64,000 bases of DNA, from the NCBI RefSeq assembly GCF_000176855.2, contig NC_015138.1, forward strand, positions 3,968,001 through 4,032,000, written 5' to 3'. Below are positions 1-64,000 of this stretch, one piece after another. This stretch comes from Paracidovorax avenae ATCC 19860. Lineage in GTDB: Bacteria; Pseudomonadota; Gammaproteobacteria; Burkholderiales; Burkholderiaceae_C. Each line of letters begins with the position of its first letter. Position 1 is the stretch's first letter. Under the pieces are notes generated by a model. It was not told the origin of the DNA, did not search any database, and saw only the letters and a list, made by a program, of their open reading frames with translations. The position numbers and the translations under genes were made by a program.

Positions 1-126
1 ACGCACGCCGCGCGTGAAACCGTAGCCGATGGTCCAGATGCCCACGGGATCGCGGTACGCCTGGGCGCGGAAACCCTCGAACTCCTCGATCAGCGCGATG
101 CCGCGCCCGGAAGTCACCATGGTCAT
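1..126 (-). CDS. Phage lysozyme (GH24 muramidase), 3' part cut by window edge
   Basis: Only the first 42 codons are inside the window. They encode the N-terminal active-site region of a T4/lambdoid-type lysozyme: a Glu in FEGFR, followed by the YRDPVG and WTIGYGFT segments, which is the E-x8-D-x5-T pattern of glycoside hydrolase family 24. The protein would cleave peptidoglycan between N-acetylmuramic acid and N-acetylglucosamine at the end of the lytic programme. Its ATG overlaps the stop codon of the upstream holin-like gene (ATGA), so the two are translationally coupled as a lysis cassette. No signal-anchor segment is visible at the N-terminus, so export would depend on a holin. Confidence 0.85.
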   Translation of the reverse strand, partial: MTMVTSGRGIALIEEFEGFRAQAYRDPVGIWTIGYGFTRGVR

Positions 127-431
127 TTGCGTCCTCCCGGCTCCACTGCATGCCCGCGCAGGATCGCAAGCGACTCCTTGATGTCCTGGTTGCTGCGCTG
201 CAGGTCGTCCACCCGGCCCTTGATCTCGCGCAGCGATTCACGGGTGGCGTCGCGGTCCTTCTCGGCCAGCACCTCGACCTGGGCAATGCGTCCGTCCTGC
301 CGCGTCTGGTCCTCGCGGTAGGCACCATAGGCCAGCGTCACGGAGCCCACGAACACCAGGGTCTGGACGATGGTCCCGGTGTTGATGGTGGGGTCGAATC
401 TCATGAGCCTCCCGGCTGTAGTCTTGTTCAT
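123..431 (-). CDS. Small membrane protein, holin-like
   Basis: This 102-residue protein has one hydrophobic segment at about residues 20-38 (IVQTLVFVGSVTLAYGAY) followed by a charged, heptad-rich helix that probably forms a coiled coil. It sits directly upstream of the lysozyme and overlaps it, so a lysis role (holin or spanin-like) is inferred from position and topology, not from recognised homology. The chosen ATG has GGAGG eight bases upstream. A second in-frame ATG at codon 10 is also preceded by GGAGG. The longer form carries two extra basic residues, which resembles the dual-start holin/antiholin arrangement of lambda S, but this is speculative. Confidence 0.6.
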   Translation of the reverse strand: MNKTTAGRLMRFDPTINTGTIVQTLVFVGSVTLAYGAYREDQTRQDGRIAQVEVLAEKDRDATRESLREIKGRVDDLQRSNQDIKESLAILRGHAVEPGGRK

Positions 432-458
432 TGATGCATCCTCCGAAGTCTGCGGGCG

Positions 459-481
459 AAAAAAAACCTGCTGGACGCAGG
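459..481 (-). terminator. Intrinsic-terminator-like hairpin before the lysis genes
   Basis: Read on the minus strand, a short stem CCTGC/GCAGG with a five-base loop is followed by eight T residues. It lies between the DUF4376 gene and the holin-like gene, in the path of late transcription. Confidence 0.6.
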
Positions 482-503
482 CACCGAGTGGCAGCTGTCG
501 CGG

Positions 504-1127
504 TCATATCGGCCAACCGGCCTCTATGTCGTACCTAGCAGCATCAGCCCTGTTCTGCAGCGCAGCGATGGCCTCGTGGTGCTTGCGTTCTGCAGAGAAA
601 CAGGCCTGCACATGCGTGACCATGGCGGCGGCGGCGGTGTGCAGATCGCCCACCGACAGCGTGATCCAGCCACTCTCGGACTTGAAGTCCAAGGACACGA
701 GACCGGCAATTTCCGCGTTCGCAACCAACCCAGTGATGCGGTTCTGGTCCTCTATGGACGTGCCAAGCCGCTTGCCGTCTGCAAGCGTCAAGCCCCCTGC
801 TTCCGCAGCCCGGCGCCGAGCCGTTGCCGCGGCCATCAGCCGCGCCTTGTCGGCTTGGAGGGCCTGCTCGATATCGCCGGCCGACATGGACCGGACTTCA
901 TAACCCTGGACCCAGTTGCCATCCTCATCGGCCTCAGGGGCCAGCGGCACGATGAATTCGGTCAGCGGATCATGTAGAGGCTGCTCGCCTTGTCCAACCG
1001 TCCGATAGGGGCCATGCCCTTGATAACCGTCGCCGATCACGGCGATGACGCCAGCTGCCTGCTCTTCGGCCACGACGTCCTCCATGGACATGGGCCAGCG
1101 CCTGGTCTGTGTATTGATGAACTGCAT
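504..1127 (-). CDS. DUF4376-type phage tail accessory protein
   Basis: The 207-residue protein ends in a DUF4376-like domain (about residues 95-205) with the typical helical pattern around ALQADKARLMAAATARR and a SGWITLSVGDLHT core. Such proteins occur next to tail fibre genes in many betaproteobacterial prophages and are thought to help fibre assembly or decorate tail tips; the exact role is unknown. The start at MQFINTQTRRW was chosen because an AGAAAG site lies just upstream and because the ATG is one base after the stop of a short upstream frame. A longer open frame extending upstream lacks a plausible start and has poor coding character. Confidence 0.65.
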   Translation of the reverse strand: MQFINTQTRRWPMSMEDVVAEEQAAGVIAVIGDGYQGHGPYRTVGQGEQPLHDPLTEFIVPLAPEADEDGNWVQGYEVRSMSAGDIEQALQADKARLMAAATARRRAAEAGGLTLADGKRLGTSIEDQNRITGLVANAEIAGLVSLDFKSESGWITLSVGDLHTAAAAMVTHVQACFSAERKHHEAIAALQNRADAARYDIEAGWPI

Positions 1128-1128
1128 T

Positions 1129-1380
1129 TCACACTTTCTGAGTGAGCGTTGTCTGGATAGGTCGGAGGACTCCCGGGGACGATCCCGAAGCCCACCGGGG
1201 TATAGAGTGCGAGATGGTCTGCCCCGAAGTGACTGCCGCGTTGTTGCGCCATGCGAGCTTGTCGCAGCGCCACCAGGGCGCGTCACCGTCGAAGTCACCT
1301 TCAACGCCATCGGCGTATTTGCCAGCTGAATTGCTGACGGAATGCTGGTGTTGATGCCGGGATCCGAACCTGAGCCGCAC
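1129..1380 (-). pseudogene. Possible remnant of a tail-adhesin C-terminal cassette
   Basis: Between the glycine-rich gene and the DUF4376 gene lies an 83-codon frame without a clear ribosome site. Part of it (LAWRNNAAVTSGQTI) matches the pattern near the end of the preceding adhesin-like protein (YRNALAVIPGETLTI). In a different frame the same stretch ends with PPTYPDNAHSES, which resembles the usual C-terminal motif of glycine-rich phage domains. I read it as a frameshifted spare copy of an adhesin tip, not an intact gene. It could also be a real small protein or meaningless sequence. Confidence 0.3.
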
Positions 1381-1384
1381 TCGG

Positions 1385-2161
1385 TCAGGTGGGCGTGTTC
1401 ACCGGAGCGTTGGAAGGGAAAGACCTTTCGCCTCCCCAAAGGATGCGCACAATCGCCCCGGTTCCGGCCGCGTTGTCGCGAATCCAGAAGTCCAGCGTGA
1501 TCGTGAGTGTCTCGCCAGGAATCACCGCCAGCGCGTTGCGGTACCGCAGATTGCCGCCTGGCTTGGCGTAGGGAAACCCCGCAGCACTCCATTCATTGTG
1601 CAAAGTGCCCGCTCCGGCACGATAAAGGCCTTTATCGCTTCCCGTCCCTCCCGGAGAGCCTTGTGTGGAGATCAAGCCTGCTGCGCCATTCGCGCCAATC
1701 CCGTAGATGCCGACCCCGCCACCGCGGCCCTGGTATGTTTGTCCGCCGCCACCACCGCCCCCCCCACCACCCTGTCCGTCGGTACCCTTGATGAGTGAGT
1801 AGTTGCCCATTCCCTCGTCGCGCTGGTACATGCCGAGCCCGCCAGGGCCGGAGTAACCACCAGCGCCACCGCCCCCGTTGTAGACAGTATTGACGTTGCG
1901 GGCATCCCCTCCGTCGCCGCCATGGGCATTGTTGGTTCCCGATGCCCATGTCGTGTTCAGCAGATCGTTGCCGCCACGAGAAACCCGGGTCGCATAGGCC
2001 TTGTGGCTGGAGACGCCGAGCATGCACACCTCATACACGCCGGCCGGCACCACCCAGTTGAAGACGGTCTGTGAATTGGACGCCCCCGCGCTCTGGAAGA
2101 TCACCTCGCCCGGATCCGCGAGCGGCAGTGCGCCGCCCGAAAACATTTGCGGCCGGATCAT
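1385..2161 (-). CDS. Glycine-rich tail-tip adhesin-like protein
   Basis: This 258-residue protein has a short N-terminal beta-rich region (about residues 1-70), then a long glycine-rich stretch with several Gly blocks separated by short aromatic or polar loops (for example NTVYNGGGGAGGYSGPGG and a run of ten glycines), and a compact C-terminus. The layout resembles phage adhesins such as S16 gp38, where polyglycine helices pack together and the loops bind the host receptor. That parallel is by pattern only. It overlaps the tail-fibre stop codon by ATGA, so fibre and adhesin are probably made together. Likely role: receptor recognition at the fibre tip. Confidence 0.6.
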   Translation of the reverse strand: MIRPQMFSGGALPLADPGEVIFQSAGASNSQTVFNWVVPAGVYEVCMLGVSSHKAYATRVSRGGNDLLNTTWASGTNNAHGGDGGDARNVNTVYNGGGGAGGYSGPGGLGMYQRDEGMGNYSLIKGTDGQGGGGGGGGGGQTYQGRGGGVGIYGIGANGAAGLISTQGSPGGTGSDKGLYRAGAGTLHNEWSAAGFPYAKPGGNLRYRNALAVIPGETLTITLDFWIRDNAAGTGAIVRILWGGERSFPSNAPVNTPT

Positions 2162-3175
2162 GCTGCGAATCCCGTCAGTGCAGAGACGTACCAGCCCACG
2201 TTGCCCACGAAGCACTTTTCGAAGTAAAGCAGATGGCGCTTGCCGGTGACGATGGTGGGTATCGTGCCGTTGGCCCAGACGGAACCTGCTGGCAGGGTGA
2301 AGCCACCTCCGATCATGAAGCTGATCTCCAGGAGCACCGAAGCGCTGTCCGCTGGCACGTTGACGAAAGACAGGGCCACCGTCGAGCCGTTGATGCCCAG
2401 GTGGAATCGCATGCCCTTCGACAGATCCATGACGCCATCGGTGAGTTGGGACGGCTCGTTGAGCATGGCCATGCGCCGCCACGGCGATGCGGAGGCATTG
2501 CCAGGCAGGCCGGCCATTCCCCGTGCATGGACCAGCCCGTTGGAGCCAATGGCCAGTTGCGCCAGCGTTGCGGCGCCGTCAGGACCGCGAAGCACCAGCA
2601 GTTGACCATTGGAAACCCCCACGGGCGCGCCAGCCACCGGCGATCCAAAGCGGTAGAAGCCCGCATTCACCGCAGACGCAAGATCTGCGTTGCCCAGATC
2701 GGCGACTGCAGGAATGGGAATCGTGACCACACCCTTAAAACCATTGATGCTGGCCACGGGTCCCCCCGAGATGGTACCTAGCCCCTGCGCCACGGCTGAG
2801 GCATCCCGGGCCGCAGCCTGGGCTGCACCGGTAGCGGCACCTCGGGCCTCCTCGGCGGCCTGGCGCGCCGTGCTGGCGTTGTCCGCCTGGATGATTGCAG
2901 TGTCGCGCGCCGCCTCGGACGCGGCCCGCGCGGCGGCAGCATTGCCAGCCTGGGCGACCGCCGTGGCAGCGGAGGCCGCCGCTGCTGCCGCGCTCTCGCC
3001 CGCGGCCGTCGCGTTCTGGAACATGTTGGCGCCCAGGGCATTCGCCTGCGGAACGAAGGCAGCCTGCGCAGCGACGCTCGCGAACGCCTTGGCCTTGAAA
3101 ATCCGATGGCGTGTCCGTCGGCTGCGGCGCCGGCGGCATGGCGGTGATGATGGGCGGGGAAACGATGTCGGTCAT
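2158..3175 (-). pseudogene. Tail fibre / collar-like protein with a one-base frameshift
   Basis: Starting at MTDIVSPPIITAMPPAPQP, the frame runs into out-of-frame sequence after about codon 24. The continuation (KAKAFASVAAQAAFVPQANALG, then an Ala-rich helical spacer and a collagen-free receptor-binding-like C-terminus) lies in the next frame. Removing one base from the A-run at 3098-3101 (TTTT in the mRNA) restores a single 338-residue protein. The N-terminus is typical of the virion-attachment part of tail fibres in Burkholderiales prophages. The start overlaps the upstream stop (ATGA) and the end overlaps the adhesin start. The break may be a real mutation, phase-variable slippage or a sequencing error. 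Confidence 0.7.
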
Positions 3176-4086
3176 GTAAGTCCTTCCAGCTCCAGTTCGG
3201 AGTCCGAGTAGTCGTAGTAGGAAATCACGATGTCGAAGCTCTTGTAGAAGCCGTACACCGTGGTCGATTCGTATCGGGAAGAGCCGATCCAGAGGCAGGG
3301 AGTGGCGCGCACTTCGGCCAGGAAGTCGTTGAAGGCGTCCACCTCAGCGGCATCGAGCAGCAGCGAGAAGCTGGCGCGCCGGGCGAAGGCCCTCTCCACC
3401 ACCACCACGTCCCCGAAATCCGTTCGCTCCTTGCGGCTGTAGTCCTGGATGCCGACGCGCGCACCGGCCTTCACGCCCAGCGCGAAAGTCCGCACCTGGC
3501 CCAGCAGCAGCACGCCCACGGCCAGGGCGGACGTGCCATCGAGATCGATCAGCACGTCCGCCCCGGGAAAGCTCGGCAGGTCCATCAGCACCGACTGGCT
3601 GGGAGCCCGGTGTTCTCCGAAATACCACTCCCACCAGTCCGGCGCGGCCGGTACCCACGACAGGTCTTCGGTGCGGTCGTACACCGTGCCGTAGGCCGGA
3701 TCGACCATGCGCACGCGCAGGCGTATCGCCCCCGTGACGTGGAGGGCCGCCATCGACGTGACGGCCTGCCCGGGCCGCAACCGGTACTGGATGCTGGCGG
3801 CCTGCGCAGTCTGCGAACTCACGGACCGGTCGAAGGCCTTCCAGCGGTTCGTCGCTCCCACCTCCACCCAGGCGCCAGAGGGGTCCACCGCAGGGTCCTT
3901 GCCCACGTTGCCGTCCTGCGTGCTCTGGTACACCTTGTGCACGGTGGCCTGGACGACGCGCGCGCCCTTGGCATAGGTCGTGCCTGCCGACCAGGGCGGA
4001 TGGTCGGACTCCGGCACGTTGCTGCCTACCAGCATGGCCGGCGTGACCACCAGGGGCCGCACCACGGTCAATGTCTGCTTGCTCAT
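3172..4086 (-). CDS. Phage tail protein with carbohydrate-binding-like N-terminus
   Basis: The 304-residue product (from MSKQTLTVV) has near its N-terminus a segment PPWSAGTTYAKGARVV followed by HKVYQSTQDGNVGKDP. This is the pattern of a small chitin-binding-like (CBM5/12-type) module, commonly found in phage tail-tip proteins. The rest is beta-rich with a FGDVVVVERAFARRASFSL segment and no recognised catalytic motif. It lies immediately after the tape-measure gene (ATGA overlap), where distal tail or hub proteins are normally encoded. A tail-tip structural role is inferred from position. The lambda M, L, K, I and J genes expected here are not present. Confidence 0.6.
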   Translation of the reverse strand: MSKQTLTVVRPLVVTPAMLVGSNVPESDHPPWSAGTTYAKGARVVQATVHKVYQSTQDGNVGKDPAVDPSGAWVEVGATNRWKAFDRSVSSQTAQAASIQYRLRPGQAVTSMAALHVTGAIRLRVRMVDPAYGTVYDRTEDLSWVPAAPDWWEWYFGEHRAPSQSVLMDLPSFPGADVLIDLDGTSALAVGVLLLGQVRTFALGVKAGARVGIQDYSRKERTDFGDVVVVERAFARRASFSLLLDAAEVDAFNDFLAEVRATPCLWIGSSRYESTTVYGFYKSFDIVISYYDYSDSELELEGLT

Positions 4087-7000
4087 GCGATTTCCTCCTG
4101 TCTCTGCTGCGGCATGCCGTCTCCGTCCCACCGCTCCAGCACCTTCGCCACGCGGGCGTTGAGGCGCGCCGTCTCTCCCGCCTGCTGGCGGCTGTCCTCG
4201 CGCAGGGCCTGCATTTCGGCGAGCAGCGCGGAGGCACCGCTTTGCTCACTGCGATCGATGGAGGCCATTAACGCCCGGTTGTCGGCGGCCGGGATGATCC
4301 GCTCGCCCTTGTGCACGATGGCGGGGGTGTCGTGCGGGACATAGTTCGTCCCCTGGTCGAAGGCCGGGAAACCCACCGACGCGGCAGCCTTCACCCAGTC
4401 CGACACCCAGTAGCCGCTCAGGATCGAGAGGTCGTCCAGCGTTCCCCCTGCCCCCTTGATCGCCTTGAGCAGCCCGACCAGGTCGCCGGTTCCGTCGAAC
4501 GAGTGGTACAGCGGGGACAGCTTGTCGAGCCGCGCGATCAGCGCCTGGTCGATGACCGGCTCGTATCCGATGCCTGCCGTCCCCAGGTATGTGAGGCGCC
4601 GGTACCTGGCCTGTGCGGCCGCGGCACCGCCGTCGCTCGCATGGCCTCCGCTGGTGCCGCCCCACACGGCTCCGCCGCTGCCCGAACCGGAGGCAGGAGC
4701 AGGGGAAGCAGAGCCGTCGCCCTCGCCCTTGCCCAGCAGGGAACGCAACTTGTCGATCGCTGCGGCAACGCTCAACGTTGCATCAAAGGTTCCGTTCGCG
4801 ATGTCGATCTGCCGGCGCCAGTAATCCAGCATTTCCTGCTGCGCCTTGAGTTGCCGGTTGATCGCATCGGTCTGCGCATCGAGGGCTTCGGACTGGCCCT
4901 TGAGCGCCGCGAGCTGTTGCTCGGCGACGCTCTTCTGCCCGCCGCTGATGGCCTCCAGTTGGGACAGCGTGCCGGCCAAACCCAGCCGGTCGCGGTCCAG
5001 CTCGAACTGCGTGGCGTAGTTGCCCGGCTCCAGGCCGCTGCGCGCCGCACCGATGGCCTCCTGCAGCAATGCCTGGTCAGGCAGATAACCCGTGGAACGG
5101 GCCGTCGCCAGCGACTGCTCCACGAAGGCCCATCCACGCGCCGCCTGCATGGTGGCGGTGGTGCCCACCTGCCCATACAACTCGCGGGCATTGCTGCGCA
5201 CGAGTTCGAATACACCATTGACGAGCGACAGCGACTCCTGCGCCAGTTCGCGCTGGGTGTCGATGGCCTTGCGCCGGGCGTCGATGGACTCCAGTTGCGC
5301 ATTGAGGCGCTCGCTCTCCAGCGTGGCGGCGTTCTGCAGGCGACCATAGGCGTCCTCGCGATCCTGCTTGCGTTTGGCCTCGGCCTCCGCGGCCGCGGAA
5401 GCGGCATCCTCCAGCTCCCAGATACGGTTGACCAGCTTTGCCAGTTCCGGATCGAGCTTCCATAGCGCGTCATATTCCTGCTTGCGGCGCATGTCCAGCG
5501 CCTCCCGGTTCTTGCCCTCGGCGACCAGCAGGCGCTGCTCGAGATCCCAGCGCTTGTCCGAGATGGCTTGCTGCTTGCGTGCGACCTCCTCGGAAGACAC
5601 CGCAACCGCATCGAAGGCCCCCGCGAGCTGCAACAGCACTGCATAGGCCTTCCGTCCTGCCTCGGTATTGAGATCCTGGGCCTCCACCAGCCTGCGGTAC
5701 TGCTTGCGCGCATCCGACGCATCGATGTCGGGAAGCTGGATTCCCGCAGCCGACAGCTGTTTCTCGATCTGCTTGCGGGCCGCCTCGCGCTGCTCTCCGC
5801 TGTCATAGAACTTCTGGTAGTAGGTCGCGGCACTGGACCCCAGCGCCTCCACGCCACCCGCCACCTTCATCAGTGCTGCGAACGCCTCGTCGCTGATGCC
5901 CGCGAAACCGACCAGCGTGCTCGACATCGTCTGGAAAACCGATTCGATTTTGCCGATCTGCGCCACGGCAGCCTGGAGCCCCTCCATGTTCACCTCAGCG
6001 CCGAGGTCGTTCAGGATCTGGTCTGCCCAGCTCGGCAGGTCCATGTCGAGCAGCACCTGGCGCGTATCCTTCGCCACCGCTGCAAGGTATTGCTTGTACC
6101 CCTCCGGCCCATCAGCGAATTCGCGTGCAGCCCATTTGCTCTGCCGGTTGTCCTCCCAGTTCACGAGATTCTTGCCGTCGCGCGAGATGCGCAGCGTGCC
6201 CCAGGCACCGTCCTTGGACGAGTCGTCGGCAAAGCCCGTGGCTATCTCGTACTTGCCATTGCGACCGAAGGCCTTGCCGAATCCATCGAGCAGGTCCACC
6301 ACGCCCTTGGCGACGGACGAAACGGCCTTGTCGGTTTCGGCCGAATACATCATCCCCAGGTTCACCCCGAACGCATGGTCCTCCACGCTGCGCTCGAACC
6401 CCTTGTCAGCGCTGTACTGCACGGTGGATCCCTGGTGCAGGGTGCCGCTGTCGTCCAGGCTGCTGATGATCGCCACCAGTGCCCCTATACCCAGAGCGAT
6501 AGGCCCCAGTGCGCCGATGATCGTGCCGATACCTCCAAGGATATTGCCGGCACCCATAGCGATACCTGCCGCGTCCATCGCACCGAGGAAGCCCGCCTCG
6601 CCAAAAAGAGCCGATACCCCTGCGTTCATCCCCATGCCAAACGCGCCACCACCCAGCTGGAGCAAGCCGCCCGCGTTGCCAAGCAATGAAAAGCCTCCGC
6701 CGCCACCGCCGCCGTCGCCGGTCAGCGCACTCGCTATTGCCCCTGACACCGGCTTTCACGATCGCGCTGATCACAGGCCTCAACACCAATGTGTTGAACA
6801 TGTTCTTCAACGCATCCCTCAGGTGCCGGCCGAAGTCCTTCCCGCTCTCCAAGCCCTTGAACAGGGCGTCGGTCAGCGACTGCTGGATCTGATCCGCCGT
6901 CTTCGCCCAATCGTCGCGCACGACCTTGGCCACGGCCGCCTCGGTTTCCTTGCGCTGGGCCTTCTCCAGGGTTTCGCGCACCTTCGCCTTGTCCGGATCA

Positions 7001-8826
7001 CTGCTTCGCTCGACCTCGGCCAGCTTCTCCGCATACTTTGCCTCGATCTGGCGCTGCGCGACGATCTTGGCCCGCTCCACCGCCGTCAACGACGCCAGGC
7101 TGGCTTCCTGCTCGGCTGCGGCGACGCTGGCTTCGGCCGAACGGAGCATGTCGTCGGCCTGCTTCTGGAGCACGTTGTGCTCCGCGACGCGAGTCTGGTT
7201 GATCTTCCGTTCCTGGGCTGCGGCCTGCTCGCGCAGCTTGTCCACGTAGACGGGCTCATAGCTGGAGTCGCTGCCGGATTCCAGTTCCGTGATCTTGGCT
7301 TTGATGAGCGAAAGCCGGTATTCCTCGATCTCGACCTTTCCCTTGCCCCACAGCGCATTGGAGGCTTCCAGTTCGGACGCCTGCTGCTCGATCGCCTTGG
7401 CGGTTCTGCCTGCCTCGTCGATGAGCGCGGCGTAGGCGCGGCGGGCCTTCTCGAGTTCCTCGTTGCGCTCTTTGCCGGCACTGCCGCCAGCGGTGTCAGC
7501 GCTCATGGTGAGTCCGGGTGCTGCCGTATTGCTTCCGGCAGCCATGTTCCGGCCTGCGACCGCGCAGTTGTCGGCCGTTTTGCCGACGCAGCAGCCGCGC
7601 TCCGTCCTGGCTACGGCCACCGGCGATGGCCCATGCGGGGAAGAGGACGCCTTGCGCTTCTTTTCCTCGCTGGCTCGGTCGCTGGCCTCGACCGCCTCTC
7701 TCTCTGTCCTGGCGTTTTCCGCCCGAGACTCGGCAGCCCGCCTTTCCCTGCGTTGCTGCTCCTGCAGGAGAGCCAGCTGGTCCTGCAAGTCTCTGGTCGC
7801 CTTGCCATCCTGGATGCCGATGGACTGGTTGCGCTGCTGCCGCTGCTCGATCTGCGCCTGCACCCCGGCGATCTGCTCGGAAATCGAAGCGGGTCGGCCG
7901 ATACCCAATATCTGGTCCCAGACACCCTTGGCGGTCGAACCAAGGCCGCGCCATGCGCGCTCCAGGTAGCCCAGGCGGTCGTGCATCGTGTCGGCCACTC
8001 CTGCCATGGCCCGCTCGTATGCACCTTGCGCCAGGGCGGCAGCCTCCGACGCTCGACCCTGCTCCTGCAGCGCCTTGATCTGGTCGTACACCGCGGCAGT
8101 GAGGTAGTTGTGGCGCTCATTGAGCCTGCGCGAAGCCTCCACCGGCTTTTCGCCCAGCTCGACGTAGGCCTTCACGGTATCCGCCACCGCCACGCCGACG
8201 TCGCGCTCCATGCGCAGCGCCGTCTCGGTGAAGCGCTGCAGATCCTCCGCTGCCACCTGCCCCGACTCGCCGAGCAGCGCGATCACTCGCGCGGCCTCGT
8301 GCTGGGTACCCACGGTCTGCGAGACGGCACTGGCGGCATCCTGCATTTGCGAAACCGTAAGACCCGCGGCGTTCCCCGACAAGGCGATTGCGCGCGCATA
8401 GGCATCCGCTTCCTGCTTCCCTTGCTGGTAGGCCACCGTCAAAACGACTGCCGTGGCAGCGGCCGCAGTGAATGGATTCACCATCGTCGCGACGGCTTCC
8501 CCCACGGCCGCCGCTGCCGGAGCGATGCCGCCAAAAGCTTCCGCCAGCTTCACGGCCTGCTCCGAAAGCAACGCGATCGGCTCCTGTCCCGCGATCAGGC
8601 CGGCAGCCATGGCGGCCAGTTGCACGGGCAGGACCTGCATGGCCGCCGAAGCCTGGGCCACCGATGCCCCATAGGTTTCCATCGCCGCGCCGCCGCCACG
8701 CAGCGCTTGCTCCGATTGAAGCAGGCGTTCAATCATGCGGCGGACTCCGGCCTCCATGCTGGCCAGGGCCCGCAGCGCCTGCTCTGCATCCTGTTGAAGT
8801 GTGCCCTGCACTGTGTTGTCGGACAT
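4083..8826 (-). pseudogene. Tail length tape measure protein, split by a one-base frameshift
   Basis: Two overlapping frames together encode a lambda-H-type tape measure of about 1,580 residues. The N-terminal part has the Ala-rich, coiled-coil character and the TMP_2-like region (about residues 40-260). The lambda-type C-terminal domain spans the junction (DALKNMFNTLVLRPVISAIV, then SGAIASALTG in the other frame). Deleting one base near 6753 (an extra G between AAA and CCGG on the coding strand) joins them as IVKPVSGAIAS, the usual family sequence. The protein would set tail length and be chaperoned by the G/GT-like proteins upstream. As written, translation would end in unrelated Arg-rich residues and stop at 6406. 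The junction is not a known slippery site. Confidence 0.85.
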
Positions 8827-8841
8827 AGCTCCTGCCCATGT

Positions 8842-8875
8842 AAAAAAAGACCGCGCGGCATGCAGCCGGGCGGCC
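8842..8875 (-). terminator. Intrinsic-terminator-like hairpin before the tape measure gene
   Basis: On the minus strand a GC-rich stem (GGCCGCCCGGC with GCCGCGCGGTC) around a five-base loop is followed by seven T residues. It lies between the chaperone genes and the tape-measure gene. Confidence 0.7.
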
Positions 8876-8955
8876 TGGAAAATGAAAGTCCGCCAGAGGC
8901 GGGCCCCGTACGGTGCCGGGTGGCGGCGGACAGCCGCGCATGCGGGCGCAGCAAT

Positions 8956-9282
8956 TCATGCCGCCCCGCCGATGCGCGCCCGCTCCCTCTCCGCCCTCTC
9001 GGCGAAGACCGTGAGCGCCTCGGACTCGATCACCTGGATGTCGCGAAAGCGCTCTTCATATGTGTCGGGATCCAGGCCGGCGCGGTCCAGCTCATGGAAC
9101 AGCACGCCGTAATCCAGTGCGACGGCACCGGCCATGCCCACGCGCCACTGGTTGCAGATGCGCGACCACAGTACATAGACGGGCCAGTTCTCCGGCCACA
9201 CTTCGGTAGCCGTATCGTCGTAATCGCGGCGCTCCAGCCCCCACGCGGCCAGTTCGGCGTCGCCGGCCTGGGGCTCGTACAT
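8956..9282 (-). CDS. DUF1799 tail chaperone extension (lambda T analogue)
   Basis: The 108-residue protein (MYEPQAGDAELAAWG onwards) matches the DUF1799 pattern seen after tail-assembly chaperone genes, with a WPENWPVYVLW core. It is probably not made alone. The open frame extends upstream of this ATG to the end of the preceding gene, where a GGGAAAC heptamer would shift ribosomes by -1 into this frame. This gives a 241-residue fusion equivalent to lambda gpGT. The fusion would bind the tape measure and recruit tail-tube subunits. Independent initiation at the ATG remains possible, but no good ribosome-binding site is seen. Confidence 0.75.
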   Translation of the reverse strand: MYEPQAGDAELAAWGLERRDYDDTATEVWPENWPVYVLWSRICNQWRVGMAGAVALDYGVLFHELDRAGLDPDTYEERFRDIQVIESEALTVFAERAERERARIGGAA

Positions 9283-9299
9283 GGCGCGCGCGATGCGGG

Positions 9300-9680
9300 T
9301 CAGTTTCCCAGCTTGCCCTCGACGCAGCCTTCGCGATAGGCATCAAAGATCGCCGTGGCGCCTCCGGGAATCTCGTCGGCGAACCGCGTGGCGTTTTCCG
9401 CGTTGACCTCCACGTCTTCCAGGTCCCAGGCCTTGACGATCTTCAGGAGGTAGTCGCCGTTCTTTCGCACGGCGTTGCCGAGAATGTCGCTGATCGTGCC
9501 GGGGCTGCCGGATGCGGGTATGGCCGCGGCCTCCGCGATCTCATCGACGAGCTGGCCGAATTCGGATTTCGTGCGGTAGAAGAATTCGCAGTGGATCACC
9601 CCCGTGGTGCCATCGAGCATCGGGAAGGAAACCTTGCGCTTGAACGATTCGGGACGCTTGCCCAGGACGATTTTTGCCAT
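9300..9680 (-). CDS. Phage tail assembly chaperone (lambda G analogue)
   Basis: The 126-residue product starts at MAKIVLGKRPESF and has the length and position of the lambda G-type tail-assembly chaperone, between the tail tube and tape-measure genes. It would coat the tape-measure protein during tail assembly without entering the finished tail. The last codons are CTG GGA AAC TGA, placing a canonical slippery heptamer right before the stop codon. This ATG was chosen over a longer upstream frame because the latter would run through two terminator-like hairpins; a GAAAG sequence lies about 10 bases upstream of the chosen start. Confidence 0.8.
   Translation of the reverse strand: MAKIVLGKRPESFKRKVSFPMLDGTTGVIHCEFFYRTKSEFGQLVDEIAEAAAIPASGSPGTISDILGNAVRKNGDYLLKIVKAWDLEDVEVNAENATRFADEIPGGATAIFDAYREGCVEGKLGN
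9303..9309 (-). other. Programmed -1 ribosomal frameshift site (GGGAAAC)
   Basis: The coding strand reads G GGA AAC directly before the TGA stop of the G-like gene, in the X XXY YYZ register needed for tandem slippage. Shifting by -1 gives GGG AAA CTG ACC, which continues in the DUF1799 frame without a stop. Lambda uses the nearly identical GGGAAAG for G/GT. Confidence 0.85.
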
Positions 9681-9702
9681 GATGTTGTGCTTTCGAAAAA
9701 AG

Positions 9703-9736
9703 AAAAAAAGCCCTCGCCGCATACGTTCGGCGGGGC
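9703..9736 (-). terminator. Intrinsic-terminator-like hairpin (second of a tandem pair)
   Basis: On the minus strand a stem built from GCCCCGCCG and CGGCGAGGGC is followed by a run of T residues. It lies between the tail-tube gene and the chaperone gene, just downstream of another hairpin. Confidence 0.6.
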
Positions 9737-9739
9737 ATG

Positions 9740-9760
9740 AAAAAGGCCCCGCAGGGCCTT
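9740..9760 (-). terminator. Intrinsic-terminator-like hairpin after the tail tube gene
   Basis: A nearly perfect stem AAGGCCC/GGGCCTT with a short loop, followed by T residues on the minus strand, lies 18 bases after the tail-tube stop codon. Confidence 0.65.
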
Positions 9761-9777
9761 GGCGCACCGGCCCTGGA

Positions 9778-10425
9778 TCAGGCCGTATAGCGAACCGGCC
9801 GGCCCTGCAGGGAGATGGTGGCGCGCACCTGCATCACCTGGCCCTTGGTCAGGGTGGGGGTCTCGTTGAACGACACATAGCCGTTGTAGAGGATCACCGA
9901 GCCGTTGGGCAGCGCGACCTTGACCGCGCGGATCGCGCGCGACTCGCCCGCGGCCTTGAGCGCCTGGTAGCCGGGCAGAGTGGGGTCGTCGCCGATGCCG
10001 ATCTGGATGGACTGCGCGCCGGTGACCGTGGGCAGCTGGCGCTCGTAGTCCTCCTCGAGGAACGAGAAGTTCGCGAACTGCTGGTCACCGCCGTTGGTGG
10101 TGAACTCCAGGATCTGCGGGATCTGGGTCCAGGCCAGGATCTCGCGCAGCGAACCGGCGGACGAGCCCGCCGGGAAGCGGTTCACGTCGGCCGTGTCGGA
10201 GCCTGCGATTTCCAGCGCATTCGCTGCGACATTGGCAGCCTTGAAGATCCGCTCGCTGATCTTCTGCCAGCCGGACTTCAGCTCGAAGAACGCGCCGTTG
10301 GCCAGCCCGTGCGCCGTGCTGGTGGCCACGCCGGGCGCCGCGTTGGAGATGGCGGTGATGGCCTTGGCGGTGCCGTAGCCGGTTGCGATGGCGACGGTTG
10401 CACCGTCGGGAAGGGAGACAGCCAT
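9778..10425 (-). CDS. Major tail tube protein (lambda V-like)
   Basis: This 215-residue protein begins MAVSLPDGATVAIATGYG and has the beta-rich composition and length of lambda-type tail tube subunits (TTP family), including a GLANGAFFELKSGWQKI segment and a C-terminal strand region ending in ISLQGRPVRYT. Subunits stack as hexameric rings around the tape measure to form a flexible tail. It is the first structural gene of the operon. Normally the head and head-tail joining genes would lie upstream, but only about 500 bases of short hairpin-rich sequence separate it from the Q-like gene. Confidence 0.75.
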   Translation of the reverse strand: MAVSLPDGATVAIATGYGTAKAITAISNAAPGVATSTAHGLANGAFFELKSGWQKISERIFKAANVAANALEIAGSDTADVNRFPAGSSAGSLREILAWTQIPQILEFTTNGGDQQFANFSFLEEDYERQLPTVTGAQSIQIGIGDDPTLPGYQALKAAGESRAIRAVKVALPNGSVILYNGYVSFNETPTLTKGQVMQVRATISLQGRPVRYTA

Positions 10426-10441
10426 GTTGTGCCTTTCAATG

Positions 10442-10463
10442 AAAAAAGCCCGCTTGCGCGGGC
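10442..10463 (-). terminator. Intrinsic-terminator-like hairpin upstream of the tail tube gene
   Basis: On the minus strand GCCCGC GCAA GCGGGC is followed by six T residues. It lies 17 bases before the tail-tube ATG, so transcripts must read through it to express the tail genes. Confidence 0.7.
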
Positions 10464-10572
10464 GGGTGGATGCCCTGTCGGGCGAAGATGGCCGTGAGGC
10501 CGGAAAGTGGAGGGACGGCGCGACGGGAGAAACCTGACAGGCTCCGTAGCCGCTCGGGAAATGCCCGGATGT

Positions 10573-10695
10573 TCACGCCAGGGCCGGGGCTGGCGAGTCG
10601 TGCGTGAGGAGGTGCCGCAATGCAGACACCTGGATGCCCGGACGCGTGAGTGCGCCCCGCTTGCGGCCGCAGCGGGCGCATCTCATTGCCTGCAT
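10573..10695 (-). CDS. Small CxxC protein of unknown function
   Basis: A 40-codon frame starts with MQAMRCARCGRKRGAL and has a single C-x2-C pair, preceded by an AAAGGTCC sequence that could be a ribosome-binding site. It lies between terminator-like hairpins in the gap where head genes would normally be. The size and cysteine pair recall small phage zinc-knuckle regulators such as Mu Com, but the second cysteine pair of Com is missing. The call rests only on position, the ribosome-binding-like sequence and the cysteine pair. Confidence 0.3.
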   Translation of the reverse strand: MQAMRCARCGRKRGALTRPGIQVSALRHLLTHDSPAPALA

Positions 10696-10712
10696 GGCGG
10701 ACCTTTCGATGC

Positions 10713-10745
10713 AAAAAAGCCCGCGACAGCAAGCGCTGCGCGGGC
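10713..10745 (-). terminator. Intrinsic-terminator-like hairpin in the pre-tail gap
   Basis: A stem GCCCGCG/CGCGGGC flanked by six A residues on the left and four T residues on the right could act in either direction. On the minus strand it ends in six T residues. Confidence 0.65.
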
Positions 10746-10761
10746 TTTTGCATAGCCAAAG

Positions 10762-10790
10762 AAAAAGCCCGCAGGGCGAACACTGCGGGC
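10762..10790 (-). terminator. Intrinsic-terminator-like hairpin after the Q-like gene
   Basis: On the minus strand GCCCGCAG and CTGCGGGC form an eight-pair stem around an eight-base loop, followed by five T residues. It is the first of three hairpins met after the Q-like gene. Confidence 0.7.
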
Positions 10791-10930
10791 TTCGGAAAAA
10801 TGGACGTGCATCTTCATCAGGATCTACCGCACACCACCCAGACCAGAAGTCTGATAGTTGCGGGCATTCGACAAAGAGGCGTCGGGCGAGAGGATAAGCA
10901 TCCTCTGCAATCGACTGGTGCAATTCTAAT

Positions 10931-11542
10931 TCAGCTCCTGATGGAGTGCAAGCGGTTTCCGATGGATTGGCGAGCCCGGTGCACGCAGTCATCGATGAAG
11001 TTGGCCATGCGGCGCCCCGCCTCGCCATGCGGCACGCGAGACAGGCCCGTGCCGGCGCACGCCTTGCACGCCCTGGATGAAAGCCGTGCCGCACCCGGCA
11101 TGGACTCGAACTTGCGGCCTTCGCACGCCGAGCACGTCGGCTGAAGCCACCAGTACAGCACTGCGGCGGCCACGGAATGCGGCGCATCGATGCGCCAACG
11201 GGTCGCCTGCGCGGCCAGTTGCTCGCGCACTTGCGGCAGCGTCTTCAGGCGGGCGAACACCTGGGCATGCTGGAGTGCGAGGCGTTGATCCGCGTCTTGC
11301 GGCGGCTCCTTCGGCGACGAATGAACCATGTCGGCCCGCGGCATGCGCGAATGGTCTGCCCCGTCGTACTCCGAATGCAGCCGCAGCAGCGCCCCTCCGA
11401 CGCGGGAGCGGCTCCAGCCGGCAGCCACCAGGAGGTCCGCATCCGATCGGGAAGCGCCCTCGCGTACACAAAGACGGAGATTGGAGGAGTTGCCGGCGGT
11501 GCTGTAGGCCTCCTGGACGGTGCGGGAATCGTTGTGGTACAT
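10931..11542 (-). CDS. Zinc-finger protein, antiterminator Q-like by context
   Basis: The 203-residue protein has a C-terminal DnaJ-like zinc-binding pattern: CSAC, about 19 residues later CKACAGTG, then a basic helix (NFIDDCVHRARQSI). Late antiterminators of the lambda Q group carry a comparable C-x2-C ... C-x2-C-x-G-x-G element. It is the first gene of the leftward operon, just across the operator region from the repressor, and is followed by a series of terminator-like hairpins. Both fit a late antitermination role. The start has AAGGAAG five bases upstream. No sequence-level homology to a specific Q protein is claimed. Confidence 0.5.
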   Translation of the reverse strand: MYHNDSRTVQEAYSTAGNSSNLRLCVREGASRSDADLLVAAGWSRSRVGGALLRLHSEYDGADHSRMPRADMVHSSPKEPPQDADQRLALQHAQVFARLKTLPQVREQLAAQATRWRIDAPHSVAAAVLYWWLQPTCSACEGRKFESMPGAARLSSRACKACAGTGLSRVPHGEAGRRMANFIDDCVHRARQSIGNRLHSIRS

Positions 11543-11625
11543 GGTCTTCCTTCAGGGGTGAGGGGCGTCGGGCAGACCGGGAGCACCTGTGCAGAGTCTG
11601 GCGCGGTGTCTCGATCCATGCCTCC

Positions 11626-11684
11626 ATTTAACATCATGTTTAAACCCAAGTCAAACAATTTGTTTAACAACATTTTGTTTAAAC
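11626..11684. promoter_or_regulatory. Divergent control region with three operator-like dyads
   Basis: Three AT-rich imperfect or perfect dyads built on the theme AAAC(A)/TGTTT lie in about 55 bases between the repressor and the Q-like gene: around 11626-11644 (TTTAACAT/ATGTTTAAA), 11653-11665 (AAACA-ATT-TGTTT, perfect) and 11667-11683. The rest of the neighbourhood is GC-rich, so they stand out. They are the likely binding sites for the adjacent repressor. Confidence 0.6.
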
Positions 11685-11700
11685 GGTGGACAATGGCGCC

Positions 11701-12384
11701 ATGCATGAAAGCGCCCTACGCCTCTACCAAGCCGCCTCCGAGCTCAAGGACGTCACCGGCCAGTCCGCCGTGGCTCGCCTGCTGGGAGAGTCCCCGCAGA
11801 ACATCAAGAACTGGGAGATGCGGGGTGTTTCCAAGGCCGGCGCACTGAAAGCGGAAGAACTCATCGGCTGCTCCGCCGCGTGGCTGCTGACCGGCGACAG
11901 GCAGCCTGCCCCGGCACACCGCAGGCCAGCCCAGCCCGCAGCGGTGACCACATCGGGCAGCGTGACGGTGCCGCAGCTGGCGAATGCAGCATCCATGGGC
12001 GCTGGCAGCGAAATGGCGCACGAGGACGTGATGGTGGGCCGTCTCACACTTTCGCCCACCTGGATCGGCAGGACGCTGCGCGGCCTCAGCACCCCCGAGA
12101 ACCTGCGCTTCATCCACGCCTATGGGGATTCCATGGAACCCACGTTCCTGGACGGGGATGTACTGCTGGTGGACGCGGGCGTGCGCACGGTGGAGGTGGA
12201 CGGGGTGTATGTCCTGGGAGCACAGAACCGCCTCTTCATCAAGCGCGTGCGCCAGCGGCTCGACGGTGCCTACGAGATCAGCAGCGACAACCCCACCGTC
12301 AAGACGGTGGATGTGCTGGACGGCAAGCACACGGTGGAGATCCTCGGCAAGGTGATATGGATCTGGAACGGACGCAAGATCTGA
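11701..12384 (+). CDS. LexA/CI-like repressor with S24 self-cleavage domain
   Basis: The 227-residue protein has an N-terminal helix-turn-helix (about residues 18-45, QSAVARLLGESPQNIKNWE) and a C-terminal S24 peptidase domain with the catalytic Ser144 in YGDSMEP and Lys181 in LFIKRV. A linker with SMGAGSE could supply the cleavage site. Such repressors hold prophages or tailocins silent and cleave themselves when RecA is activated by DNA damage, so the divergent late operon should be SOS-inducible. ATG 11701 was chosen, with GGTGGA about ten bases upstream; an in-frame GTG at 11686 would add five residues. AT-rich GTTTAA motifs lie on both sides of the gene. Confidence 0.85.
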   Translation: MHESALRLYQAASELKDVTGQSAVARLLGESPQNIKNWEMRGVSKAGALKAEELIGCSAAWLLTGDRQPAPAHRRPAQPAAVTTSGSVTVPQLANAASMGAGSEMAHEDVMVGRLTLSPTWIGRTLRGLSTPENLRFIHAYGDSMEPTFLDGDVLLVDAGVRTVEVDGVYVLGAQNRLFIKRVRQRLDGAYEISSDNPTVKTVDVLDGKHTVEILGKVIWIWNGRKI

Positions 12385-12403
12385 ACGCACCCGTTGTTCG
12401 CCA

Positions 12404-12470
12404 TGTTTAACGACCCGCCGGAAAGCCACGACGTTTAAACACCCGGCAAGTCAGCCACGTCTTATTAAAC
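12404..12470. promoter_or_regulatory. GTTTAA-type half sites downstream of the repressor
   Basis: GTTTAA (12404), GTTTAAAC (12433-12440) and ATTAAAC (12464) follow the repressor stop codon within 90 bases and resemble the operator sequences upstream of it. They may be extra repressor sites or mark a second promoter. The rest of 12385-12650 shows no gene. Confidence 0.35.
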
Positions 12471-12650
12471 AGAAAGAAACGATCGTGGGCGATAGCAGGC
12501 GGGGGCCCGAAGATGCGGGCACCGGCATGGATGTGGTCAAAGGCCCAGCCCGTCGGCAAGGCCGGGGAACCAGCAGCGCAGCGCCCTTTCGAACGGTCAG
12601 CGCCGCGTGGGATCGTCGCCCCATGCCGCGCTTCGTCCATCTCGTGTATG

Positions 12651-12986
12651 TGGTAGGCCGTGCTGGGCTCGAACCAGCGACCAAAGGATTATGCGTGCCA
12701 CTTCGGCTTTCGCCGCCCGTTTCCGGTTCGTGGCCTGGACTCTGTCTTGCCTTTCGGCCTTCCCGTCGAGTCTCTACACGTTCCCCCCTTGTGGAGGGCT
12801 TCGCTCGGCGTTGGCATAGCGCGCAGGACGCGCAGTAGCGTTCACCGAATTTGAGAAGTTCTACTTCAAGGCAGAGTGAACTTACCTTGAGCAACCCATT
12901 GGGTGCCGCTCCATTCCCAGGCCGTTGCCTGGGGACAGGAACCTCCCCGTCAAGTCCTCTGCTCTAACCAACTGAGCTAACGGCCC
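12651..12986 (-). tRNA. tRNA-Ile2 (CAU) gene interrupted by a group I intron
   Basis: The 5' exon (12953-12986) contains the acceptor, D-arm (TTAGCTCAGTTGG) and 5' half of the anticodon arm. The 3' exon (12651-12693) has the anticodon, the TTGGTCGCTGGTTCGAGCC variable/T-arm and encoded CCA. Joined, they give a 77-nt cloverleaf: acceptor pairs GGGCCGT/ACGGCCT, anticodon stem GAGGA/TCCTT and loop CTCATAA with anticodon CAT. The body, especially TTGGTCGCTGG and discriminator A, resembles E. coli tRNA-Ile2, whose C34 becomes lysidine (TilS) to read AUA, more than elongator tRNA-Met. The intron lies between U33 and C34. Confidence 0.9.
12694..12952 (-). ncRNA. Group I self-splicing intron (subgroup IC3-like) in tRNA-Ile2
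   Basis: The 259-nt insert carries the conserved core of the Azoarcus tRNA-Ile intron: AAATTCGGTGAA (P3-P4), CCAACGCCGAGC (P4-P6), GTGTAGAGACTCGACGG (P3/P7) and AGAGTCCAG (P7). The P7 pair GACTC/GAGTC compensates for GACTA/TAGTC in Azoarcus, a covariation that supports the fold. P8 and P9 are capped by GAAA tetraloops. The 5' exon end GGACU pairs with internal guide GGUUC, ending in the required U-G pair, and the intron ends in G. No homing endonuclease frame is present. Splicing should need only guanosine and magnesium. Confidence 0.9.
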
Positions 12987-13244
12987 ACAGCCAGCGATTG
13001 TCGCATACGCAGCCGGGCCACCCCAAAAACCCCTGCATGCGGTTTTGCGGAACGCGCAACCCCCTGGCTTGCTGACCGGCTCCTGGAACCCAGCATATGG
13101 GACACGAAAGAGCCTCCGCACGGCCCGTTTCACTCGGACGCCTGGACACAGGTTTTGTAACTGGTCCGCGCCAGCGTATCGGTTACCCTCGAAAGTTACG
13201 GTCGAGTTGCTTTTGATGATCCGGCCTGGTCGCCAGAACGTCGT

Positions 13245-13946
13245 ATGCCCCTGTCCGCCTTTTCCCGCCTTCCGCTGGCGCACTACGCGCTTGTCATCGA
13301 TGACCATCCACTCGTTGCACGTGGCATGGCCGAGTTCCTGCGCCTCCACCCCCGGCTGGAGGAAGCCCGCCATGCCCACGAAACATCCGAGGCCCTGCGC
13401 ATCATTGCCTCGCACGGCTCGCCCATCCTGGCGCTGGTGGACTTCTGGCTCGCGGAGGGTGCCGCGACGTCTTTCATCGACAACCTTTTCGCGATGTCCC
13501 CCGGGACACGCGTGCTGATCGTGAGCGCGGACCACCATCCAGCCATTGTGCTCAAGGCCCGGGCCAGCGGCGCCCACGGATTCATCCACAAGCGGGAACC
13601 GCCCGAGACCTTCCACGCCGCCATCAATGCCGTGCTCGATGGCGCCTCCTGGTTCGACTCCGGGGCGACGGCATGCCTTTCCAGCACGGCTACCACCACA
13701 GCCATCGGTGCCACGACACCCCGCGAGATCCATCTGTCACCTGCCGATCTCGGCCTGACCCCGCGCCAGGGGCAAATCCTCGCGCTGGTCCTGGAGGGAC
13801 TGCCCAACAAACCCATCGCGAATGCGCTGCATCTGTCGGAGCACACGGTCAAGGAACACCTCACGGCCATCCTGCAAAAGCTCGGCGCGAGCAACCGGGT
13901 GGAACTTATCTCCAGGCTGCGCGGCGTCCGGATGGATGAATCCTGA
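13245..13946 (+). CDS. LuxR/NarL-family response regulator
   Basis: The 233-residue protein has an N-terminal receiver domain (about residues 13-130) with acidic pair IDDH, a phospho-acceptor Asp in LALVDFWL and a Lys in GFIHKREP, and a C-terminal LuxR-type helix-turn-helix (about 166-228, LTPRQGQILALVLEGLPNKPIANALHLSEHTVKEHL). It would bind DNA when phosphorylated by a histidine kinase. No kinase gene is adjacent, so the partner is unknown (orphan regulator). It lies 258 bases from the tRNA gene and is transcribed away from it. The interval 12987-13244 shows no gene. Confidence 0.85.
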   Translation: MPLSAFSRLPLAHYALVIDDHPLVARGMAEFLRLHPRLEEARHAHETSEALRIIASHGSPILALVDFWLAEGAATSFIDNLFAMSPGTRVLIVSADHHPAIVLKARASGAHGFIHKREPPETFHAAINAVLDGASWFDSGATACLSSTATTTAIGATTPREIHLSPADLGLTPRQGQILALVLEGLPNKPIANALHLSEHTVKEHLTAILQKLGASNRVELISRLRGVRMDES

Positions 13947-14162
13947 GCCGCCCGGCGCAGCCGCGCCGCGGCTGGTCCGGTCCAACCGACACAAGGGGTT
14001 ACGCAATTCCTGCCATGGCGGGGGACCAGCCGGAGGGGCGACCCCGTATAAATCTGCGTTCCCCTCGCAGAACCAGCCGGTTCGGGTGCAGGGATCCCAT
14101 CGGCCTGGAAGCTGAAAAACGTATGGCTGGCACGCACACGGCCCGCCCGGATTGGAGAAAAC

Positions 14163-14564
14163 ATGAGGATTGCCGCCCCATTGCTCGTCATCGGCCTGTT
14201 CGTCGCCCCTGCGGCCTGGTCCGCCAACCGCGCCTGCGTGATCGAGGGAACCATCTCCGTCGCGGGTTCCAGTACGGCGGTGAAAGACTGCATGGAGTTC
14301 TCGTCCGACGTCACGGCGGAGCAACTCAAGAGCAGCTGCGACGCGGTCGCACAGGCATCGGCCGGGTTCGGTGGCAAGCCGGGCAAGGTGACACTCATGC
14401 GCCAATGTCCACGGCCTGCCAGCGGTGCGTGCAAGGGACTGATGGGCCGACCGCTCGATGCCTACTATTACGGACTGTCGGCCGATGCCATCCAGCAGAA
14501 GCGGCAAGCCTGCGAAACCTCGACCGCGGTGATCAAGGGCGGTACGTGGAGCGACGGCAAGTAG
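14163..14564 (+). CDS. Small secreted protein of unknown function
   Basis: The 133-residue protein starts with a clear Sec signal peptide (MRIAAPLLVIGLFVAPAAWSA, cleavage after WSA). The mature part holds six cysteines, suggesting disulphide bonds in the periplasm or outside the cell. GGAGA lies just upstream of the ATG. I do not recognise a domain. The cysteine spacing and size are those of a small stable exported protein, but a toxin, inhibitor or enzyme role cannot be told apart. The gene stands alone between the response regulator and the convergent hrcA gene. Confidence 0.6.
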   Translation: MRIAAPLLVIGLFVAPAAWSANRACVIEGTISVAGSSTAVKDCMEFSSDVTAEQLKSSCDAVAQASAGFGGKPGKVTLMRQCPRPASGACKGLMGRPLDAYYYGLSADAIQQKRQACETSTAVIKGGTWSDGK

Positions 14565-14595
14565 CCATCCGCAAGTGCTATCCGAGTGGGTCGTC

Positions 14596-15600
14596 CTAGC
14601 GGCGATGGCTCAGCGCATTGGTCACCAGCTTGGAGGTGATATCCACGATCTGGATCATGCGGTCGTAGGGCATGCGCGTGGGGCCGATGACGCCCAGCGT
14701 GCCCACGACCTGCCCGTCCACCTCGTACGGGGCGCTGACCACCGACAGTTCCTCGAAAGGCACGACCTGGCTTTCGCCTCCGATGAAGATGCGCACGCCT
14801 TCGGCCCGGTTGGAGACGTCGAGCAGGCGCAGTATCTGGGTCTTCTGCTCGAAGAGGTCGAAGGCCTTGCGCAGGTTGCCCATGTCGTTGGAGAAATCGC
14901 TCAGGGCCAGCAGGTTGCGCTCGCCGGATATGACAACCTCCTCCTGCGATGCGGCCATGGCCTCGGAGCCGACGTTCACCGCGGCCTGCATGAGGGAAGC
15001 GATCTCTCCGCGCAACTGGTCCACCTCGGTCTTGAGCCGCTCGCGCACCTCGTCCATCCCCAGGCCGGAATAGTGGCTGTTGAGGAAGTTGGCGGCCTCG
15101 GCCAGTTGCGACTGGGAATGGTCCACTTCGGTGAAGATGACGCGGTTCTGCACATCCCCGTCCGGAGAGACGATGATGACGAGCAGGCGCCGCTCCGAGA
15201 GGCGCAGGAACTCGATGTGGCGGAAGACCGACGGCCGGCGCGGAGCCATCACCACGCCCACGAACTGCGAGAGGCTCGACAGCAGCTGCGCGGCGTTCGC
15301 GATGACCTTCTGCGGCTGGTCGGCCGCGAGCTCGGGGGAGCACAGCTCACCGCGCTGCACCGTCAACATGGTGTCAACGAACAGCCGGTAGCCTTTGGCG
15401 GTGGGGATGCGGCCCGCGGAGGTATGGGGGCTGGCGATCAGCCCGATGTCCTCCAGGTCGGCCATGACGTTGCGTATGGTGGCCGGGGAAAGGTCCAGGC
15501 CCGACGCCTTCGACAACGTGCGCGAACCCACCGGCTGGCCGTCGGCGATGTAGCGCTCGATCAGCGCTTTGAGCAACAACTTGGCACGGTCGTCGAGCAT
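14596..15600 (-). CDS. hrcA: Heat-inducible transcription repressor HrcA
   Basis: The 334-residue protein has the HrcA N-terminal winged helix (about residues 1-75, with [34 protein letters not shown] split over the recognition helix) and the GAF-like body ([20 protein letters not shown]). HrcA binds CIRCE operators of the groE and dnaK operons and is refolded by GroEL, coupling chaperone level to repression. It is divergent from nadK, with only 29 bases between the start codons, so the two promoters must overlap or lie inside the genes. This hrcA-nadK-recN arrangement is common in Burkholderiales. Confidence 0.95.
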
Positions 15601-15629
15601 TGAATCATTTTAATGATCTAATTTCCGTG

Positions 15630-16526
15630 ATGAAGCTCAGGTTCCAACGCGTGGCGCTCGTCGGCAAGTACCAGGCGCCCACTTCTGCAGGCATGTCCGA
15701 CAGTTCGCGCGACGCGCTGGACGGCATCGCCAGATTCCTGGCCAACGAGGGGTGCGAGGTCGCCCTCGAGGCGGATACCGCCGCGAACACGGGGTTCACC
15801 AACTACCCGGCGCTCTCCGTGGAGCGCATCGGGCTGGACTGCGATCTCTGCCTCGTGGTGGGCGGCGACGGCACGATGCTGGGCGTCGGCCGGCAACTCG
15901 CCCAGTACCGCACGCCGCTCATCGGCATCAACCAGGGCCGGCTCGGCTTCATCACCGACATCCCCCTGGGCGAGTACCCGACGGTTCTCAAGCCCATGCT
16001 GCGGGGCGAGTACGAGGAAGACCTGCGCCCCCTCATGCGGGCCCGGGTGATGCGCCAGGGCCAGTGCGTGTTCGAGGCACTGGCGATGAACGACGTGGTG
16101 GTCAACCGCGGTTCCACGTCCGGGATGGTGGAACTGCGCGTGGAAGTGGGCGGCCATTTCGTGTCCAACCAGCGCGCAGACGGCCTCATCATCGCTTCGC
16201 CCACGGGCTCCACCGCCTATGCCCTGTCCGCAGGCGGCCCGATGCTGCACCCGACGATTCCCGGCTGGGTGCTGGCGCCGATCGCGCCGCATACGCTGTC
16301 GAACCGGCCCATCGTGCTGTCGGACAGCATGGAAGTGGCCGTGGAAGTCGTCAGCGGGCGCGATGTCAGCGCGAATTTCGACATGCAGTCGCTCGCGTCC
16401 CTGCAGCACGGCGACCGCATCCTGGTACAGCGCTCGGACTACCGGGCGCGCTTTCTCCATCCGCGCGGCTGGAACTACTTCGCCACGCTGCGCAAGAAAC
16501 TCCGCTGGAACGAAGGAGGCTACTGA
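15630..16526 (+). CDS. nadK: NAD kinase
   Basis: The 298-residue enzyme phosphorylates NAD to NADP in the cytoplasm. It shows the diacylglycerol-kinase-like fold signatures: the GGDG motif in [16 protein letters not shown] (about residue 70-80), the GRLGFITD loop, the NDVVVNRG segment and the [15 protein letters not shown] glycine-rich loop. ATG 15630 ([14 protein letters not shown]) gives the normal family length; an in-frame TTG at 15600 would overlap the hrcA start. The stop is followed two bases later by recN, so the genes form an operon. Confidence 0.95.
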
Positions 16527-16528
16527 GC

Positions 16529-18202
16529 ATGGCGTTGAAGCGGATTGCTCTGCGTGATTTCGTGATCGTCGAGTCCCTCGAGCTCGACCTCCATACCGGA
16601 TTCACCGTCCTGACCGGCGAGACCGGCGCCGGCAAGTCCATCCTCATCGATGCGCTGCAGCTGTTGCTGGGCGCGCGTGCCGACCCGGGCGTGGTCCGGG
16701 AAGGTGCGGCGTCCACGGACCTGTGCGCGGAGTTCGATGGCACCCCTGCCATCGCGGCCTGGCTGGACGATGCGGGCATCCCTCCGGAAGACGGCCTGCT
16801 GCTGCGCCGCACCATCGACACCCAGGGCAAGAGCCGCGCGTGGATCAACGGGGTGCCGGTGACCGCGACGCAGATGCGCACCCTGGGATCGCACCTGCTC
16901 GACATCCACGGACAGCATGCCTGGCAGAGCCTCACGCGCTCGGACGCGGTGCGCGGCCTGCTGGATGCGTACGGCAGCATCCGCCCGGAAGGCCTGCAGC
17001 CCCTCTGGACGCGCTGGCGCGACGACCGCAAGGCACTGGATGCCGCCGTTGCGGGCCAGAACGACATCCAGCAGGAGCGCGACCGGCTCCAGTGGCAGAT
17101 CGCGGAGATGCAGAAGCTCGCCCCCGCCGATGGCGAATGGGAAGAGCTGAACGCGCAGCACACGCGCCTGTCGCATGCGCAGGCGCTGATCGACACGGCA
17201 CAGGACGCGCTGTCGGCGCTGGAGGATGATGAATCGGGCGCTCACGGCCCGCTGGTGCGCGCCCGCGGCCTGCTCGAAGGCAAGGCGTCGCTCGACCCGC
17301 AGTTCCAGTCCATGCTGGACGTGCTGGCGTCCTGCCTGGCCCAGGCATCGGACGTGGCGCATTCGCTCCAGGCCTACCTGCGCCACACCGACGTGGACCC
17401 TGACCGGCTCGAAACGCTGGATGCGCGCATGGGGCTCTGGATGTCGCTGGCACGGCGCTTCAAGCGCCAGCCGCAGGACCTGCCCGCACTGCTCGCCGGC
17501 TGGGAGGAAGAGCTCGCACGCCTGGACGGGGCCTCGGATGTGGAAGCCCTCGCGGAGCAGGCCCGCAAAAGCGAAGCCGCCTATATGCAGGCTGCCCGGG
17601 AGATTTCGCAGAAGCGCGCCAAGGCGGCTCCACAGCTCGCGCGCGCCATCACCCAGGCCATGCAGGGCCTGGGCATGAAGGGCGGCCGCTTCGACGTGGC
17701 GCTCGACACGCAGGCCGAGCCTGGTCCCCACGGGCTGGACAGCGTGGCATTCCTGGTCGCGGGCCACCAGGGGGTGACGCCTCGCCCGATCGGCAAGGTG
17801 GCCTCGGGCGGCGAACTGTCGCGCATCTCGCTGGCGATCTCGGTGACCACCAGCCGCCTGGGCGAAGCACCGACGCTGATCTTCGACGAGGTCGATTCCG
17901 GTGTCGGCGGCTCCGTTGCGGAAACCGTGGGGCAGCTGATGCAGCGGCTAGGCCGCGACCGGCAGGTACTGGCGGTGACCCACCTGCCGCAGGTGGCCGC
18001 GTGCGCAGACCACCACCTGGTCGTGTCCAAGCGCTCCCGCCAGCAGGGAACGGTCAGCACGGTGGCCGCCGCGGAAGGCGACCGCCGCATCCAGGAAATG
18101 GCACGCATGCTCGGCGGCGAGCGCGCTTCGGCCGCCACCCTGGCGCACGCCCGCGAGATGCTGGACAACAGCCGCGCGGCAGCCAAGGGAGCCAGAGCAT
18201 GA
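16529..18202 (+). CDS. recN: DNA repair protein RecN
   Basis: The 557-residue SMC-like ATPase acts in double-strand-break repair and is usually part of the SOS response. It has an N-terminal Walker A ([15 protein letters not shown], about residues 28-42), long coiled coils interrupted by a Q-loop-containing region, and a C-terminal ABC signature ([11 protein letters not shown]) with Walker B ([13 protein letters not shown]). Full family length. A GGAGG sequence inside the end of nadK serves as the ribosome site. Its TGA overlaps the rapZ ATG. Confidence 0.95.
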
Positions 18203-19071
18203 CGGCCAACACCCTGGAGATCGTGCTGATCACGGGCATGTCGGGTTCCGGCAAGTCCGTGGCGCTGCACGCGCTGGAAGACGCGGGCTATTACTGCGTG
18301 GACAACCTGCCCCCGGAGCTGCTCGCGGCCTTCGTGGCGCTGGAGCACCAGCACCACGGCAACCGGGTGGCCATCGCCATGGACGTGCGCAGCGCCACGG
18401 CGCTGCCCCTGGTGCCGCAGCAGCTGCGCCGCCTGCGAGCGGAAGGCGTGACCGTGCACTCGCTGTTCCTGGATGCCACCACGGACACGCTGGTGCGCCG
18501 CTTTTCGGAAACGCGCCGCCGCCATCCGCTGTCCCGCGACGAATGGTACGGCGAGCCACATGCACTACTGGAAACCATCGAGCTCGAGCGCGAACTGCTT
18601 GCCGACCTGCGCGAGCAATCGCACGTCATCGACACCAGCGCGATCCGCGCCGCGCAGTTGCAGGGCTACGTGAAGAGCCTGATGCCGGCGCTGCCAGGTC
18701 AATTGACGCTGGTGTTCCAGTCGTTCGCGTTCAAACGGGGCGTGCCGGTGGACGCGGACTATGTCTTCGACGTGCGCATGCTGCCGAACCCGCATTACGA
18801 GCCGGGCCTGCGCCACCTCACGGGCAAGGACCAGCCGGTGGTGCATTACCTGGAACAGGCCCCGGAGGTGCTGCAGATGCGCGAACACATCTCCGGCTTC
18901 CTGGGGCACTGGCTCGAGCCGCTGGCACAGAACCACCGCAGCTATGTCACGGTGGCGATCGGCTGCACGGGCGGACAGCACCGGTCCGTCTATCTCGTCG
19001 AGCGACTCGCAGCGGAATTTTCAGACCGCTGGACGACACTGCGACGCCACCGGGAACTCGACGGACGCTAG
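18199..19071 (+). CDS. rapZ: RNase adapter protein RapZ
   Basis: The 290-residue protein has the Walker A GMSGSGKS at residues 13-20, the YYCVDNLPP motif and the C-terminal [10 protein letters not shown] signature of the RapZ/YvcJ family. In enterobacteria RapZ senses glucosamine-6-phosphate and guides RNase E to the GlmZ small RNA. In betaproteobacteria the target is not established, so only the family assignment is firm. It overlaps recN by four bases (ATGA) and ends overlapping the stop region of the convergent mutY gene by four bases. Confidence 0.93.
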
Positions 19072-20144
19072 GCGGCGGGCAGCCGCAATTGATCCAGGAG
19101 CTTGCGCACGGGGGCCGGCAATCCCAGCGCCTTCCATTGCGCGGCCGTGTACCAGCCCCCCTCCTGCCCGGCTTCGGCCTGGCCGGGCGCGACATGCTCC
19201 GGCCCGGGCACCAGCAGGGGATGCAGGTGCAGGTCCCGGTGCGTGAGGACATGGAACACGGCATCCAGTTCCCGTGGCGGGCGGACCACGCCGCGCTGCG
19301 CCAGCCAGTCCCGGGCCTCCTCCCGGCTGTCGAACATGGGTGGGCAATGCAGGCCGGCCCAGATGCCCTCGGACGGCCTGCGCTGCAGCCAGAGGCGACC
19401 CTCGCCATCGTGCAGCAGCGGAAACCACCATGCCTGAGCCCGCCGCAGCAGCTTGCGCGTGCGCACGGGGTAATCCTCGGGATTGCCGGCCCGGGCCGCA
19501 GCGCACTGCGGCTGCAGGGGACAGAGGATGCAGGCAGGCTTGCGCGGCGTGCAGAGGCTCGCGCCCAGGTCCATCAGGCCCTGCGTGTAGCGGGGCATGG
19601 ATTCCTGCAGGTCGTCGAGCGGCAGCAGTTCGCTGGCGCGATCCCACAGGTCCCGCTCGTTGCGGGCGACGGCCAGGTCGGCATCGAAACCGAGCACCCG
19701 GGTGAGCACCCGCCGGACGTTTGCATCCAGGATGGGCACGCGCTCCGCGAAGCAGAAGGAGGCGATCGCGCCGGCCGTGGAACGGCCGATGCCGGGCAGG
19801 CCGGCCAGCGCCTCGGCGGAGCGCGGAAACTCCCCGCCGCAACGCTCCACGACTTCCTTGGCGCACCGGTGCAGGTTGCGGGCGCGGCTGTAGTAGCCGA
19901 GCCCGCTCCAGAGGGCCATGACGTCGTCCTCCGGCGCCGCGGCCAGGGCCCGCACGTCGGGAAACCGCTCCAGGAACCGCACGTAGTAGTCCAGTACCGT
20001 GCTGACCTGCGTCTGCTGCAGCATGATTTCGGACAGCCAGACCCGGTAGGGGTCGCGCGTCTGCTGCCAGGGAAGGTGGTTGCGGCCATGCACGGCCTGC
20101 CAGCGCACCACTTCGGTGGCGATGTCGGGGGCCGCGCGCTTCAT
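19068..20144 (-). CDS. mutY: A/G-specific adenine glycosylase MutY
   Basis: The 358-residue enzyme removes adenine mispaired with 8-oxoguanine. The catalytic Glu is in [11 protein letters not shown] and the catalytic Asp in PILDANVRR after the [13 protein letters not shown] helix-hairpin-helix. A C-x6-C-x2-C-x5-C motif binds the 4Fe-4S cluster (residues in [17 protein letters not shown]). The C-terminal NUDIX-like domain recognises the damaged base. It overlaps the stop of the dynamin-like gene (ATGA), giving a two-gene operon, and partners functionally with mutM encoded just beyond. Confidence 0.95.
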
Positions 20145-22102
20145 GCGGACAGCGGCGTCCGGAGCTGGGGCTTGCCGTTTTCCGCCGGGAGGGAAGCCAG
20201 CTGCTCCGTCAGTTCGTGCAGGCGGGCCTCCAGTTGCGCGAGTTCCTGCTCGGCCTGCTCGATCTCCGCGATGCGCTCCACGAGTCCGCTGGCGGCATGC
20301 TGGATGCGGTCCACCGCCTCGATGCGCCGGGCGAAGCTGCGCTTGCGCTCGCGCAACTGCGCGTCGAGTTGGGCCGTGGCGGACTTGCTCCACAACTCCA
20401 GGTCGTTCGCGGCCGATTCGAACACGGTACGCAGCCGCATTCCCAGAGCCCGCACGAGGCGGTGGGTGAAATCGGGCTGCGCCAGCCGCAGGGTGTTGCC
20501 CACGCCGATGTATTGCAGGTGGCGGGCCTCGATCTGCTGGATCTCCGTCAGGAAGCCATCGAGCCGGGGCGTGGCGGGCACCTGCAGGGAGAAGCCGAAA
20601 TCCGCATTGAGCTGGCGGAACGTCCCCCCCAGCATGGAGTGGATCTCGGTGGCCGACGCCTGGGCCTTGTCCATGATGGCGCGCAGGCGCTCGAACGTCT
20701 CCGCGTACACCTTGCGGACCCCGAGCTTCAGACCCTTTTGCTGGAGGGTTTCGACCAGCGACGTCATCTCCGCCTTCAGCGAGCGCGCGCCCAGGTCATG
20801 GAAGATGTCGCGCAGCAGCTTCAGGTGCACGGCACGCACCGCCTGGATCTTGGCGGCGCTGGCGTCGAATTCGCGCTGCTCCTGCTCGATGCGCACGCGC
20901 ATGGACTCGATCACCGATGCATTCTTGCCGCGCAGGCTGCGCAACTCCAGCATCTGGTCGTCCAGGTCGCGCCGGCGGATATTGATCGTCCGGCCCGCTT
21001 CCGAGCGCAGGGAGGCCACGCCGGCCGTCACGGCCGAACGCAGGATGGCCTGGCGCTTGCCCATCACGCCCTGCCCCAGCGCGTCCTCCAGCGCCGGCAG
21101 TCCGCTCGATTCCAGCAGCACGTCGTCGCAATGGATCTTGGACACCAGGCCCTTCTGGGCGGACACCAGCAGCACCTGGTCGGGTGCCACGCCCAGCATG
21201 TCGGCGGAGGCCAGGCGCTGGCGGTCCAGCTGCTCCTGCACCTGGGTCGGGGAGTTCAGGGTGTCCCACAAGGTATCGATCTTGTTGAGCACCACCAGCT
21301 GCGCATCCGCATGGCCCACGGACGGCGCCACGTGCTGGCGCCAGATCTCCAGGTCCGACCGCGTGACGCCGGTATCCGCACCCAGGATGAACACCACGGC
21401 ATGGGCCTGCGGGATGAGATTGATGGTGAGCTCGGGCTCCGCGCCCACGGCGTTGAGGCCGGGGGTGTCCAGGATGACCAGGCCCTGGCGCAACAGGGGG
21501 TGGGGGATGTTGATCAGCGCATGGCGCCACGCAGGCACCTCCACCAGCCCTTTCGCGTCGGGCACGGGGTTTTCCTGCGGCTGGTCGTCGTGCCAGAAGC
21601 CGAGGGCGCGAGCCTCGTCCTGCGTGACCCGGCGCACTTCCGAAACCTTCTCGATGGCCTGGGCCAGCTGCTCGGCGTCGCCGACGTTCAGCGGCACTTC
21701 GCTCCACTGGTCCGGCCGCAGCCGCCATTCGGCCAGCCCCTGGGGCTGCGTGCGCGTCTCGATGGGCAGCAGCCTCAGGCTGTTGGGCAGCGCCGGGTCG
21801 TAACCGAGCTCGGTCGGGCACATCGTGGTGCGCCCCGCGCTGGCCGGCATGATGCGGCGGCCATAGTCGGCGAAGAAGATCGCGTTGATGAGTTCGGACT
21901 TGCCGCGCGAGAATTCCGCGACGAATGCGACCATGACCTTGTCGCTGCGCACCTGGTCTTCCAGGCGGCGCAGCTTTTCCTCGATGGCCGCATCCATGAG
22001 GGCATGCGACGACATCCATTCCCCCAGGTGCTTCAGCTGCAGCGCGAAAGCGCGCCGCCAGGCGCCATGCTGGTCGAATTGCTCGTTGAAAGAAGGTCCC
22101 AC
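20141..22102 (-). CDS. Dynamin-family GTPase
   Basis: The 653-residue protein has an N-terminal GTPase domain with a P-loop variant in AEFSRGKSELINAIF, a G3 motif ILDTPGLNA and a G4 motif VVLNKIDT, followed by long helical segments with heptad character up to the C-terminus (QAEQELAQLEARLHELTEQ). Bacterial dynamin-like proteins bind membranes and may act in membrane repair or phage defence; no specific role can be assigned here. The GTG at 22102 was chosen because CCAGGAG lies upstream at good spacing; an ATG at 22147 lacks a ribosome site. It is cotranscribed with mutY. Confidence 0.75.
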   Translation of the reverse strand: MGPSFNEQFDQHGAWRRAFALQLKHLGEWMSSHALMDAAIEEKLRRLEDQVRSDKVMVAFVAEFSRGKSELINAIFFADYGRRIMPASAGRTTMCPTELGYDPALPNSLRLLPIETRTQPQGLAEWRLRPDQWSEVPLNVGDAEQLAQAIEKVSEVRRVTQDEARALGFWHDDQPQENPVPDAKGLVEVPAWRHALINIPHPLLRQGLVILDTPGLNAVGAEPELTINLIPQAHAVVFILGADTGVTRSDLEIWRQHVAPSVGHADAQLVVLNKIDTLWDTLNSPTQVQEQLDRQRLASADMLGVAPDQVLLVSAQKGLVSKIHCDDVLLESSGLPALEDALGQGVMGKRQAILRSAVTAGVASLRSEAGRTINIRRRDLDDQMLELRSLRGKNASVIESMRVRIEQEQREFDASAAKIQAVRAVHLKLLRDIFHDLGARSLKAEMTSLVETLQQKGLKLGVRKVYAETFERLRAIMDKAQASATEIHSMLGGTFRQLNADFGFSLQVPATPRLDGFLTEIQQIEARHLQYIGVGNTLRLAQPDFTHRLVRALGMRLRTVFESAANDLELWSKSATAQLDAQLRERKRSFARRIEAVDRIQHAASGLVERIAEIEQAEQELAQLEARLHELTEQLASLPAENGKPQLRTPLSA

Positions 22103-22188
22103 GGTGCTCCTGGAGGTGGATGCTGCGCTGCGGCCCTGCAGGCACATGCAAAATATATCAGCACCCCGGGCCAGATTGCCCGCCCAAA

Positions 22189-23004
22189 TCACGGCCGCTG
22201 GCAGCGGATGCAATAGTACGTGCTGCGCTGGCCCTGCCGCATGGAGCGTATCGGCGTTCCGCAGGTACGGCACGGCAGGCCCTCGCGCCCATAGACGTGG
22301 GCTTCGAGCTGGAAATGCCCGGCATTGCCATCCACGCCGGCGAAATCCCGCAGTGTGCTGCCGCCGCGCTCCACCGCGCGGGCCAGCACCGTGCGGATCG
22401 CCTCGTGCAGGCGCCGGGCGCGCAGCGGCCCGATCGAAGAGGCACGCGCCGTCGGCCGGATGCCGGCCAGGAACAGCGCCTCGGACGCATAGATATTGCC
22501 GACACCGACCACCGCCCGGCCCCCGAGCAGGAACTGCTTGACGGGCAGCCGGCTGGCCCGCAGCGCCGCCACGAATCCCTCCAGCGTGAAGGTATCGCCG
22601 AGCGGCTCCACCCCGAGCCGGCCCAGCAGTTTCACCGCCTGCGGGCTCGTCTCGGAATCCGCCCAGACGACGGCCCCGAAGCGGCGCGGGTCCTTCAGGC
22701 GGAGGGTGCCCCGGCTGGTCGCCATGAGGAAATGGTCGTGCGCGCCGGGCGACTCGGTACTCCGGTCGAAGCGCAGGCTCCCGGACATGCCCAGATGGAT
22801 CAGCAGCATGCCGCGGTCCAGGTCCAACAGCAGGTACTTGCCGCGGCGCCGCACGGCCACCACGCGCAGGCCGTGCAGGTCTTCCGGAGCGCAGCCCAGG
22901 GGCCAGCGCAGTGACTTCCCCAGGACCACGGACTCGATCACCGCGCCCGCCATGGCGTCCGCGATGCCGCGGCGCGTGACTTCCACCTCGGGCAACTCAG
23001 GCAT
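22189..23004 (-). CDS. mutM: Formamidopyrimidine-DNA glycosylase MutM
   Basis: The 271-residue bifunctional glycosylase/AP lyase excises 8-oxoguanine and formamidopyrimidines. It starts MPELPEVEV, giving the catalytic Pro2 and Glu3 after Met removal. The helix-two-turn-helix region ([13 protein letters not shown]) and the C-terminal zinc finger (CRTC, then YYCIRCQRP) are complete. The gene is divergent from the TPR-protein gene, with 29 bases between the starts. With mutY nearby, the region encodes two thirds of the GO repair system. Confidence 0.96.
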
Positions 23005-23033
23005 ATGGTCGGGCTCCGGAAACTGTATCTGGC

Positions 23034-24842
23034 ATGGATTATTATGAGTCGATGGAGCAATCACATCGACTTCGGAGTGCCGCATTCCTGTGCGCACTGT
23101 GTGCCGTCGCGGCGCCCTCTTTCGCGGCACCGGCTGCTCCCCCACCTCCATCCGCGCGGGCCCCGCAGGCGGAACTGCAGGTGGAGAACATCCCCAACAG
23201 CGAAGCCCGTGCAGCCCTGGACGCCGAGCTGTTCTACGACATCCTCGTCGGCGAACTGAGCACCAGCCAGGGAGACCCCGGCACAGGCTATGCCCTCATG
23301 CTCGAGGCGGCCCGGCGCAGCGGCGATGCCCAGCTCTACCGGCGCGCGACGGAAATCGCCCTGCAGTCGCGCTCCGGCGAATACGCCCTGGCGGCCGCGC
23401 GCGCCTGGAAGGAAGCCCAGCCCCAGTCGCGCGAGGCCAATCGCTACCTGCTCCAGATCCTCATCGCGCTCAACCGCATTCCCGAGACGGGCGACCTGCT
23501 GCGGCAGGAACTGGCGCAGTCCCCGGCGAAGGACCGGCTGCTGACCCTCCAGGCCATTCCGCAACTGTACGGACGCGCACCGGACAAGGCCGCCGCGGCC
23601 GCCATCGTCGAGAAGGCCCTGGCGGACCAGCTGGAGAACCCGGCGGCCGGCCCGCTCGCCTGGACGGCGCTGGGACGGATGCGGCTTGCCGCCGGCGACC
23701 GCAAGGGCGCGCTCGAGGCCGCCCGCAAAGCCCTGGCGCAGGAACCCACGCTGGACGCCGCGGCGCTGCTCTCGCTGCAGCTCATGGAAGCAGGAGAAGC
23801 CGACGCCGAGCCGCTGGTGGCCCGCTACATGGGCGGCGGCAAGCCCCAGCCGGAGATCCGCATGGCCTATGCGGGCGTCCTCCTCAACCTGCAGCGCTAT
23901 TCCGAAGCCGGGACGCAGGTGGACCTGCTCACGCGGGAAGCCCCGGACATGGCCGAGGCCTGGCTGCTGAAGGCAACCCTGGCCCTGCAATCCGACCGGC
24001 TGCAGGAATCCGAAGCGGCGCTTGAGCAGTTCGAACGCCTGCTGCAGTCCTATCCGCCCGCGGACCCGCGCAAGGCCGCCATCGGCCAGGCCTACCTGCT
24101 GCGTTCGCAGATCGCCGAAAAGCGCGGTGACCTCGCCCAGGCGGAAGCCTGGCTGGGCAAGATCGAGAACTCGGCCGAACTCCTGGCCGCCCAGACGCGG
24201 CGCGCTTCGCTCCTGGCACGGCAGGGCAAGCTGGACGAAGGCATCGCACTGATCCGCCGCCTGCCGGCCCGCAATCCGCTGGAAGAACGCCAGAAGCTCG
24301 TGGCCGAGGCGCAGCTGCTGCGCGACGCCAAGCAATACCAGAAGGCTTTCGAGGTGCAGGGCAAGGCCGTCGCCATGGCGCCCGAAGACTACGACCTGGC
24401 ATACGACCAGGCCATGCTGGCCGAGAAGGCCGGCGACCTGGCTGGCATGGAGCGGCTGCTTCGCCAGATCATCGAAAAGCGCCCCGACTACCACCACGCC
24501 TACAACGCGCTCGGCTATTCGCTGGCCGAGCGCGGCATCCGCCTCCAGGAGGCCCGTCAGCTGATCCAGAAGGCCCTGACCTACGCGCCCAAGGACCCGT
24601 TCATCACCGACAGCCTGGGCTGGGTGGAGTTCCGCCTGGGCAACCATGCCGAGGCGGCGCGCCTGCTGGGCGATGCCTTCCAGCGCCAGCCCGATCCCGA
24701 GATCGCGGCCCACCTGGGCGAGGTGCTGTGGACCATGGGCGAACGCTCCAGGGCCCTGGAGGTCTGGCGCACCGGGCTCCAGCTGAACAAGGACAACGAG
24801 ACGCTGCAGGAAACCATCAAGCGGCTGAAGGCCGTGCCGTGA
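23034..24842 (+). CDS. Periplasmic TPR-repeat protein
   Basis: The 602-residue protein has a signal peptide ([17 protein letters not shown], cleavage near AAPA) and many tetratricopeptide repeats through its whole length, clearest near the C-terminus ([36 protein letters not shown]). TPR solenoids mediate protein-protein contacts. Orthologues sit upstream of lolB-ispE in many Burkholderiales, which suggests a cell-envelope role, but the partner is unknown. The start could be ATG 23034 or ATG 23052; both keep the signal peptide. lolB overlaps its stop codon. Confidence 0.8.
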
Positions 24843-25363
24843 GGGCGGCGCCCTTGCCGGCGATGCCGCTGCGCCGCAGCCTGGTCGGAGCCCTGGCCGG
24901 ATGCGCCCTGGTGCTGGCGGGATGCGCCAGCCCGCCCCGTCCGTCCAGGACCGCGGAGCAGGCGGGTACCCGGCGATGGAACGGCCGCATGGCGCTGCAG
25001 GTGGATGACCCCGCAGTGAACCCGGTCAGCGCCGGGTTCGAGCTGAGTGGCGGACCTCAGCACGGAGAACTCGTGCTCCTGAATCCCCTGGGCAACGTGC
25101 TCGCCACCCTGGAATGGTCGCCTGCCGGCGCCGTGCTTCAAAAGGGCGGCGAACGCCGCACCTCCCCATCGCTCGACGCGCTGGTGCTCGAGCTGACGGG
25201 CAGCGCCCTGCCCGTCGCCGCGCTCTTCGCCTGGCTCGATGGCGACGCCGTGGCAGTCCCCGGCTGGACGGTCGATACCAGCCGGCTGGATGACGGCCGG
25301 CTGACCGCCCAGCGCCAGAGTCCGCTGCCGGAGGCCACGCTGCGCATCGTGCTGGACCGCTGA
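24839..25363 (+). CDS. lolB: Outer-membrane lipoprotein insertion factor LolB
   Basis: The 174-residue lipoprotein receives lipoproteins from LolA and inserts them into the outer membrane. The signal peptide ends in a lipobox LAGC, and the mature part shows LolB features (RWNGRMALQVDD, GELVLLNPLGN, WLDGD). The GTG at 24839 overlaps the TPR gene stop (GTGA) and has GAAGG six bases upstream; an ATG at 24863 is an alternative with a shorter signal peptide. It is followed eight bases later by ispE, the usual betaproteobacterial order. Confidence 0.88.
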   Translation: MRAAPLPAMPLRRSLVGALAGCALVLAGCASPPRPSRTAEQAGTRRWNGRMALQVDDPAVNPVSAGFELSGGPQHGELVLLNPLGNVLATLEWSPAGAVLQKGGERRTSPSLDALVLELTGSALPVAALFAWLDGDAVAVPGWTVDTSRLDDGRLTAQRQSPLPEATLRIVLDR

Positions 25364-25371
25364 GCCGATCC

Positions 25372-26229
25372 ATGCGCGCGCTCCACGACCTGCCCGCCCC
25401 GGCAAAGCTCAACCTGTTCCTGCACATCACCGGGCGCAGGCCTGACGGCTACCACCTGCTGCAGTCGGCCTTCATGCTGATCGACTGGTGCGACACGCTG
25501 CATTTCGAACTGCGCGCGGACGGCGGGATCAGCCGGGAAGACACGGGTGCCGGGCTGCCTGCCGACGACCTCTGCACCCGCGCGGCGCGGGCGCTGCAGG
25601 AGGCCACGGGCACGCGGCAGGGCGCGCACATCATCCTGGAGAAGTCCATCCCCGCGCAGGCCGGCATGGGTGGCGGCTCCTCTGACGCGGCGACCACGCT
25701 GCTCGCCCTCAACCGGCTCTGGGGCCTGGGCCTGGGCCGCGTGTCGCTCGAGCGCATCGGCCTGTCGCTCGGCGCCGACATTCCCTTCTTTTTGCGCGGC
25801 AGGAACGCCTGGGTCGAGGGAATCGGTGAGACAATCACGCCGCTCGAGAACGTGCACGCGCTGCCGGAGAGCCGGTTCGTGGTGGTCAAGCCCGAAGCCG
25901 GACTGGATACGAAATCGATTTTTTCGTCTCCTTCGCTGGAACGCAATTCAGAGCGTGCTACAATCTCAGGCTTTGCTGCAGCACACTACCAATTTGGTAA
26001 AAACGTTCTGCAGCCGGTCGCAGAACTGCTCTGCCCCGAGGTCTCCGAAGCCATCCGCTGGCTGGAGCACAAGGGATTGCAGGCGAGGATGACCGGCTCG
26101 GGAAGTGCGGTGTTTGCGCAAATGACACATGCGATCGATTTATTCGATCTGCCCACCGGATGGAGGGCAAAAGTATGTGATAATCTGAGGCTCCACCCCC
26201 TCGCAGGGTGGGCAGCAGATGAAGATTGA
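25372..26229 (+). CDS. ispE: 4-diphosphocytidyl-2-C-methyl-D-erythritol kinase IspE
   Basis: The 285-residue GHMP-family kinase catalyses the ATP-dependent phosphorylation step of the MEP isoprenoid pathway. It shows [19 protein letters not shown] near the N-terminus, the ATP-binding loop [17 protein letters not shown] (about residues 95-112) and the C-terminal [10 protein letters not shown] motif. It forms an operon with lolB and is followed 31 bases later by tRNA-Gln. Confidence 0.95.
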
Positions 26230-26260
26230 GGTGGATTGCCATCAGGCAGTCAACCTGTGT

Positions 26261-26337
26261 AGGGGAGTCGCCAAGCTGGTTAAGGCACCGGATTTTGATT
26301 CCGGCATGCGAAGGTTCGAATCCTTCTTCCCCTGCCA
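26261..26337 (+). tRNA. tRNA-Gln (UUG)
   Basis: A 77-nt cloverleaf with acceptor pairs AGGGGAG/TTCCCCT, anticodon loop TTTTGAT (anticodon TTG), T-arm GGTTCGAATCC and encoded CCA. The location between ispE and prs is conserved in betaproteobacteria. Confidence 0.97.
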
Positions 26338-26381
26338 AAGCTTTTCGCTTCGGGCATTTACTTCAGACTGCTGGGTCTCGC

Positions 26382-27341
26382 ATGCAAGCCAACCACCCCG
26401 ACTTCATGGTTTTCACCGGCAATGCCAATCCAGGCATGGCCGCTGATATCGCCCGGCATCTCGGCACCAGCCTCGGCGCCATCGATGTGGCACGCTTCTC
26501 CGACGGAGAAGTCACCGTGGAAATCAAGCAGAACGTCCGCGCACGCGACGTGTTCGTGGTGCAGTCCACCTGCGCTCCCACGAACGAAAACCTCATGGAA
26601 CTGCTGATCATGGTCGATGCGCTCAAGCGTGCATCTGCCGAGCGCATCAGTGCCGTGATCCCCTACTTCGGCTATGCCCGCCAGGACCGCCGCCCGCGCT
26701 CCACGCGCGTGCCGATCTCTGCCAAGGTCGTGGCCAACATGCTGCAGGCCGTCGGCGTCGCCCGCGTGCTGACCATGGACCTGCACGCCGACCAGATCCA
26801 GGGCTTCTTCGACATCCCGGTGGACAACATCTATGCGTCCCCCGTGCTGCTCGGCGACCTGCGCCAGAAGAACTACGAAGACCTCATCGTCGTCTCGCCC
26901 GACGTCGGCGGCGTGGTGCGTGCGCGTGCGCTGGCCAAGCAGCTCGGCTGCGACCTGGCCATCATCGACAAGCGCCGCCCGAAGGCCAACGTCTCGGAAG
27001 TGATGCACGTGATCGGCGAGATCGAAGGCCGCAACTGCGTGATCATGGATGACATGATCGACACGGCCGGCACCCTCGTGAAGGCCGCGGAGGTCCTCAA
27101 GGAGCGCGGTGCCAAGAAGGTGTACGCCTATTGCACGCACCCGATCTTCTCGGGCCCCGCCATCGACCGCATCTCCCAGGGCGACGCGCTCGACGAGGTG
27201 GTCGTCACCAACACCATCCCCCTGAGCGAAGCCGGGAAGGGATGCGCCAAGATTCGCCAGCTCTCCGTGGCACCGCTGATCGCCGAGACGATCCAGCGCA
27301 TCGCCAAGGGAGAGTCGGTGATGAGCCTGTTCTCGGACTGA
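26382..27341 (+). CDS. prs: Ribose-phosphate pyrophosphokinase
   Basis: The 319-residue enzyme makes PRPP from ribose-5-phosphate and ATP for nucleotide, His and Trp synthesis. It contains [10 protein letters not shown], the ATP-loop [21 protein letters not shown] (split over residues about 97-117), the [17 protein letters not shown] segment and the PRPP-binding loop [15 protein letters not shown] 26382 gives the standard family length. The short gap after tRNA-Gln suggests shared transcription. Confidence 0.97.
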
Positions 27342-27389
27342 GGATTCCATCCTCCCCTGCCCCGGCCTTCCGGCCGGGCAGTCGATGCC

Positions 27390-27409
27390 AAGCCTCCTTC
27401 GGGAGGCTT
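27390..27409. terminator. UUCG-capped hairpin between prs and rplY
   Basis: AAGCCTCC TTCG GGAGGCTT forms a perfect eight-pair stem with a stable tetraloop. There is no T-run after it, so it may be an mRNA 3'-end stabiliser or a weak terminator. A second GC-rich hairpin (CCCGGCC/GGCCGGG) lies just before it. Confidence 0.4.
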
Positions 27410-27506
27410 GCGCGTTCGGGAACCTTTACGGCCCGCGGCCTTGACGGCGCGGGTCTTTGTCAACGCAGGGCCCGCTGGTCGCGGCAGGCCCCCACAGGAG
27501 TGAAAC

Positions 27507-28139
27507 ATGAACTTCGTCGCTTTTGAGCGCGCAAAGCAAGGTACGGGTGCGAGCCGCCGTCTGCGCAATTCGGGCAAGACGCCCGGCATCGTCTATGGCG
27601 GTTCCGCCGAACCCCAACTCATCGAGGTGGACCACAACGCCCTGTGGCACGCCCTGAAGAAGGAAGCCTTCCACTCCAGCGTGCTGGACATGGAACTGGC
27701 CGGCAAGACCAGCAAGGTCCTGCTGCGCGACGTGCAATACCACCCCTACAAGCAACTCGTCCTGCACATCGACTTCCAGCGCGTGGACGAGAAGACCAAG
27801 CTGCACATGAAGGTGCCGCTGCACTTCTCCGGCGCCGAGGAATCCCCGGCCGTGAAGATCGACAAGTGCATGGTCAACCCCGTGGCGACCGAACTGGACG
27901 TGTCCTGCATGCCCTCCGACCTGCCCGAGTTCATCAACGTGGACCTGAGCAAGCTGGAAAAGGGCCGTTCGCTGCACCTGAAGGACATCAAGCTGCCCCG
28001 CGGCGTGTCCGCCGTGGTGCGCGGCAGCCAGCAGAACCCGGTGCTGGTGTCCGTGGTGACGCCGGTGGCCGAAGTCGAGGCTCCGGCCGAAGGCGCTGCC
28101 GCACCGGCTCCCGCTCCCGCCAAGAAGGGCAAGAAGTAA
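27507..28139 (+). CDS. rplY: 50S ribosomal protein L25 (CTC type)
   Basis: The 210-residue protein is the long L25/CTC form: an N-terminal 5S-rRNA-binding beta barrel (about residues 1-95, including [10 protein letters not shown] and HIDFQRVDE) followed by the C-terminal TL5-like domain (about 96-185) and an Ala/Pro/Lys tail. It binds 5S rRNA at the central protuberance. An AGGAG sequence lies just upstream of the ATG. The prs-rplY-pth order is typical for the class. Confidence 0.95.
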
Positions 28140-28189
28140 TTCCTGCCCGCTGACAGAAGGCGGCCCCTGGCGGGCCACCTTCGCTGGCC

Positions 28190-28228
28190 ACGGCCCACCG
28201 CTTGCGAGCGCGTGGGCCGTTGCTTTTT
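28190..28228 (+). terminator. Intrinsic terminator after rplY
   Basis: ACGGCCCAC and GTGGGCCGT form the base of a long GC-rich stem (28190-28220), followed by TGCTTTTT. It ends the prs/rplY transcript before pth. Confidence 0.75.
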
Positions 28229-28267
28229 GAAGTGCCTGCCGGCGCTCCCCGGATAATCGCGCGCACC

Positions 28268-28909
28268 ATGATCAAACTGTTTGTGGGCCTGGGCAACCCC
28301 GGGCCGGATTACGACGCCACGCGGCACAACGCGGGCTTCTGGTGGATCGACGGGCTGGCCCGCGACCTGAAGGTGCACCTCGTGCCCGAGCGGGCCTACC
28401 ACGGACTGGTCGCACGGGCGAACGTGAACGGGCAGAGCGTGTGGCTGCTGCAGCCGCAGACCTTCATGAACCTCTCGGGCAAGTCGGTGGCCGCGCTGGC
28501 CCGCTTCTTCAAGATACAGCCGCAGGAAATCCTGGTGGCGCACGATGAGCTGGACATCGTTCCGGGACAGGCCAAGCTCAAGCGCGGCGGCAGCCACGCC
28601 GGGCACAACGGCCTGCGCGACATCCACGCCCAGCTGGGCTCGCCGGACTACTGGCGCCTGCGCATCGGGATCGGGCATCCGGGCGTAAAGGCCGAGGTGG
28701 CGAACTGGGTGCTCAAGAAGCCGTCGCCCGACCACCGCACGCTGATCGAGGACAGCATTGCCCATTCGCTGAAAGCCGCGCCCGCCATGCTGGCCGGCGA
28801 CATGGACAAGGCCACGCTGCTGGTGCACACGACCAAACCGCCGCGGCCGAAGCCCCCGCGGCCGGCTGCGGCGCCGGGGGACGCGCCGGCAGCTCCCGGC
28901 AACCAGTAG
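28268..28909 (+). CDS. pth: Peptidyl-tRNA hydrolase
   Basis: The 213-residue enzyme recycles peptidyl-tRNA released by stalled ribosomes. Catalytic elements are Asn in [15 protein letters not shown], the His in TRHNAGF and the Asp in [18 protein letters not shown] completes the active site. ATG 28268 is the family start ([10 protein letters not shown]). The C-terminus carries an extra Pro/Ala-rich tail of about 25 residues ([13 protein letters not shown]), longer than in E. coli Pth and common in Comamonadaceae. Confidence 0.95.
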
Positions 28910-28942
28910 GCGGATTCGCCCCGCGGTGCACGGCCCCGCGCT

Positions 28943-29386
<444 letters not shown>

Positions 29387-29415
29387 TCACGCCCACGCCC
29401 ACGACCGCCGCCTCC

Positions 29416-30378
29416 ATGGGACCGTTCTTGCTCAAGCGCCTGCTCACGTTCGCCGCCACGCTCGCCGGGGCATCGGTGGTCGTGTTCCTGGTGCTGGAGA
29501 TCCTGCCCGGCAATGCCGCGCAGGTGATGATGGGCCCCGACGCGTCACCCGAGGCGGTGGCGGCCCTGGCCGCCCGGCTGGGGCTGGACCAGCCCGCGCC
29601 GCTGCGCTACGTGCAGTGGATCGGTGGCCTGCTGTCGGGCGACATGGGAACCAGCCAGGCCTACGGCACGCCCGTGCGCGACCTGGTCCTGGAACGGCTG
29701 GCACTCACGGTGCCGCTGGCGGTGATGGCGATGGCGATCACGACCGTGCTCGCGCTGCTGGCAGGGGTGTACGCGGCATCCCGGCATCGCCGCTGGGGCG
29801 ACGTGGGGGTGATGGGGCTGGCGCAGATCGGCATCGCGATCCCCAATTTCTGGTTCGCGATCCTGTTGATCCTGCTGTTCTCGGTGAAGCTGCAGTGGTT
29901 CTCGGCGGGAGGATTTCCCGGCTGGACGGAGGCATCGGGCGGTGGCCCGTTCGCGGCGCTGCAGGCGCTGCTACTGCCCGCCGTGTCGCTGGCGGTGGTG
30001 CAGGCAGCCATCCTCGCGCGCATCACGCGCTCTGCGGTGCTGGAGGTGCTGCGCGAGGATTTCGTGCGTACGGCCCGGGCCAAGGGCATGTCGCGGCGTT
30101 CGGCGCTCTGGGGCCACGTGTTGCGCAACGCGATGATTCCCGTGGTCACCGTCATGGGACTGCAGTTCGCGAACCTGCTGGCCGGCACGATCGTGGTGGA
30201 AAACGTCTTCTACCTGCCGGGGCTGGGCCGGCTGATCTTCCAGTCGATCGCGAACCGCGACCTGGTCGTGGTGCGCAACTGCGTGATGCTGCTGGCAGCC
30301 ATGGTGATCGTGGTGAACTTCGCCGTGGACCTGCTCTACGCGGCCATCGATCCCCGCGTGAAAGCGAGCGGACTCTGA
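29416..30378 (+). CDS. Peptide/nickel-type ABC transporter permease (DppB-like)
   Basis: The 320-residue inner-membrane protein has six predicted transmembrane segments, an N-terminal DppB signature (LLKRLLTFAATLAGASVVVF...LEILPGN) and the cytoplasmic EAA loop (FVRTARAKGMSRRSALWGH). It pairs with the next gene to form the translocation pore of a family-5 importer for oligopeptides, nickel or glutathione-like solutes; the substrate cannot be read from the permease. It is the first gene of a tightly coupled run with TGATG junctions. Confidence 0.88.
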   Translation: MGPFLLKRLLTFAATLAGASVVVFLVLEILPGNAAQVMMGPDASPEAVAALAARLGLDQPAPLRYVQWIGGLLSGDMGTSQAYGTPVRDLVLERLALTVPLAVMAMAITTVLALLAGVYAASRHRRWGDVGVMGLAQIGIAIPNFWFAILLILLFSVKLQWFSAGGFPGWTEASGGGPFAALQALLLPAVSLAVVQAAILARITRSAVLEVLREDFVRTARAKGMSRRSALWGHVLRNAMIPVVTVMGLQFANLLAGTIVVENVFYLPGLGRLIFQSIANRDLVVVRNCVMLLAAMVIVVNFAVDLLYAAIDPRVKASGL

Positions 30379-31265
30379 TGCGCCCGCCGATCCACGCCCC
30401 CGGGCCCGCCGCCACCCGCCCCGCCACGGCGGCGGACGGGCTGCGTCGCGCCCTGCGGCATCCCAGCTTCGCCATCGGGGCTGCGCTGACGCTGCTGATG
30501 GCGCTGGCGGCGGGGCTGTCCTTCGCGTGGACGCCCGGGTCGCCCAACGACATGGACATGGGAGCGACCCTCCTGCCGCCCGGAGCCGCACACTGGCTGG
30601 GCACGGACGCGTATGGGCGCGATGTGGCATCGCTGCTGCTCGTGGGGGCGCGCAATTCGATCCTGGTGGGTGTGATCGCGGTGGGCATCGGGCTCACGGC
30701 CGGCACGGCGCTGGGGCTGCTGGCCGCGGCCCGGCGGGGCTGGGTGGAAGAGGCGGTGATGCGCCTGGCGGATTTCACGTTCGCGTTTCCCGCCATCCTC
30801 TCGGCCATCATGCTGACCGCCGTCTGGGGTGCCGGCGTGGTGAATTCGATCATCGCCATCGGCATCTTCAACATCCCGACCTTCGCACGCGTGGCGCGCG
30901 CCTCGGCCAAGGCCGTCTGGGCGCGGGAATACGTGCTGGCGGCGCGCGCGTGCGGCAAGGGCCCGTGGCGCATCACGCTGGAGCACGTGCTGCCCAACAT
31001 CGCCGCCGTGTTGACCGTGCAGGCGACGATCCAGTTCGCGCTGGCGATCCTGGCCGAAGCCGCCCTGTCCTACCTGGGCCTGGGCACGCAGCCGCCGCAG
31101 CCTTCCTGGGGCCGGATGCTGAGCGAGGCGCAGACGCTGATGTACCAGGCGCCCCTGCTGGCCGTGTGGCCCGGGCTGGCGATCGCGCTGGCGGTGCTGG
31201 GATTGAACCTGCTGGGCGACGGGCTGCGCGACCTGCTCGATCCACGCCTGGCGCGCCGCCGCTGA
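30378..31265 (+). CDS. Peptide/nickel-type ABC transporter permease (DppC-like)
   Basis: This 295-residue partner permease has the DppC N-terminal region with LGTDAYGRDVASLLLVGARNS, five to six membrane spans and an EAA loop (EYVLAARACGKGPWRITLEH). Its ATG shares one base with the stop codon of the upstream permease. It would form the heterodimeric channel with the preceding product and contact the two ATPases encoded next. Confidence 0.88.
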   Translation: MRPPIHAPGPAATRPATAADGLRRALRHPSFAIGAALTLLMALAAGLSFAWTPGSPNDMDMGATLLPPGAAHWLGTDAYGRDVASLLLVGARNSILVGVIAVGIGLTAGTALGLLAAARRGWVEEAVMRLADFTFAFPAILSAIMLTAVWGAGVVNSIIAIGIFNIPTFARVARASAKAVWAREYVLAARACGKGPWRITLEHVLPNIAAVLTVQATIQFALAILAEAALSYLGLGTQPPQPSWGRMLSEAQTLMYQAPLLAVWPGLAIALAVLGLNLLGDGLRDLLDPRLARRR

Positions 31266-31282
31266 GCGAAGAAGGACCGCCA

Positions 31283-32353
31283 GTGACTTCCGGGACGTTC
31301 CTCCCCTCCTCCCATGTTCCCGCTCCGGGCACTCTGCTCGAGGTGCGCGGCCTCCAGGTGGACCTGCCCACCCGCCACGGCATGGCGCGGGCGGTGCGCG
31401 GGGTGGATTTCACGCTCGCACGCGGCGGCACGCTCGGCCTGGTGGGCGAGTCGGGCTGCGGGAAGTCGCTCACCGCGATGGCGCTCATGGGCCTGCTGCC
31501 CGAAGGCGCCCAGGCCACGGGCCGTGTGCGCTTCGATGGCCAGGAATTGCTGGACATGCCCGAGTCCGAACTGGCGCGCCTGCGCGGACGGCGCATCGCG
31601 ATGGTGTTCCAGGAGCCGATGACGGCGCTCAACCCCGTGCACACCATCGGCGCGCAGGTGGCCGAGCCGCTGCGACGGCACCTCGGCCTGGCGCGGGCCG
31701 AGGCGCGCATGCAGGCGGTGGCATTGCTGGACCGCGTGGGTATTCCGCGGGCAGCGCAGCGCTTCGACGCCTATCCGCATGAATTCTCGGGCGGGCAGCG
31801 CCAGCGCATCACCATCGCGATGGCGCTGGCCTGCGGGCCGGACGTGCTGATCGCCGACGAACCGACGACCGCGCTGGATGCCACCGTGCAGCGCCAGATC
31901 CTGGAGCTGATCGCGGGGCTCGTGGCCGAGCGGGGCATGGCGCTGGTGCTGATCTCGCACGATCTGGGCGTGGTCGCGCAGAACGTGGACCGGGTGCTGG
32001 TGATGTACGGCGGCAGCGTGGTCGAGGACGGCCCGACGCGCGAGGTGTTCGCGCACCGTGCCCATCCCTACACGCATGGGCTGTTCGCCGCGCGGCCGCG
32101 CTGGGCGGACGAGGCCGGAAGAGGAAATGGAAGCGGCCGGGCGCGGCTGCCGACCATTCCCGGCACGGTGCCGGAGATCGGCGCGCTGCCACCGGGCTGC
32201 CCATTCGCGGGCCGCTGCGCCTTCACGGTGCCGGACTGCGACGCCGGCTTGCCGGAGCCGGTGGCCGTAGGGCCGGCGCACCATGCGCGCTGCATCCGGC
32301 TGGAAGCCGTGAAGGCAGCACAGGCAGCACAGACGGCGGAGGCAGGGCGGTGA
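31283..32353 (+). CDS. ABC transporter ATP-binding protein (DppD-like)
   Basis: The 356-residue ATPase contains Walker A GESGCGKS, Q-loop FQEPMTALNP, signature SGGQRQRITIAMAL and Walker B VLIADEPTTALD, then the C-terminal oligopeptide-transporter extension with the Cys-containing GCPFAGRCAF motif. The GTG at 31283 has AAGGA upstream. Its TGA overlaps the GTG of the next ATPase (GTGA), showing translational coupling. Confidence 0.9.
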   Translation: MTSGTFLPSSHVPAPGTLLEVRGLQVDLPTRHGMARAVRGVDFTLARGGTLGLVGESGCGKSLTAMALMGLLPEGAQATGRVRFDGQELLDMPESELARLRGRRIAMVFQEPMTALNPVHTIGAQVAEPLRRHLGLARAEARMQAVALLDRVGIPRAAQRFDAYPHEFSGGQRQRITIAMALACGPDVLIADEPTTALDATVQRQILELIAGLVAERGMALVLISHDLGVVAQNVDRVLVMYGGSVVEDGPTREVFAHRAHPYTHGLFAARPRWADEAGRGNGSGRARLPTIPGTVPEIGALPPGCPFAGRCAFTVPDCDAGLPEPVAVGPAHHARCIRLEAVKAAQAAQTAEAGR

Positions 32354-33204
32354 GCGGGCAACACACCCAGGGCCGCGCTGCGGCAGAGGCGGACGGCATG
32401 CCGGCACCGCTGCTGGAAGTGCGCGGCCTGGTGCGCGACTACCCGCTGCCGCGCGAGCGCCTGTGGACGCCGGCGCCCCGCTTCCGGGCACTGGACGGCG
32501 TGGATTTCACGCTGGCGCCCGGCCGCAGCCTGGGCGTGGTGGGCGAATCGGGTTCGGGCAAATCCACGCTGGCACGGCTCGTGATGGCGCTGGACACGCC
32601 GACCGCGGGCCAGGTGCGGCTGCGGGGACGCGATCTGCACGCACTCGGCGCGGCGGACCTGCGCTCAGCACGGCGCGACGTGCAGATGGTGTTCCAGGAC
32701 CCGTATGGCTCGCTGGATCCGCGCATGACCGTGGAGCGCATCGTGGCCGAACCGCTGGCCGCGCTGGAAGGCCTGCCCCGCCCGCAGCAGCGCGAGCGCG
32801 TGGCCGAAGTGCTCGCCCAGGTGGGCCTGCGCCCGGCCGACGCGGGCAAGTATCCGCACGAGTTTTCCGGGGGCCAGCGCCAGCGCATCGCGATCGCGCG
32901 GGCCATCGTCACCCGCCCGGCCCTGGTCGTGGCCGACGAGCCGGTGAGCGCGCTCGACGTCTCGGTGCAGGCCCAGGTGCTGAACCTGCTGCAGGACCTG
33001 CAGGAGCATGCCGGACTTTCCTTGCTGCTCATCAGCCACGACCTGGCCGTGGTGCGCCATCTGTGCGACGAGGTCGTGGTGCTCAGGGAAGGCCGCATCG
33101 TGGAGCGCGGGAGCCCCGAAGTGCTGTTCAGGTCCCCTGTGCATCCCTACACCCGCGAACTGGTGGCAGCCGTTCCTCGGGTGCTTCCCGCCCATGGCCG
33201 TTAG
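32350..33204 (+). CDS. ABC transporter ATP-binding protein (DppF-like)
   Basis: The 284-residue second ATPase has Walker A GESGSGKSTLARL, Q-loop FQDPYGSLDP, signature SGGQRQRIAIARAI, Walker B VVADEPVSALD and H-loop LISHDL. It lacks the long C-terminal Cys motif of its partner. A perfect nine-base inverted repeat (ATGGCCGTT/AACGGCCAT, 33194-33214) covers its stop codon and may end or attenuate the transcript before the hipBA-like genes. Confidence 0.9.
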   Translation: MSGQHTQGRAAAEADGMPAPLLEVRGLVRDYPLPRERLWTPAPRFRALDGVDFTLAPGRSLGVVGESGSGKSTLARLVMALDTPTAGQVRLRGRDLHALGAADLRSARRDVQMVFQDPYGSLDPRMTVERIVAEPLAALEGLPRPQQRERVAEVLAQVGLRPADAGKYPHEFSGGQRQRIAIARAIVTRPALVVADEPVSALDVSVQAQVLNLLQDLQEHAGLSLLLISHDLAVVRHLCDEVVVLREGRIVERGSPEVLFRSPVHPYTRELVAAVPRVLPAHGR

Positions 33205-33220
33205 AAACGGCCATCTCATG

Positions 33221-33283
33221 CTTCCATGGATAATTAATTCATAGATTTACGTTTTCATGGCATCCGGATAACATCTATGAATG
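33221..33283 (+). promoter_or_regulatory. Promoter/operator region of the hipBA-like module
   Basis: This AT-rich stretch breaks the surrounding GC-rich pattern. It contains two related elements, GGATAATTAATTCATAGA (33228-33245) and GGATAACATCTATGAATG (33266-33283), which share GGATAA and a TATGAAT/ATTCATA core in opposite orientation. HipB-type antitoxins bind TATCC/GGATA operators, so these are likely autoregulatory sites. Confidence 0.45.
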
Positions 33284-33754
33284 CCTCGCCAGAACACCCG
33301 TCCTGCCGACTATCCCCAGGCCGTACTGCAACAGATCGGCCAGCTCGCCGAAAATATTGCCACCGCCCGCAAGCGGCGCGGTGAAACGCAGGCGCAGTGG
33401 GCCAGGAAGCTGGGGGTATCGCAGCCCACCATGGCGCGCATCGAGCGCGGAGATCCTTCCGTGGCCATGGCCTCCTATGTGATGTGCCTGTGGCTGATCA
33501 ACCAGGCGCAGGGGCTCGCGGACCTGGCCGCCCCCGCGCATGACCGGGCGGCGCTGGAACGGGAGGTGGCCCGGGCACGCTCGCGCGGCCCCGCGTCGCG
33601 GCCCCGCGACGGCAGGGAACCCGCCAGGCTTCGGGTACCGCGAGCCTCCGGGCCGCTTCCGGCATTCGGCGTGTCCGAGCCGGGCCCTGATGCTGCCAGC
33701 CAGGCGGCCGGGCTGGCGGCGCTGCTGCATCCCACGAAGCTCCCACGCGAATGA
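33281..33754 (+). CDS. HipB-like XRE antitoxin
   Basis: The 157-residue protein has an XRE helix-turn-helix at about residues 20-75 (IATARKRRGETQAQWARKLGVSQ then TMARIERGDPS) and a long Arg/Pro-rich, probably disordered tail. It overlaps the HipA-like kinase gene by four bases (ATGA), the normal antitoxin-first order, and would neutralise the kinase and repress the operon. The tail is longer than in E. coli HipB (88 residues). Confidence 0.82.
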   Translation: MPRQNTRPADYPQAVLQQIGQLAENIATARKRRGETQAQWARKLGVSQPTMARIERGDPSVAMASYVMCLWLINQAQGLADLAAPAHDRAALEREVARARSRGPASRPRDGREPARLRVPRASGPLPAFGVSEPGPDAASQAAGLAALLHPTKLPRE

Positions 33755-35013
33755 CCGACAACGGCCCTGTCCACCCGCGCACCTACGTTCCGCAGGATGA
33801 ACTGCACCTGTGGGCCCTGGTGAACCCCGACTACCCGGTGAAGGTCGGCACGCTGCGGCTGTCGGAACTGGTGCCGGATTGCGCCACTTTCTCGTACGAC
33901 GAGGGCTGGTGGCATTTCCCGCTGAGCGAGGACCTGCCCATCATGCCGGGCCCTCCATTCACGGCGACGGAGAAAGGCAGCGCACCGGGCGCCATCGACG
34001 ATGCCCGGCCGGACCGCTGGGGCGAGCGCATCATCCGCCATATCGACCGACCGGCGCGCCTGTCGATCCTGGAGATGCTGCTGTTCGCGGGCGACGACCG
34101 GTTCGGGGCGCTGGGGGTGTCTGTGTCGGCCCGGCAGTATGTGCCGCGCACACTGGGCCCTTATCCGCAGTTGCGGGACCTGGGGATGCTGAGCGCGGCC
34201 ATCGACGAGGCGCAGACCCAGGCCCCGGTCACGGAGGCCATGCGGCGTCTTCTGCAGCCCGGGGTCACACTGGGCGGTGCGCGGCCCAAGGCCCTGCTGC
34301 ACACCGCTGAAGGACCATGCTTGGTCAAGTTCAGCGAACTGGACGACACGGTGGACACGCCCCTGGTCGAGCACGCCACCATGACCCTGGCCGCGATGGC
34401 CGGCATCGACGTGGCACAGACGGGCGTGCTGCCCGTCCCGCCGCGCCACGGCAAGGCCCGCCACGCATTGACGATCCAGCGCTTCGACCGGCTCGGCCGC
34501 CACCGCATGCATTGCATCTCGGCGCGGACGGCACTGCGCGCGGCAGGGCTGGACGAGAGTTACGGGGCCCTGGCCACCGTCCTGCTGCGGCTCGGCCATC
34601 CGGATACACAGGCCGCTCAGCGGGAGGAGCTGTTCAGGCGCATGGTGTTCAACATCCTCATGGACAACACTGACGACCACGAACGCAATCACAGCCTGCG
34701 CCTGGACTTCGACGGCTATTACGCACTCTCGCCCGCCTACGACGTGGTGCCGACGTTGCAGAACCTGGGCTACCAGGCCATGTCGGTGGGCACGGCCGGC
34801 GCCGAATCGAGCCTCGACAACGCCATGACGGAACTGAGCGAATTCGGCATCCGCGCGCCGAGGGCCTTGGAACTGGTACAGCAGGTGGCGCGCACGGTCG
34901 ATGGATGGAAGGCCCACTTCGCCCGCAAGGGGGTGTGCAACGCCGACCTGGACGTGCTGCAGGCCAGCATCGACCGGGACGCCCTGCGGCGGCAAAGGCA
35001 GGCATTTCTCTGA
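33751..35013 (+). CDS. HipA-family toxin kinase
   Basis: The 420-residue protein matches the HipA serine/threonine kinase family. The catalytic loop is NILMDNTDDHERNHSL (Asp and Asn in the D-x4-N arrangement) and the metal-binding Asp is in ALSPAYDVVP. The N-terminal couple_hipA-like subdomain is present (VNPDYPVKVGTLRLSELVP). HipA of E. coli phosphorylates GltX and induces persistence; the substrate here is unknown. It is coded with its HipB-like partner inside what would otherwise be an uninterrupted ABC transporter operon. Confidence 0.85.
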   Translation: MTDNGPVHPRTYVPQDELHLWALVNPDYPVKVGTLRLSELVPDCATFSYDEGWWHFPLSEDLPIMPGPPFTATEKGSAPGAIDDARPDRWGERIIRHIDRPARLSILEMLLFAGDDRFGALGVSVSARQYVPRTLGPYPQLRDLGMLSAAIDEAQTQAPVTEAMRRLLQPGVTLGGARPKALLHTAEGPCLVKFSELDDTVDTPLVEHATMTLAAMAGIDVAQTGVLPVPPRHGKARHALTIQRFDRLGRHRMHCISARTALRAAGLDESYGALATVLLRLGHPDTQAAQREELFRRMVFNILMDNTDDHERNHSLRLDFDGYYALSPAYDVVPTLQNLGYQAMSVGTAGAESSLDNAMTELSEFGIRAPRALELVQQVARTVDGWKAHFARKGVCNADLDVLQASIDRDALRRQRQAFL

Positions 35014-35102
35014 GCCGCACGGCCTGGTGATGCAGGCCGGCGGGGCGGAATGCGCCGCGTGGTGTACAAACACACCCGGACCGACCGGAGACACCAACGC
35101 CC

Positions 35103-36590
35103 ATGCCCATCGACCGACGCACCCTCCTCGCCGCAGCGGCCGCTTCGCCGCTGGCACTGCCGCTGCCTGCCCTGGCCCAGCCCCGCAAGGACACCGTCGT
35201 GCTGGCGATGACGCTGGAACCGCCGGGCCTGGATCCGACATCCGGTGCGGCGTCGGCCATCGGCGAGATCACGCTCTACAACGTGTTCGAAACGCTGACC
35301 CGCATCAACCCCGACGGCAGCACCTCCCCGCTGCTGGCGGAACGGTGGGATATCTCCCCGGACCTGAAGACCATCACGTTCCACCTGCGCCAGGGCGTGA
35401 AATTCCACAATGGCGTTCCGTTCAATGCCGCGGCGGTGAAGTATTCCTTCGACCGCGCGTCCGGCGAGAGAAGCACCAACAAGGACAAGCGCACCTTCGC
35501 GAACCTCGCCACGCAGGTGGTGGACGAGCACACGGTGACCGTCATCGGCAAGGAGATCGATCCCGACCTGCTGTTCCTGCTCGGCCAGGCCACGGCCGCG
35601 ATCGTGGAGCCCACGAGTGCGGAGGGCAACGGCGTGCGGCCGGTGGGCACGGGGCCCTATCAGTTCACGGCCTGGAGCCAGGGAGCGTCCGTCACGCTGT
35701 CCGCATGGGACGGCTACCGCACGCCGGGCACGGCGAAGATCCGCCGTGCGGTGTTCCGCTTCATCTCCGATCCTGCCGCCCAGGTGGCGGCCCTGATGGC
35801 GGGCGACGTGGATGCGTTCCCGCGCGTGGCGCCCCGCAGCGTGCCCCAGTTCAAGGCCAACCCGCGCTTCCAGGTGATCGTGAGCGGCTCGCGCGCCAAG
35901 ACCATCCTCGCGATCAACAACCAGCGCAAGCCGCTGGACGACGTGCGCGTGCGCCGGGCCATCGCGGCGGCCATCGACCGCAAGGCGGTGATCCAGGGCG
36001 GCGCGGACGGGCTGGGCGTTCCCATCGGCAGCCATTACGTGCCGGGCGCATTCGGCTACGTGGACACCACGGGAATCAACCCCTACGACCCCGACAAGGC
36101 CCGCCGGCTGCTGGCAGAGGCCGGGGTGAAGACGCCGCTCGAGCTCACGATGACACTGCCCCCCACGCCCTATGCGCGCCAGGGCGGGGAAGTGATCGCG
36201 GCGCAGCTGGCCAAGGTGGGCATCGTGGCGAAGCCGCGGAACGTGGAATGGGCGCAGTGGCTGAGCGGCACCTATGCCAACAAGAACTACGACCTCACGC
36301 TGATTTCCCACGTGGAGCCCTTCGACCTGGGCAATTTCGCCAAGCCCGACTACTACTGGGGATACCGTTCGCCGCGGTTCGACGCGCTCTACGAGCAGAT
36401 CAGGAACACAGCCCAGCCCGCCGACCGGGCCCGGCTGCTGGGCGATGCGCAGCGGTTGCTGGCGGAGGACTGCGTGCACGCCTTCCTCTACCAGGCGCAA
36501 TGGGCCACGGTGGCGAACCGCAACCTGCGCGGCCTGTGGAAGGACATGCCCATCTTCGCCAACGACCTGTCGGCGCTGTCGTGGGCGTGA
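35103..36590 (+). CDS. ABC transporter solute-binding protein, family 5
   Basis: The 495-residue periplasmic protein has a signal peptide with RR (DRRTLLAAAAASPLALPLPALA) and the family-5 core (LEPPGLDPTSG, LLAERWDISPDLKTITFHLRQ over about residues 78-98, GVKFHNGVPFNA). It binds the substrate of the importer encoded by 29416-33204: peptides, nickel complexes or similar. The 1.8-kb hipBA-like module separates it from the rest of the transporter, so it may now have its own promoter in 35014-35102. Confidence 0.9.
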   Translation: MPIDRRTLLAAAAASPLALPLPALAQPRKDTVVLAMTLEPPGLDPTSGAASAIGEITLYNVFETLTRINPDGSTSPLLAERWDISPDLKTITFHLRQGVKFHNGVPFNAAAVKYSFDRASGERSTNKDKRTFANLATQVVDEHTVTVIGKEIDPDLLFLLGQATAAIVEPTSAEGNGVRPVGTGPYQFTAWSQGASVTLSAWDGYRTPGTAKIRRAVFRFISDPAAQVAALMAGDVDAFPRVAPRSVPQFKANPRFQVIVSGSRAKTILAINNQRKPLDDVRVRRAIAAAIDRKAVIQGGADGLGVPIGSHYVPGAFGYVDTTGINPYDPDKARRLLAEAGVKTPLELTMTLPPTPYARQGGEVIAAQLAKVGIVAKPRNVEWAQWLSGTYANKNYDLTLISHVEPFDLGNFAKPDYYWGYRSPRFDALYEQIRNTAQPADRARLLGDAQRLLAEDCVHAFLYQAQWATVANRNLRGLWKDMPIFANDLSALSWA

Positions 36591-36633
36591 CCCTTTTTTT
36601 CCGACCCCACCTTCCCCTGGATACCACCACCGA

Positions 36634-37239
36634 ATGGATACCCTGATCATGGCGGCCTTCATCGCCGCCGGCGTGCACATGCTGAACCTGCGGCAGCAGC
36701 GCCGCCGCATCGGCCTGCTCGCCCGCCACCTGGCGAACTACCAGATCGAAAAGCTCATGGAGAACCTGCTGGAGGGCTATCTGCGGGCGCTCGGCGAGAA
36801 GGAAGAAGCGCGGCGCGACCAGATCTGGCAGTTGCTGCGCACCACGGAGCAGCAACTGGCGGAGCAGTTCCAGCGCTTCGCGGCGGAGTTTTCGCAGATA
36901 CCGCCGGAGAAGACGCGCGTGAGCCGCATTCCGGTGGCCCTGCCCTTCGCGCTGCAGCTGTTTCCCGCGGCATCGTTCGACCTGCGGCAGGTGTTCGTCG
37001 TCCATGCGCAGGGCATCGCGCGCGGCGTACGCAACGATGCCGGCCTCACGCAGCGCGACAAAGCCTTCACGCTGACGGCGGAACTGCTGCTGATGCAGCA
37101 CACCTGCCACTGGTTCTGCAAGTCGAAGACGGTAGCCTCGGCGCGCATGGTGGCCCGCCACCGCACGCCGCACCAGCAGCTGGTGGAATCGGTATCGCCG
37201 GAAACGCGGCGGGCCTACCTGGCGCTGGTGGAGGCCTGA
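36634..37239 (+). CDS. Hypothetical protein with N-terminal membrane segment and coiled coil
   Basis: The 201-residue protein starts with a hydrophobic stretch (MDTLIMAAFIAAGVHML) followed by a Gln/Glu/Arg-rich helix that probably forms a coiled coil (residues about 20-85), then a more globular region with HTCHWFCKSK. I do not recognise a family. It is on the same strand 43 bases after the solute-binding protein gene and could be cotranscribed, though nothing ties it to transport. Confidence 0.6.
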   Translation: MDTLIMAAFIAAGVHMLNLRQQRRRIGLLARHLANYQIEKLMENLLEGYLRALGEKEEARRDQIWQLLRTTEQQLAEQFQRFAAEFSQIPPEKTRVSRIPVALPFALQLFPAASFDLRQVFVVHAQGIARGVRNDAGLTQRDKAFTLTAELLLMQHTCHWFCKSKTVASARMVARHRTPHQQLVESVSPETRRAYLALVEA

Positions 37240-37272
37240 GCGGCCGGTCGCGGGCCTGCGCCTGCCGCCGCG

Positions 37273-38610
37273 CTAGCCCAGCCTTGCGATTCGTGCGGCG
37301 GCGGTATCCACATGGGCTTGCAGCGCGTGCACACACGCAGTGAAGCGATCGCTGAAACCCGGAACGCCACGCAGCGCGGCCAGATACTGCCGGGCCATCA
37401 GGACGGCATCCCTCCATATCCTCGAAGGCACAGCGGGCAGGATGACAGGATCGGGCACCGCTGCCGGCACGCCCCCGCCGCGGCGCGGTGCGAACGCCAT
37501 CGGGGTCATGTCGTACGCCGGCGCGAGCGCATATGGCCGCCCCTGCCCGGAAATGAATGAAAGGTTGCCGGTATGCATGTCGGTATTGCCGATCAGCGTG
37601 CCGAACGCCCAGAGCCGGCTGGCCATATCCACCGCTTCGGGGGACACGCACCGCTGCCGGACCAGCGCCTGAACGATCGACGGCCAGCCGCCTGTGCCCT
37701 GGCCCACGAACTCGGCGTCCAGCGCGGCCAGCGAGAAAAGGCCGATTCGCCCTGTCGGCCCCGCACGGTCGAATCGCTCCACCTCAAGGAACCGCTGTCC
37801 CGCATGGTCGATCACGGCAGTGCGGGACGCCGGAATCCCGGCGTCCGACAGCACATTCAGGGCGAGATGCTCGGCCAGCAGCAGGTCGCGCCAGCGCTCG
37901 CTCACAGGGCCGGGCTCGGCCTCGGTGAATTTCACCAGCACGTGCCGGGGGCCTGAGGTGGTCTCGGCAAAGGCGATGAATTTCGGCTGCTCCCCACCGG
38001 CGGAAGATCCGGGCACTTCGCCCCGCGCTGCCGCATCGGCAAGCGCTGCGTATGCAGCTGCCTTGTCTTGCAGGGGGATCGGCACGGGGGCCGGACCGTG
38101 CACGAACTGGTGGACTGCAGTGTCGCCAAGCAGCAGGTTGCCCACGGGATCACCTCCCTGGGAGATCAGGGCGCGCACGACATCCTTGTCCGACCAGTCC
38201 GAGAGCCGCTGCGGAAGCCCAAGGGCGCCGCCGTGGCGAAGCAGAAATGCCCGCCCCAGGTAGCCCTGGGGCCGCATATCGAAGAGCCACCACGGGAGAC
38301 CGTCGCTGTGCCGCGCCACGCCATCGGCCTGCTGCATGACATAACCGTCCGGATGCACTGGCAACAGATCGCCCAGCCAGCGCGTGCGTCCTTCGGTATC
38401 CACGCGGTGGACGGGAATGGCGGCATGGCCGCGAGAGAGATCGCGCAGCACATACTGAATAGATCGGGCCCTGCCCAGCCGCAGCACCTCGTCGCCCAGC
38501 ACTGCGATCGCCCGGGAGATGGTCGGCTGGCTCACGCGCAGGCGCTCGGACAGCGCACGCGCGGTTTGGGGCCCCTTCCGCAGCGCCAGGCGCAGCGCGT
38601 CAGAGTGCAT
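37273..38610 (-). CDS. yjjJ: HipA-family kinase with fused winged HTH (YjjJ type)
   Basis: The 445-residue protein begins with a winged helix-turn-helix (about residues 5-60, ALSERLRVSQPTISRAIAVLG) joined to a HipA kinase domain with catalytic loop GTLIGNTDMHTGNLSF and metal-binding Asp in APAYDMTPMAF. E. coli YjjJ (HipH) has the same length and layout and acts as a toxin without a separate antitoxin gene. AT-rich repeats of AATGAATAGATAAATGAATGG type just upstream (38615-38645) are candidate self-operators. Confidence 0.85.
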   Translation of the reverse strand: MHSDALRLALRKGPQTARALSERLRVSQPTISRAIAVLGDEVLRLGRARSIQYVLRDLSRGHAAIPVHRVDTEGRTRWLGDLLPVHPDGYVMQQADGVARHSDGLPWWLFDMRPQGYLGRAFLLRHGGALGLPQRLSDWSDKDVVRALISQGGDPVGNLLLGDTAVHQFVHGPAPVPIPLQDKAAAYAALADAAARGEVPGSSAGGEQPKFIAFAETTSGPRHVLVKFTEAEPGPVSERWRDLLLAEHLALNVLSDAGIPASRTAVIDHAGQRFLEVERFDRAGPTGRIGLFSLAALDAEFVGQGTGGWPSIVQALVRQRCVSPEAVDMASRLWAFGTLIGNTDMHTGNLSFISGQGRPYALAPAYDMTPMAFAPRRGGGVPAAVPDPVILPAVPSRIWRDAVLMARQYLAALRGVPGFSDRFTACVHALQAHVDTAAARIARLG

Positions 38611-38678
38611 TTGAATGGATTAATGAATAGATAAATGAATGGATATTCTATTCCGTCAGACCATTTTGCAATGCAGTT

Positions 38679-40139
38679 TCACGACGCCATTCCACCCAGG
38701 CACAGGTACTTGATGACCACGTAGTCATCGATGCCGTAGTGCGAGCCTTCGCGCCCCAGGCCCGACTGCTTCACGCCGCCGAACGGGCCGACCTCGTTCG
38801 AGATCAAGCCGGTGTTGATGCCCACGATGCCGTATTCGAGCGATTCGGCGACGCGCCAGACGCGCTGGATGTCGCGGCTGTAGAAGTAGCTCGCCAGGCC
38901 GAACTCGGTGTCGTTGGCCAGGCGGATGGCCTCTTCGTCGGATTCGAACCGGAAGAGCGGCGCGACCGGGCCGAACGTCTCTTCGCGCGAGAGCTGCATC
39001 TGCGGCGTGGCGCCGGTCAGCACGGTGGGCTCGAAGAAGGTGCCGCCCAGCGCATGCGGCTTGCCACCCGTGAGGATGCGCGCGCCCTTGGCCACGGCGT
39101 CCTGCAGGTGCTCCTGCACCTTCTTCACGGCGGCATCGTCGATGAGCGGGCCCTGCTCCACGCCTTCGTCCATGCCATTGCCGACCTTCAGGCGACGCAC
39201 GGCCTCGGCCAGCTTGTTGGCAAAGGCGTCGTACACGCCGGCCTGCACGTAGATGCGGTTGGCGCACACGCAGGTCTGGCCGGCGTTGCGGAACTTGGAG
39301 GCGATGGCGCCCTGCACGGCCGCGTCCAGGTCGGCATCGTCGAACACGATGAAGGGCGCGTTGCCGCCCAGCTCCAGCGAGAGCTTCTTGATCGTGTCGG
39401 CGCTCTGTCGCATCAGGGCGCGGCCGGTTTCGGTGGAGCCGGTGAAGGTGAGCTTGCGCACCAGCGGGTTGGAGGTCATCTCGCCACCGATGTCGCCGGA
39501 GCTGCCGGTGAGCACGCTGAACACGCCGGGCGGCACGCCGGCTTCCTCGGCCAGCACCGCGAGGGCGAGTGCCGAGAGCGGCGTGGCGCTGGCGGGCTTG
39601 AGCACCATGGGGCAGCCGGCCGCGAGCGCCGGGCCGGCCTTGCGCGTGATCATCGCGGCAGGAAAGTTCCACGGCGTGATGGCTGCGCAGACGCCGATCG
39701 GCTCCTTGAGCACCACGATGCGCTTGTCGGCCGCGGGCGAGGCGAGGGTATCGCCGTGTACGCGCTTGCCCTCTTCCGCGAACCATTCGATGAAGGAGGC
39801 CGCATAGGTGACCTCGCCCCTGGCCTCGGCCAGCGGCTTGCCCTGCTCCGCGGTCATGATCGCGGCCAGGTCGTCGGTGTTCGCCAGCATGAGGTCGTTC
39901 CAGCGGCGCAGGATGGCGGCGCGCTCCTTGGCGGTCTTCCGGCGCCAGGGCCCCCAGGCTCGGTTCGCGGCCTCGATGGCGCGGCGGGCCTCGGCCGCGC
40001 CCATGCGCGGTACCCGGGCCACGGTGTCGCCCGTGGCGGGATTGGTGACGTCGATGGTGCCGCCGTCGTCGGCGTCCACCCACTGGCCGTCCAGATAGGC
40101 CTGCTCGCGCAGCAGGCCAGGGTTCTTGAGCTTCAGCAT
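38679..40139 (-). CDS. NAD(P)-dependent semialdehyde dehydrogenase (GabD-like)
   Basis: The 486-residue aldehyde dehydrogenase has PWNFPAAMITRK, the catalytic Glu in LELGGNAPF and catalytic Cys in AGQTCVCANR. The VCANR context and overall sequence are those of succinate-semialdehyde dehydrogenases. Next to gudD it could instead oxidise 2-oxoglutarate semialdehyde, the end of the oxidative glucarate route; related enzymes often accept both. It is the third gene of a leftward cluster, 130 bases after gudD. Confidence 0.85.
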   Translation of the reverse strand: MLKLKNPGLLREQAYLDGQWVDADDGGTIDVTNPATGDTVARVPRMGAAEARRAIEAANRAWGPWRRKTAKERAAILRRWNDLMLANTDDLAAIMTAEQGKPLAEARGEVTYAASFIEWFAEEGKRVHGDTLASPAADKRIVVLKEPIGVCAAITPWNFPAAMITRKAGPALAAGCPMVLKPASATPLSALALAVLAEEAGVPPGVFSVLTGSSGDIGGEMTSNPLVRKLTFTGSTETGRALMRQSADTIKKLSLELGGNAPFIVFDDADLDAAVQGAIASKFRNAGQTCVCANRIYVQAGVYDAFANKLAEAVRRLKVGNGMDEGVEQGPLIDDAAVKKVQEHLQDAVAKGARILTGGKPHALGGTFFEPTVLTGATPQMQLSREETFGPVAPLFRFESDEEAIRLANDTEFGLASYFYSRDIQRVWRVAESLEYGIVGINTGLISNEVGPFGGVKQSGLGREGSHYGIDDYVVIKYLCLGGMAS

Positions 40140-40269
40140 GCAAGGGTCTCCTGGAAAAGAACGGAGCCGCCGTCCGTCGCCGGAAGGCGGCCCACCTGAA
40201 GACCCTACCGCGCTCTGCCGCACGCGGCTGTAGGGCATCCGCCCGAACCGCCGGGCAGTGCCCTGCCCT

Positions 40270-41625
40270 TCAGCGCACCATGCAGGGCCGCTTGTTGTCG
40301 AAGCGCCAGCCCGGCACCAGATACTGCATGGCGACCGCATCGTCGCGTGCACCCAGGCCATGCTGCAGGTAGAGCCGGTGCGCGGCCTCCACCGCATCCA
40401 TGTCCAGCTCCAGGCCCAGGCCGGGGCGCTGCGGCACCTGGATCTGCCCGTCTTCGATTGGGTACGGCGCACGCGTGAGATGCTGTCCGTCCTGCCAGAT
40501 CCAGTGGGTGTCGATGGCTGTGACCTTGCCGGGCGCGGCGGCCGCCACGTGGGTGAACATGGCGAGCGACACGTCGAAATGGTTGTTGGAGTGCGAGCCC
40601 CAGGTCAGGCCGAAGGCCTCGCACACCTGGGCGACGCGCACCGATCCGGCCATGGTCCAGAAGTGCGGGTCGGCGAGCGGAATGTCCACCGACTGCAGCG
40701 ACAGGCTGTGCGACATCTCGCGCCAGTCGGTGGCGACCATGTTGGTGGCCGTGGGCAGGCCGGTCGCGCGGCGGAACTCGGCCATCACTTCGCGGCCGGA
40801 ATACACGCCCTCGGCGCCGCACGGGTCTTCGGCATAGGCCATGACGCCGTGCAGGTCGCGCGTGAGGCGCACGGCATCCTTCAGCAGCCAGCCGCCGTTG
40901 GGGTCGAGCGTGACACGTGCCTGCGGGAAGCGCTCATGCAGCGCACGGATCGCCTCCACCTCGTCCTCGCCGCGCAGCACGCCGCCCTTGAGCTTGAAGT
41001 CGGCGAAGCCGTAGCGCGCATGCGTGGCCTCGGCCAGGCGCACGATGGCCTCGGGCGTGAGCGCTTCTTCATTGCGCAGGCGGAACCAGTCGTCATGCGC
41101 ACCGGATTCGTCGCGGTAGGCCAGGTCGGTCTTGCGGCGGTCGCCCACGTAGAACAGATAACCCAGCACCTGCACGGCCGCGCGCTGCTGGCCGTCGCCC
41201 AGCAGGGCGGCCACGGGCACGCCCAGGTGCTGGCCCAGCAGGTCGAGGAAGCACGACTCCACGGCGGTGAGCGCGTGGATCGTCACGCGCAGGTCGAAGG
41301 TCTGCAGGCCGCGGCCACCGCTGTCGCGGTCGGCGAAGCGCGCGCGCATCGCGTTCAGCACCGCGCGGTGGTTGCCCACGCCCTGGCCCACGATCAGCGC
41401 ACGCGCGTCCTCCAGCGTCTGCCGGATCTTCTCGCCGCCCGGCACTTCGCCCACGCCGGTGCGGCCGGCGCTATCGCGCAGGATCAGCAGGTTGCGCGTG
41501 AAGAAGGGGCCGTGTGCGCCGCTCAGGTTCAGCAGCATGCTGTCGTGGCCGGCCACGGGCACGACGCGCAGGTCGGTGATGACGGGCGTGGCGCCCGGGG
41601 CCTGGAGGTTGTCGGAAGGTGTCAT
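40270..41625 (-). CDS. gudD: Glucarate dehydratase
   Basis: The 451-residue enolase-superfamily enzyme converts D-glucarate (or L-idarate) to 5-keto-4-deoxyglucarate. It shows the N-terminal capping domain ([14 protein letters not shown]), the KLKGG general-base lysine region ([13 protein letters not shown]), the metal ligands in TLDPNGGW and EDPCG, and the [10 protein letters not shown] segment with the catalytic His. It follows the Bug-type transporter gene in the same direction. The next pathway enzyme, keto-deoxyglucarate dehydratase (kdgD), is not in the window. Confidence 0.93.
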
Positions 41626-41753
41626 GGTGAATGAGAAAAGGAAAGTGGGTATGGCGGCCCGCTGGTGCGGTGTCCAACGCGCGCCCTGTAACCGTCCGAT
41701 GGCCGCGGAGCAGGCCACGCCAGCGGCGCAGCCGCTCAGGGAGGTGCTGTTCA

Positions 41754-42743
41754 CTAGTCCGAGGTGATCTTGCGCGTTTCGATGAGTTGCTTCCAGCGGG
41801 TCCATTCGCGGGCCTGGAAAGCCGTGAACTCGGCCGGCGTGCTCGCCACGATTTCCAGGCCCTGTTCTTCCATGCGCTTGCGCACGGCGGGGTCCTTCAT
41901 CGACGCGATGGCGGCGGCGGCGAGCTTGTCTTTCACGGCGGTGGGCAGGCCCTTGGGCGCGGCCATGCCCTGCCAGGAATACACCTCGGCACCCGCCACC
42001 CCGGCCTCGGCCAGCGTGGGAACGTCGGGCAGCACGGGCGAACGCTTGCTGCCGGTGACGGCGATGGCATGCAGCTTGCCCGCGCGGATGTGCGGCAGCA
42101 CGGCGTTCACGTTCTGGAACGAGAAATCCACCTGGTTGCCCAGCAGGTCGTTGATGGCCGGCGCACCACCCTTGTAGGGGATATGCAGGCCCTGCGTGCC
42201 GGTCTGCTGCCAGAACACCTCGGCGGCAAGGTGGTCGGAAGAGCCGTTGCCGGAACTCGCGAAGCTCACCTTGCCGGGCTGGGCCTTGAGCTGGGCGATC
42301 ACCTCCGGCACCGTGCGGGCCTTCTGCGCCACGTTGGCCACGAGCACGTTCGGTGCCTGCACCGGCACGGTGATGTAGTCGAAATCTCTGGTGGCGTCGT
42401 AGGGCACGTTTTTCTGCAGGTGCGGCGTGACGACGAAAGCGCCCAGGGAGGACACCAGCAGGGTGTAGCCGTCGGGGGCCGAGCGCTTCACGAAGCCGGC
42501 GCCAATGGTGCCGGTCGCGCCGGGCCGGTTGTCCACCACGAAGTTCTGGCCCAGCTTGTCTCCCATGTACTGGGCCATGGCGCGCGCCACCATGTCGGTG
42601 GAGCCGCCCGCAGGGAAGGGCACGATGATGGTGACCGGCTTGTCGGGCCAGGCGCCCTGCGCCAGGGCGGGCGTCGCCGTGCAGAGCATGGCGGACAGCG
42701 AAAGGGCGGCGCAGAGGCACCGGCGGAATCGGGTGGCGGGCAT
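41754..42743 (-). CDS. Bug-family (TctC) tricarboxylate-type solute-binding protein
   Basis: The 329-residue periplasmic protein has a signal peptide ([19 protein letters not shown]) and the family motifs [19 protein letters not shown] and GTIGAGFV. Bug receptors are very numerous in Burkholderiales. Here the position before gudD suggests glucarate or a related aldarate as ligand; the TctAB membrane partners are not nearby. An AGGAG site precedes the ATG. The IS110 transposase gene lies 232 bases upstream, between this gene and the LacI-type regulator. Confidence 0.88.
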
Positions 42744-43954
<1,211 letters not shown>

Positions 43955-43978
43955 GCGAATGTTAACGTTAACATTCGC
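43955..43978. promoter_or_regulatory. Perfect 24-bp palindrome, LacI-family operator
   Basis: The half-site GCGAATGTTAAC is followed directly by its exact reverse complement, centred on CG as in LacI/GalR operators. It is 88 bases upstream of the LacI-type gene and on the far side of the insertion sequence from the Bug-gudD cluster. Confidence 0.8.
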
Positions 43979-44066
43979 CAAATGCAGAGGGTAAACCCTG
44001 CATCGTGGGTGGATGGATCCGCCATCCGGCGACCTCACGCTGGGCAGCACACCCTAGACTCGCCAG

Positions 44067-45122
44067 ATGGCCCTCCCCCCCGATTCCCCTCCCCTCCCCC
44101 CCGGTCCGGCCGCCCGCCCAGGGCCGGCTCCGCGCGCCACCGTCACCCTGCGGGAAGTGGCCGACCGTGCCGGGGTGTCGATGATCACGGTCTCCCGCGT
44201 GCTGAAGACGCCGCGGCAGGTCAGCGAGGCCACCCGCGCCCGCGTGGAGGAAGCCGTGTCCGCCCTGGGCTACGTACCCAACCTGCTGGCGGGCGGCCTG
44301 CGCTCTGCACGCAGTCACCTTGTCATGGCCCTGGTACCCACCATCCGGGGCCAGCTGTTCGGGGAAATGATCCAGTCGCTCACCGATGCGCTGCATGCGC
44401 GCGGCTTCCAGGTCGTATTCGGCGAGGTGGGCTACGCGGCGTCGCGCGAGGACGAACTGCTGCGCGCCATCGTCGGGCGGCGGCCGGACGGCATCGTGCT
44501 CACGGGGGTGATGCATTCCCCCGAGGGACGGCGCCTGCTGCTCGCTTCGGGCATTCCCGTGGTGGAAACCTGGGACACCACGCCCACGCCCATCGACATG
44601 CTCGTGGGGCTGTCGCACGAGCGGCTGGGCGAGGCGGTGTGCCGCTACCTGCATGGCCGCGGGCGGCGCCGGCTGGCGCTCGTCAGCGGTGACGACGAAC
44701 GCGCCGCGCGGCGCCAGCGGGGGTTTTCCGAGGCCGCCCGGCAACTGGGCCTGCAGGAGCCGGTCCTGAGGTGGGTGCCCGCCCCCACGTCGCATGCCCA
44801 GGGGCGCGATGCATTGGCTGCGCTGCGGGAGGAAGTCCCCGACATCGACGCCGTGTTCTGCAGCTCCGACATGCTGGCGCTGGGCGTGCTCACGGAGGCC
44901 CGCGAGCGCGGCATCGCGGTGCCGCGGGACCTGGCCGTCGTGGGTTTCGGCGACATCGAGTTCGCCGCCACCCTGGCGCCCAGCCTGACCACCGTGCGCA
45001 TCGACGGCACGCGCATCGGCCGGATCGCCGCGTCCTTCATTGCCGACCGGGCGGAGGGTAGCGCCGTGCCGGAACCCCGCGTGGACATCGGGTTCTCGAT
45101 CGTGGAGCGCGAGAGCGTTTGA
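44067..45122 (+). CDS. LacI-family transcriptional regulator
   Basis: The 351-residue repressor has the LacI helix-turn-helix and hinge at about residues 25-80 (TLREVADRAGVSMITVSRVL, then VPNLLAGGLRS) and a periplasmic-binding-protein-like ligand domain (ALVPTIRGQLFGEMIQSL, FCSSDMLALGVL, VVGFGDIEFA). Its position next to gudD suggests it senses an aldarate or its breakdown product and controls the catabolic cluster, as related GntR/LacI proteins do elsewhere. The insertion sequence now separates it from the cluster. Confidence 0.88.
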   Translation: MALPPDSPPLPPGPAARPGPAPRATVTLREVADRAGVSMITVSRVLKTPRQVSEATRARVEEAVSALGYVPNLLAGGLRSARSHLVMALVPTIRGQLFGEMIQSLTDALHARGFQVVFGEVGYAASREDELLRAIVGRRPDGIVLTGVMHSPEGRRLLLASGIPVVETWDTTPTPIDMLVGLSHERLGEAVCRYLHGRGRRRLALVSGDDERAARRQRGFSEAARQLGLQEPVLRWVPAPTSHAQGRDALAALREEVPDIDAVFCSSDMLALGVLTEARERGIAVPRDLAVVGFGDIEFAATLAPSLTTVRIDGTRIGRIAASFIADRAEGSAVPEPRVDIGFSIVERESV

Positions 45123-45162
45123 CGCGATGCACGCAGGCGCGGGCACGCAGGTCGTGTTGCGC

Positions 45163-45223
45163 TTCGCGGTACTGCAAGGCCCTGCGCTCTTCCATCCGGC
45201 AATTGCCGGCGTTCGCGCAGGAT
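45163..45223 (+). promoter_or_regulatory. Imperfect PIP-box-like element upstream of the effector gene
   Basis: TTCGC (45163-45167), 15 bases, TGCGC (45183-45187), 30 bases and CAGGAT (45218-45223) match the HrpX-type plan TTCGB-N15-TTCGB-N30-32-YANNNT with one mismatch in the second box. The -10-like element is only seven bases from the ATG, so a transcript would be almost leaderless, which weakens the call. Confidence 0.3.
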
Positions 45224-45229
45224 GGAACG

Positions 45230-46648
45230 ATGACATCCATTCCTCCATCATTCCCTACCGGCCGCGCCGAACCCGCCCGGGCCGCGTCCCCCGTGCCTGG
45301 CGGCGACATCGGCACGGCTCCTGCTTCCTCGAGCCGCCGCTCGTCCCGCCGCGATGCAGCAGGACCGCTGGCAGAACTGCGCGGCATCCGGGGGCCGGGC
45401 CTGGGCCGTCCACCACCCCGCGCAGGGCTGCGCGCACCCCGGCAGGCGCCGACGGCAGCGCTCTGGTCCGCACTGCTGTTCGCGGCGCTGTGGACCCGGT
45501 CGGAAAGCCCGCGCCCGGCGCGGACACCGCCGCCCCTGTCCGCAGCGGAAGCCGCGGTCCTAGAGCGGCTCAGGCAATACCGCCCCGCGCGGCCGCAGAA
45601 CTGCATTCTGTTCAGCGATCCCAACAAGGATCCGGACGACGCGGTGTCCTTCGTCATCGGGAAGCCCTTGCAGGACATGGGGCTGGCGAGGATCCACCAT
45701 GTCGTGACCACCCTCGGCCCCGCCGAAGTCAGGAAGGAGCGCGCGCGGTTCGCCAAGGGGGTATTCGATGCCCTCGGCATGCCCGCGGTCGCCGTATCGG
45801 CAGGCGGCGATTACGACATCGGCCGCAGATCGGCAGACCATGGTGTCTTCCTGCGGCGCGGAGAGCCGTTGCGCGCTCCGCAAGAGCGCCTGGGGGCGCA
45901 AGCGGGACAGGACATCGGCGGCAGCCTGGCACGCCTGGAAGGCAGGGCCACGCTGGTGGCAATCGCCGGAATGACCGATGCCAATGCCCTGCTGCAACAG
46001 CACCCCGCGCTCGTCAGGGAGAAGGTGGAACGCATCGTCATCATGGGCGGCATCGAACACGCCCCGGACGCCGAAGGATGGGTGCAGCCCGACGAGCGCG
46101 CCTACAACAACCACACCGACCAGGCCGCCGCGCGCGCGTTCTACCGCACGGCCCAGGAATACGGCATTCCCCTGCGCATCGTCAGCAAGGAGGCCGCCTA
46201 CCAAGCGGCAGTGCCGCCGGAGCTCTACGAAGCGCTGGGCAAGACCGGCCACCCGGTGGGCAGCTACCTGATGGACATCCAGCGTGACGCACTCAGGCAT
46301 CTGTGGCGAGGCATCGTGGAAGGCCAGATTGCCCGGCTCGACAAGCGGTGGTTCTATGACACCTTCGTCGCGCGCCCCGGGCAAGGCGCGCAGGCCTTCG
46401 AGGCGTGGCGGACATCCGCCGAGGCTTCCTTCGACGCGGTGTGGGAGAGCATCAGCCGGCTGAACCTCTACGACCCGCTCACGCTGCTGGCCGCCACCGA
46501 GGGGCCCGCAGGCATGTTGTTCCGCCCGGCCACCGTGCCAACGCGGGGTACGGGGGTGGTGGAAGTCATCGGGGCCGGGCAGGTGGCCGCACCCACGGAC
46601 GCCAGAAACCTGATGTCCGCCCTCGCCAAGACCGCCCTGGCTGGCTGA
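45230..46648 (+). CDS. xopQ: Type III effector of the XopQ/HopQ1/RipB family (nucleoside-hydrolase fold)
   Basis: The 472-residue protein has a Ser/Pro/Arg-rich, probably unstructured N-terminus (residues 1-105) suited to type III secretion, followed by a nucleoside-hydrolase-like domain. The Asp cluster DPNKDPDD (130-137) replaces the classical DTDxGxDD. The segments TLVAIAGMTDANALL, VIMGGIE, YNNHTDQAAARA and SKEAAYQAAVP are those of HopQ1/XopQ effectors, which suppress plant immunity and are recognised by Roq1 in Nicotiana. AGGAT precedes the chosen ATG. No chaperone or secretion gene is adjacent. Confidence 0.88.
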   Translation: MTSIPPSFPTGRAEPARAASPVPGGDIGTAPASSSRRSSRRDAAGPLAELRGIRGPGLGRPPPRAGLRAPRQAPTAALWSALLFAALWTRSESPRPARTPPPLSAAEAAVLERLRQYRPARPQNCILFSDPNKDPDDAVSFVIGKPLQDMGLARIHHVVTTLGPAEVRKERARFAKGVFDALGMPAVAVSAGGDYDIGRRSADHGVFLRRGEPLRAPQERLGAQAGQDIGGSLARLEGRATLVAIAGMTDANALLQQHPALVREKVERIVIMGGIEHAPDAEGWVQPDERAYNNHTDQAAARAFYRTAQEYGIPLRIVSKEAAYQAAVPPELYEALGKTGHPVGSYLMDIQRDALRHLWRGIVEGQIARLDKRWFYDTFVARPGQGAQAFEAWRTSAEASFDAVWESISRLNLYDPLTLLAATEGPAGMLFRPATVPTRGTGVVEVIGAGQVAAPTDARNLMSALAKTALAG

Positions 46649-46679
46649 CAGGGCCTGCTGCGGCGGGCGGAGCCAGGGA

Positions 46680-46925
46680 TCAACGCATCGGGATCACGAA
46701 CACCTTGCGCGGCGCCGTGCATCCCGGGCCTTCGTAGGGTTCGCTGTCGCGCTCCCAGCCCGGGCCCGGGGACACCTGCGCGCAGACGCGCTGGCCATCC
46801 ACCTTGCTGCGCCAGTAGTACCAGGCGGCCGGGCCGGCGTGCGCGGCCATGCAGCACAGCGCTGCCAGTGCGGCGCAGGCGGCGCGGCGCCCTGGCGTCG
46901 TTATTGCCGTGGCCTTGTCGAGCAT
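46680..46925 (-). CDS. Small exported protein of unknown function
   Basis: The 81-residue protein has a signal peptide (AACAALAALCCMAAHA, cleavage before GPAAW) and a short mature part with two cysteines and YYWRSKVDGQRVCAQ followed by WERDSEPYEGPGC. No family recognised. The size and two cysteines suggest a small disulphide-bonded periplasmic protein. It is convergent with the effector gene. GGAGTT lies upstream of the ATG. Confidence 0.6.
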   Translation of the reverse strand: MLDKATAITTPGRRAACAALAALCCMAAHAGPAAWYYWRSKVDGQRVCAQVSPGPGWERDSEPYEGPGCTAPRKVFVIPMR

Positions 46926-47023
46926 GCGGAACTCCTTTCGCCGCCGATGTCCGCGGCGATCCTGGCTGCATTGTGAGGCGCCCGCGTGAAGCTGGCGCAA
47001 AGCAGGGAATTCGGCGTGCGCGA

Positions 47024-47896
47024 TCAGCTGCCGGGAAACGGCGCGGTCACGATCCATCCCTCGACCGGGTCCAGGCCTGCAGGCAGGCCGTAGAGCGGGT
47101 CGCCCCGGGCATGGCGCTGCGCCGCCCAGGCGGCCTGCACGAGGCACAGCACGGCATCCAGGCTGTCGCCGCTCGCGTCGCCGGCCAGAGCGTCCCGCTG
47201 CGCATGCGTGAGCGCCAGCCGCAGGCCGAGGCGGGTGGCGCCCGATTCCAGGCCCGCGATCAGGTCCTTGCGGGCGATGAAGCGCTCGGTGGTCTGCTTC
47301 GCCGCCTCGTCGCTCTTGTAACTGCGCCGTCCGAGGATCTCGCGCGCCAGCAGGCCGGGATAGGCCTCCAGCGCCACGCGCGCCGGATCGCCCGCCTGCA
47401 GCCCGGGCAGGTGGACACCGGCGTCGATCAGCAGCGGCAGCCCCGCGTGCAGCATGTAGGCCACGGGCGGGTTCACCCATTTCATCGAGGTGCTGGAGCC
47501 GGCCGGCCCGTCAGTGGCCCGGTGGGCGAACTTCGCGCCCACGGGACGCGCGGCGCAGAAAGCCGCGAACGTTTCGCGGATCTGCGGCCGGGTGAGGCTG
47601 CGGTAGTGGGCCATGCTGCCGGCCCAGTCCACGGGCCAGCCAAGAGCCTCCAGCAGCCCGCGCGGCAGGCCGAACGGCAGGTCGAAGCCGCCCACCCAGG
47701 CACCGGGAGCTGCCAGCCAGCGACCGAAGGACTCCAGCGTCTCGAACCGCTCCAGCCCCGACAGCGCCACCCGGCCACCGCGTTCGCGGCCGACCGCGAG
47801 CACGATGGGCTTGCGCCGGCTCGGGCTGCTGGAGAAGTCGCAGCCGAGCAGCAACGGCCCGGGGCCGGGAGCAGGAGGGAGTGCCGGTGCCGCCAT
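47024..47896 (-). CDS. DUF429 family protein
   Basis: The 290-residue protein has the DUF429 arrangement: an N-terminal LLLGCDFSSSPSRRKPIVLAVG strand with conserved acidic residue (split over residues about 16-37), a middle GGFDLPFGLPRGLLE segment and a C-terminal SGDSLDAVLCLVQAAW motif, which recall RNase H-like folds. Family members are predicted nucleases but no activity is established. It is followed by no partner gene and starts 22 bases after the EamA gene, so the two may share a transcript. Confidence 0.75.
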   Translation of the reverse strand: MAAPALPPAPGPGPLLLGCDFSSSPSRRKPIVLAVGRERGGRVALSGLERFETLESFGRWLAAPGAWVGGFDLPFGLPRGLLEALGWPVDWAGSMAHYRSLTRPQIRETFAAFCAARPVGAKFAHRATDGPAGSSTSMKWVNPPVAYMLHAGLPLLIDAGVHLPGLQAGDPARVALEAYPGLLAREILGRRSYKSDEAAKQTTERFIARKDLIAGLESGATRLGLRLALTHAQRDALAGDASGDSLDAVLCLVQAAWAAQRHARGDPLYGLPAGLDPVEGWIVTAPFPGS

Positions 47897-47918
47897 GGTC
47901 CAGGGCTTGTGAAAGGCC

Positions 47919-48800
47919 CTACCCCAGCGCCAGCGCCACCACGCCGGCCGCGATGAGCACGGCGCCCGCCAGGCGGGCCGCGCGGTCGCCTTCTCCGAGC
48001 AGGTGGCCGCCGATGAGGGCCGCGAACAGCATCGACACCTCGCGGGCCGGCGCGACGTGCGACATGGGCGCCTCCTGCATCGCATAGAGCACCAGGACGT
48101 AGGCCACCGGGCTCACCACCGCCACGGCGACGGCGAAGCGCCACTGGGCGCGCCACAGCCGGCGCGCCGTGGGCACGTCGCGCAGCACGACCGGAGCCAG
48201 CAGTGCCACCCGCACGAAGTTGCCCATGTAGTCCACGAGGATGGGCGACATCAGCAGCATCTTGACCGCATAGCCGTCCACCACGGTGTAGCTCGCGATG
48301 AAGGCGCCCGTGAGCAGCCCGTAGGCGATGCCCTTGTGCACCCGGGCGCGCGCGGCGGGATCGTGCGATGCCCGCAGCAGCGCCGGTCCGCCGGCGATGA
48401 GGAACACCCCGCCCACCACGCCTGCGATGCCGGCCAGGCCCAGCGCGCTGATGTGCTCGCCCAGGAAGGCGATGGCCACGAAGGAGGACAGCAGCGGCCC
48501 CGATCCCCGCGCCACGGGGTACACCACGGTGAGGTCCGCCTTGCGGTAGCCACGCAGCAGGATCACGTAGTAGGCGACGTGCAGCAGTCCGCTCGCAGCC
48601 ACGAAGCCCCATTCCACGGCGCCCCAGAGCGGCACGGCCTCCCGGCCCAGCCATATGCCGACCGGGGCCCACACGACCATCATCACCACCGAGGTGAAAA
48701 AGGCGAAGCGCGCATCACCCCCCGCCTTCTTGGCGACGATGTTCCAGCCTGCGTGGATGAGGCCGGCCAGCAGGATGAGTGCGAAGGCGGAAAAGGGCAT
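47919..48800 (-). CDS. EamA/DMT-family transporter
   Basis: The 293-residue inner-membrane protein has ten predicted transmembrane helices arranged as two EamA repeats (first about residues 5-135 with YPVARGSGPLLSSFVAIAFLGE, second about 150-290 with HVAPAREVSMLFAALIGGHLLGEG split across helices). Members export amino acids, metabolites or drugs; the substrate here is unknown. Confidence 0.85.
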   Translation of the reverse strand: MPFSAFALILLAGLIHAGWNIVAKKAGGDARFAFFTSVVMMVVWAPVGIWLGREAVPLWGAVEWGFVAASGLLHVAYYVILLRGYRKADLTVVYPVARGSGPLLSSFVAIAFLGEHISALGLAGIAGVVGGVFLIAGGPALLRASHDPAARARVHKGIAYGLLTGAFIASYTVVDGYAVKMLLMSPILVDYMGNFVRVALLAPVVLRDVPTARRLWRAQWRFAVAVAVVSPVAYVLVLYAMQEAPMSHVAPAREVSMLFAALIGGHLLGEGDRAARLAGAVLIAAGVVALALG

Positions 48801-48881
48801 GCGGAGCCCCGCAGCGGCAGGGCAATAGCGGAATGGCGGATCGGAAAGCGCCCGGCAACCGTGGGCTGCAGGCGGGCCGCG

Positions 48882-49304
48882 TCAGGCGCGGCCGATGACC
48901 GACGCCGTGGCCATGAGCTCTTCCAGCAGCGCCAGGGAGACCCGGCCGGACACCAGGTACGGATCCAGCTCCGGCTTCTCGGAATACTTCAGCAGGGTCG
49001 AATGGTTGATGCGGCCGAGGTTCACCTGGCCCATGGTCCAGCCGCCGAAGCGGCGCTCCTCGATCTCCTCGAAGTGCAGGAGCTCGACGTCCTTGTGGCG
49101 GGGGTCGCGCAGGATGTGGCCGTAGAGTTCGTTCACGGCGGAGCGGCCGCCCTCGATGGCCTGCAGGAACACGCCGCCGCCATAGCACAGCACCCCGGTG
49201 ATGCCGCTGCCCGGGTTGTGCTGGCGCGACTGGGCCAGTATGTCTTCGATGGCCGCGCTGGAGGTGTCCACCGCGCGGCTCGCATAGAGCAGGCGTACGA
49301 GCAT
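48882..49304 (-). CDS. BLUF-domain blue-light photoreceptor
   Basis: The 140-residue protein is a stand-alone BLUF domain. The flavin-binding residues are in place: Tyr7 (LLYAS), Asn30 (RQHNPGSGITG), Gln48 (VFLQAIEG) and the GWTMG segment with Trp and Met. Blue light rearranges hydrogen bonds around FAD and alters contacts with a partner protein. There is no attached EAL, GGDEF or cyclase domain, so it must act in trans. It starts one base after the folE stop codon, implying cotranscription. Confidence 0.9.
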   Translation of the reverse strand: MLVRLLYASRAVDTSSAAIEDILAQSRQHNPGSGITGVLCYGGGVFLQAIEGGRSAVNELYGHILRDPRHKDVELLHFEEIEERRFGGWTMGQVNLGRINHSTLLKYSEKPELDPYLVSGRVSLALLEELMATASVIGRA

Positions 49305-49305
49305 G

Positions 49306-50031
49306 TCAGGTCCTTCCGGGGATGAGCGAGAGGAATTCCCGGCGCAGCGCAGCGTCCTTCAGGAAGACGCCGCGCATCACCGAGTTCAGCATTTTGCTGT
49401 CCATCTCGCGCACGCCCCGCCAGGACATGCAGAAGTGGCTGGCCTCCATCACGATCGCGAGGCCGTCGGGCTGGGTCTTTTCCATGATGAGGTCGGCCAG
49501 CTGCACCACGGCCTCCTCCTGGATCTGCGGGCGCCCCATGACCCAGTCCACCAGGCGCGCGTACTTCGACAGGCCGATGACGTTCGTGTGCTCGTTGGGC
49601 AGCACGCCGATCCACAGCTTGCCGATCACGGGGCAGAAATGGTGGCTGCAGGCGCTGCGCACGGTGATCGGCCCGACGATCATGAGCTCGTTCAGGTGCT
49701 CGGCATTGGGGAATTCGGTGATCGCGGGCTGCTTGACGTAACGGCCCCGGAACACCTCGCCCAGGTACATCTTCGCCACGCGCCGGGCGGTGTCCTGGGT
49801 GTTGTGGTCGCCGGCCGTGTCGATGACCATGCTGTCGAGCACGCCCTGCATCTTGGCCTCGACCTCGTCGAGCAATTGCTCGAGTTCGCCGGGCTCCAGG
49901 AAGTCGGCGATGTTGTCATTGGCATGGAACCGCTTGCGGGCCGCGAGCAGGCGCTCACGGATCTTGGCCGAGACAGGCGCGCCTTCGGGCGGGGGCGCGC
50001 TGTCCGGATCGTCGGCGAGGTGTGTGAACAT
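49306..50031 (-). CDS. folE: GTP cyclohydrolase I
   Basis: The 241-residue enzyme converts GTP to dihydroneopterin triphosphate, the first step of tetrahydrofolate synthesis. It has the zinc ligands (CSHHFCP and the later HFCMSWRG), the VIGLSKYARLVDW segment and the C-terminal RREFLSLI. It has an N-terminal extension of about 50 residues relative to E. coli FolE. NudB, the next enzyme of the pathway, is encoded at 54117-54641. A BLUF gene follows directly. Confidence 0.95.
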   Translation of the reverse strand: MFTHLADDPDSAPPPEGAPVSAKIRERLLAARKRFHANDNIADFLEPGELEQLLDEVEAKMQGVLDSMVIDTAGDHNTQDTARRVAKMYLGEVFRGRYVKQPAITEFPNAEHLNELMIVGPITVRSACSHHFCPVIGKLWIGVLPNEHTNVIGLSKYARLVDWVMGRPQIQEEAVVQLADLIMEKTQPDGLAIVMEASHFCMSWRGVREMDSKMLNSVMRGVFLKDAALRREFLSLIPGRT

Positions 50032-50154
50032 GCAAGCGATGGTACCAGCGATGCGCCACCTCGGCTCGACAAGGGTTTCACCGCCTCCGGCGGCGCGGGA
50101 CGGCCACACCAAGCTACCAAATCAATAGCAAAAGAACGTTTGGGGAAGGCAGCC

Positions 50155-51483
50155 TCAGTAGCGGCTGCCGGTCACCCACAGGGCCAGGCGCATGAGCGCG
50201 AACGCCACCCGGTCGCGCAGCCGCTGGCCCCAGGGTCGCGCCCCGTAGGCCTGCGGGTCCAGCTGCCGGCCGGCGTGCTCCATGGCGTCCACCAGCCGCG
50301 CCCGCAGCGCCCGCGCGAATCCCGCGTCCTCCACCACCACGTTCGCCTCGCGCGCCAGCAGCATGGACAGCGGATCGAGGTTGGACGAACCGACGGTCGC
50401 CCAGGGGTGCTCGCCCTGCGCGTCGATCACCGCCACCTTGGCATGCAGGAAGCTCGGCGCGTACTCGTGGATCTCCACCCCGGCCGCCAGCAGCGCGCCA
50501 TAGACCGGGCGTGCCGCGTGGTACTGCATGAAATATTCGTAGCGCCCCTGCAGCAGCAGCCGCACGCGCACGCCGCGGCGCGCGGCCAGCACGAGCGCGT
50601 GCCGCAGCTTGCGCCCCGGCAGGAAGTAGGCGTTGGCGATGATGACTTCGTGGCGCGCATTGCCGATCGCGCGGCGGTAGGCGCGCTCGATGCGGCTGCG
50701 GTTGCGCAGGTTGTCGCGCAGCAGCAGCCCGGCCCGCAGCCCGTGTGCCGCCGCGGCCCCGCCGGGCGCAGCTTCCCGGGCCAGGCGCTCCGCCTGGCGC
50801 GCCTGCGCGGCGGCGCGCAGATCGCACATCAGGTCGGCCAGCCGGCGCTGCCGCGCGTCGCGCGTGGCCTGCAGGCGCCACCAGACCTGTTCCATGGCTT
50901 CGCCGGCCTCCTCCACGAGGCGGCCCTCCACCCGCACGGCGAAATCGAAGCGCGGCGACTCCAGCGCGCCATGGTTGGGGTCGTGCAGGTCATCCAGCAC
51001 ATTGATGCCGCCGCAGTACAGCACGCAGCCGTCCACTACGCACAGCTTGCGGTGCAGCCGCCGCCAGCGCCTGGGCAGCAGCAGGCCCAGCGGGCCCAGC
51101 GGCGAGTACACCTGCATGCGCACGCCGGCCTCCTCGAAGCGCTCGGGCCACGGCGAGCACAGGCGGCCCGTGCCCACCCCGTCCACCACGAGATGCACGC
51201 GCACGCCCCGGCGGGCCGCGCGGATCAGCGCCTCCGCGATGTCGGCTCCGGAGCCGGTGCAGTCGAAGATGTAGGTCTCGAACTGGATGTCCGAGAGCGC
51301 CGCATCCATGTCGGCCACCAGCGCGGAGAACAGCTCCGCCGAGCCCTGCAGCAGCGCCACGCGGTGCCCGCCGGACAAGGCCGCCGGTGCCGCGCGGCGC
51401 CGGTGCAGGGTGAAGCGCGGCACGCCGCGCCGCGGCGCGGGGTTGGCCGCCGGCGCGGCGGAACGCGGGGCCGGCGGCGTCAC
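50155..51483 (-). CDS. clsB: Cardiolipin synthase B-like phospholipase D protein
   Basis: The 442-residue protein has two HKD motifs (HRKLCVVD and HAKVAVID, each H-x-K-x4-D, the second followed by GSSNLDPLSM) of the phospholipase D superfamily. Sequence and length match the ClsB/YbhO group that condenses phosphatidylglycerol with another phospholipid to make cardiolipin at the inner membrane. The GTG start overlaps the stop of the upstream endonuclease-like gene (GTGA), the same pairing as ybhP-ybhO in E. coli. Confidence 0.88.
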   Translation of the reverse strand: MTPPAPRSAAPAANPAPRRGVPRFTLHRRRAAPAALSGGHRVALLQGSAELFSALVADMDAALSDIQFETYIFDCTGSGADIAEALIRAARRGVRVHLVVDGVGTGRLCSPWPERFEEAGVRMQVYSPLGPLGLLLPRRWRRLHRKLCVVDGCVLYCGGINVLDDLHDPNHGALESPRFDFAVRVEGRLVEEAGEAMEQVWWRLQATRDARQRRLADLMCDLRAAAQARQAERLAREAAPGGAAAAHGLRAGLLLRDNLRNRSRIERAYRRAIGNARHEVIIANAYFLPGRKLRHALVLAARRGVRVRLLLQGRYEYFMQYHAARPVYGALLAAGVEIHEYAPSFLHAKVAVIDAQGEHPWATVGSSNLDPLSMLLAREANVVVEDAGFARALRARLVDAMEHAGRQLDPQAYGARPWGQRLRDRVAFALMRLALWVTGSRY

Positions 51484-52238
51484 AGCCGGAATTCCGCGAT
51501 CAGCGGCAGGTGGTCGGACATGCGCCACCAGATGCGCCCGCGCGGCACGTGCAGGCCCATGGGCTCCATGCCGCGCACGTACACATGGTCCAGCTGCACC
51601 AGCGGCAGGCGCGCGGGATAGGTCAGCGCGCGCGGCTCCCCTTCGTATTCGCGCAGGCCGAAGGCCGCCAGCGCGTGCTTGACCTGCTGGCCCCAGTCGT
51701 TGAAATCGCCCGCCACGAGCAGCGGTGCGCCGTCCGGCACCTCCCGCGCGACGAAACGCTGCAGCTGCGCCACCTGCCGCACCCGGCTGCCCGGGATCAG
51801 GCCCAGGTGGACGACGATGGCGTGCACGCGGCGGCCCTGCACCTCGACCTCCACATGCAGCAGCCCCCGCTGCTCGAAACGGTGGTCCGACATGTCCTCG
51901 TGCTGGTGGCCGATCACGGGCCAGCGCGTGAGCAGCGCGTTGCCGTGCTCGCCGTGGCGCGTGAACGCATTGGTGCGGTATACCGCCTCGTAGCCCTCCG
52001 GGGCGAGGAATTCGGCCTGGGGAAGCTCGGGCCAGCGCGGGAAATGCTGCGCACCGCGCCGGTGCACCTTGCGCACCTCCTGCAGGCAGACGATGTCGGC
52101 GTCCAGCTGTTCGACCGCGTGGCCGAGGTTGTGGATCTCGAGCCTGCGGGCGGGTCCCAGGCCCTGCACGCCCTTGTGGATGTTGTAGGTGGCGATCCGG
52201 AGGATGCCGGCGCCGTCGGAGACGTCCCATGGTTCCAT
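51480..52238 (-). CDS. Endonuclease/exonuclease/phosphatase family protein (YbhP-like)
   Basis: The 252-residue protein has the EEP fold motifs: TYNIHKGV, CLQEVRKV with the metal-binding Glu, VVHLGL, VAGDFNDW and the C-terminal MSDHLPLIAEF with the catalytic Asp-His. Substrates in this family include nucleic acids and phosphoinositides; its constant pairing with clsB suggests a phospholipid-related phosphodiesterase role, which remains an inference. Confidence 0.85.
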   Translation of the reverse strand: MEPWDVSDGAGILRIATYNIHKGVQGLGPARRLEIHNLGHAVEQLDADIVCLQEVRKVHRRGAQHFPRWPELPQAEFLAPEGYEAVYRTNAFTRHGEHGNALLTRWPVIGHQHEDMSDHRFEQRGLLHVEVEVQGRRVHAIVVHLGLIPGSRVRQVAQLQRFVAREVPDGAPLLVAGDFNDWGQQVKHALAAFGLREYEGEPRALTYPARLPLVQLDHVYVRGMEPMGLHVPRGRIWWRMSDHLPLIAEFRL

Positions 52239-52357
52239 GGCGCGATTGTGGCGCAGCCGCCCGGGGTCCCGCACTTTCCCTCTCCCGTTCCCGGCCTCCA
52301 GGCCCTACACTGGCGTTTCGCCTCTCCCACTCCTCCCTCGCCGCGCCGCGGCCTTCC

Positions 52358-54100
52358 ATGTCCAGCGCCAAAGCCGTCCACCTCGCCGAATCGCAGGCCC
52401 TGGTCATCGATGGCAATGCCACGTCGCGCAGCATCCTCGTGGCGCAGCTGCGGGAATACGGCATCGCGCGCGTGGTGCAGTGCAGCAGGGTGCAGGACGC
52501 GCGTGCGCGCCTGGAGCACAACATGTTCGACTACGTGCTGTGCGAGCAGTACTTCGCGGAGGCAGGGCAGTCGGGGCAGACGCTGCTCGACGACCTGCGC
52601 CGCGCACAGATGCTGCCTTTTTCCACGGTCTTCTTCATGGTGACGGCCGAGGCGTCTTACGCAGCGGTGGCCGAAGCGGCCGAATCCGCCCTCGACGGCT
52701 ACCTGCTCAAGCCGTTCACGCCCAGTGCCCTCTTCGAACGGCTGTCGCTCGCGCGGCTGCGCAAGAACCATCTCAGGCCCATCTTCGACGCCATCGGCGA
52801 AGAAGACTTCGAAGGCGCGGCAAAGCTCTGCGTGCAGCGCTTCGAGACACGCCAGCCCTATTGGCTCTATGCGGCGCGCATCGGCAGCGAACTGCTGCTG
52901 CGGCTGGGCCGGCACGACGAGGCCCGCACGCTGTTCGAGGCCGTGATCGAGGCACGCGCCCTGCCCTGGGCCAAGCTGGGCGTGGCACGCTCGCAGATCG
53001 AGGCCGGCCAGGCGCCGCGCGCGGTCAACACCCTGCAGGGCATCATCAGCGACGACGCGTCGTTCGCCGACGCCTACGATGTCCTCGGACGCGCGCAGGT
53101 CGAGATGGGCCAGTTCGAGGAAGCGCTCGGCACCTACCGCACCGCGGCGCAGCTCACGCCCGATTCCATCGTGCGGCTGCAGAAGCTGGGCATGATGGCC
53201 TATTACCTCGGCGACCACGATACCGCCACCAGGATGCTCTCCCGCGCCGCGGTACTCGGCCTGGACTCCAAGCTCTTCGACTACCAGTCGGTGGTGCTGC
53301 TCGCGTTCAATTACTTCGACACGACCGACCGCAAGGGGCTGGAGCGCTGCATGGCGGATTTCGCGCGCATCCGCGAGCGCCATCCGGCCAGCCAGCGTCT
53401 GCTGCGCTTCGAGAACGTGGTCCGCGCCCTGCAGCTGATCCTGCAGCGGCAGTTCGCACAGGCCGTGGCCGGCGTGCGCGCGATGGCGGCGGAGGCCACG
53501 GCCCCGGATTTCGACTTCGAGGCCGCATGCAACCTGGTGGGGCTGCTGGCCGTGCTGACGCGCACCTCCATCGACCTGCCGGACGCGCCCGGATGGATCG
53601 AATCGCTGGGCATGCGCTACTCCAACACGCGCAGCCTGTGCGAGCTGCTGGCACGCGCGGGCAGCCTCTGCCCGGAGTATGCGGAAGCCTTGCGGGCCTG
53701 CCTGCCCCGGGTGAACCGGGCGGCCGAGGAAGCCATTGCCCGCAGCCTGGGCGGCGATCCCGCGGGTGCGGTGGACCAGCTCCTCGTGCATGCGGAATCC
53801 ACGCTGAACACCAAGCTGCTGGACCTGGCGCAGCAGGTGCTCACGCGCTACTCCGCCCGGCTGGAAGCGGCCGTGGCCTCCGATCGCCAGGAGCGCATCG
53901 ACGCACTGCGCGCACGCTGCGGCCATGCCCCGGCCCGGGCCATGCTCGGCCAGGGAACGGAGCGCAAGCCCGGCGAACTGGTGCTGCGCGGCGGCCGGGC
54001 CCCTGCCCCCGCAGCGGCCAGGGGCGGCACCTCCCCGCCAGCCCAGGAGGCCGGCGCGGACGAGGATGCCGCCGACATGCTGCGCCTGCGCCCGGTCTGA
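52358..54100 (+). CDS. Receiver-like domain plus TPR protein
   Basis: The 580-residue protein starts with a response-regulator receiver domain (about residues 8-130), followed by TPR repeats and an Ala/Pro-rich tail. In the receiver the conserved acceptor Asp appears replaced by Glu (FDYVLCEQYF), while the Lys in GYLLKPFT is kept. The domain may therefore be locked in an active-like state. Similar receiver-TPR proteins occur beside chemotaxis or pilus genes; here a CheW-domain sensor is encoded nearby. ATG 52358 fits the receiver start. Confidence 0.75.
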   Translation: MSSAKAVHLAESQALVIDGNATSRSILVAQLREYGIARVVQCSRVQDARARLEHNMFDYVLCEQYFAEAGQSGQTLLDDLRRAQMLPFSTVFFMVTAEASYAAVAEAAESALDGYLLKPFTPSALFERLSLARLRKNHLRPIFDAIGEEDFEGAAKLCVQRFETRQPYWLYAARIGSELLLRLGRHDEARTLFEAVIEARALPWAKLGVARSQIEAGQAPRAVNTLQGIISDDASFADAYDVLGRAQVEMGQFEEALGTYRTAAQLTPDSIVRLQKLGMMAYYLGDHDTATRMLSRAAVLGLDSKLFDYQSVVLLAFNYFDTTDRKGLERCMADFARIRERHPASQRLLRFENVVRALQLILQRQFAQAVAGVRAMAAEATAPDFDFEAACNLVGLLAVLTRTSIDLPDAPGWIESLGMRYSNTRSLCELLARAGSLCPEYAEALRACLPRVNRAAEEAIARSLGGDPAGAVDQLLVHAESTLNTKLLDLAQQVLTRYSARLEAAVASDRQERIDALRARCGHAPARAMLGQGTERKPGELVLRGGRAPAPAAARGGTSPPAQEAGADEDAADMLRLRPV

Positions 54101-54116
54101 GCGCCCGGCCCAACGC

Positions 54117-54641
54117 TCACCCGGCGGGGCCCCGAGCGGCGCGCTCCGCGAACCGGGGCAGCCACAGGCAGGCCTCGGCATTCGATGGCGAGAAGCAGGC
54201 CAGCGCGGCCTGGCGCCAGGGCAGCCACTGCCAGGCATCGTGTTCCCGCGGGCTCAGCACGACCGGCGTGCCCGCGGGCACGCACAGCCCGAACAGCCGC
54301 TCGCGATTGCGCACCACGCCCGGTGCATAGCGGTGCAGCCACTGCGGCCAGATGTCGTACTCGTTTTCCAGGAACCAGTCCGTCAGCACATGCCCCGGCG
54401 CGCGCGCGTCGATGCCGGTCTCCTCGAACACCTCCCGGACCGCCGCAGCCTCGAAGGCTTCCTCCGGCCAGTCCTTGCTGCCCGTGACGGACTGCCAGTG
54501 CGGCTCGCCACCGCCCGCGCGGCGGATCATCAGCACCTCGAGCGAGGGCGTATGGATCACCACCAGCACCGACTCGGGAATCTTGTAGCCCGCAGCGCCG
54601 CTGGCCGGAGGTGCCTGCGGAGGCACGGGTTGCCGGTGCAT
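54117..54641 (-). CDS. nudB: Dihydroneopterin triphosphate pyrophosphatase NudB
   Basis: The 174-residue Nudix hydrolase removes pyrophosphate from dihydroneopterin triphosphate, the step after FolE in folate synthesis. The Nudix box reads GSKDWPEE...REVFEETGI (G-x5-E-x7-REVxEExGI). The IPESVLVVIHTPSLEVLMIRR N-terminal strand region (split over two strands) matches NudB rather than other Nudix groups. It starts at the stop codon of the upstream CheW-domain gene (TGATG). Confidence 0.88.
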   Translation of the reverse strand: MHRQPVPPQAPPASGAAGYKIPESVLVVIHTPSLEVLMIRRAGGGEPHWQSVTGSKDWPEEAFEAAAVREVFEETGIDARAPGHVLTDWFLENEYDIWPQWLHRYAPGVVRNRERLFGLCVPAGTPVVLSPREHDAWQWLPWRQAALACFSPSNAEACLWLPRFAERAARGPAG

Positions 54642-57304
54642 CAGCCGCCTGCCACGACCGCCGCCAGGTCCAGCGGCGGCTCCGGCCCCAGCGCGCCGGC
54701 GGCGCACTGGCGCAGCCACGGGGCGCCGATGCGGCACAGCATGCGCTTGCCCGCAGAACCCCCATCGAGGGGCACCGAGAGCACCGCGTCGATCAGGGGC
54801 GCCTGCCCGGCGGCCGACGGCCACGCCACGGGCTGCAATTGCCGCGCATCCATGTCCAGCATGGGGCCGAGCCCATCCACCCGCAGCGCGAATTCACCCG
54901 TGCGCCCGTCGTCCAGGCCGATCCGCAGGACGATCAACTGGTGCGCACCGGGCGGCAGGCCCGTCCGCCCCGCCCGTCCGCGCTGGTCCGCCACGAGCGA
55001 GTGCATGTCCACCACGGGGCATACCCGCTCCCCGATCTGGGCCAACCCCAGGAACGGGGTCCGGGCGCGCCCGGCCTGCAGCACGGGGACATCCTGCGCG
55101 GCAGCAGCCACATGGGCCGAACCGATCCCGAACCAGTGCTCGCCGACCAGGAAGGTGGCCAGTTGCAGTTCGCTGCCAGCCTCCCGGCGCGGCGCGGATG
55201 CCACTGGCACCGGCACGCTCCTCCCACCGCCGCCAGCGGAATCATCGCTGGCGCACAGGCGGCGCAGCGCGATGCAGCGCAGGCCGTGCTGGTAGCCGTC
55301 CTGCGCGCGGAATTCGCGGTAGCCATGGCCCTGGGCGACACCCACGCCGTACACGCCGCCGCCGAGCGACACCATGCGCTCGCCGGGCGCCACCCGCAGC
55401 GCGTCCAGTGCCACGGTCACAGCCTCTTGCGCACCCGTAGCGCCGGTACGGCCGGCCCGCGCCAGGGTGCCAGCGGCATCGACGAAAGCCAGCAGGTCCT
55501 GCTCGCCCAGGCCGGCGGCGCAGTCGGCCAGGATGGAGTCGAGTTGCTGGGCGGCATCCCACACGACGGCCACGCCACCCAGCGCAGCGGCATCCTCCCC
55601 CGAACGCACCGCCGCCGCATAGACGAACGTGGGCGAGCCCGGATGGAAGCGGCTTTCCACGTAGTCGCTCACGGTGTAGGCCTGCTCAGAGGACAGCCGC
55701 AGGCAGCGTGCCACCCAGGGTTCGTCGAGGACCATTCCCACGTGGTGGGCGCGGTCCGGCCGCGACACCGCGACCACCCGGCCCGACCGGTCGAACAGCA
55801 CGAGGCACGCATAGACCGTGTAGAGCGCATTGATTTCAGCCAGCACCGCGGCAGAGGCTTCGCAACGCACGGCCCCCTCCGCCAGCGTCTGCGCGAACCG
55901 GGGCGTGAGCGCCCACCAGCGGCAGTCGTTCGCGCGCTCGTACAGGTTGCGGTCCAGGATCTGCATGGCCAGGGACGCACGGCTCTGCGCATCCCGCAAC
56001 TGCGACTGGGTCACCACGCCGTACAGGCCCTCGAGTGCCGCGGCGAAGGCCCGGGCGGTCTTGCGCGCGGTGGCGCCGATCTCCGAGAGCAGGGTGCGCG
56101 CAAAAACCACCTCCCGGGCCGCCGCCGCTTCGCCGCCGGATTCCCCGACGCCGAGCTGGTTCAGTTCGAGCAACCCGTTCCACACCGAACGCTCGAGGGC
56201 GGACTGGATGGCGGCCGACCGCAGCGGAATGCCGCGCAGTTCCTCCGACAGCAGGTCCGAGCGGCCAGCCAGGTGCGCGCGGCCATCCGAAACCTTCGCG
56301 CGCTCCTCGAAGGCACCGTCCAGCGGCAGCATGGCCACGCCGCGCCAGCCCGGACCGGCGTAGCCCTGGAAGCCCTGTGTCCGGCGGACCGCCAGCAGGT
56401 ACCGGCGCCCCATGTGGCGCACCACCTGCCCGGCGTCGGGCGCACCGCTCCCCGCCTCGGGAATGCGCCAGTCCACCGGCAATTGCAGCGGATCGCCGGA
56501 TGCCAGCACCCGGCCCTCGCCGTCCACCATGGCCAGCACCGCATCGATACCGGACGGCTCGCCCTCGCCGGTATCGCGAAGGGACGCGAAGATCGCGGGC
56601 ATCTCATCCGCCAGGCGGAACTCCAGGCACAGCACACCCACGGTGCGCCCTTCGCGGACGACGCGGTGCGCATAGACGAGGGTGGGCATGCTCCGGCCGG
56701 TGAACCCGTGCACGGCGTGGTGCTCCACGTAGGCGGCATCGCTGCCCAGCACCTCGCGCAGGAACTGCTGGTCGCGCTCGTGCAGCGCAACGCCGGTCGC
56801 GGGCAGGTCCCCGTTCAGGCAGGCACAAGGGCGGCACTGCGCATCGAAGAGAAAGATGTTGCCGTACACGGTGTACTTGCCGGCGTACGCCTTCAGGCGG
56901 GACTCGATGGCCGCGCGCTCGGCCGGGCCATGGAGCCCCTCGTCGAGGTACCTGGACAGCGGACCGTCCAGCGCCAGGAAGCCGATGTCCGCGGTCCGTT
57001 CGAACAGGTTGCGCACCAGCACGTCGATGCAGATCTGCGCGCGGTTCGCCAGGTCGTCCAGGCGGTTGCGCAGCGCTTCCCCGGCCAGCCCGCGCATGAG
57101 CTCCCCGGAAAGCGCGGCGAAGTCATGGCGCGCGCGTGCCAGGTCGCTGCCCGAAGAAGCCTTGGTGGACAAAAGCGAGAGCGACGACAGCAGCGAGAGA
57201 TGGTCCCACGCACTTTCGACGAGCCTGAGCTCCTGTTGCTGTTGCTGCGCGGCGGGCATGTAGCGCAGCCATTCTTCCGGGGATGCGATGGGCGAAGTGG
57301 ACAC
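54641..57304 (-). CDS. Large cytoplasmic sensor with duplicated sensory modules and CheW domain
   Basis: The 887-residue protein has two related modules: around residues 95-160 (VLVRNLFERTADIGFLAL ... KYTVYGNIFLFD) and 455-520 (ILDRNLYERANDCRWWAL ... LYTVYACLVLFD), each followed by a Cache/GAF-like region. The C-terminal part (about 710-870) is CheW-like (LATFLVGEHWFGI, ARTPFLGLAQIGERVCPVVDM). No transmembrane segment or methyl-accepting signalling domain is visible. It probably couples a cytoplasmic signal to a CheA complex, like a CheV-type adaptor, but the ligand is unknown. Confidence 0.75.
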   Translation of the reverse strand: MSTSPIASPEEWLRYMPAAQQQQQELRLVESAWDHLSLLSSLSLLSTKASSGSDLARARHDFAALSGELMRGLAGEALRNRLDDLANRAQICIDVLVRNLFERTADIGFLALDGPLSRYLDEGLHGPAERAAIESRLKAYAGKYTVYGNIFLFDAQCRPCACLNGDLPATGVALHERDQQFLREVLGSDAAYVEHHAVHGFTGRSMPTLVYAHRVVREGRTVGVLCLEFRLADEMPAIFASLRDTGEGEPSGIDAVLAMVDGEGRVLASGDPLQLPVDWRIPEAGSGAPDAGQVVRHMGRRYLLAVRRTQGFQGYAGPGWRGVAMLPLDGAFEERAKVSDGRAHLAGRSDLLSEELRGIPLRSAAIQSALERSVWNGLLELNQLGVGESGGEAAAAREVVFARTLLSEIGATARKTARAFAAALEGLYGVVTQSQLRDAQSRASLAMQILDRNLYERANDCRWWALTPRFAQTLAEGAVRCEASAAVLAEINALYTVYACLVLFDRSGRVVAVSRPDRAHHVGMVLDEPWVARCLRLSSEQAYTVSDYVESRFHPGSPTFVYAAAVRSGEDAAALGGVAVVWDAAQQLDSILADCAAGLGEQDLLAFVDAAGTLARAGRTGATGAQEAVTVALDALRVAPGERMVSLGGGVYGVGVAQGHGYREFRAQDGYQHGLRCIALRRLCASDDSAGGGGRSVPVPVASAPRREAGSELQLATFLVGEHWFGIGSAHVAAAAQDVPVLQAGRARTPFLGLAQIGERVCPVVDMHSLVADQRGRAGRTGLPPGAHQLIVLRIGLDDGRTGEFALRVDGLGPMLDMDARQLQPVAWPSAAGQAPLIDAVLSVPLDGGSAGKRMLCRIGAPWLRQCAAGALGPEPPLDLAAVVAGG

Positions 57305-57439
57305 GTTGCGGACTCCACCTTTCCTTTGAAAAATGCGGGATATGGAAAGGTTTTGTCACTTTAAGCAAATATCACACCTGCCGGGTTCTCGTGAACCCTG
57401 ATCGCCCAGGGCGCGGCCCTGCCCGGAGCAGCGCCCCCT

Positions 57440-58252
57440 TCAGCCGCCTTCCGGGGCCTTGCGCACGGGCACCGCCGGCGGCAATTCCTTCGCCTGCAGC
57501 GCGCGCACCTGCGCCACGAGCTGGTTGTGCGCGTCGAGGAATGCCGCGGCGATCACCTTGCCCTCGTTGGTATTGCTCCAGCCGGCTCCGGCGCCCCCGC
57601 CCAGGCGGCCCAGCATCAGGCCGCCCACGCCCAGGTCGGTGGTGCGGGCGGCCCCCGTGGCGGCGGCCACCTGCTCCGTCGTCTCGTTGTCCGACAGCAG
57701 CAGGGCCGTCTGGGCCTCCTTGAACTTCACCTGTTCCGCGAGGCCGATGAGGCCGGCCATGTCGCGCAGCCCGGGGATCATGGCGAGGATGCCTCCCAGG
57801 CCCCGCCCGGCGTCCTGCTCGCTGAAGGTGACGCTCGGGGTCAGCGTGTACTGCGCCTCGTAGCCCCGGCCCTTGTGCACCGTGGTGTCCTTGCGCAGCA
57901 CGCCCGCCTCGCGCAGGTCCTGCTCCTGCACCGTTCCGCGCAGGCCGGCGGAGCGGTCCACCACGCGGAAGCATCCGCTCTGCTGGGCCAGCAGCTTGAC
58001 CAGCGGCACGGGCGACGCCGGCAGCTGGTAGGCCGAGCCCATCACGTAGCCGTTCGGGTTCTCGGCCAGCGCCAGCGTGGCGACCGGTGCGTCGCAGCGC
58101 ACCAGCTCGTGCGCCGCGTTGCGCGCGCCCTGGGGGCCGGCCGAACCGCTCACCACCGAACCACCCTCGCCCAGTTCCGTCTTCTTCTCGCCGCAGGCCG
58201 CCAGGGCCAATACCGCCGCCAGGGCCGCGGCACCCTTCGCGAAATTCCGCAT
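57440..58252 (-). CDS. CsgG-like lipoprotein
   Basis: The 270-residue protein has a lipoprotein signal peptide with lipobox LAAC (AKGAAALAAVLALAAC) and a CsgG/HfaB-like domain: the CFRVVDRSAG segment and the later TTDLGVGGLMLGRLGGG and NTNEGKVIAAAFLDAHNQLV motif. CsgG forms an outer-membrane secretion pore for curli; no curli genes are nearby, so a related but unknown envelope role is more likely. It is downstream of the aspS terminator. Confidence 0.75.
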   Translation of the reverse strand: MRNFAKGAAALAAVLALAACGEKKTELGEGGSVVSGSAGPQGARNAAHELVRCDAPVATLALAENPNGYVMGSAYQLPASPVPLVKLLAQQSGCFRVVDRSAGLRGTVQEQDLREAGVLRKDTTVHKGRGYEAQYTLTPSVTFSEQDAGRGLGGILAMIPGLRDMAGLIGLAEQVKFKEAQTALLLSDNETTEQVAAATGAARTTDLGVGGLMLGRLGGGAGAGWSNTNEGKVIAAAFLDAHNQLVAQVRALQAKELPPAVPVRKAPEGG

Positions 58253-58266
58253 GACAGGTTCCTCGC

Positions 58267-58301
58267 AAAAAAAAATGGCAGAAGCCGCGAGGCCCCTGCC
58301 A
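58267..58301 (-). terminator. Intrinsic terminator after aspS
   Basis: On the minus strand TGGCAG and CTGCCA form the base of a stem with an inner GCC/GGC pair, followed by nine T residues, 29 bases after the aspS stop. Confidence 0.85.
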
Positions 58302-58329
58302 TGGATTGGAAACCGTTGCCGGCCTCCGG

Positions 58330-60144
58330 TCAGGCGGCCTTGGCGGCGTCCGGGTTGCGCAGGCGGATGTGCAGCTCGCGCAGCTGCTTCTCGTCCACCG
58401 GGCTCGGCGCCTGCGTGAGCAGGTCCTGCGCGCGCTGCGTCTTGGGGAAGGCGATCACGTCGCGGATCGACTCGGCACCGGTCATCAGCGTGATGAGGCG
58501 GTCCAGGCCGAAGGCGAGGCCGCCGTGCGGGGGCGCGCCGTACTGCAGCGCGTCGAGCAGGTAGCCGAACTTGGCGCGGGCGTCCTCGGGCGTGAGCTTG
58601 AGGGCCGCGAACACCTTGCTCTGCACCTCGGCGCGGTGGATCCGCACCGAGCCGCCACCCAGCTCCCAGCCGTTCAGCACCATGTCATAGGCCTTGGCGA
58701 TGCAGCGGCCCGGGTCCGTGTCCATCAGGTCTTCATGGCCGTCCTTGGGCGCCGTGAAGGGGTGGTGCACGGCCACCCAGCGCGCGTCGTCCTCGTCGTA
58801 CTCGAACATCGGGAAATCCACCACCCAGAGGGGTGCCCAGACGTTCTCGAACAGGCCGTTCTTCTTGCCGAATTCGCTGTGGCCGATCTTCAGGCGCAGC
58901 GCGCCGATCGCGTCGTTGACCACCTTCAGCTTGTCGGCGCCGAAGAACAGCAGGTCGCCGCTCTGCGCGCCGGTGCGCTTCAGGATCTCGGCGATGGCCG
59001 CGTCGTGGATGTTCTTCACGATCGGCGATTGCAGGCCGTCGCGGCCCTTGGCCAGGTCGTTGACCTTGATGTAGGCCAGGCCCTTGGCGCCGTAGATCTT
59101 CACGAACTCGGTGTAGGCATCGATCTCGCCGCGCGAGAGACCGCCCTCTTCGCGCGCGCCGCCGGGCACGCGCAGGGCCACCACCCGGCCGCCCTGCATG
59201 TTGGCCGCGCCCGAGAACACCTTGAAGTCCACGTCCTTCATGACATCGGTGAGTTCGGTGAACTCGAGCTTCACGCGCAGGTCGGGCTTGTCGGAGCCGA
59301 AGCGGAACGCCGCATCCTGGTACGTCATGATCGGGAACTCGCCCAGGTCCACGTCCAGCTGGGTCTTGAACACCTCGGTCACCATGCGCTGGAAGATCGC
59401 GCGGATCTCTTCCTCGCCCAGGAACGAGGTCTCGCAGTCGATCTGCGTGAACTCGGGCTGGCGGTCGGCCCGCAGGTCCTCGTCGCGGAAGCACTTGGTG
59501 ATCTGGTAGTAGCGGTCATAGCCGGCCACCATCAGCATCTGCTTGTAGAGCTGCGGCGACTGCGGCAGCGCGAAGAACTGGCCGTCGTGCACGCGGCTGG
59601 GCACCAGGTAGTCGCGCGCGCCTTCGGGCGTGCTCTTGCCCAGCATGGGCGTCTCGATGTCGATGAAGCCTTCCTTGTCCAGGAAGTTGCGCACCTGGAT
59701 CGCCGTCTTGTAGCGCAGCATCAGGTTGCGCTGCATGTAGGGGCGGCGCAGGTCGAGCACGCGGTGCGTGAGGCGCGTGGTCTCCGACAGGTTCTCGTCG
59801 TCCATCTGGAACGGAGGCGTCACCGAGGGGTTCAGCACGTTCAGCTCGTGACACAGCACCTCGATCTTGCCGCTCTTCAGGTTGTCGTTGGTCGTGCCCT
59901 CGGGGCGCGCGCGCACCAGGCCCTTGATCTGCACGCAGAACTCGTTGCGCACGCCTTCGGCCGTCTTGAACATGTCGGCACGGTCGGGGTCGCACACCAC
60001 CTGCACGTTGCCTTCGCGGTCGCGCAGGTCGATGAAGATCACGCCGCCATGGTCGCGGCGGCGGTTCACCCAGCCCGCGAGGGTGACGGTTTGGCCCATC
60101 AGGGCTTCGGTGACGAGACCGCAATAGTGGGAACGCATGGCCAT
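58330..60144 (-). CDS. aspS: Aspartyl-tRNA synthetase
   Basis: The 604-residue class II enzyme has the N-terminal OB-fold anticodon-binding domain ([20 protein letters not shown]), motif 2 ([18 protein letters not shown]) and motif 3 ([15 protein letters not shown]), plus the large GAD insertion of bacterial AspRS. Many Burkholderiales AspRS are non-discriminating and also charge tRNA-Asn; this cannot be decided from the gene alone. It is the third gene in the fmdB-DUF502-aspS set. A start at ATG 60138 is also possible. Confidence 0.96.
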
Positions 60145-60232
60145 GGGTGCTTCTTCCTGCGCCCGCGAGGGGCGCCCAAACTGGAGGGAGGTATCGAGCG
60201 CGACCGTGCGGGACGCGCCGAAAGGTAAAGGG

Positions 60233-60853
60233 TTACTTGGAATCGGGGAGCGTGAGGTCCGGGGGAGCCACCACGCCCATCGACACGATGTACTTCAGCG
60301 CGGCATCCACGCTCATGTCGAGCTCGACGCAGTCGCTCTTGCGCAGGATCACGAAATAGCCGCCGGTCGGGTTGGGCGTCGTCGGCACATAGACGCTGAC
60401 ATAGCCGTCACGCAGGTAGGCGGCCACTTCGCCGCTGGGCGTGCCGGTGATGAACGCGACGGTCCAGACGCCCTCGCGCGGCCACTGCACGAGCACCGCC
60501 GTGCGGAAGGCGTTGCCGCTTTCGGAGAACAGCGTGTCCGAGACCTGCTTGACGCTCGAATAGATCGAGCGCACCACCGGGATGCGGCTCACGAGCCGGT
60601 CGCCCCACTCCACCAGCTTGCGGCCCGCGAAATTGCTGGCCAGCGCGCCGACCGCGAGCAGGATGGCCAGCGTGAGCAGCACGCCGAAGCCGGGGATGTG
60701 GAAGCCCAGCAGCCGGTCGGGCTGCCAGTTCTCGGGAAGGATCTGCAGCGTCTGGTCGAGCGTGCTGATGATCCAGTGCAGGACCCAGGCGGTGATCACG
60801 CCGGGCACGATCACCAGCAGGCCCGTGAACAGCCATTTGCGCAAAGCGGACAT
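60233..60853 (-). CDS. DUF502 membrane protein
   Basis: The 206-residue protein has two hydrophobic segments ([18 protein letters not shown] and [15 protein letters not shown]) and the conserved DUF502 region ([34 protein letters not shown]). It is an integral inner-membrane protein of unknown function and is commonly found just before aspS in betaproteobacteria, as here. Confidence 0.9.
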
Positions 60854-60863
60854 CGAGGGGCGT

Positions 60864-61181
60864 TCAGCTCTTGGAAGTGGGTGCGGCAGGCGCCGCGGGG
60901 GAAGCCGCCGGCGCTGGTGCAGGTGCCGCCGCAGGGGCGGAAGCGGGCGCCGCGGCGCCTTCCGCGGCCGGAGCCGGGGCGCTGGTGCCGCCGCCGCTGC
61001 CGCCGCGGAAATCGGTCACGTACCAGCCCGAGCCCTTGAGCTGGAAGCCGGCGGCCGTGACCTGCTTGGAGAACGTCTCGGCGCCACAGGCGGGGCAGAC
61101 CGTGAGCGGGGCATCGGAGATCTTCTGCAGCACATCCTTGGCATGGCCACAGGAGCCGCATTTATAGGCATAGATAGGCAT
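60864..61181 (-). CDS. FmdB-family zinc-ribbon protein
   Basis: The 105-residue protein begins MPIYAYKCGSCGH and has two C-x2-C pairs (C8, C11 and C29, C32) typical of the FmdB/CxxC-CxxC regulatory ribbon. A GSGWYVTDFRGG segment follows, then an Ala/Pro low-complexity tail of about 45 residues. Its role is unknown; FmdB proteins are proposed regulators. It is ten bases upstream of the DUF502 gene and likely cotranscribed with it and aspS. Confidence 0.9.
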   Translation of the reverse strand: MPIYAYKCGSCGHAKDVLQKISDAPLTVCPACGAETFSKQVTAAGFQLKGSGWYVTDFRGGSGGGTSAPAPAAEGAAAPASAPAAAPAPAPAASPAAPAAPTSKS

Positions 61182-61285
61182 TTTTTACCGTGCTATTGAA
61201 GGCGCGAAGGAGGGTTTGCAAAACCTTCAATTATAGGCAGGCGCTCCGCCACCCCTGCCCGCCCTCTTTTCGCGGCCCGCGCGGC

Positions 61286-62731
61286 TCACTCCGCTCCCGC
61301 CACCCGGTGGTGGGATCCGTGGCGATTGCCCACCCACTGGGGTGCCAGCGAGCCGGCGAGCATGCCCGCGACGGCGGCCAGCAGGCCGGCCAGCTGCGCC
61401 GGGAACACCTCGCCCACGGGCAGCGCCATGAACGCCAGCCAGAAGCCCAGGCCCAGCACGATGGCACACAGCGCGCCCTGGGTCGTGGCACGCTTCCAGT
61501 ACAGGCCGAACACCAGCGGCACGAAGGCGCCGACCAGCGGCACCTGGTAGGCGCCGGACACCAGCTCGTAGATGGACGTGCCCTGCATGCGGATCGAATA
61601 CGCCAGCACCAGCAGGCTGAACACCAGGGTGCTGATGCGCATGGTGCGCAGGTGCTCGCGGTCGGTCACGGAGGGGCGGAACTGGCGCCAGATGTTCTCG
61701 GTGAACGTGACGCTGGGCGCCAGCAGCGTGGCCGAGGCGGTGGACTTGAGCGCCGACAGCAGCGCACCAAAGAAGAGCACCTGCATCACGAAAGGCATCT
61801 TTTCGAGCACCAGCGTGGGGAGCACCTTCTGCGGATCGTCCTGCAGCAGCGCCGCCGTCTCCGCCGGCATGATGATGAGCGCGCTGGCCACGAGGAACAT
61901 GGGCACGAAGGCGAACAGGATGTAGCAGATGCCGCCGATCACGGGCCCGCGCGTGGCGGCCTTCAGGTTGTTGGCGGACATCACGCGCTGGAACACGTCC
62001 TGCTGCGGGATCGAACCGAACATCATGGTGATGCCGGCCGCGACGAAGAACACCACGTCGTGGAATTTCGGCTCCGGCAGGAAGCGGAACAGGTCGCGGC
62101 CCGCGGCGAAGTCGATCACCTTGCCGGCCCCTCCCGCCATCTCGCCCGCGAAGACGGCGATGATCGCCAGGCCCGCCACCAGGATGATCATCTGGATGAA
62201 ATCGGTCACCGCCACCGACCACATGCCGCCGAAGAGCGTGTAGGCGAGGATGGACACCACGCCGATCGTCATGCCCGCGGGGATGCTGATGGCGCCGCCC
62301 GAGAGCAGGTTGAACACCAGCCCCAGCGCCGTCACCTGCGCCGCGACCCAGCCCAGGTAGCTCAGCATGATGATGAGCGAGCAGATGATCTCCACCGCCC
62401 GGCCGTAGCGCTCGCGGTAGTAGTCGCTGATCGTGAGCAGCGTCATGCGGTAGAGCTTCGCGGCGAAGAAGATGCCCACCAGGATCAGGCAGAAGCCGGC
62501 ACCGAAGGGATCTTCCACCACGTTGCCCAGGCCGCCCTGGATGAACTTGGCGGGAATGCCCAGCACCGTCTCCGAACCGAACCAGGTCGCGAAGGTGGTG
62601 GTGATGATCATGTAGAGCGGCAGGTGGCGCCCGGCGATGGCGAAATCCGCCGTGTTCTTGACGCGCCTGGCCGCCACCAGCCCGATGGCGATGGTGACCA
62701 GCAGATAGACGATGACCAGGGTCAGCAGCAC
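61286..62731 (-). CDS. Sodium:solute symporter (SSS family)
   Basis: The 481-residue protein has about twelve to thirteen predicted membrane spans and SSS-family features (FAIAGRHLPLYMIITTTFATW, SALKSTASATLLAPSVTFTENI split across helix 8-9). It would use a sodium gradient to import an organic solute such as a carboxylate, amino acid or sugar; the substrate is not evident. It lies between ubiB and the fmdB set on the same strand, with a 104-base gap on the fmdB side, and seems an independent unit. Confidence 0.88.
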   Translation of the reverse strand: MLLTLVIVYLLVTIAIGLVAARRVKNTADFAIAGRHLPLYMIITTTFATWFGSETVLGIPAKFIQGGLGNVVEDPFGAGFCLILVGIFFAAKLYRMTLLTISDYYRERYGRAVEIICSLIIMLSYLGWVAAQVTALGLVFNLLSGGAISIPAGMTIGVVSILAYTLFGGMWSVAVTDFIQMIILVAGLAIIAVFAGEMAGGAGKVIDFAAGRDLFRFLPEPKFHDVVFFVAAGITMMFGSIPQQDVFQRVMSANNLKAATRGPVIGGICYILFAFVPMFLVASALIIMPAETAALLQDDPQKVLPTLVLEKMPFVMQVLFFGALLSALKSTASATLLAPSVTFTENIWRQFRPSVTDREHLRTMRISTLVFSLLVLAYSIRMQGTSIYELVSGAYQVPLVGAFVPLVFGLYWKRATTQGALCAIVLGLGFWLAFMALPVGEVFPAQLAGLLAAVAGMLAGSLAPQWVGNRHGSHHRVAGAE

Positions 62732-62800
62732 GGCATGCTCCTCGATGTCGCGAAGTGAGGGTTGTGGGTGGAGAGGATGCGCGGGCGGCGCTGCAGGGGC

Positions 62801-64000
62801 TTAGTGGAAGAACCGGATGCGGATCAGGAACTGCAGTGCCAGCAGCCCCAATACAAAACCCATGCCACCGTAGATGATGCCTTGCAGCAGCCGGTTGGTG
62901 CGGCGCTGCTCGGCGAGCAGTTCCTGCATCTCGCGCCGGTGGTCGTGCGGCTTGTGGCGCAGGTAGTCGTGCAGCAGGCGCGGCAGCTCGGGCAGCATCT
63001 TCGCGAAATGCGGCGACTCGGCCTTCACTTCGCGCCAGAGCCGCTGCGGCCCCATCTGGTCGAGCATCCACTTCTCGAGGAACGGCTTGGCCGTGCTCCA
63101 GAGGTCCAGCTCCGGGTCGAGCTGGCGGCCCAGGCCTTCGATGTTGAGCAGCGTTTTCTGCAGCAGCACGAGCTGCGGCTGGATCTCCACATGGAAGCGG
63201 CGCGAGGTCTGGAACAGCCGCATCAGCACCATGCCCAGGGAGATTTCCTTGAGCGGGCGGTCGAAATACGGCTCGCAGACGGCGCGGATGGCCGACTCCA
63301 GTTCGTTGATGCGCGTGTCGGCCGGCACCCAGCCGCTCTCCACGTGCAGCTCCGCCACGCGCTTGTAGTCGCGGCGGAAGAAGGCGGTGAAGTTCTGCGC
63401 CAGGTATTCCTTGTCGAACTCGGTGAGCGAGCCGACGATGCCGAAATCCAGCGAGATGTAGCGGCCGAACGAACCCGGCTCCAGGCTCACCTGGATGTTG
63501 CCCGGGTGCATGTCCGCGTGGAAGAAGCCGTCGCGGAAGACCTGCGTGAAGAAGATGGTGACGCCGTCGCGAGCCAGCTGGCGGATGTCCACCCCGGCCG
63601 CGCGCAGCCGCTCGATCTGGCTGATCGGCACGCCCTTCATGCGCTCCATCACCAGCACTTCCGGGTGGCAGAAGTCCCAGAGGATCTCCGGGATGCGCAC
63701 CAGGCCCAGGCCCTCCATGTTGCGGCGCAGCTGCGCGGCATTGGCGGCCTCGCGGATCAGGTCCAGCTCGTCGTGCAGGTAGTTGTCGAACTCCGCCACC
63801 ACCTGCCGGGGCTTCAGGCGCTTGCCATCGGCCGACAGGCTCTCCACCCAGCCGGCCATGGCGCGCATCAGCCCCAGGTCATTGTCGATCACGGGCAGCA
63901 TGCCGGGCCGCAGCACCTTCACGGCCACCTCGCGCTCCACGCCATGGCGGTCGCGGACGACGGCGAAATGCACCTGCGCGATGGAGGCGCTCGCCACGGG
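62801..64000 (-). CDS. ubiB: Ubiquinone biosynthesis kinase-like protein UbiB, 5' end cut by window
   Basis: The visible 399 codons cover most of the atypical kinase domain and the C-terminal membrane anchor: the Ala-rich nucleotide loop end ([12 protein letters not shown]), the Lys in VAVKVLRPG, the catalytic loop [13 protein letters not shown], the metal-binding DFG (SLDFGIVG) and two C-terminal hydrophobic segments. UbiB is an ATPase needed for coenzyme Q synthesis. The N-terminal KxGQ segment lies beyond the window edge; the GTG at 63997 is internal, not the start. Confidence 0.95.

Follow-up and report, generated by a model that had tools for sequence, protein, structure and literature searches.

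The tRNAscan-SE 2.0 paper devotes one sentence to group I introns that interrupt tRNA-Ile2 genes in Acidovorax and Burkholderia; the passages concerned are silent on their site, sequence, structure, guide and history and on any CRISPR link (PMC8450103). According to a review, bacterial tRNA introns lie mainly at position 37/38 (PMC4033280). In Paracidovorax avenae ATCC 19860, the tRNA-Ile2(CAU) gene is split by 259 nt between U33 and C34. The locus raises the question of what kind of intron occupies this site, how the split gene arrived, and whether the cell depends on splicing to read AUA. We examined the locus within the window (the whole 64,000-nt stretch of DNA analysed) and in related genomes, phages and plasmids; L and G numbers are our handles for loci and genomes. 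The explanation that we consider very likely as a whole is a spliced, sole tRNA-Ile2 with a group I intron at 33/34, probably acquired by replacement of the whole gene. No account of a 33/34 site class, of its guide layout or of signs of replacement was found in the literature searched by title and start of abstract.

Anatomy, fold and distribution of the split gene

ARAGORN with introns allowed joined the two halves (12986-12953 and 12693-12651, minus strand) into a 77-nt tRNA with the anticodon CAU and placed the 259-nt insert after GGACT and before CATAA (Table 1). The splice junction is unable to slide: the exon U faces the G at the intron end, and the U at the intron start faces the exon C. 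The exact joining of the halves, the site between U33 and C34 with the whole anticodon in the 3' exon, and the terminal G of the intron had been proposed in a sequence-only reading of the locus. All were reproduced, the site and the G also in the wider set of loci described below. That reading also expected ordinary tRNA searches to overlook the gene; ARAGORN without introns indeed missed it and listed one other tRNA in the window.

Table 1. Features of the split tRNA-Ile2 gene and its intron (positions in the window; intron numbering from the 5' splice site).
Feature	Position	Strand	Basis or remark
5' exon of tRNA-Ile2, 34 nt, ending in U33	12953..12986	-	ARAGORN -i
Group I intron, 259 nt	12694..12952	-	ARAGORN -i, RF00028, comparative fold
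3' exon of tRNA-Ile2, 43 nt, beginning with the anticodon CAU and ending in CCA	12651..12693	-	ARAGORN -i
Predicted P1-extension hairpin domain between 5' splice site and guide, intron 5-52	12901..12948	-	outer stem predicted in 28/28
Putative internal guide AUG-GGUU, intron 54-60	12893..12899	-	GGGTTGC in 28/28
P2 hairpin, intron 64-86	12867..12889	-	4/5 pairs changed on both sides
P3 5' strand, intron 95-100	12853..12858	-	invariant
Intron core stretch matched 33/33 by spacer 32, intron 157-189	12764..12796	-	spacer comparison
P7 5' strand GACTC (G-binding helix)	12768..12772	-	invariant; GACTA in Azoarcus-site L061, L062
P3 3' strand, intron 189-194	12759..12764	-	invariant
P7 3' strand GAGTC	12738..12742	-	invariant
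Three-way P9 with P9a and P9b GAAA hairpins	12697..12734	-	alignment and P9 pattern searches

The insert matched the Rfam group I model RF00028 at 25.7 bits (E 5e-4) and was the sole match at E <= 0.001 in the 5.48-Mb genome. The model match named beforehand as a check was thus obtained by E value, but it lies under the gathering score of 50. With stricter filters, in a scan of 369 genomes, the same model missed this very intron, so the counts from that scan are lower bounds. When 15 intron sources were scanned, nine were matched, eight of them below 50 bits (L099 reached 62.7), and six, including our own L050, gave no match at E <= 0.5. Since introns in Leu, Arg and Ile2 tRNAs also score below gathering, the RF00028 threshold is stricter than the group I class.

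A 21-nt core pattern matched 26 genome contigs and two contigs of a viral collection. These 28 loci and eight from an intron search gave 36 loci with 28 distinct introns, several of the 36 being one genome under two names; L132, which ARAGORN missed, was cut with a custom pattern. After ARAGORN's alternative cuts were normalised, all 36 were tRNA-Ile2 genes split between U33 and C34, and the 28 distinct introns all end in G. The hosts, which include Burkholderiales, Halotalea, Dokdonella and Perlucidibaca, are scattered patchily across the beta- and gammaproteobacteria. In L132, L055/L135 and L232-L234, the 33/34 introns sit in a divergent form of tRNA-Ile2 (...GCTTGGTTAGAGCAGCGGACT and kin).

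Within Paracidovorax, the intron occurs in 5 of 17 genomes at 97-100% identity, with identical exon sequences; near-identical introns are found in P. citrulli, P. cattleyae and P. oryzae. Eleven of the 17 genomes have an uninterrupted tRNA-Ile2. In G016 (L099/L107), the native tRNA-Ile2 beside hrcA breaks off after nt 41; some 120 bp further on stands another tRNA-Ile2, whose group I intron is a different one, located after CAU (RF00028 62.7 bits). This second gene is followed by frames that look transposase-like by eye.

A core covariance model (R1) matched 76 of 399 family genomes at E <= 0.001. Ten stood apart at 143-208 bits, and all ten (seven loci inspected and three Paracidovorax genomes) carry a tRNA-Ile2 split at 33/34. 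The next match scored 129 bits. Twenty further loci (L235-L254) hold related introns at other anticodon-loop positions, in tRNAs that ARAGORN labelled Thr, Arg, His or Leu, a label that depends on the cut.

The fold was compared in 27 of the 28 introns, with P1, P10 and P2-P9b named. L127, with an intron of 434 nt, was dropped from both alignments (A1 and A2), and L131 and near-duplicates from A2. The fold comprises 56 pairs, with 98.5% of the cells paired, and 14 pairs show changes on both sides. None of 500 shuffled controls scored as high on any of five measures, and sliding-partner controls were 34-43% paired. Covariation was located in P2, P4, P5a, P6a, P9 and P9a; P3, P7 and P8 are invariant among the 33/34 introns and therefore give no covariation support. 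The P3-P9 fold, in which P7 and P3 cross, is that of a group I intron, which we take to belong to subgroup IC3. P7 is GACTC/GAGTC in all 27 aligned introns and GACTA/TAGTC in the Azoarcus-site introns L061 and L062, in line with the compensated change that had been noticed in the single sequence.

The split tRNA-Ile2 gene with its group I intron is thus confirmed; it is not a chance resemblance, because 5 of 17 genomes of the genus carry it and 28 distinct introns share its site and fold.

Arrival of the split gene and a matching CRISPR spacer

The exons of 17 of the 36 loci equal those of the window letter for letter (77/77). Ten of these loci are of the Paracidovorax type and seven are from outside (L115, L120, L123-L126, L136). 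Intronless congeners, in contrast, share only 87-91% identity with these exons. The T-arm GGTTCGAGCC is present in 23 of the 36 split loci versus 1 of 29 intronless genes (52 family places were matched, 30 fetched and 29 read). The surroundings also differ. The intronless relatives G007 and G011 have hrcA, tRNA-Ile2 and tRNA-Arg(acg) side by side. In the genome of the window, about 1.6 kb with a LuxR-type regulator and a small frame separates hrcA from the split tRNA, and a repressor with tail and lysis genes lies between the split tRNA and tRNA-Arg; in G008 and G012, the latter place holds a shorter stretch with a related repressor. Because the exons agree with outside split tRNAs rather than with congeners, and because the hrcA-tRNA-Arg neighbourhood has been rebuilt, the whole split gene probably replaced the native gene in an ancestor of the P. 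avenae/citrulli group. No remnant of a native tRNA-Ile2 was found by blastn in the neighbourhood of the five carriers. The acceptor stem was considered as sole proof of replacement, a view weakened by the finding that both acceptor types occur among the intronless tRNA-Ile2 genes of the family (16 and 12 of 29), so that the stem alone is no proof of it.

Alternatively, homing or reverse splicing might have brought the intron into the native tRNA gene, with no replacement of the gene. The identical junction in 36 of 36 loci after normalised cuts is what site-specific insertion would produce, and the presence of both acceptor types in the family agrees with it. Insertion alone, however, leaves the 77/77 identity with split tRNAs of other taxa, set against 87-91% with congeners, and the rebuilt flanks of the carriers to be accounted for, and an intron of 259 nt has little room for an endonuclease. 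We regard this route as possible, yet on balance improbable.

The island between tRNA-Arg and the split tRNA (window 123-12384, and L100 10753-12432) carries genes for tail tube, tape measure, tail fibre, lysozyme, an Rz-like protein and an S24 repressor. Among the subset of frames scanned, no capsid, terminase or integrase was seen. The gene content suggests a tailocin-like or cryptic prophage island.

The intron search also matched 35 nt elsewhere in the genome, which belong to a CRISPR spacer. Spacer 32, counted from the cas side (G000:C1:4428872-4428904; L098, L224), is identical to the intron in 33 of 33 positions. The array has 51 repeats and 50 intervals and adjoins cas3, 5, 8c, 7, 4 and 1 (PADLOC, six frames given), the frames of a type I-C system. 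The alleles of four sister carriers differ from spacer 32 by 2-3 bases, and the 16 remaining Paracidovorax genomes, which include many drafts, yielded no equivalent spacer with <=3 mismatches; spacer 32 therefore fits the P. avenae lineage's own allele. No account of a CRISPR spacer against a tRNA intron was found in the literature searched by title and start of abstract.

For the adjacent spacer 33, the match is in phage Acica and has TTC on its 5' side (one example). On the same side of the spacer 32 target stands GCC, so that in the crRNA orientation the sequence differs from the interference PAM. On the opposite strand, TTC stands immediately before the match, provided that one ambiguous G is included. 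The chance of TTC at that place is estimated at about 3% (1/64, two positions allowed), and for this reason the flanks are suggestive of a spacer that was taken at a TTC PAM and then inserted flipped. The Cas frames look whole, and flipping of the spacer would account for the cell's survival despite them; an anti-CRISPR could also account for it. Passages of PMC5059440 describe flipped spacers with the reverse-complement PAM at the far end in a native type I system of Pectobacterium. Spacer 32 is like the self-matching spacers reported there in its identity to the cell's own chromosome and in its reverse-complement PAM at the far end; it differs in that the P. avenae array is of type I-C and its target is a ribozyme core inside a sole-copy tRNA gene. 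A review suggests that CRISPR may limit group I introns (PMC3984707); spacer 32, an exact match to a resident intron, provides a concrete example with which to address this.

The spacer could also derive from a phage or other foreign element with an identical intron, and not from a Paracidovorax chromosome. A plasmid tRNA-Leu (L159) and a huge-phage contig (L158) do carry related introns, and the exact 33 nt are present in two viral-collection contigs. One of these contigs (L139), however, is identical to the chromosomal island of P. avenae itself over 9349 bases, and the other (L138) is 99% like that island over the 2672 bases compared. In addition, among 50,697 phages and 72,556 plasmids no place covers 80% of tRNA plus intron, and partial core matches only were seen, in one phage and six plasmid records. 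A foreign source is a real but rather unlikely alternative to the chromosomal allele of the lineage.

In a comparison of 47 of the 50 intervals with the phage collection, one record was matched, at two places. The search of the own genome covered 48 of the 50 intervals, all but a duplicate and an irregular one of 111 nt; 40 of 236 candidates were scored, and further self matches are therefore possible. Spacer 12 matches the tail-gene island (window 199-232) in 30 of 34 positions, without TTC on its 5' side.

Guide, proposed splicing and probable need for the tRNA

The heptamer GGGUUGC, at intron 56-62, is present in all 28 distinct introns. By eye it was also found in seven tRNA-Ile2 33/34 loci fetched with a model lacking the guide region, three of which look like introns already in the set of 28. 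The guide GGUU can form P1 with the exon end GACU. This P1 consists of four pairs only, two of them wobbles; all four are possible in 26 of 27 rows, and exon U and guide G form the wobble at the 5' splice site in 27 of 27, which together with the terminal G is as expected of a group I intron. The domain between splice site and guide is predicted to be closed by an outer stem that joins its first and last parts, with at least five such pairs in 28/28 (median z -2.7; weak in L114, -0.4, L117, -0.5, and L056, -0.9). Its stems vary in sequence, and an internal loop CCUAAAC...GCAUGG recurs. This loop presumably resembles the 11-nt tetraloop receptor, from which the P. avenae form departs. In the model, the P1 extension would bring the guide to the exon. 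For P10, the intron AUG can pair with C34-A35-U36; all three pairs are possible in 17 of 27 rows, and the middle pair is absent in 9.

The sequence-only reading had assigned the guide otherwise, as in an Azoarcus-type intron in which GGUUC (intron 10-14) pairs with GGACU. Such a pairing is possible and would also give a U-G wobble at the splice site. Only 4 of the 28 introns, however, have this motif in their first 30 nt, all of them from Paracidovorax, and in P. avenae most of the motif is inside the predicted P1-extension stem. Moreover, the insertion site differs from CAU|AA, and the three-way P9 is found in 28/28 introns versus 0/20 of those grouped with the Azoarcus site. We consider this arrangement very improbable. 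On these comparative grounds GGUUC is set aside, and the conserved guide appears to be GGGUUGC.

With this guide, splicing would proceed as follows. In the precursor, the folded core (P3-P8, with P7) would bind an external guanosine, while the exon end GACU pairs with GGUU 57 nt inside the intron and the hairpin domain fills the P1 loop. The guanosine would attack after the U33-G wobble, and the terminal G of the intron would then occupy the guanosine site. P10, formed by the intron AUG and the anticodon CAU, may help to line up the 3' exon, and exon ligation would give the 77-nt tRNA. TilS would finally convert C34 to lysidine, and the tRNA would then decode AUA as Ile.

By covariance search the genome has 52 intact tRNAs. 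The only two other tRNAs with CAT (ARAGORN on fetched places) resemble the elongator and initiator tRNA-Met, and neither a tRNA-Ile(UAU) nor a second tRNA-Ile2 was found in the genome by covariance search and ARAGORN. The gene tilS is present as one open frame and, with the CAU cloverleaf, identifies the split gene as tRNA-Ile2. Of five genes counted, hrcA has three AUA codons and nadK, recN, rapZ and mutY have none. Since AUA is in use and neither a second tRNA-Ile2 nor a tRNA-Ile(UAU) was found, the split gene is, as far as the genome sequence tells, the only AUA reader. No tRNA-Ile2 other than this one was found in the genome, and the earlier suspicion of a sole AUA-reading tRNA stands. That the intron is a decayed relic in a silent gene, with AUA decoded by another route, would suit the RF00028 score under gathering and the rarity of AUA, but is scarcely credible given exons intact and identical in five Paracidovorax genomes, a fold conserved over 27 introns, the retained tilS and the failure to find another AUA-reading tRNA. 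The intron is conserved, and as a ribozyme it almost certainly works; its kind is known, and the class of its insertion site is unusual.

The introns define a U33/C34 class of tRNA introns with a putative guide about 55 nt inside the intron, behind a folded P1 extension, and with a flank able to pair with the anticodon. This class hides a probably needed tRNA from ordinary annotation in 10 of 399 sampled family genomes, and with the split gene, dependence on a ribozyme could be tested in vivo. A further, joint reading, to which we give little credence, would treat split tRNA-Ile2 genes of the 33/34 class as transferable replacement cassettes: an incoming element would swap the host tRNA for a ribozyme-dependent one, the intron would destroy an anticodon-loop site usable by other integrating elements, and CRISPR would have sampled the cassette, with only a flipped, harmless spacer keepable because the target is a gene that the cell cannot lose.

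Kinship and comparison with known systems

The three-way P9 is shared by 28 of 28 introns of the 33/34 class and by none of the 20 grouped with the Azoarcus site; the 'Azoarcus site' labels of loci assigned at class level are a re-reading of ARAGORN cuts, and L162 is doubtful, being probably another tRNA. A strict P9 pattern matched 28/28 of the class and one of five tRNA-Leu introns. A looser pattern, written after inspection of the sequences, matched all five tRNA-Leu(34/35) introns, one tRNA-Arg(CCU) intron, the plasmid tRNA-Leu intron and the huge-phage piece, and still 0/20 of the Azoarcus-site group. In a core tree of 29 rows, the 33/34 introns form one group (21 rows, support 97/96). 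The tree leaves out 24 introns lacking the core-cut pattern, including 18 of the 20 in the Azoarcus-site group, so that only L061 and L062 stand for that class; seven near-duplicates were taken out beforehand, and neither the ARAGORN cut of L159 nor the huge-phage piece was included. In these 29 rows no clear sister of the class emerged; the bootstrap had not settled and the branches are long. Because the three-way P9 is shared with tRNA-Leu and tRNA-Arg introns and occurs in 0/20 of the Azoarcus-site group, the 33/34 intron is probably a cousin of the Azoarcus intron on another branch.

Two mobile contexts of related introns were observed. In a conjugative Klebsiella plasmid (L159, NZ_CP139688.1, at about 13.6 kb), a tRNA-Leu(UAA)-like gene close to aac(3)-IId contains a group I intron; the locus has no annotated feature, and similar pieces occur in five other plasmids. 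A 595-kb uncultured phage (L158, LR756511.1, at about 409 kb) holds an apparent tRNA-Leu 3' half and a group I intron end, which by eye adjoins an HNH-like frame. This phage may be a mobile source from which such introns come.

The intron had been called Azoarcus-like. The comparison intron is that of the pre-tRNA-Ile(CAU) of Azoarcus sp. BH72, reportedly described by Reinhold-Hurek and Shub in 1992 and by Tanner and Cech in 1996. The P. avenae intron is like it in host tRNA, in the kind of core (compared by way of L061 and L062) and in the terminal G, and the label holds for this shared core. It fails for the site and for P9: an intron of the Azoarcus type lies after CAU (36/37) and has a simple P9 hairpin, whereas the P. 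avenae intron, like those of the 36 loci, lies at U33/C34, with the three-way P9. Unlike the P. avenae intron, L061 and L062 are inserted after CAU, have the P7 GACUA/UAGUC and a simple P9, and lack the 48-nt P1 extension; we assume that the BH72 intron likewise has a simple P9 and no such extension. With the introns of tRNA-Leu(UAA) and tRNA-Arg(CCU), the 33/34 class has in common the three-way P9, the overall core and the anticodon-loop niche, but those introns occupy other tRNAs and other sites.
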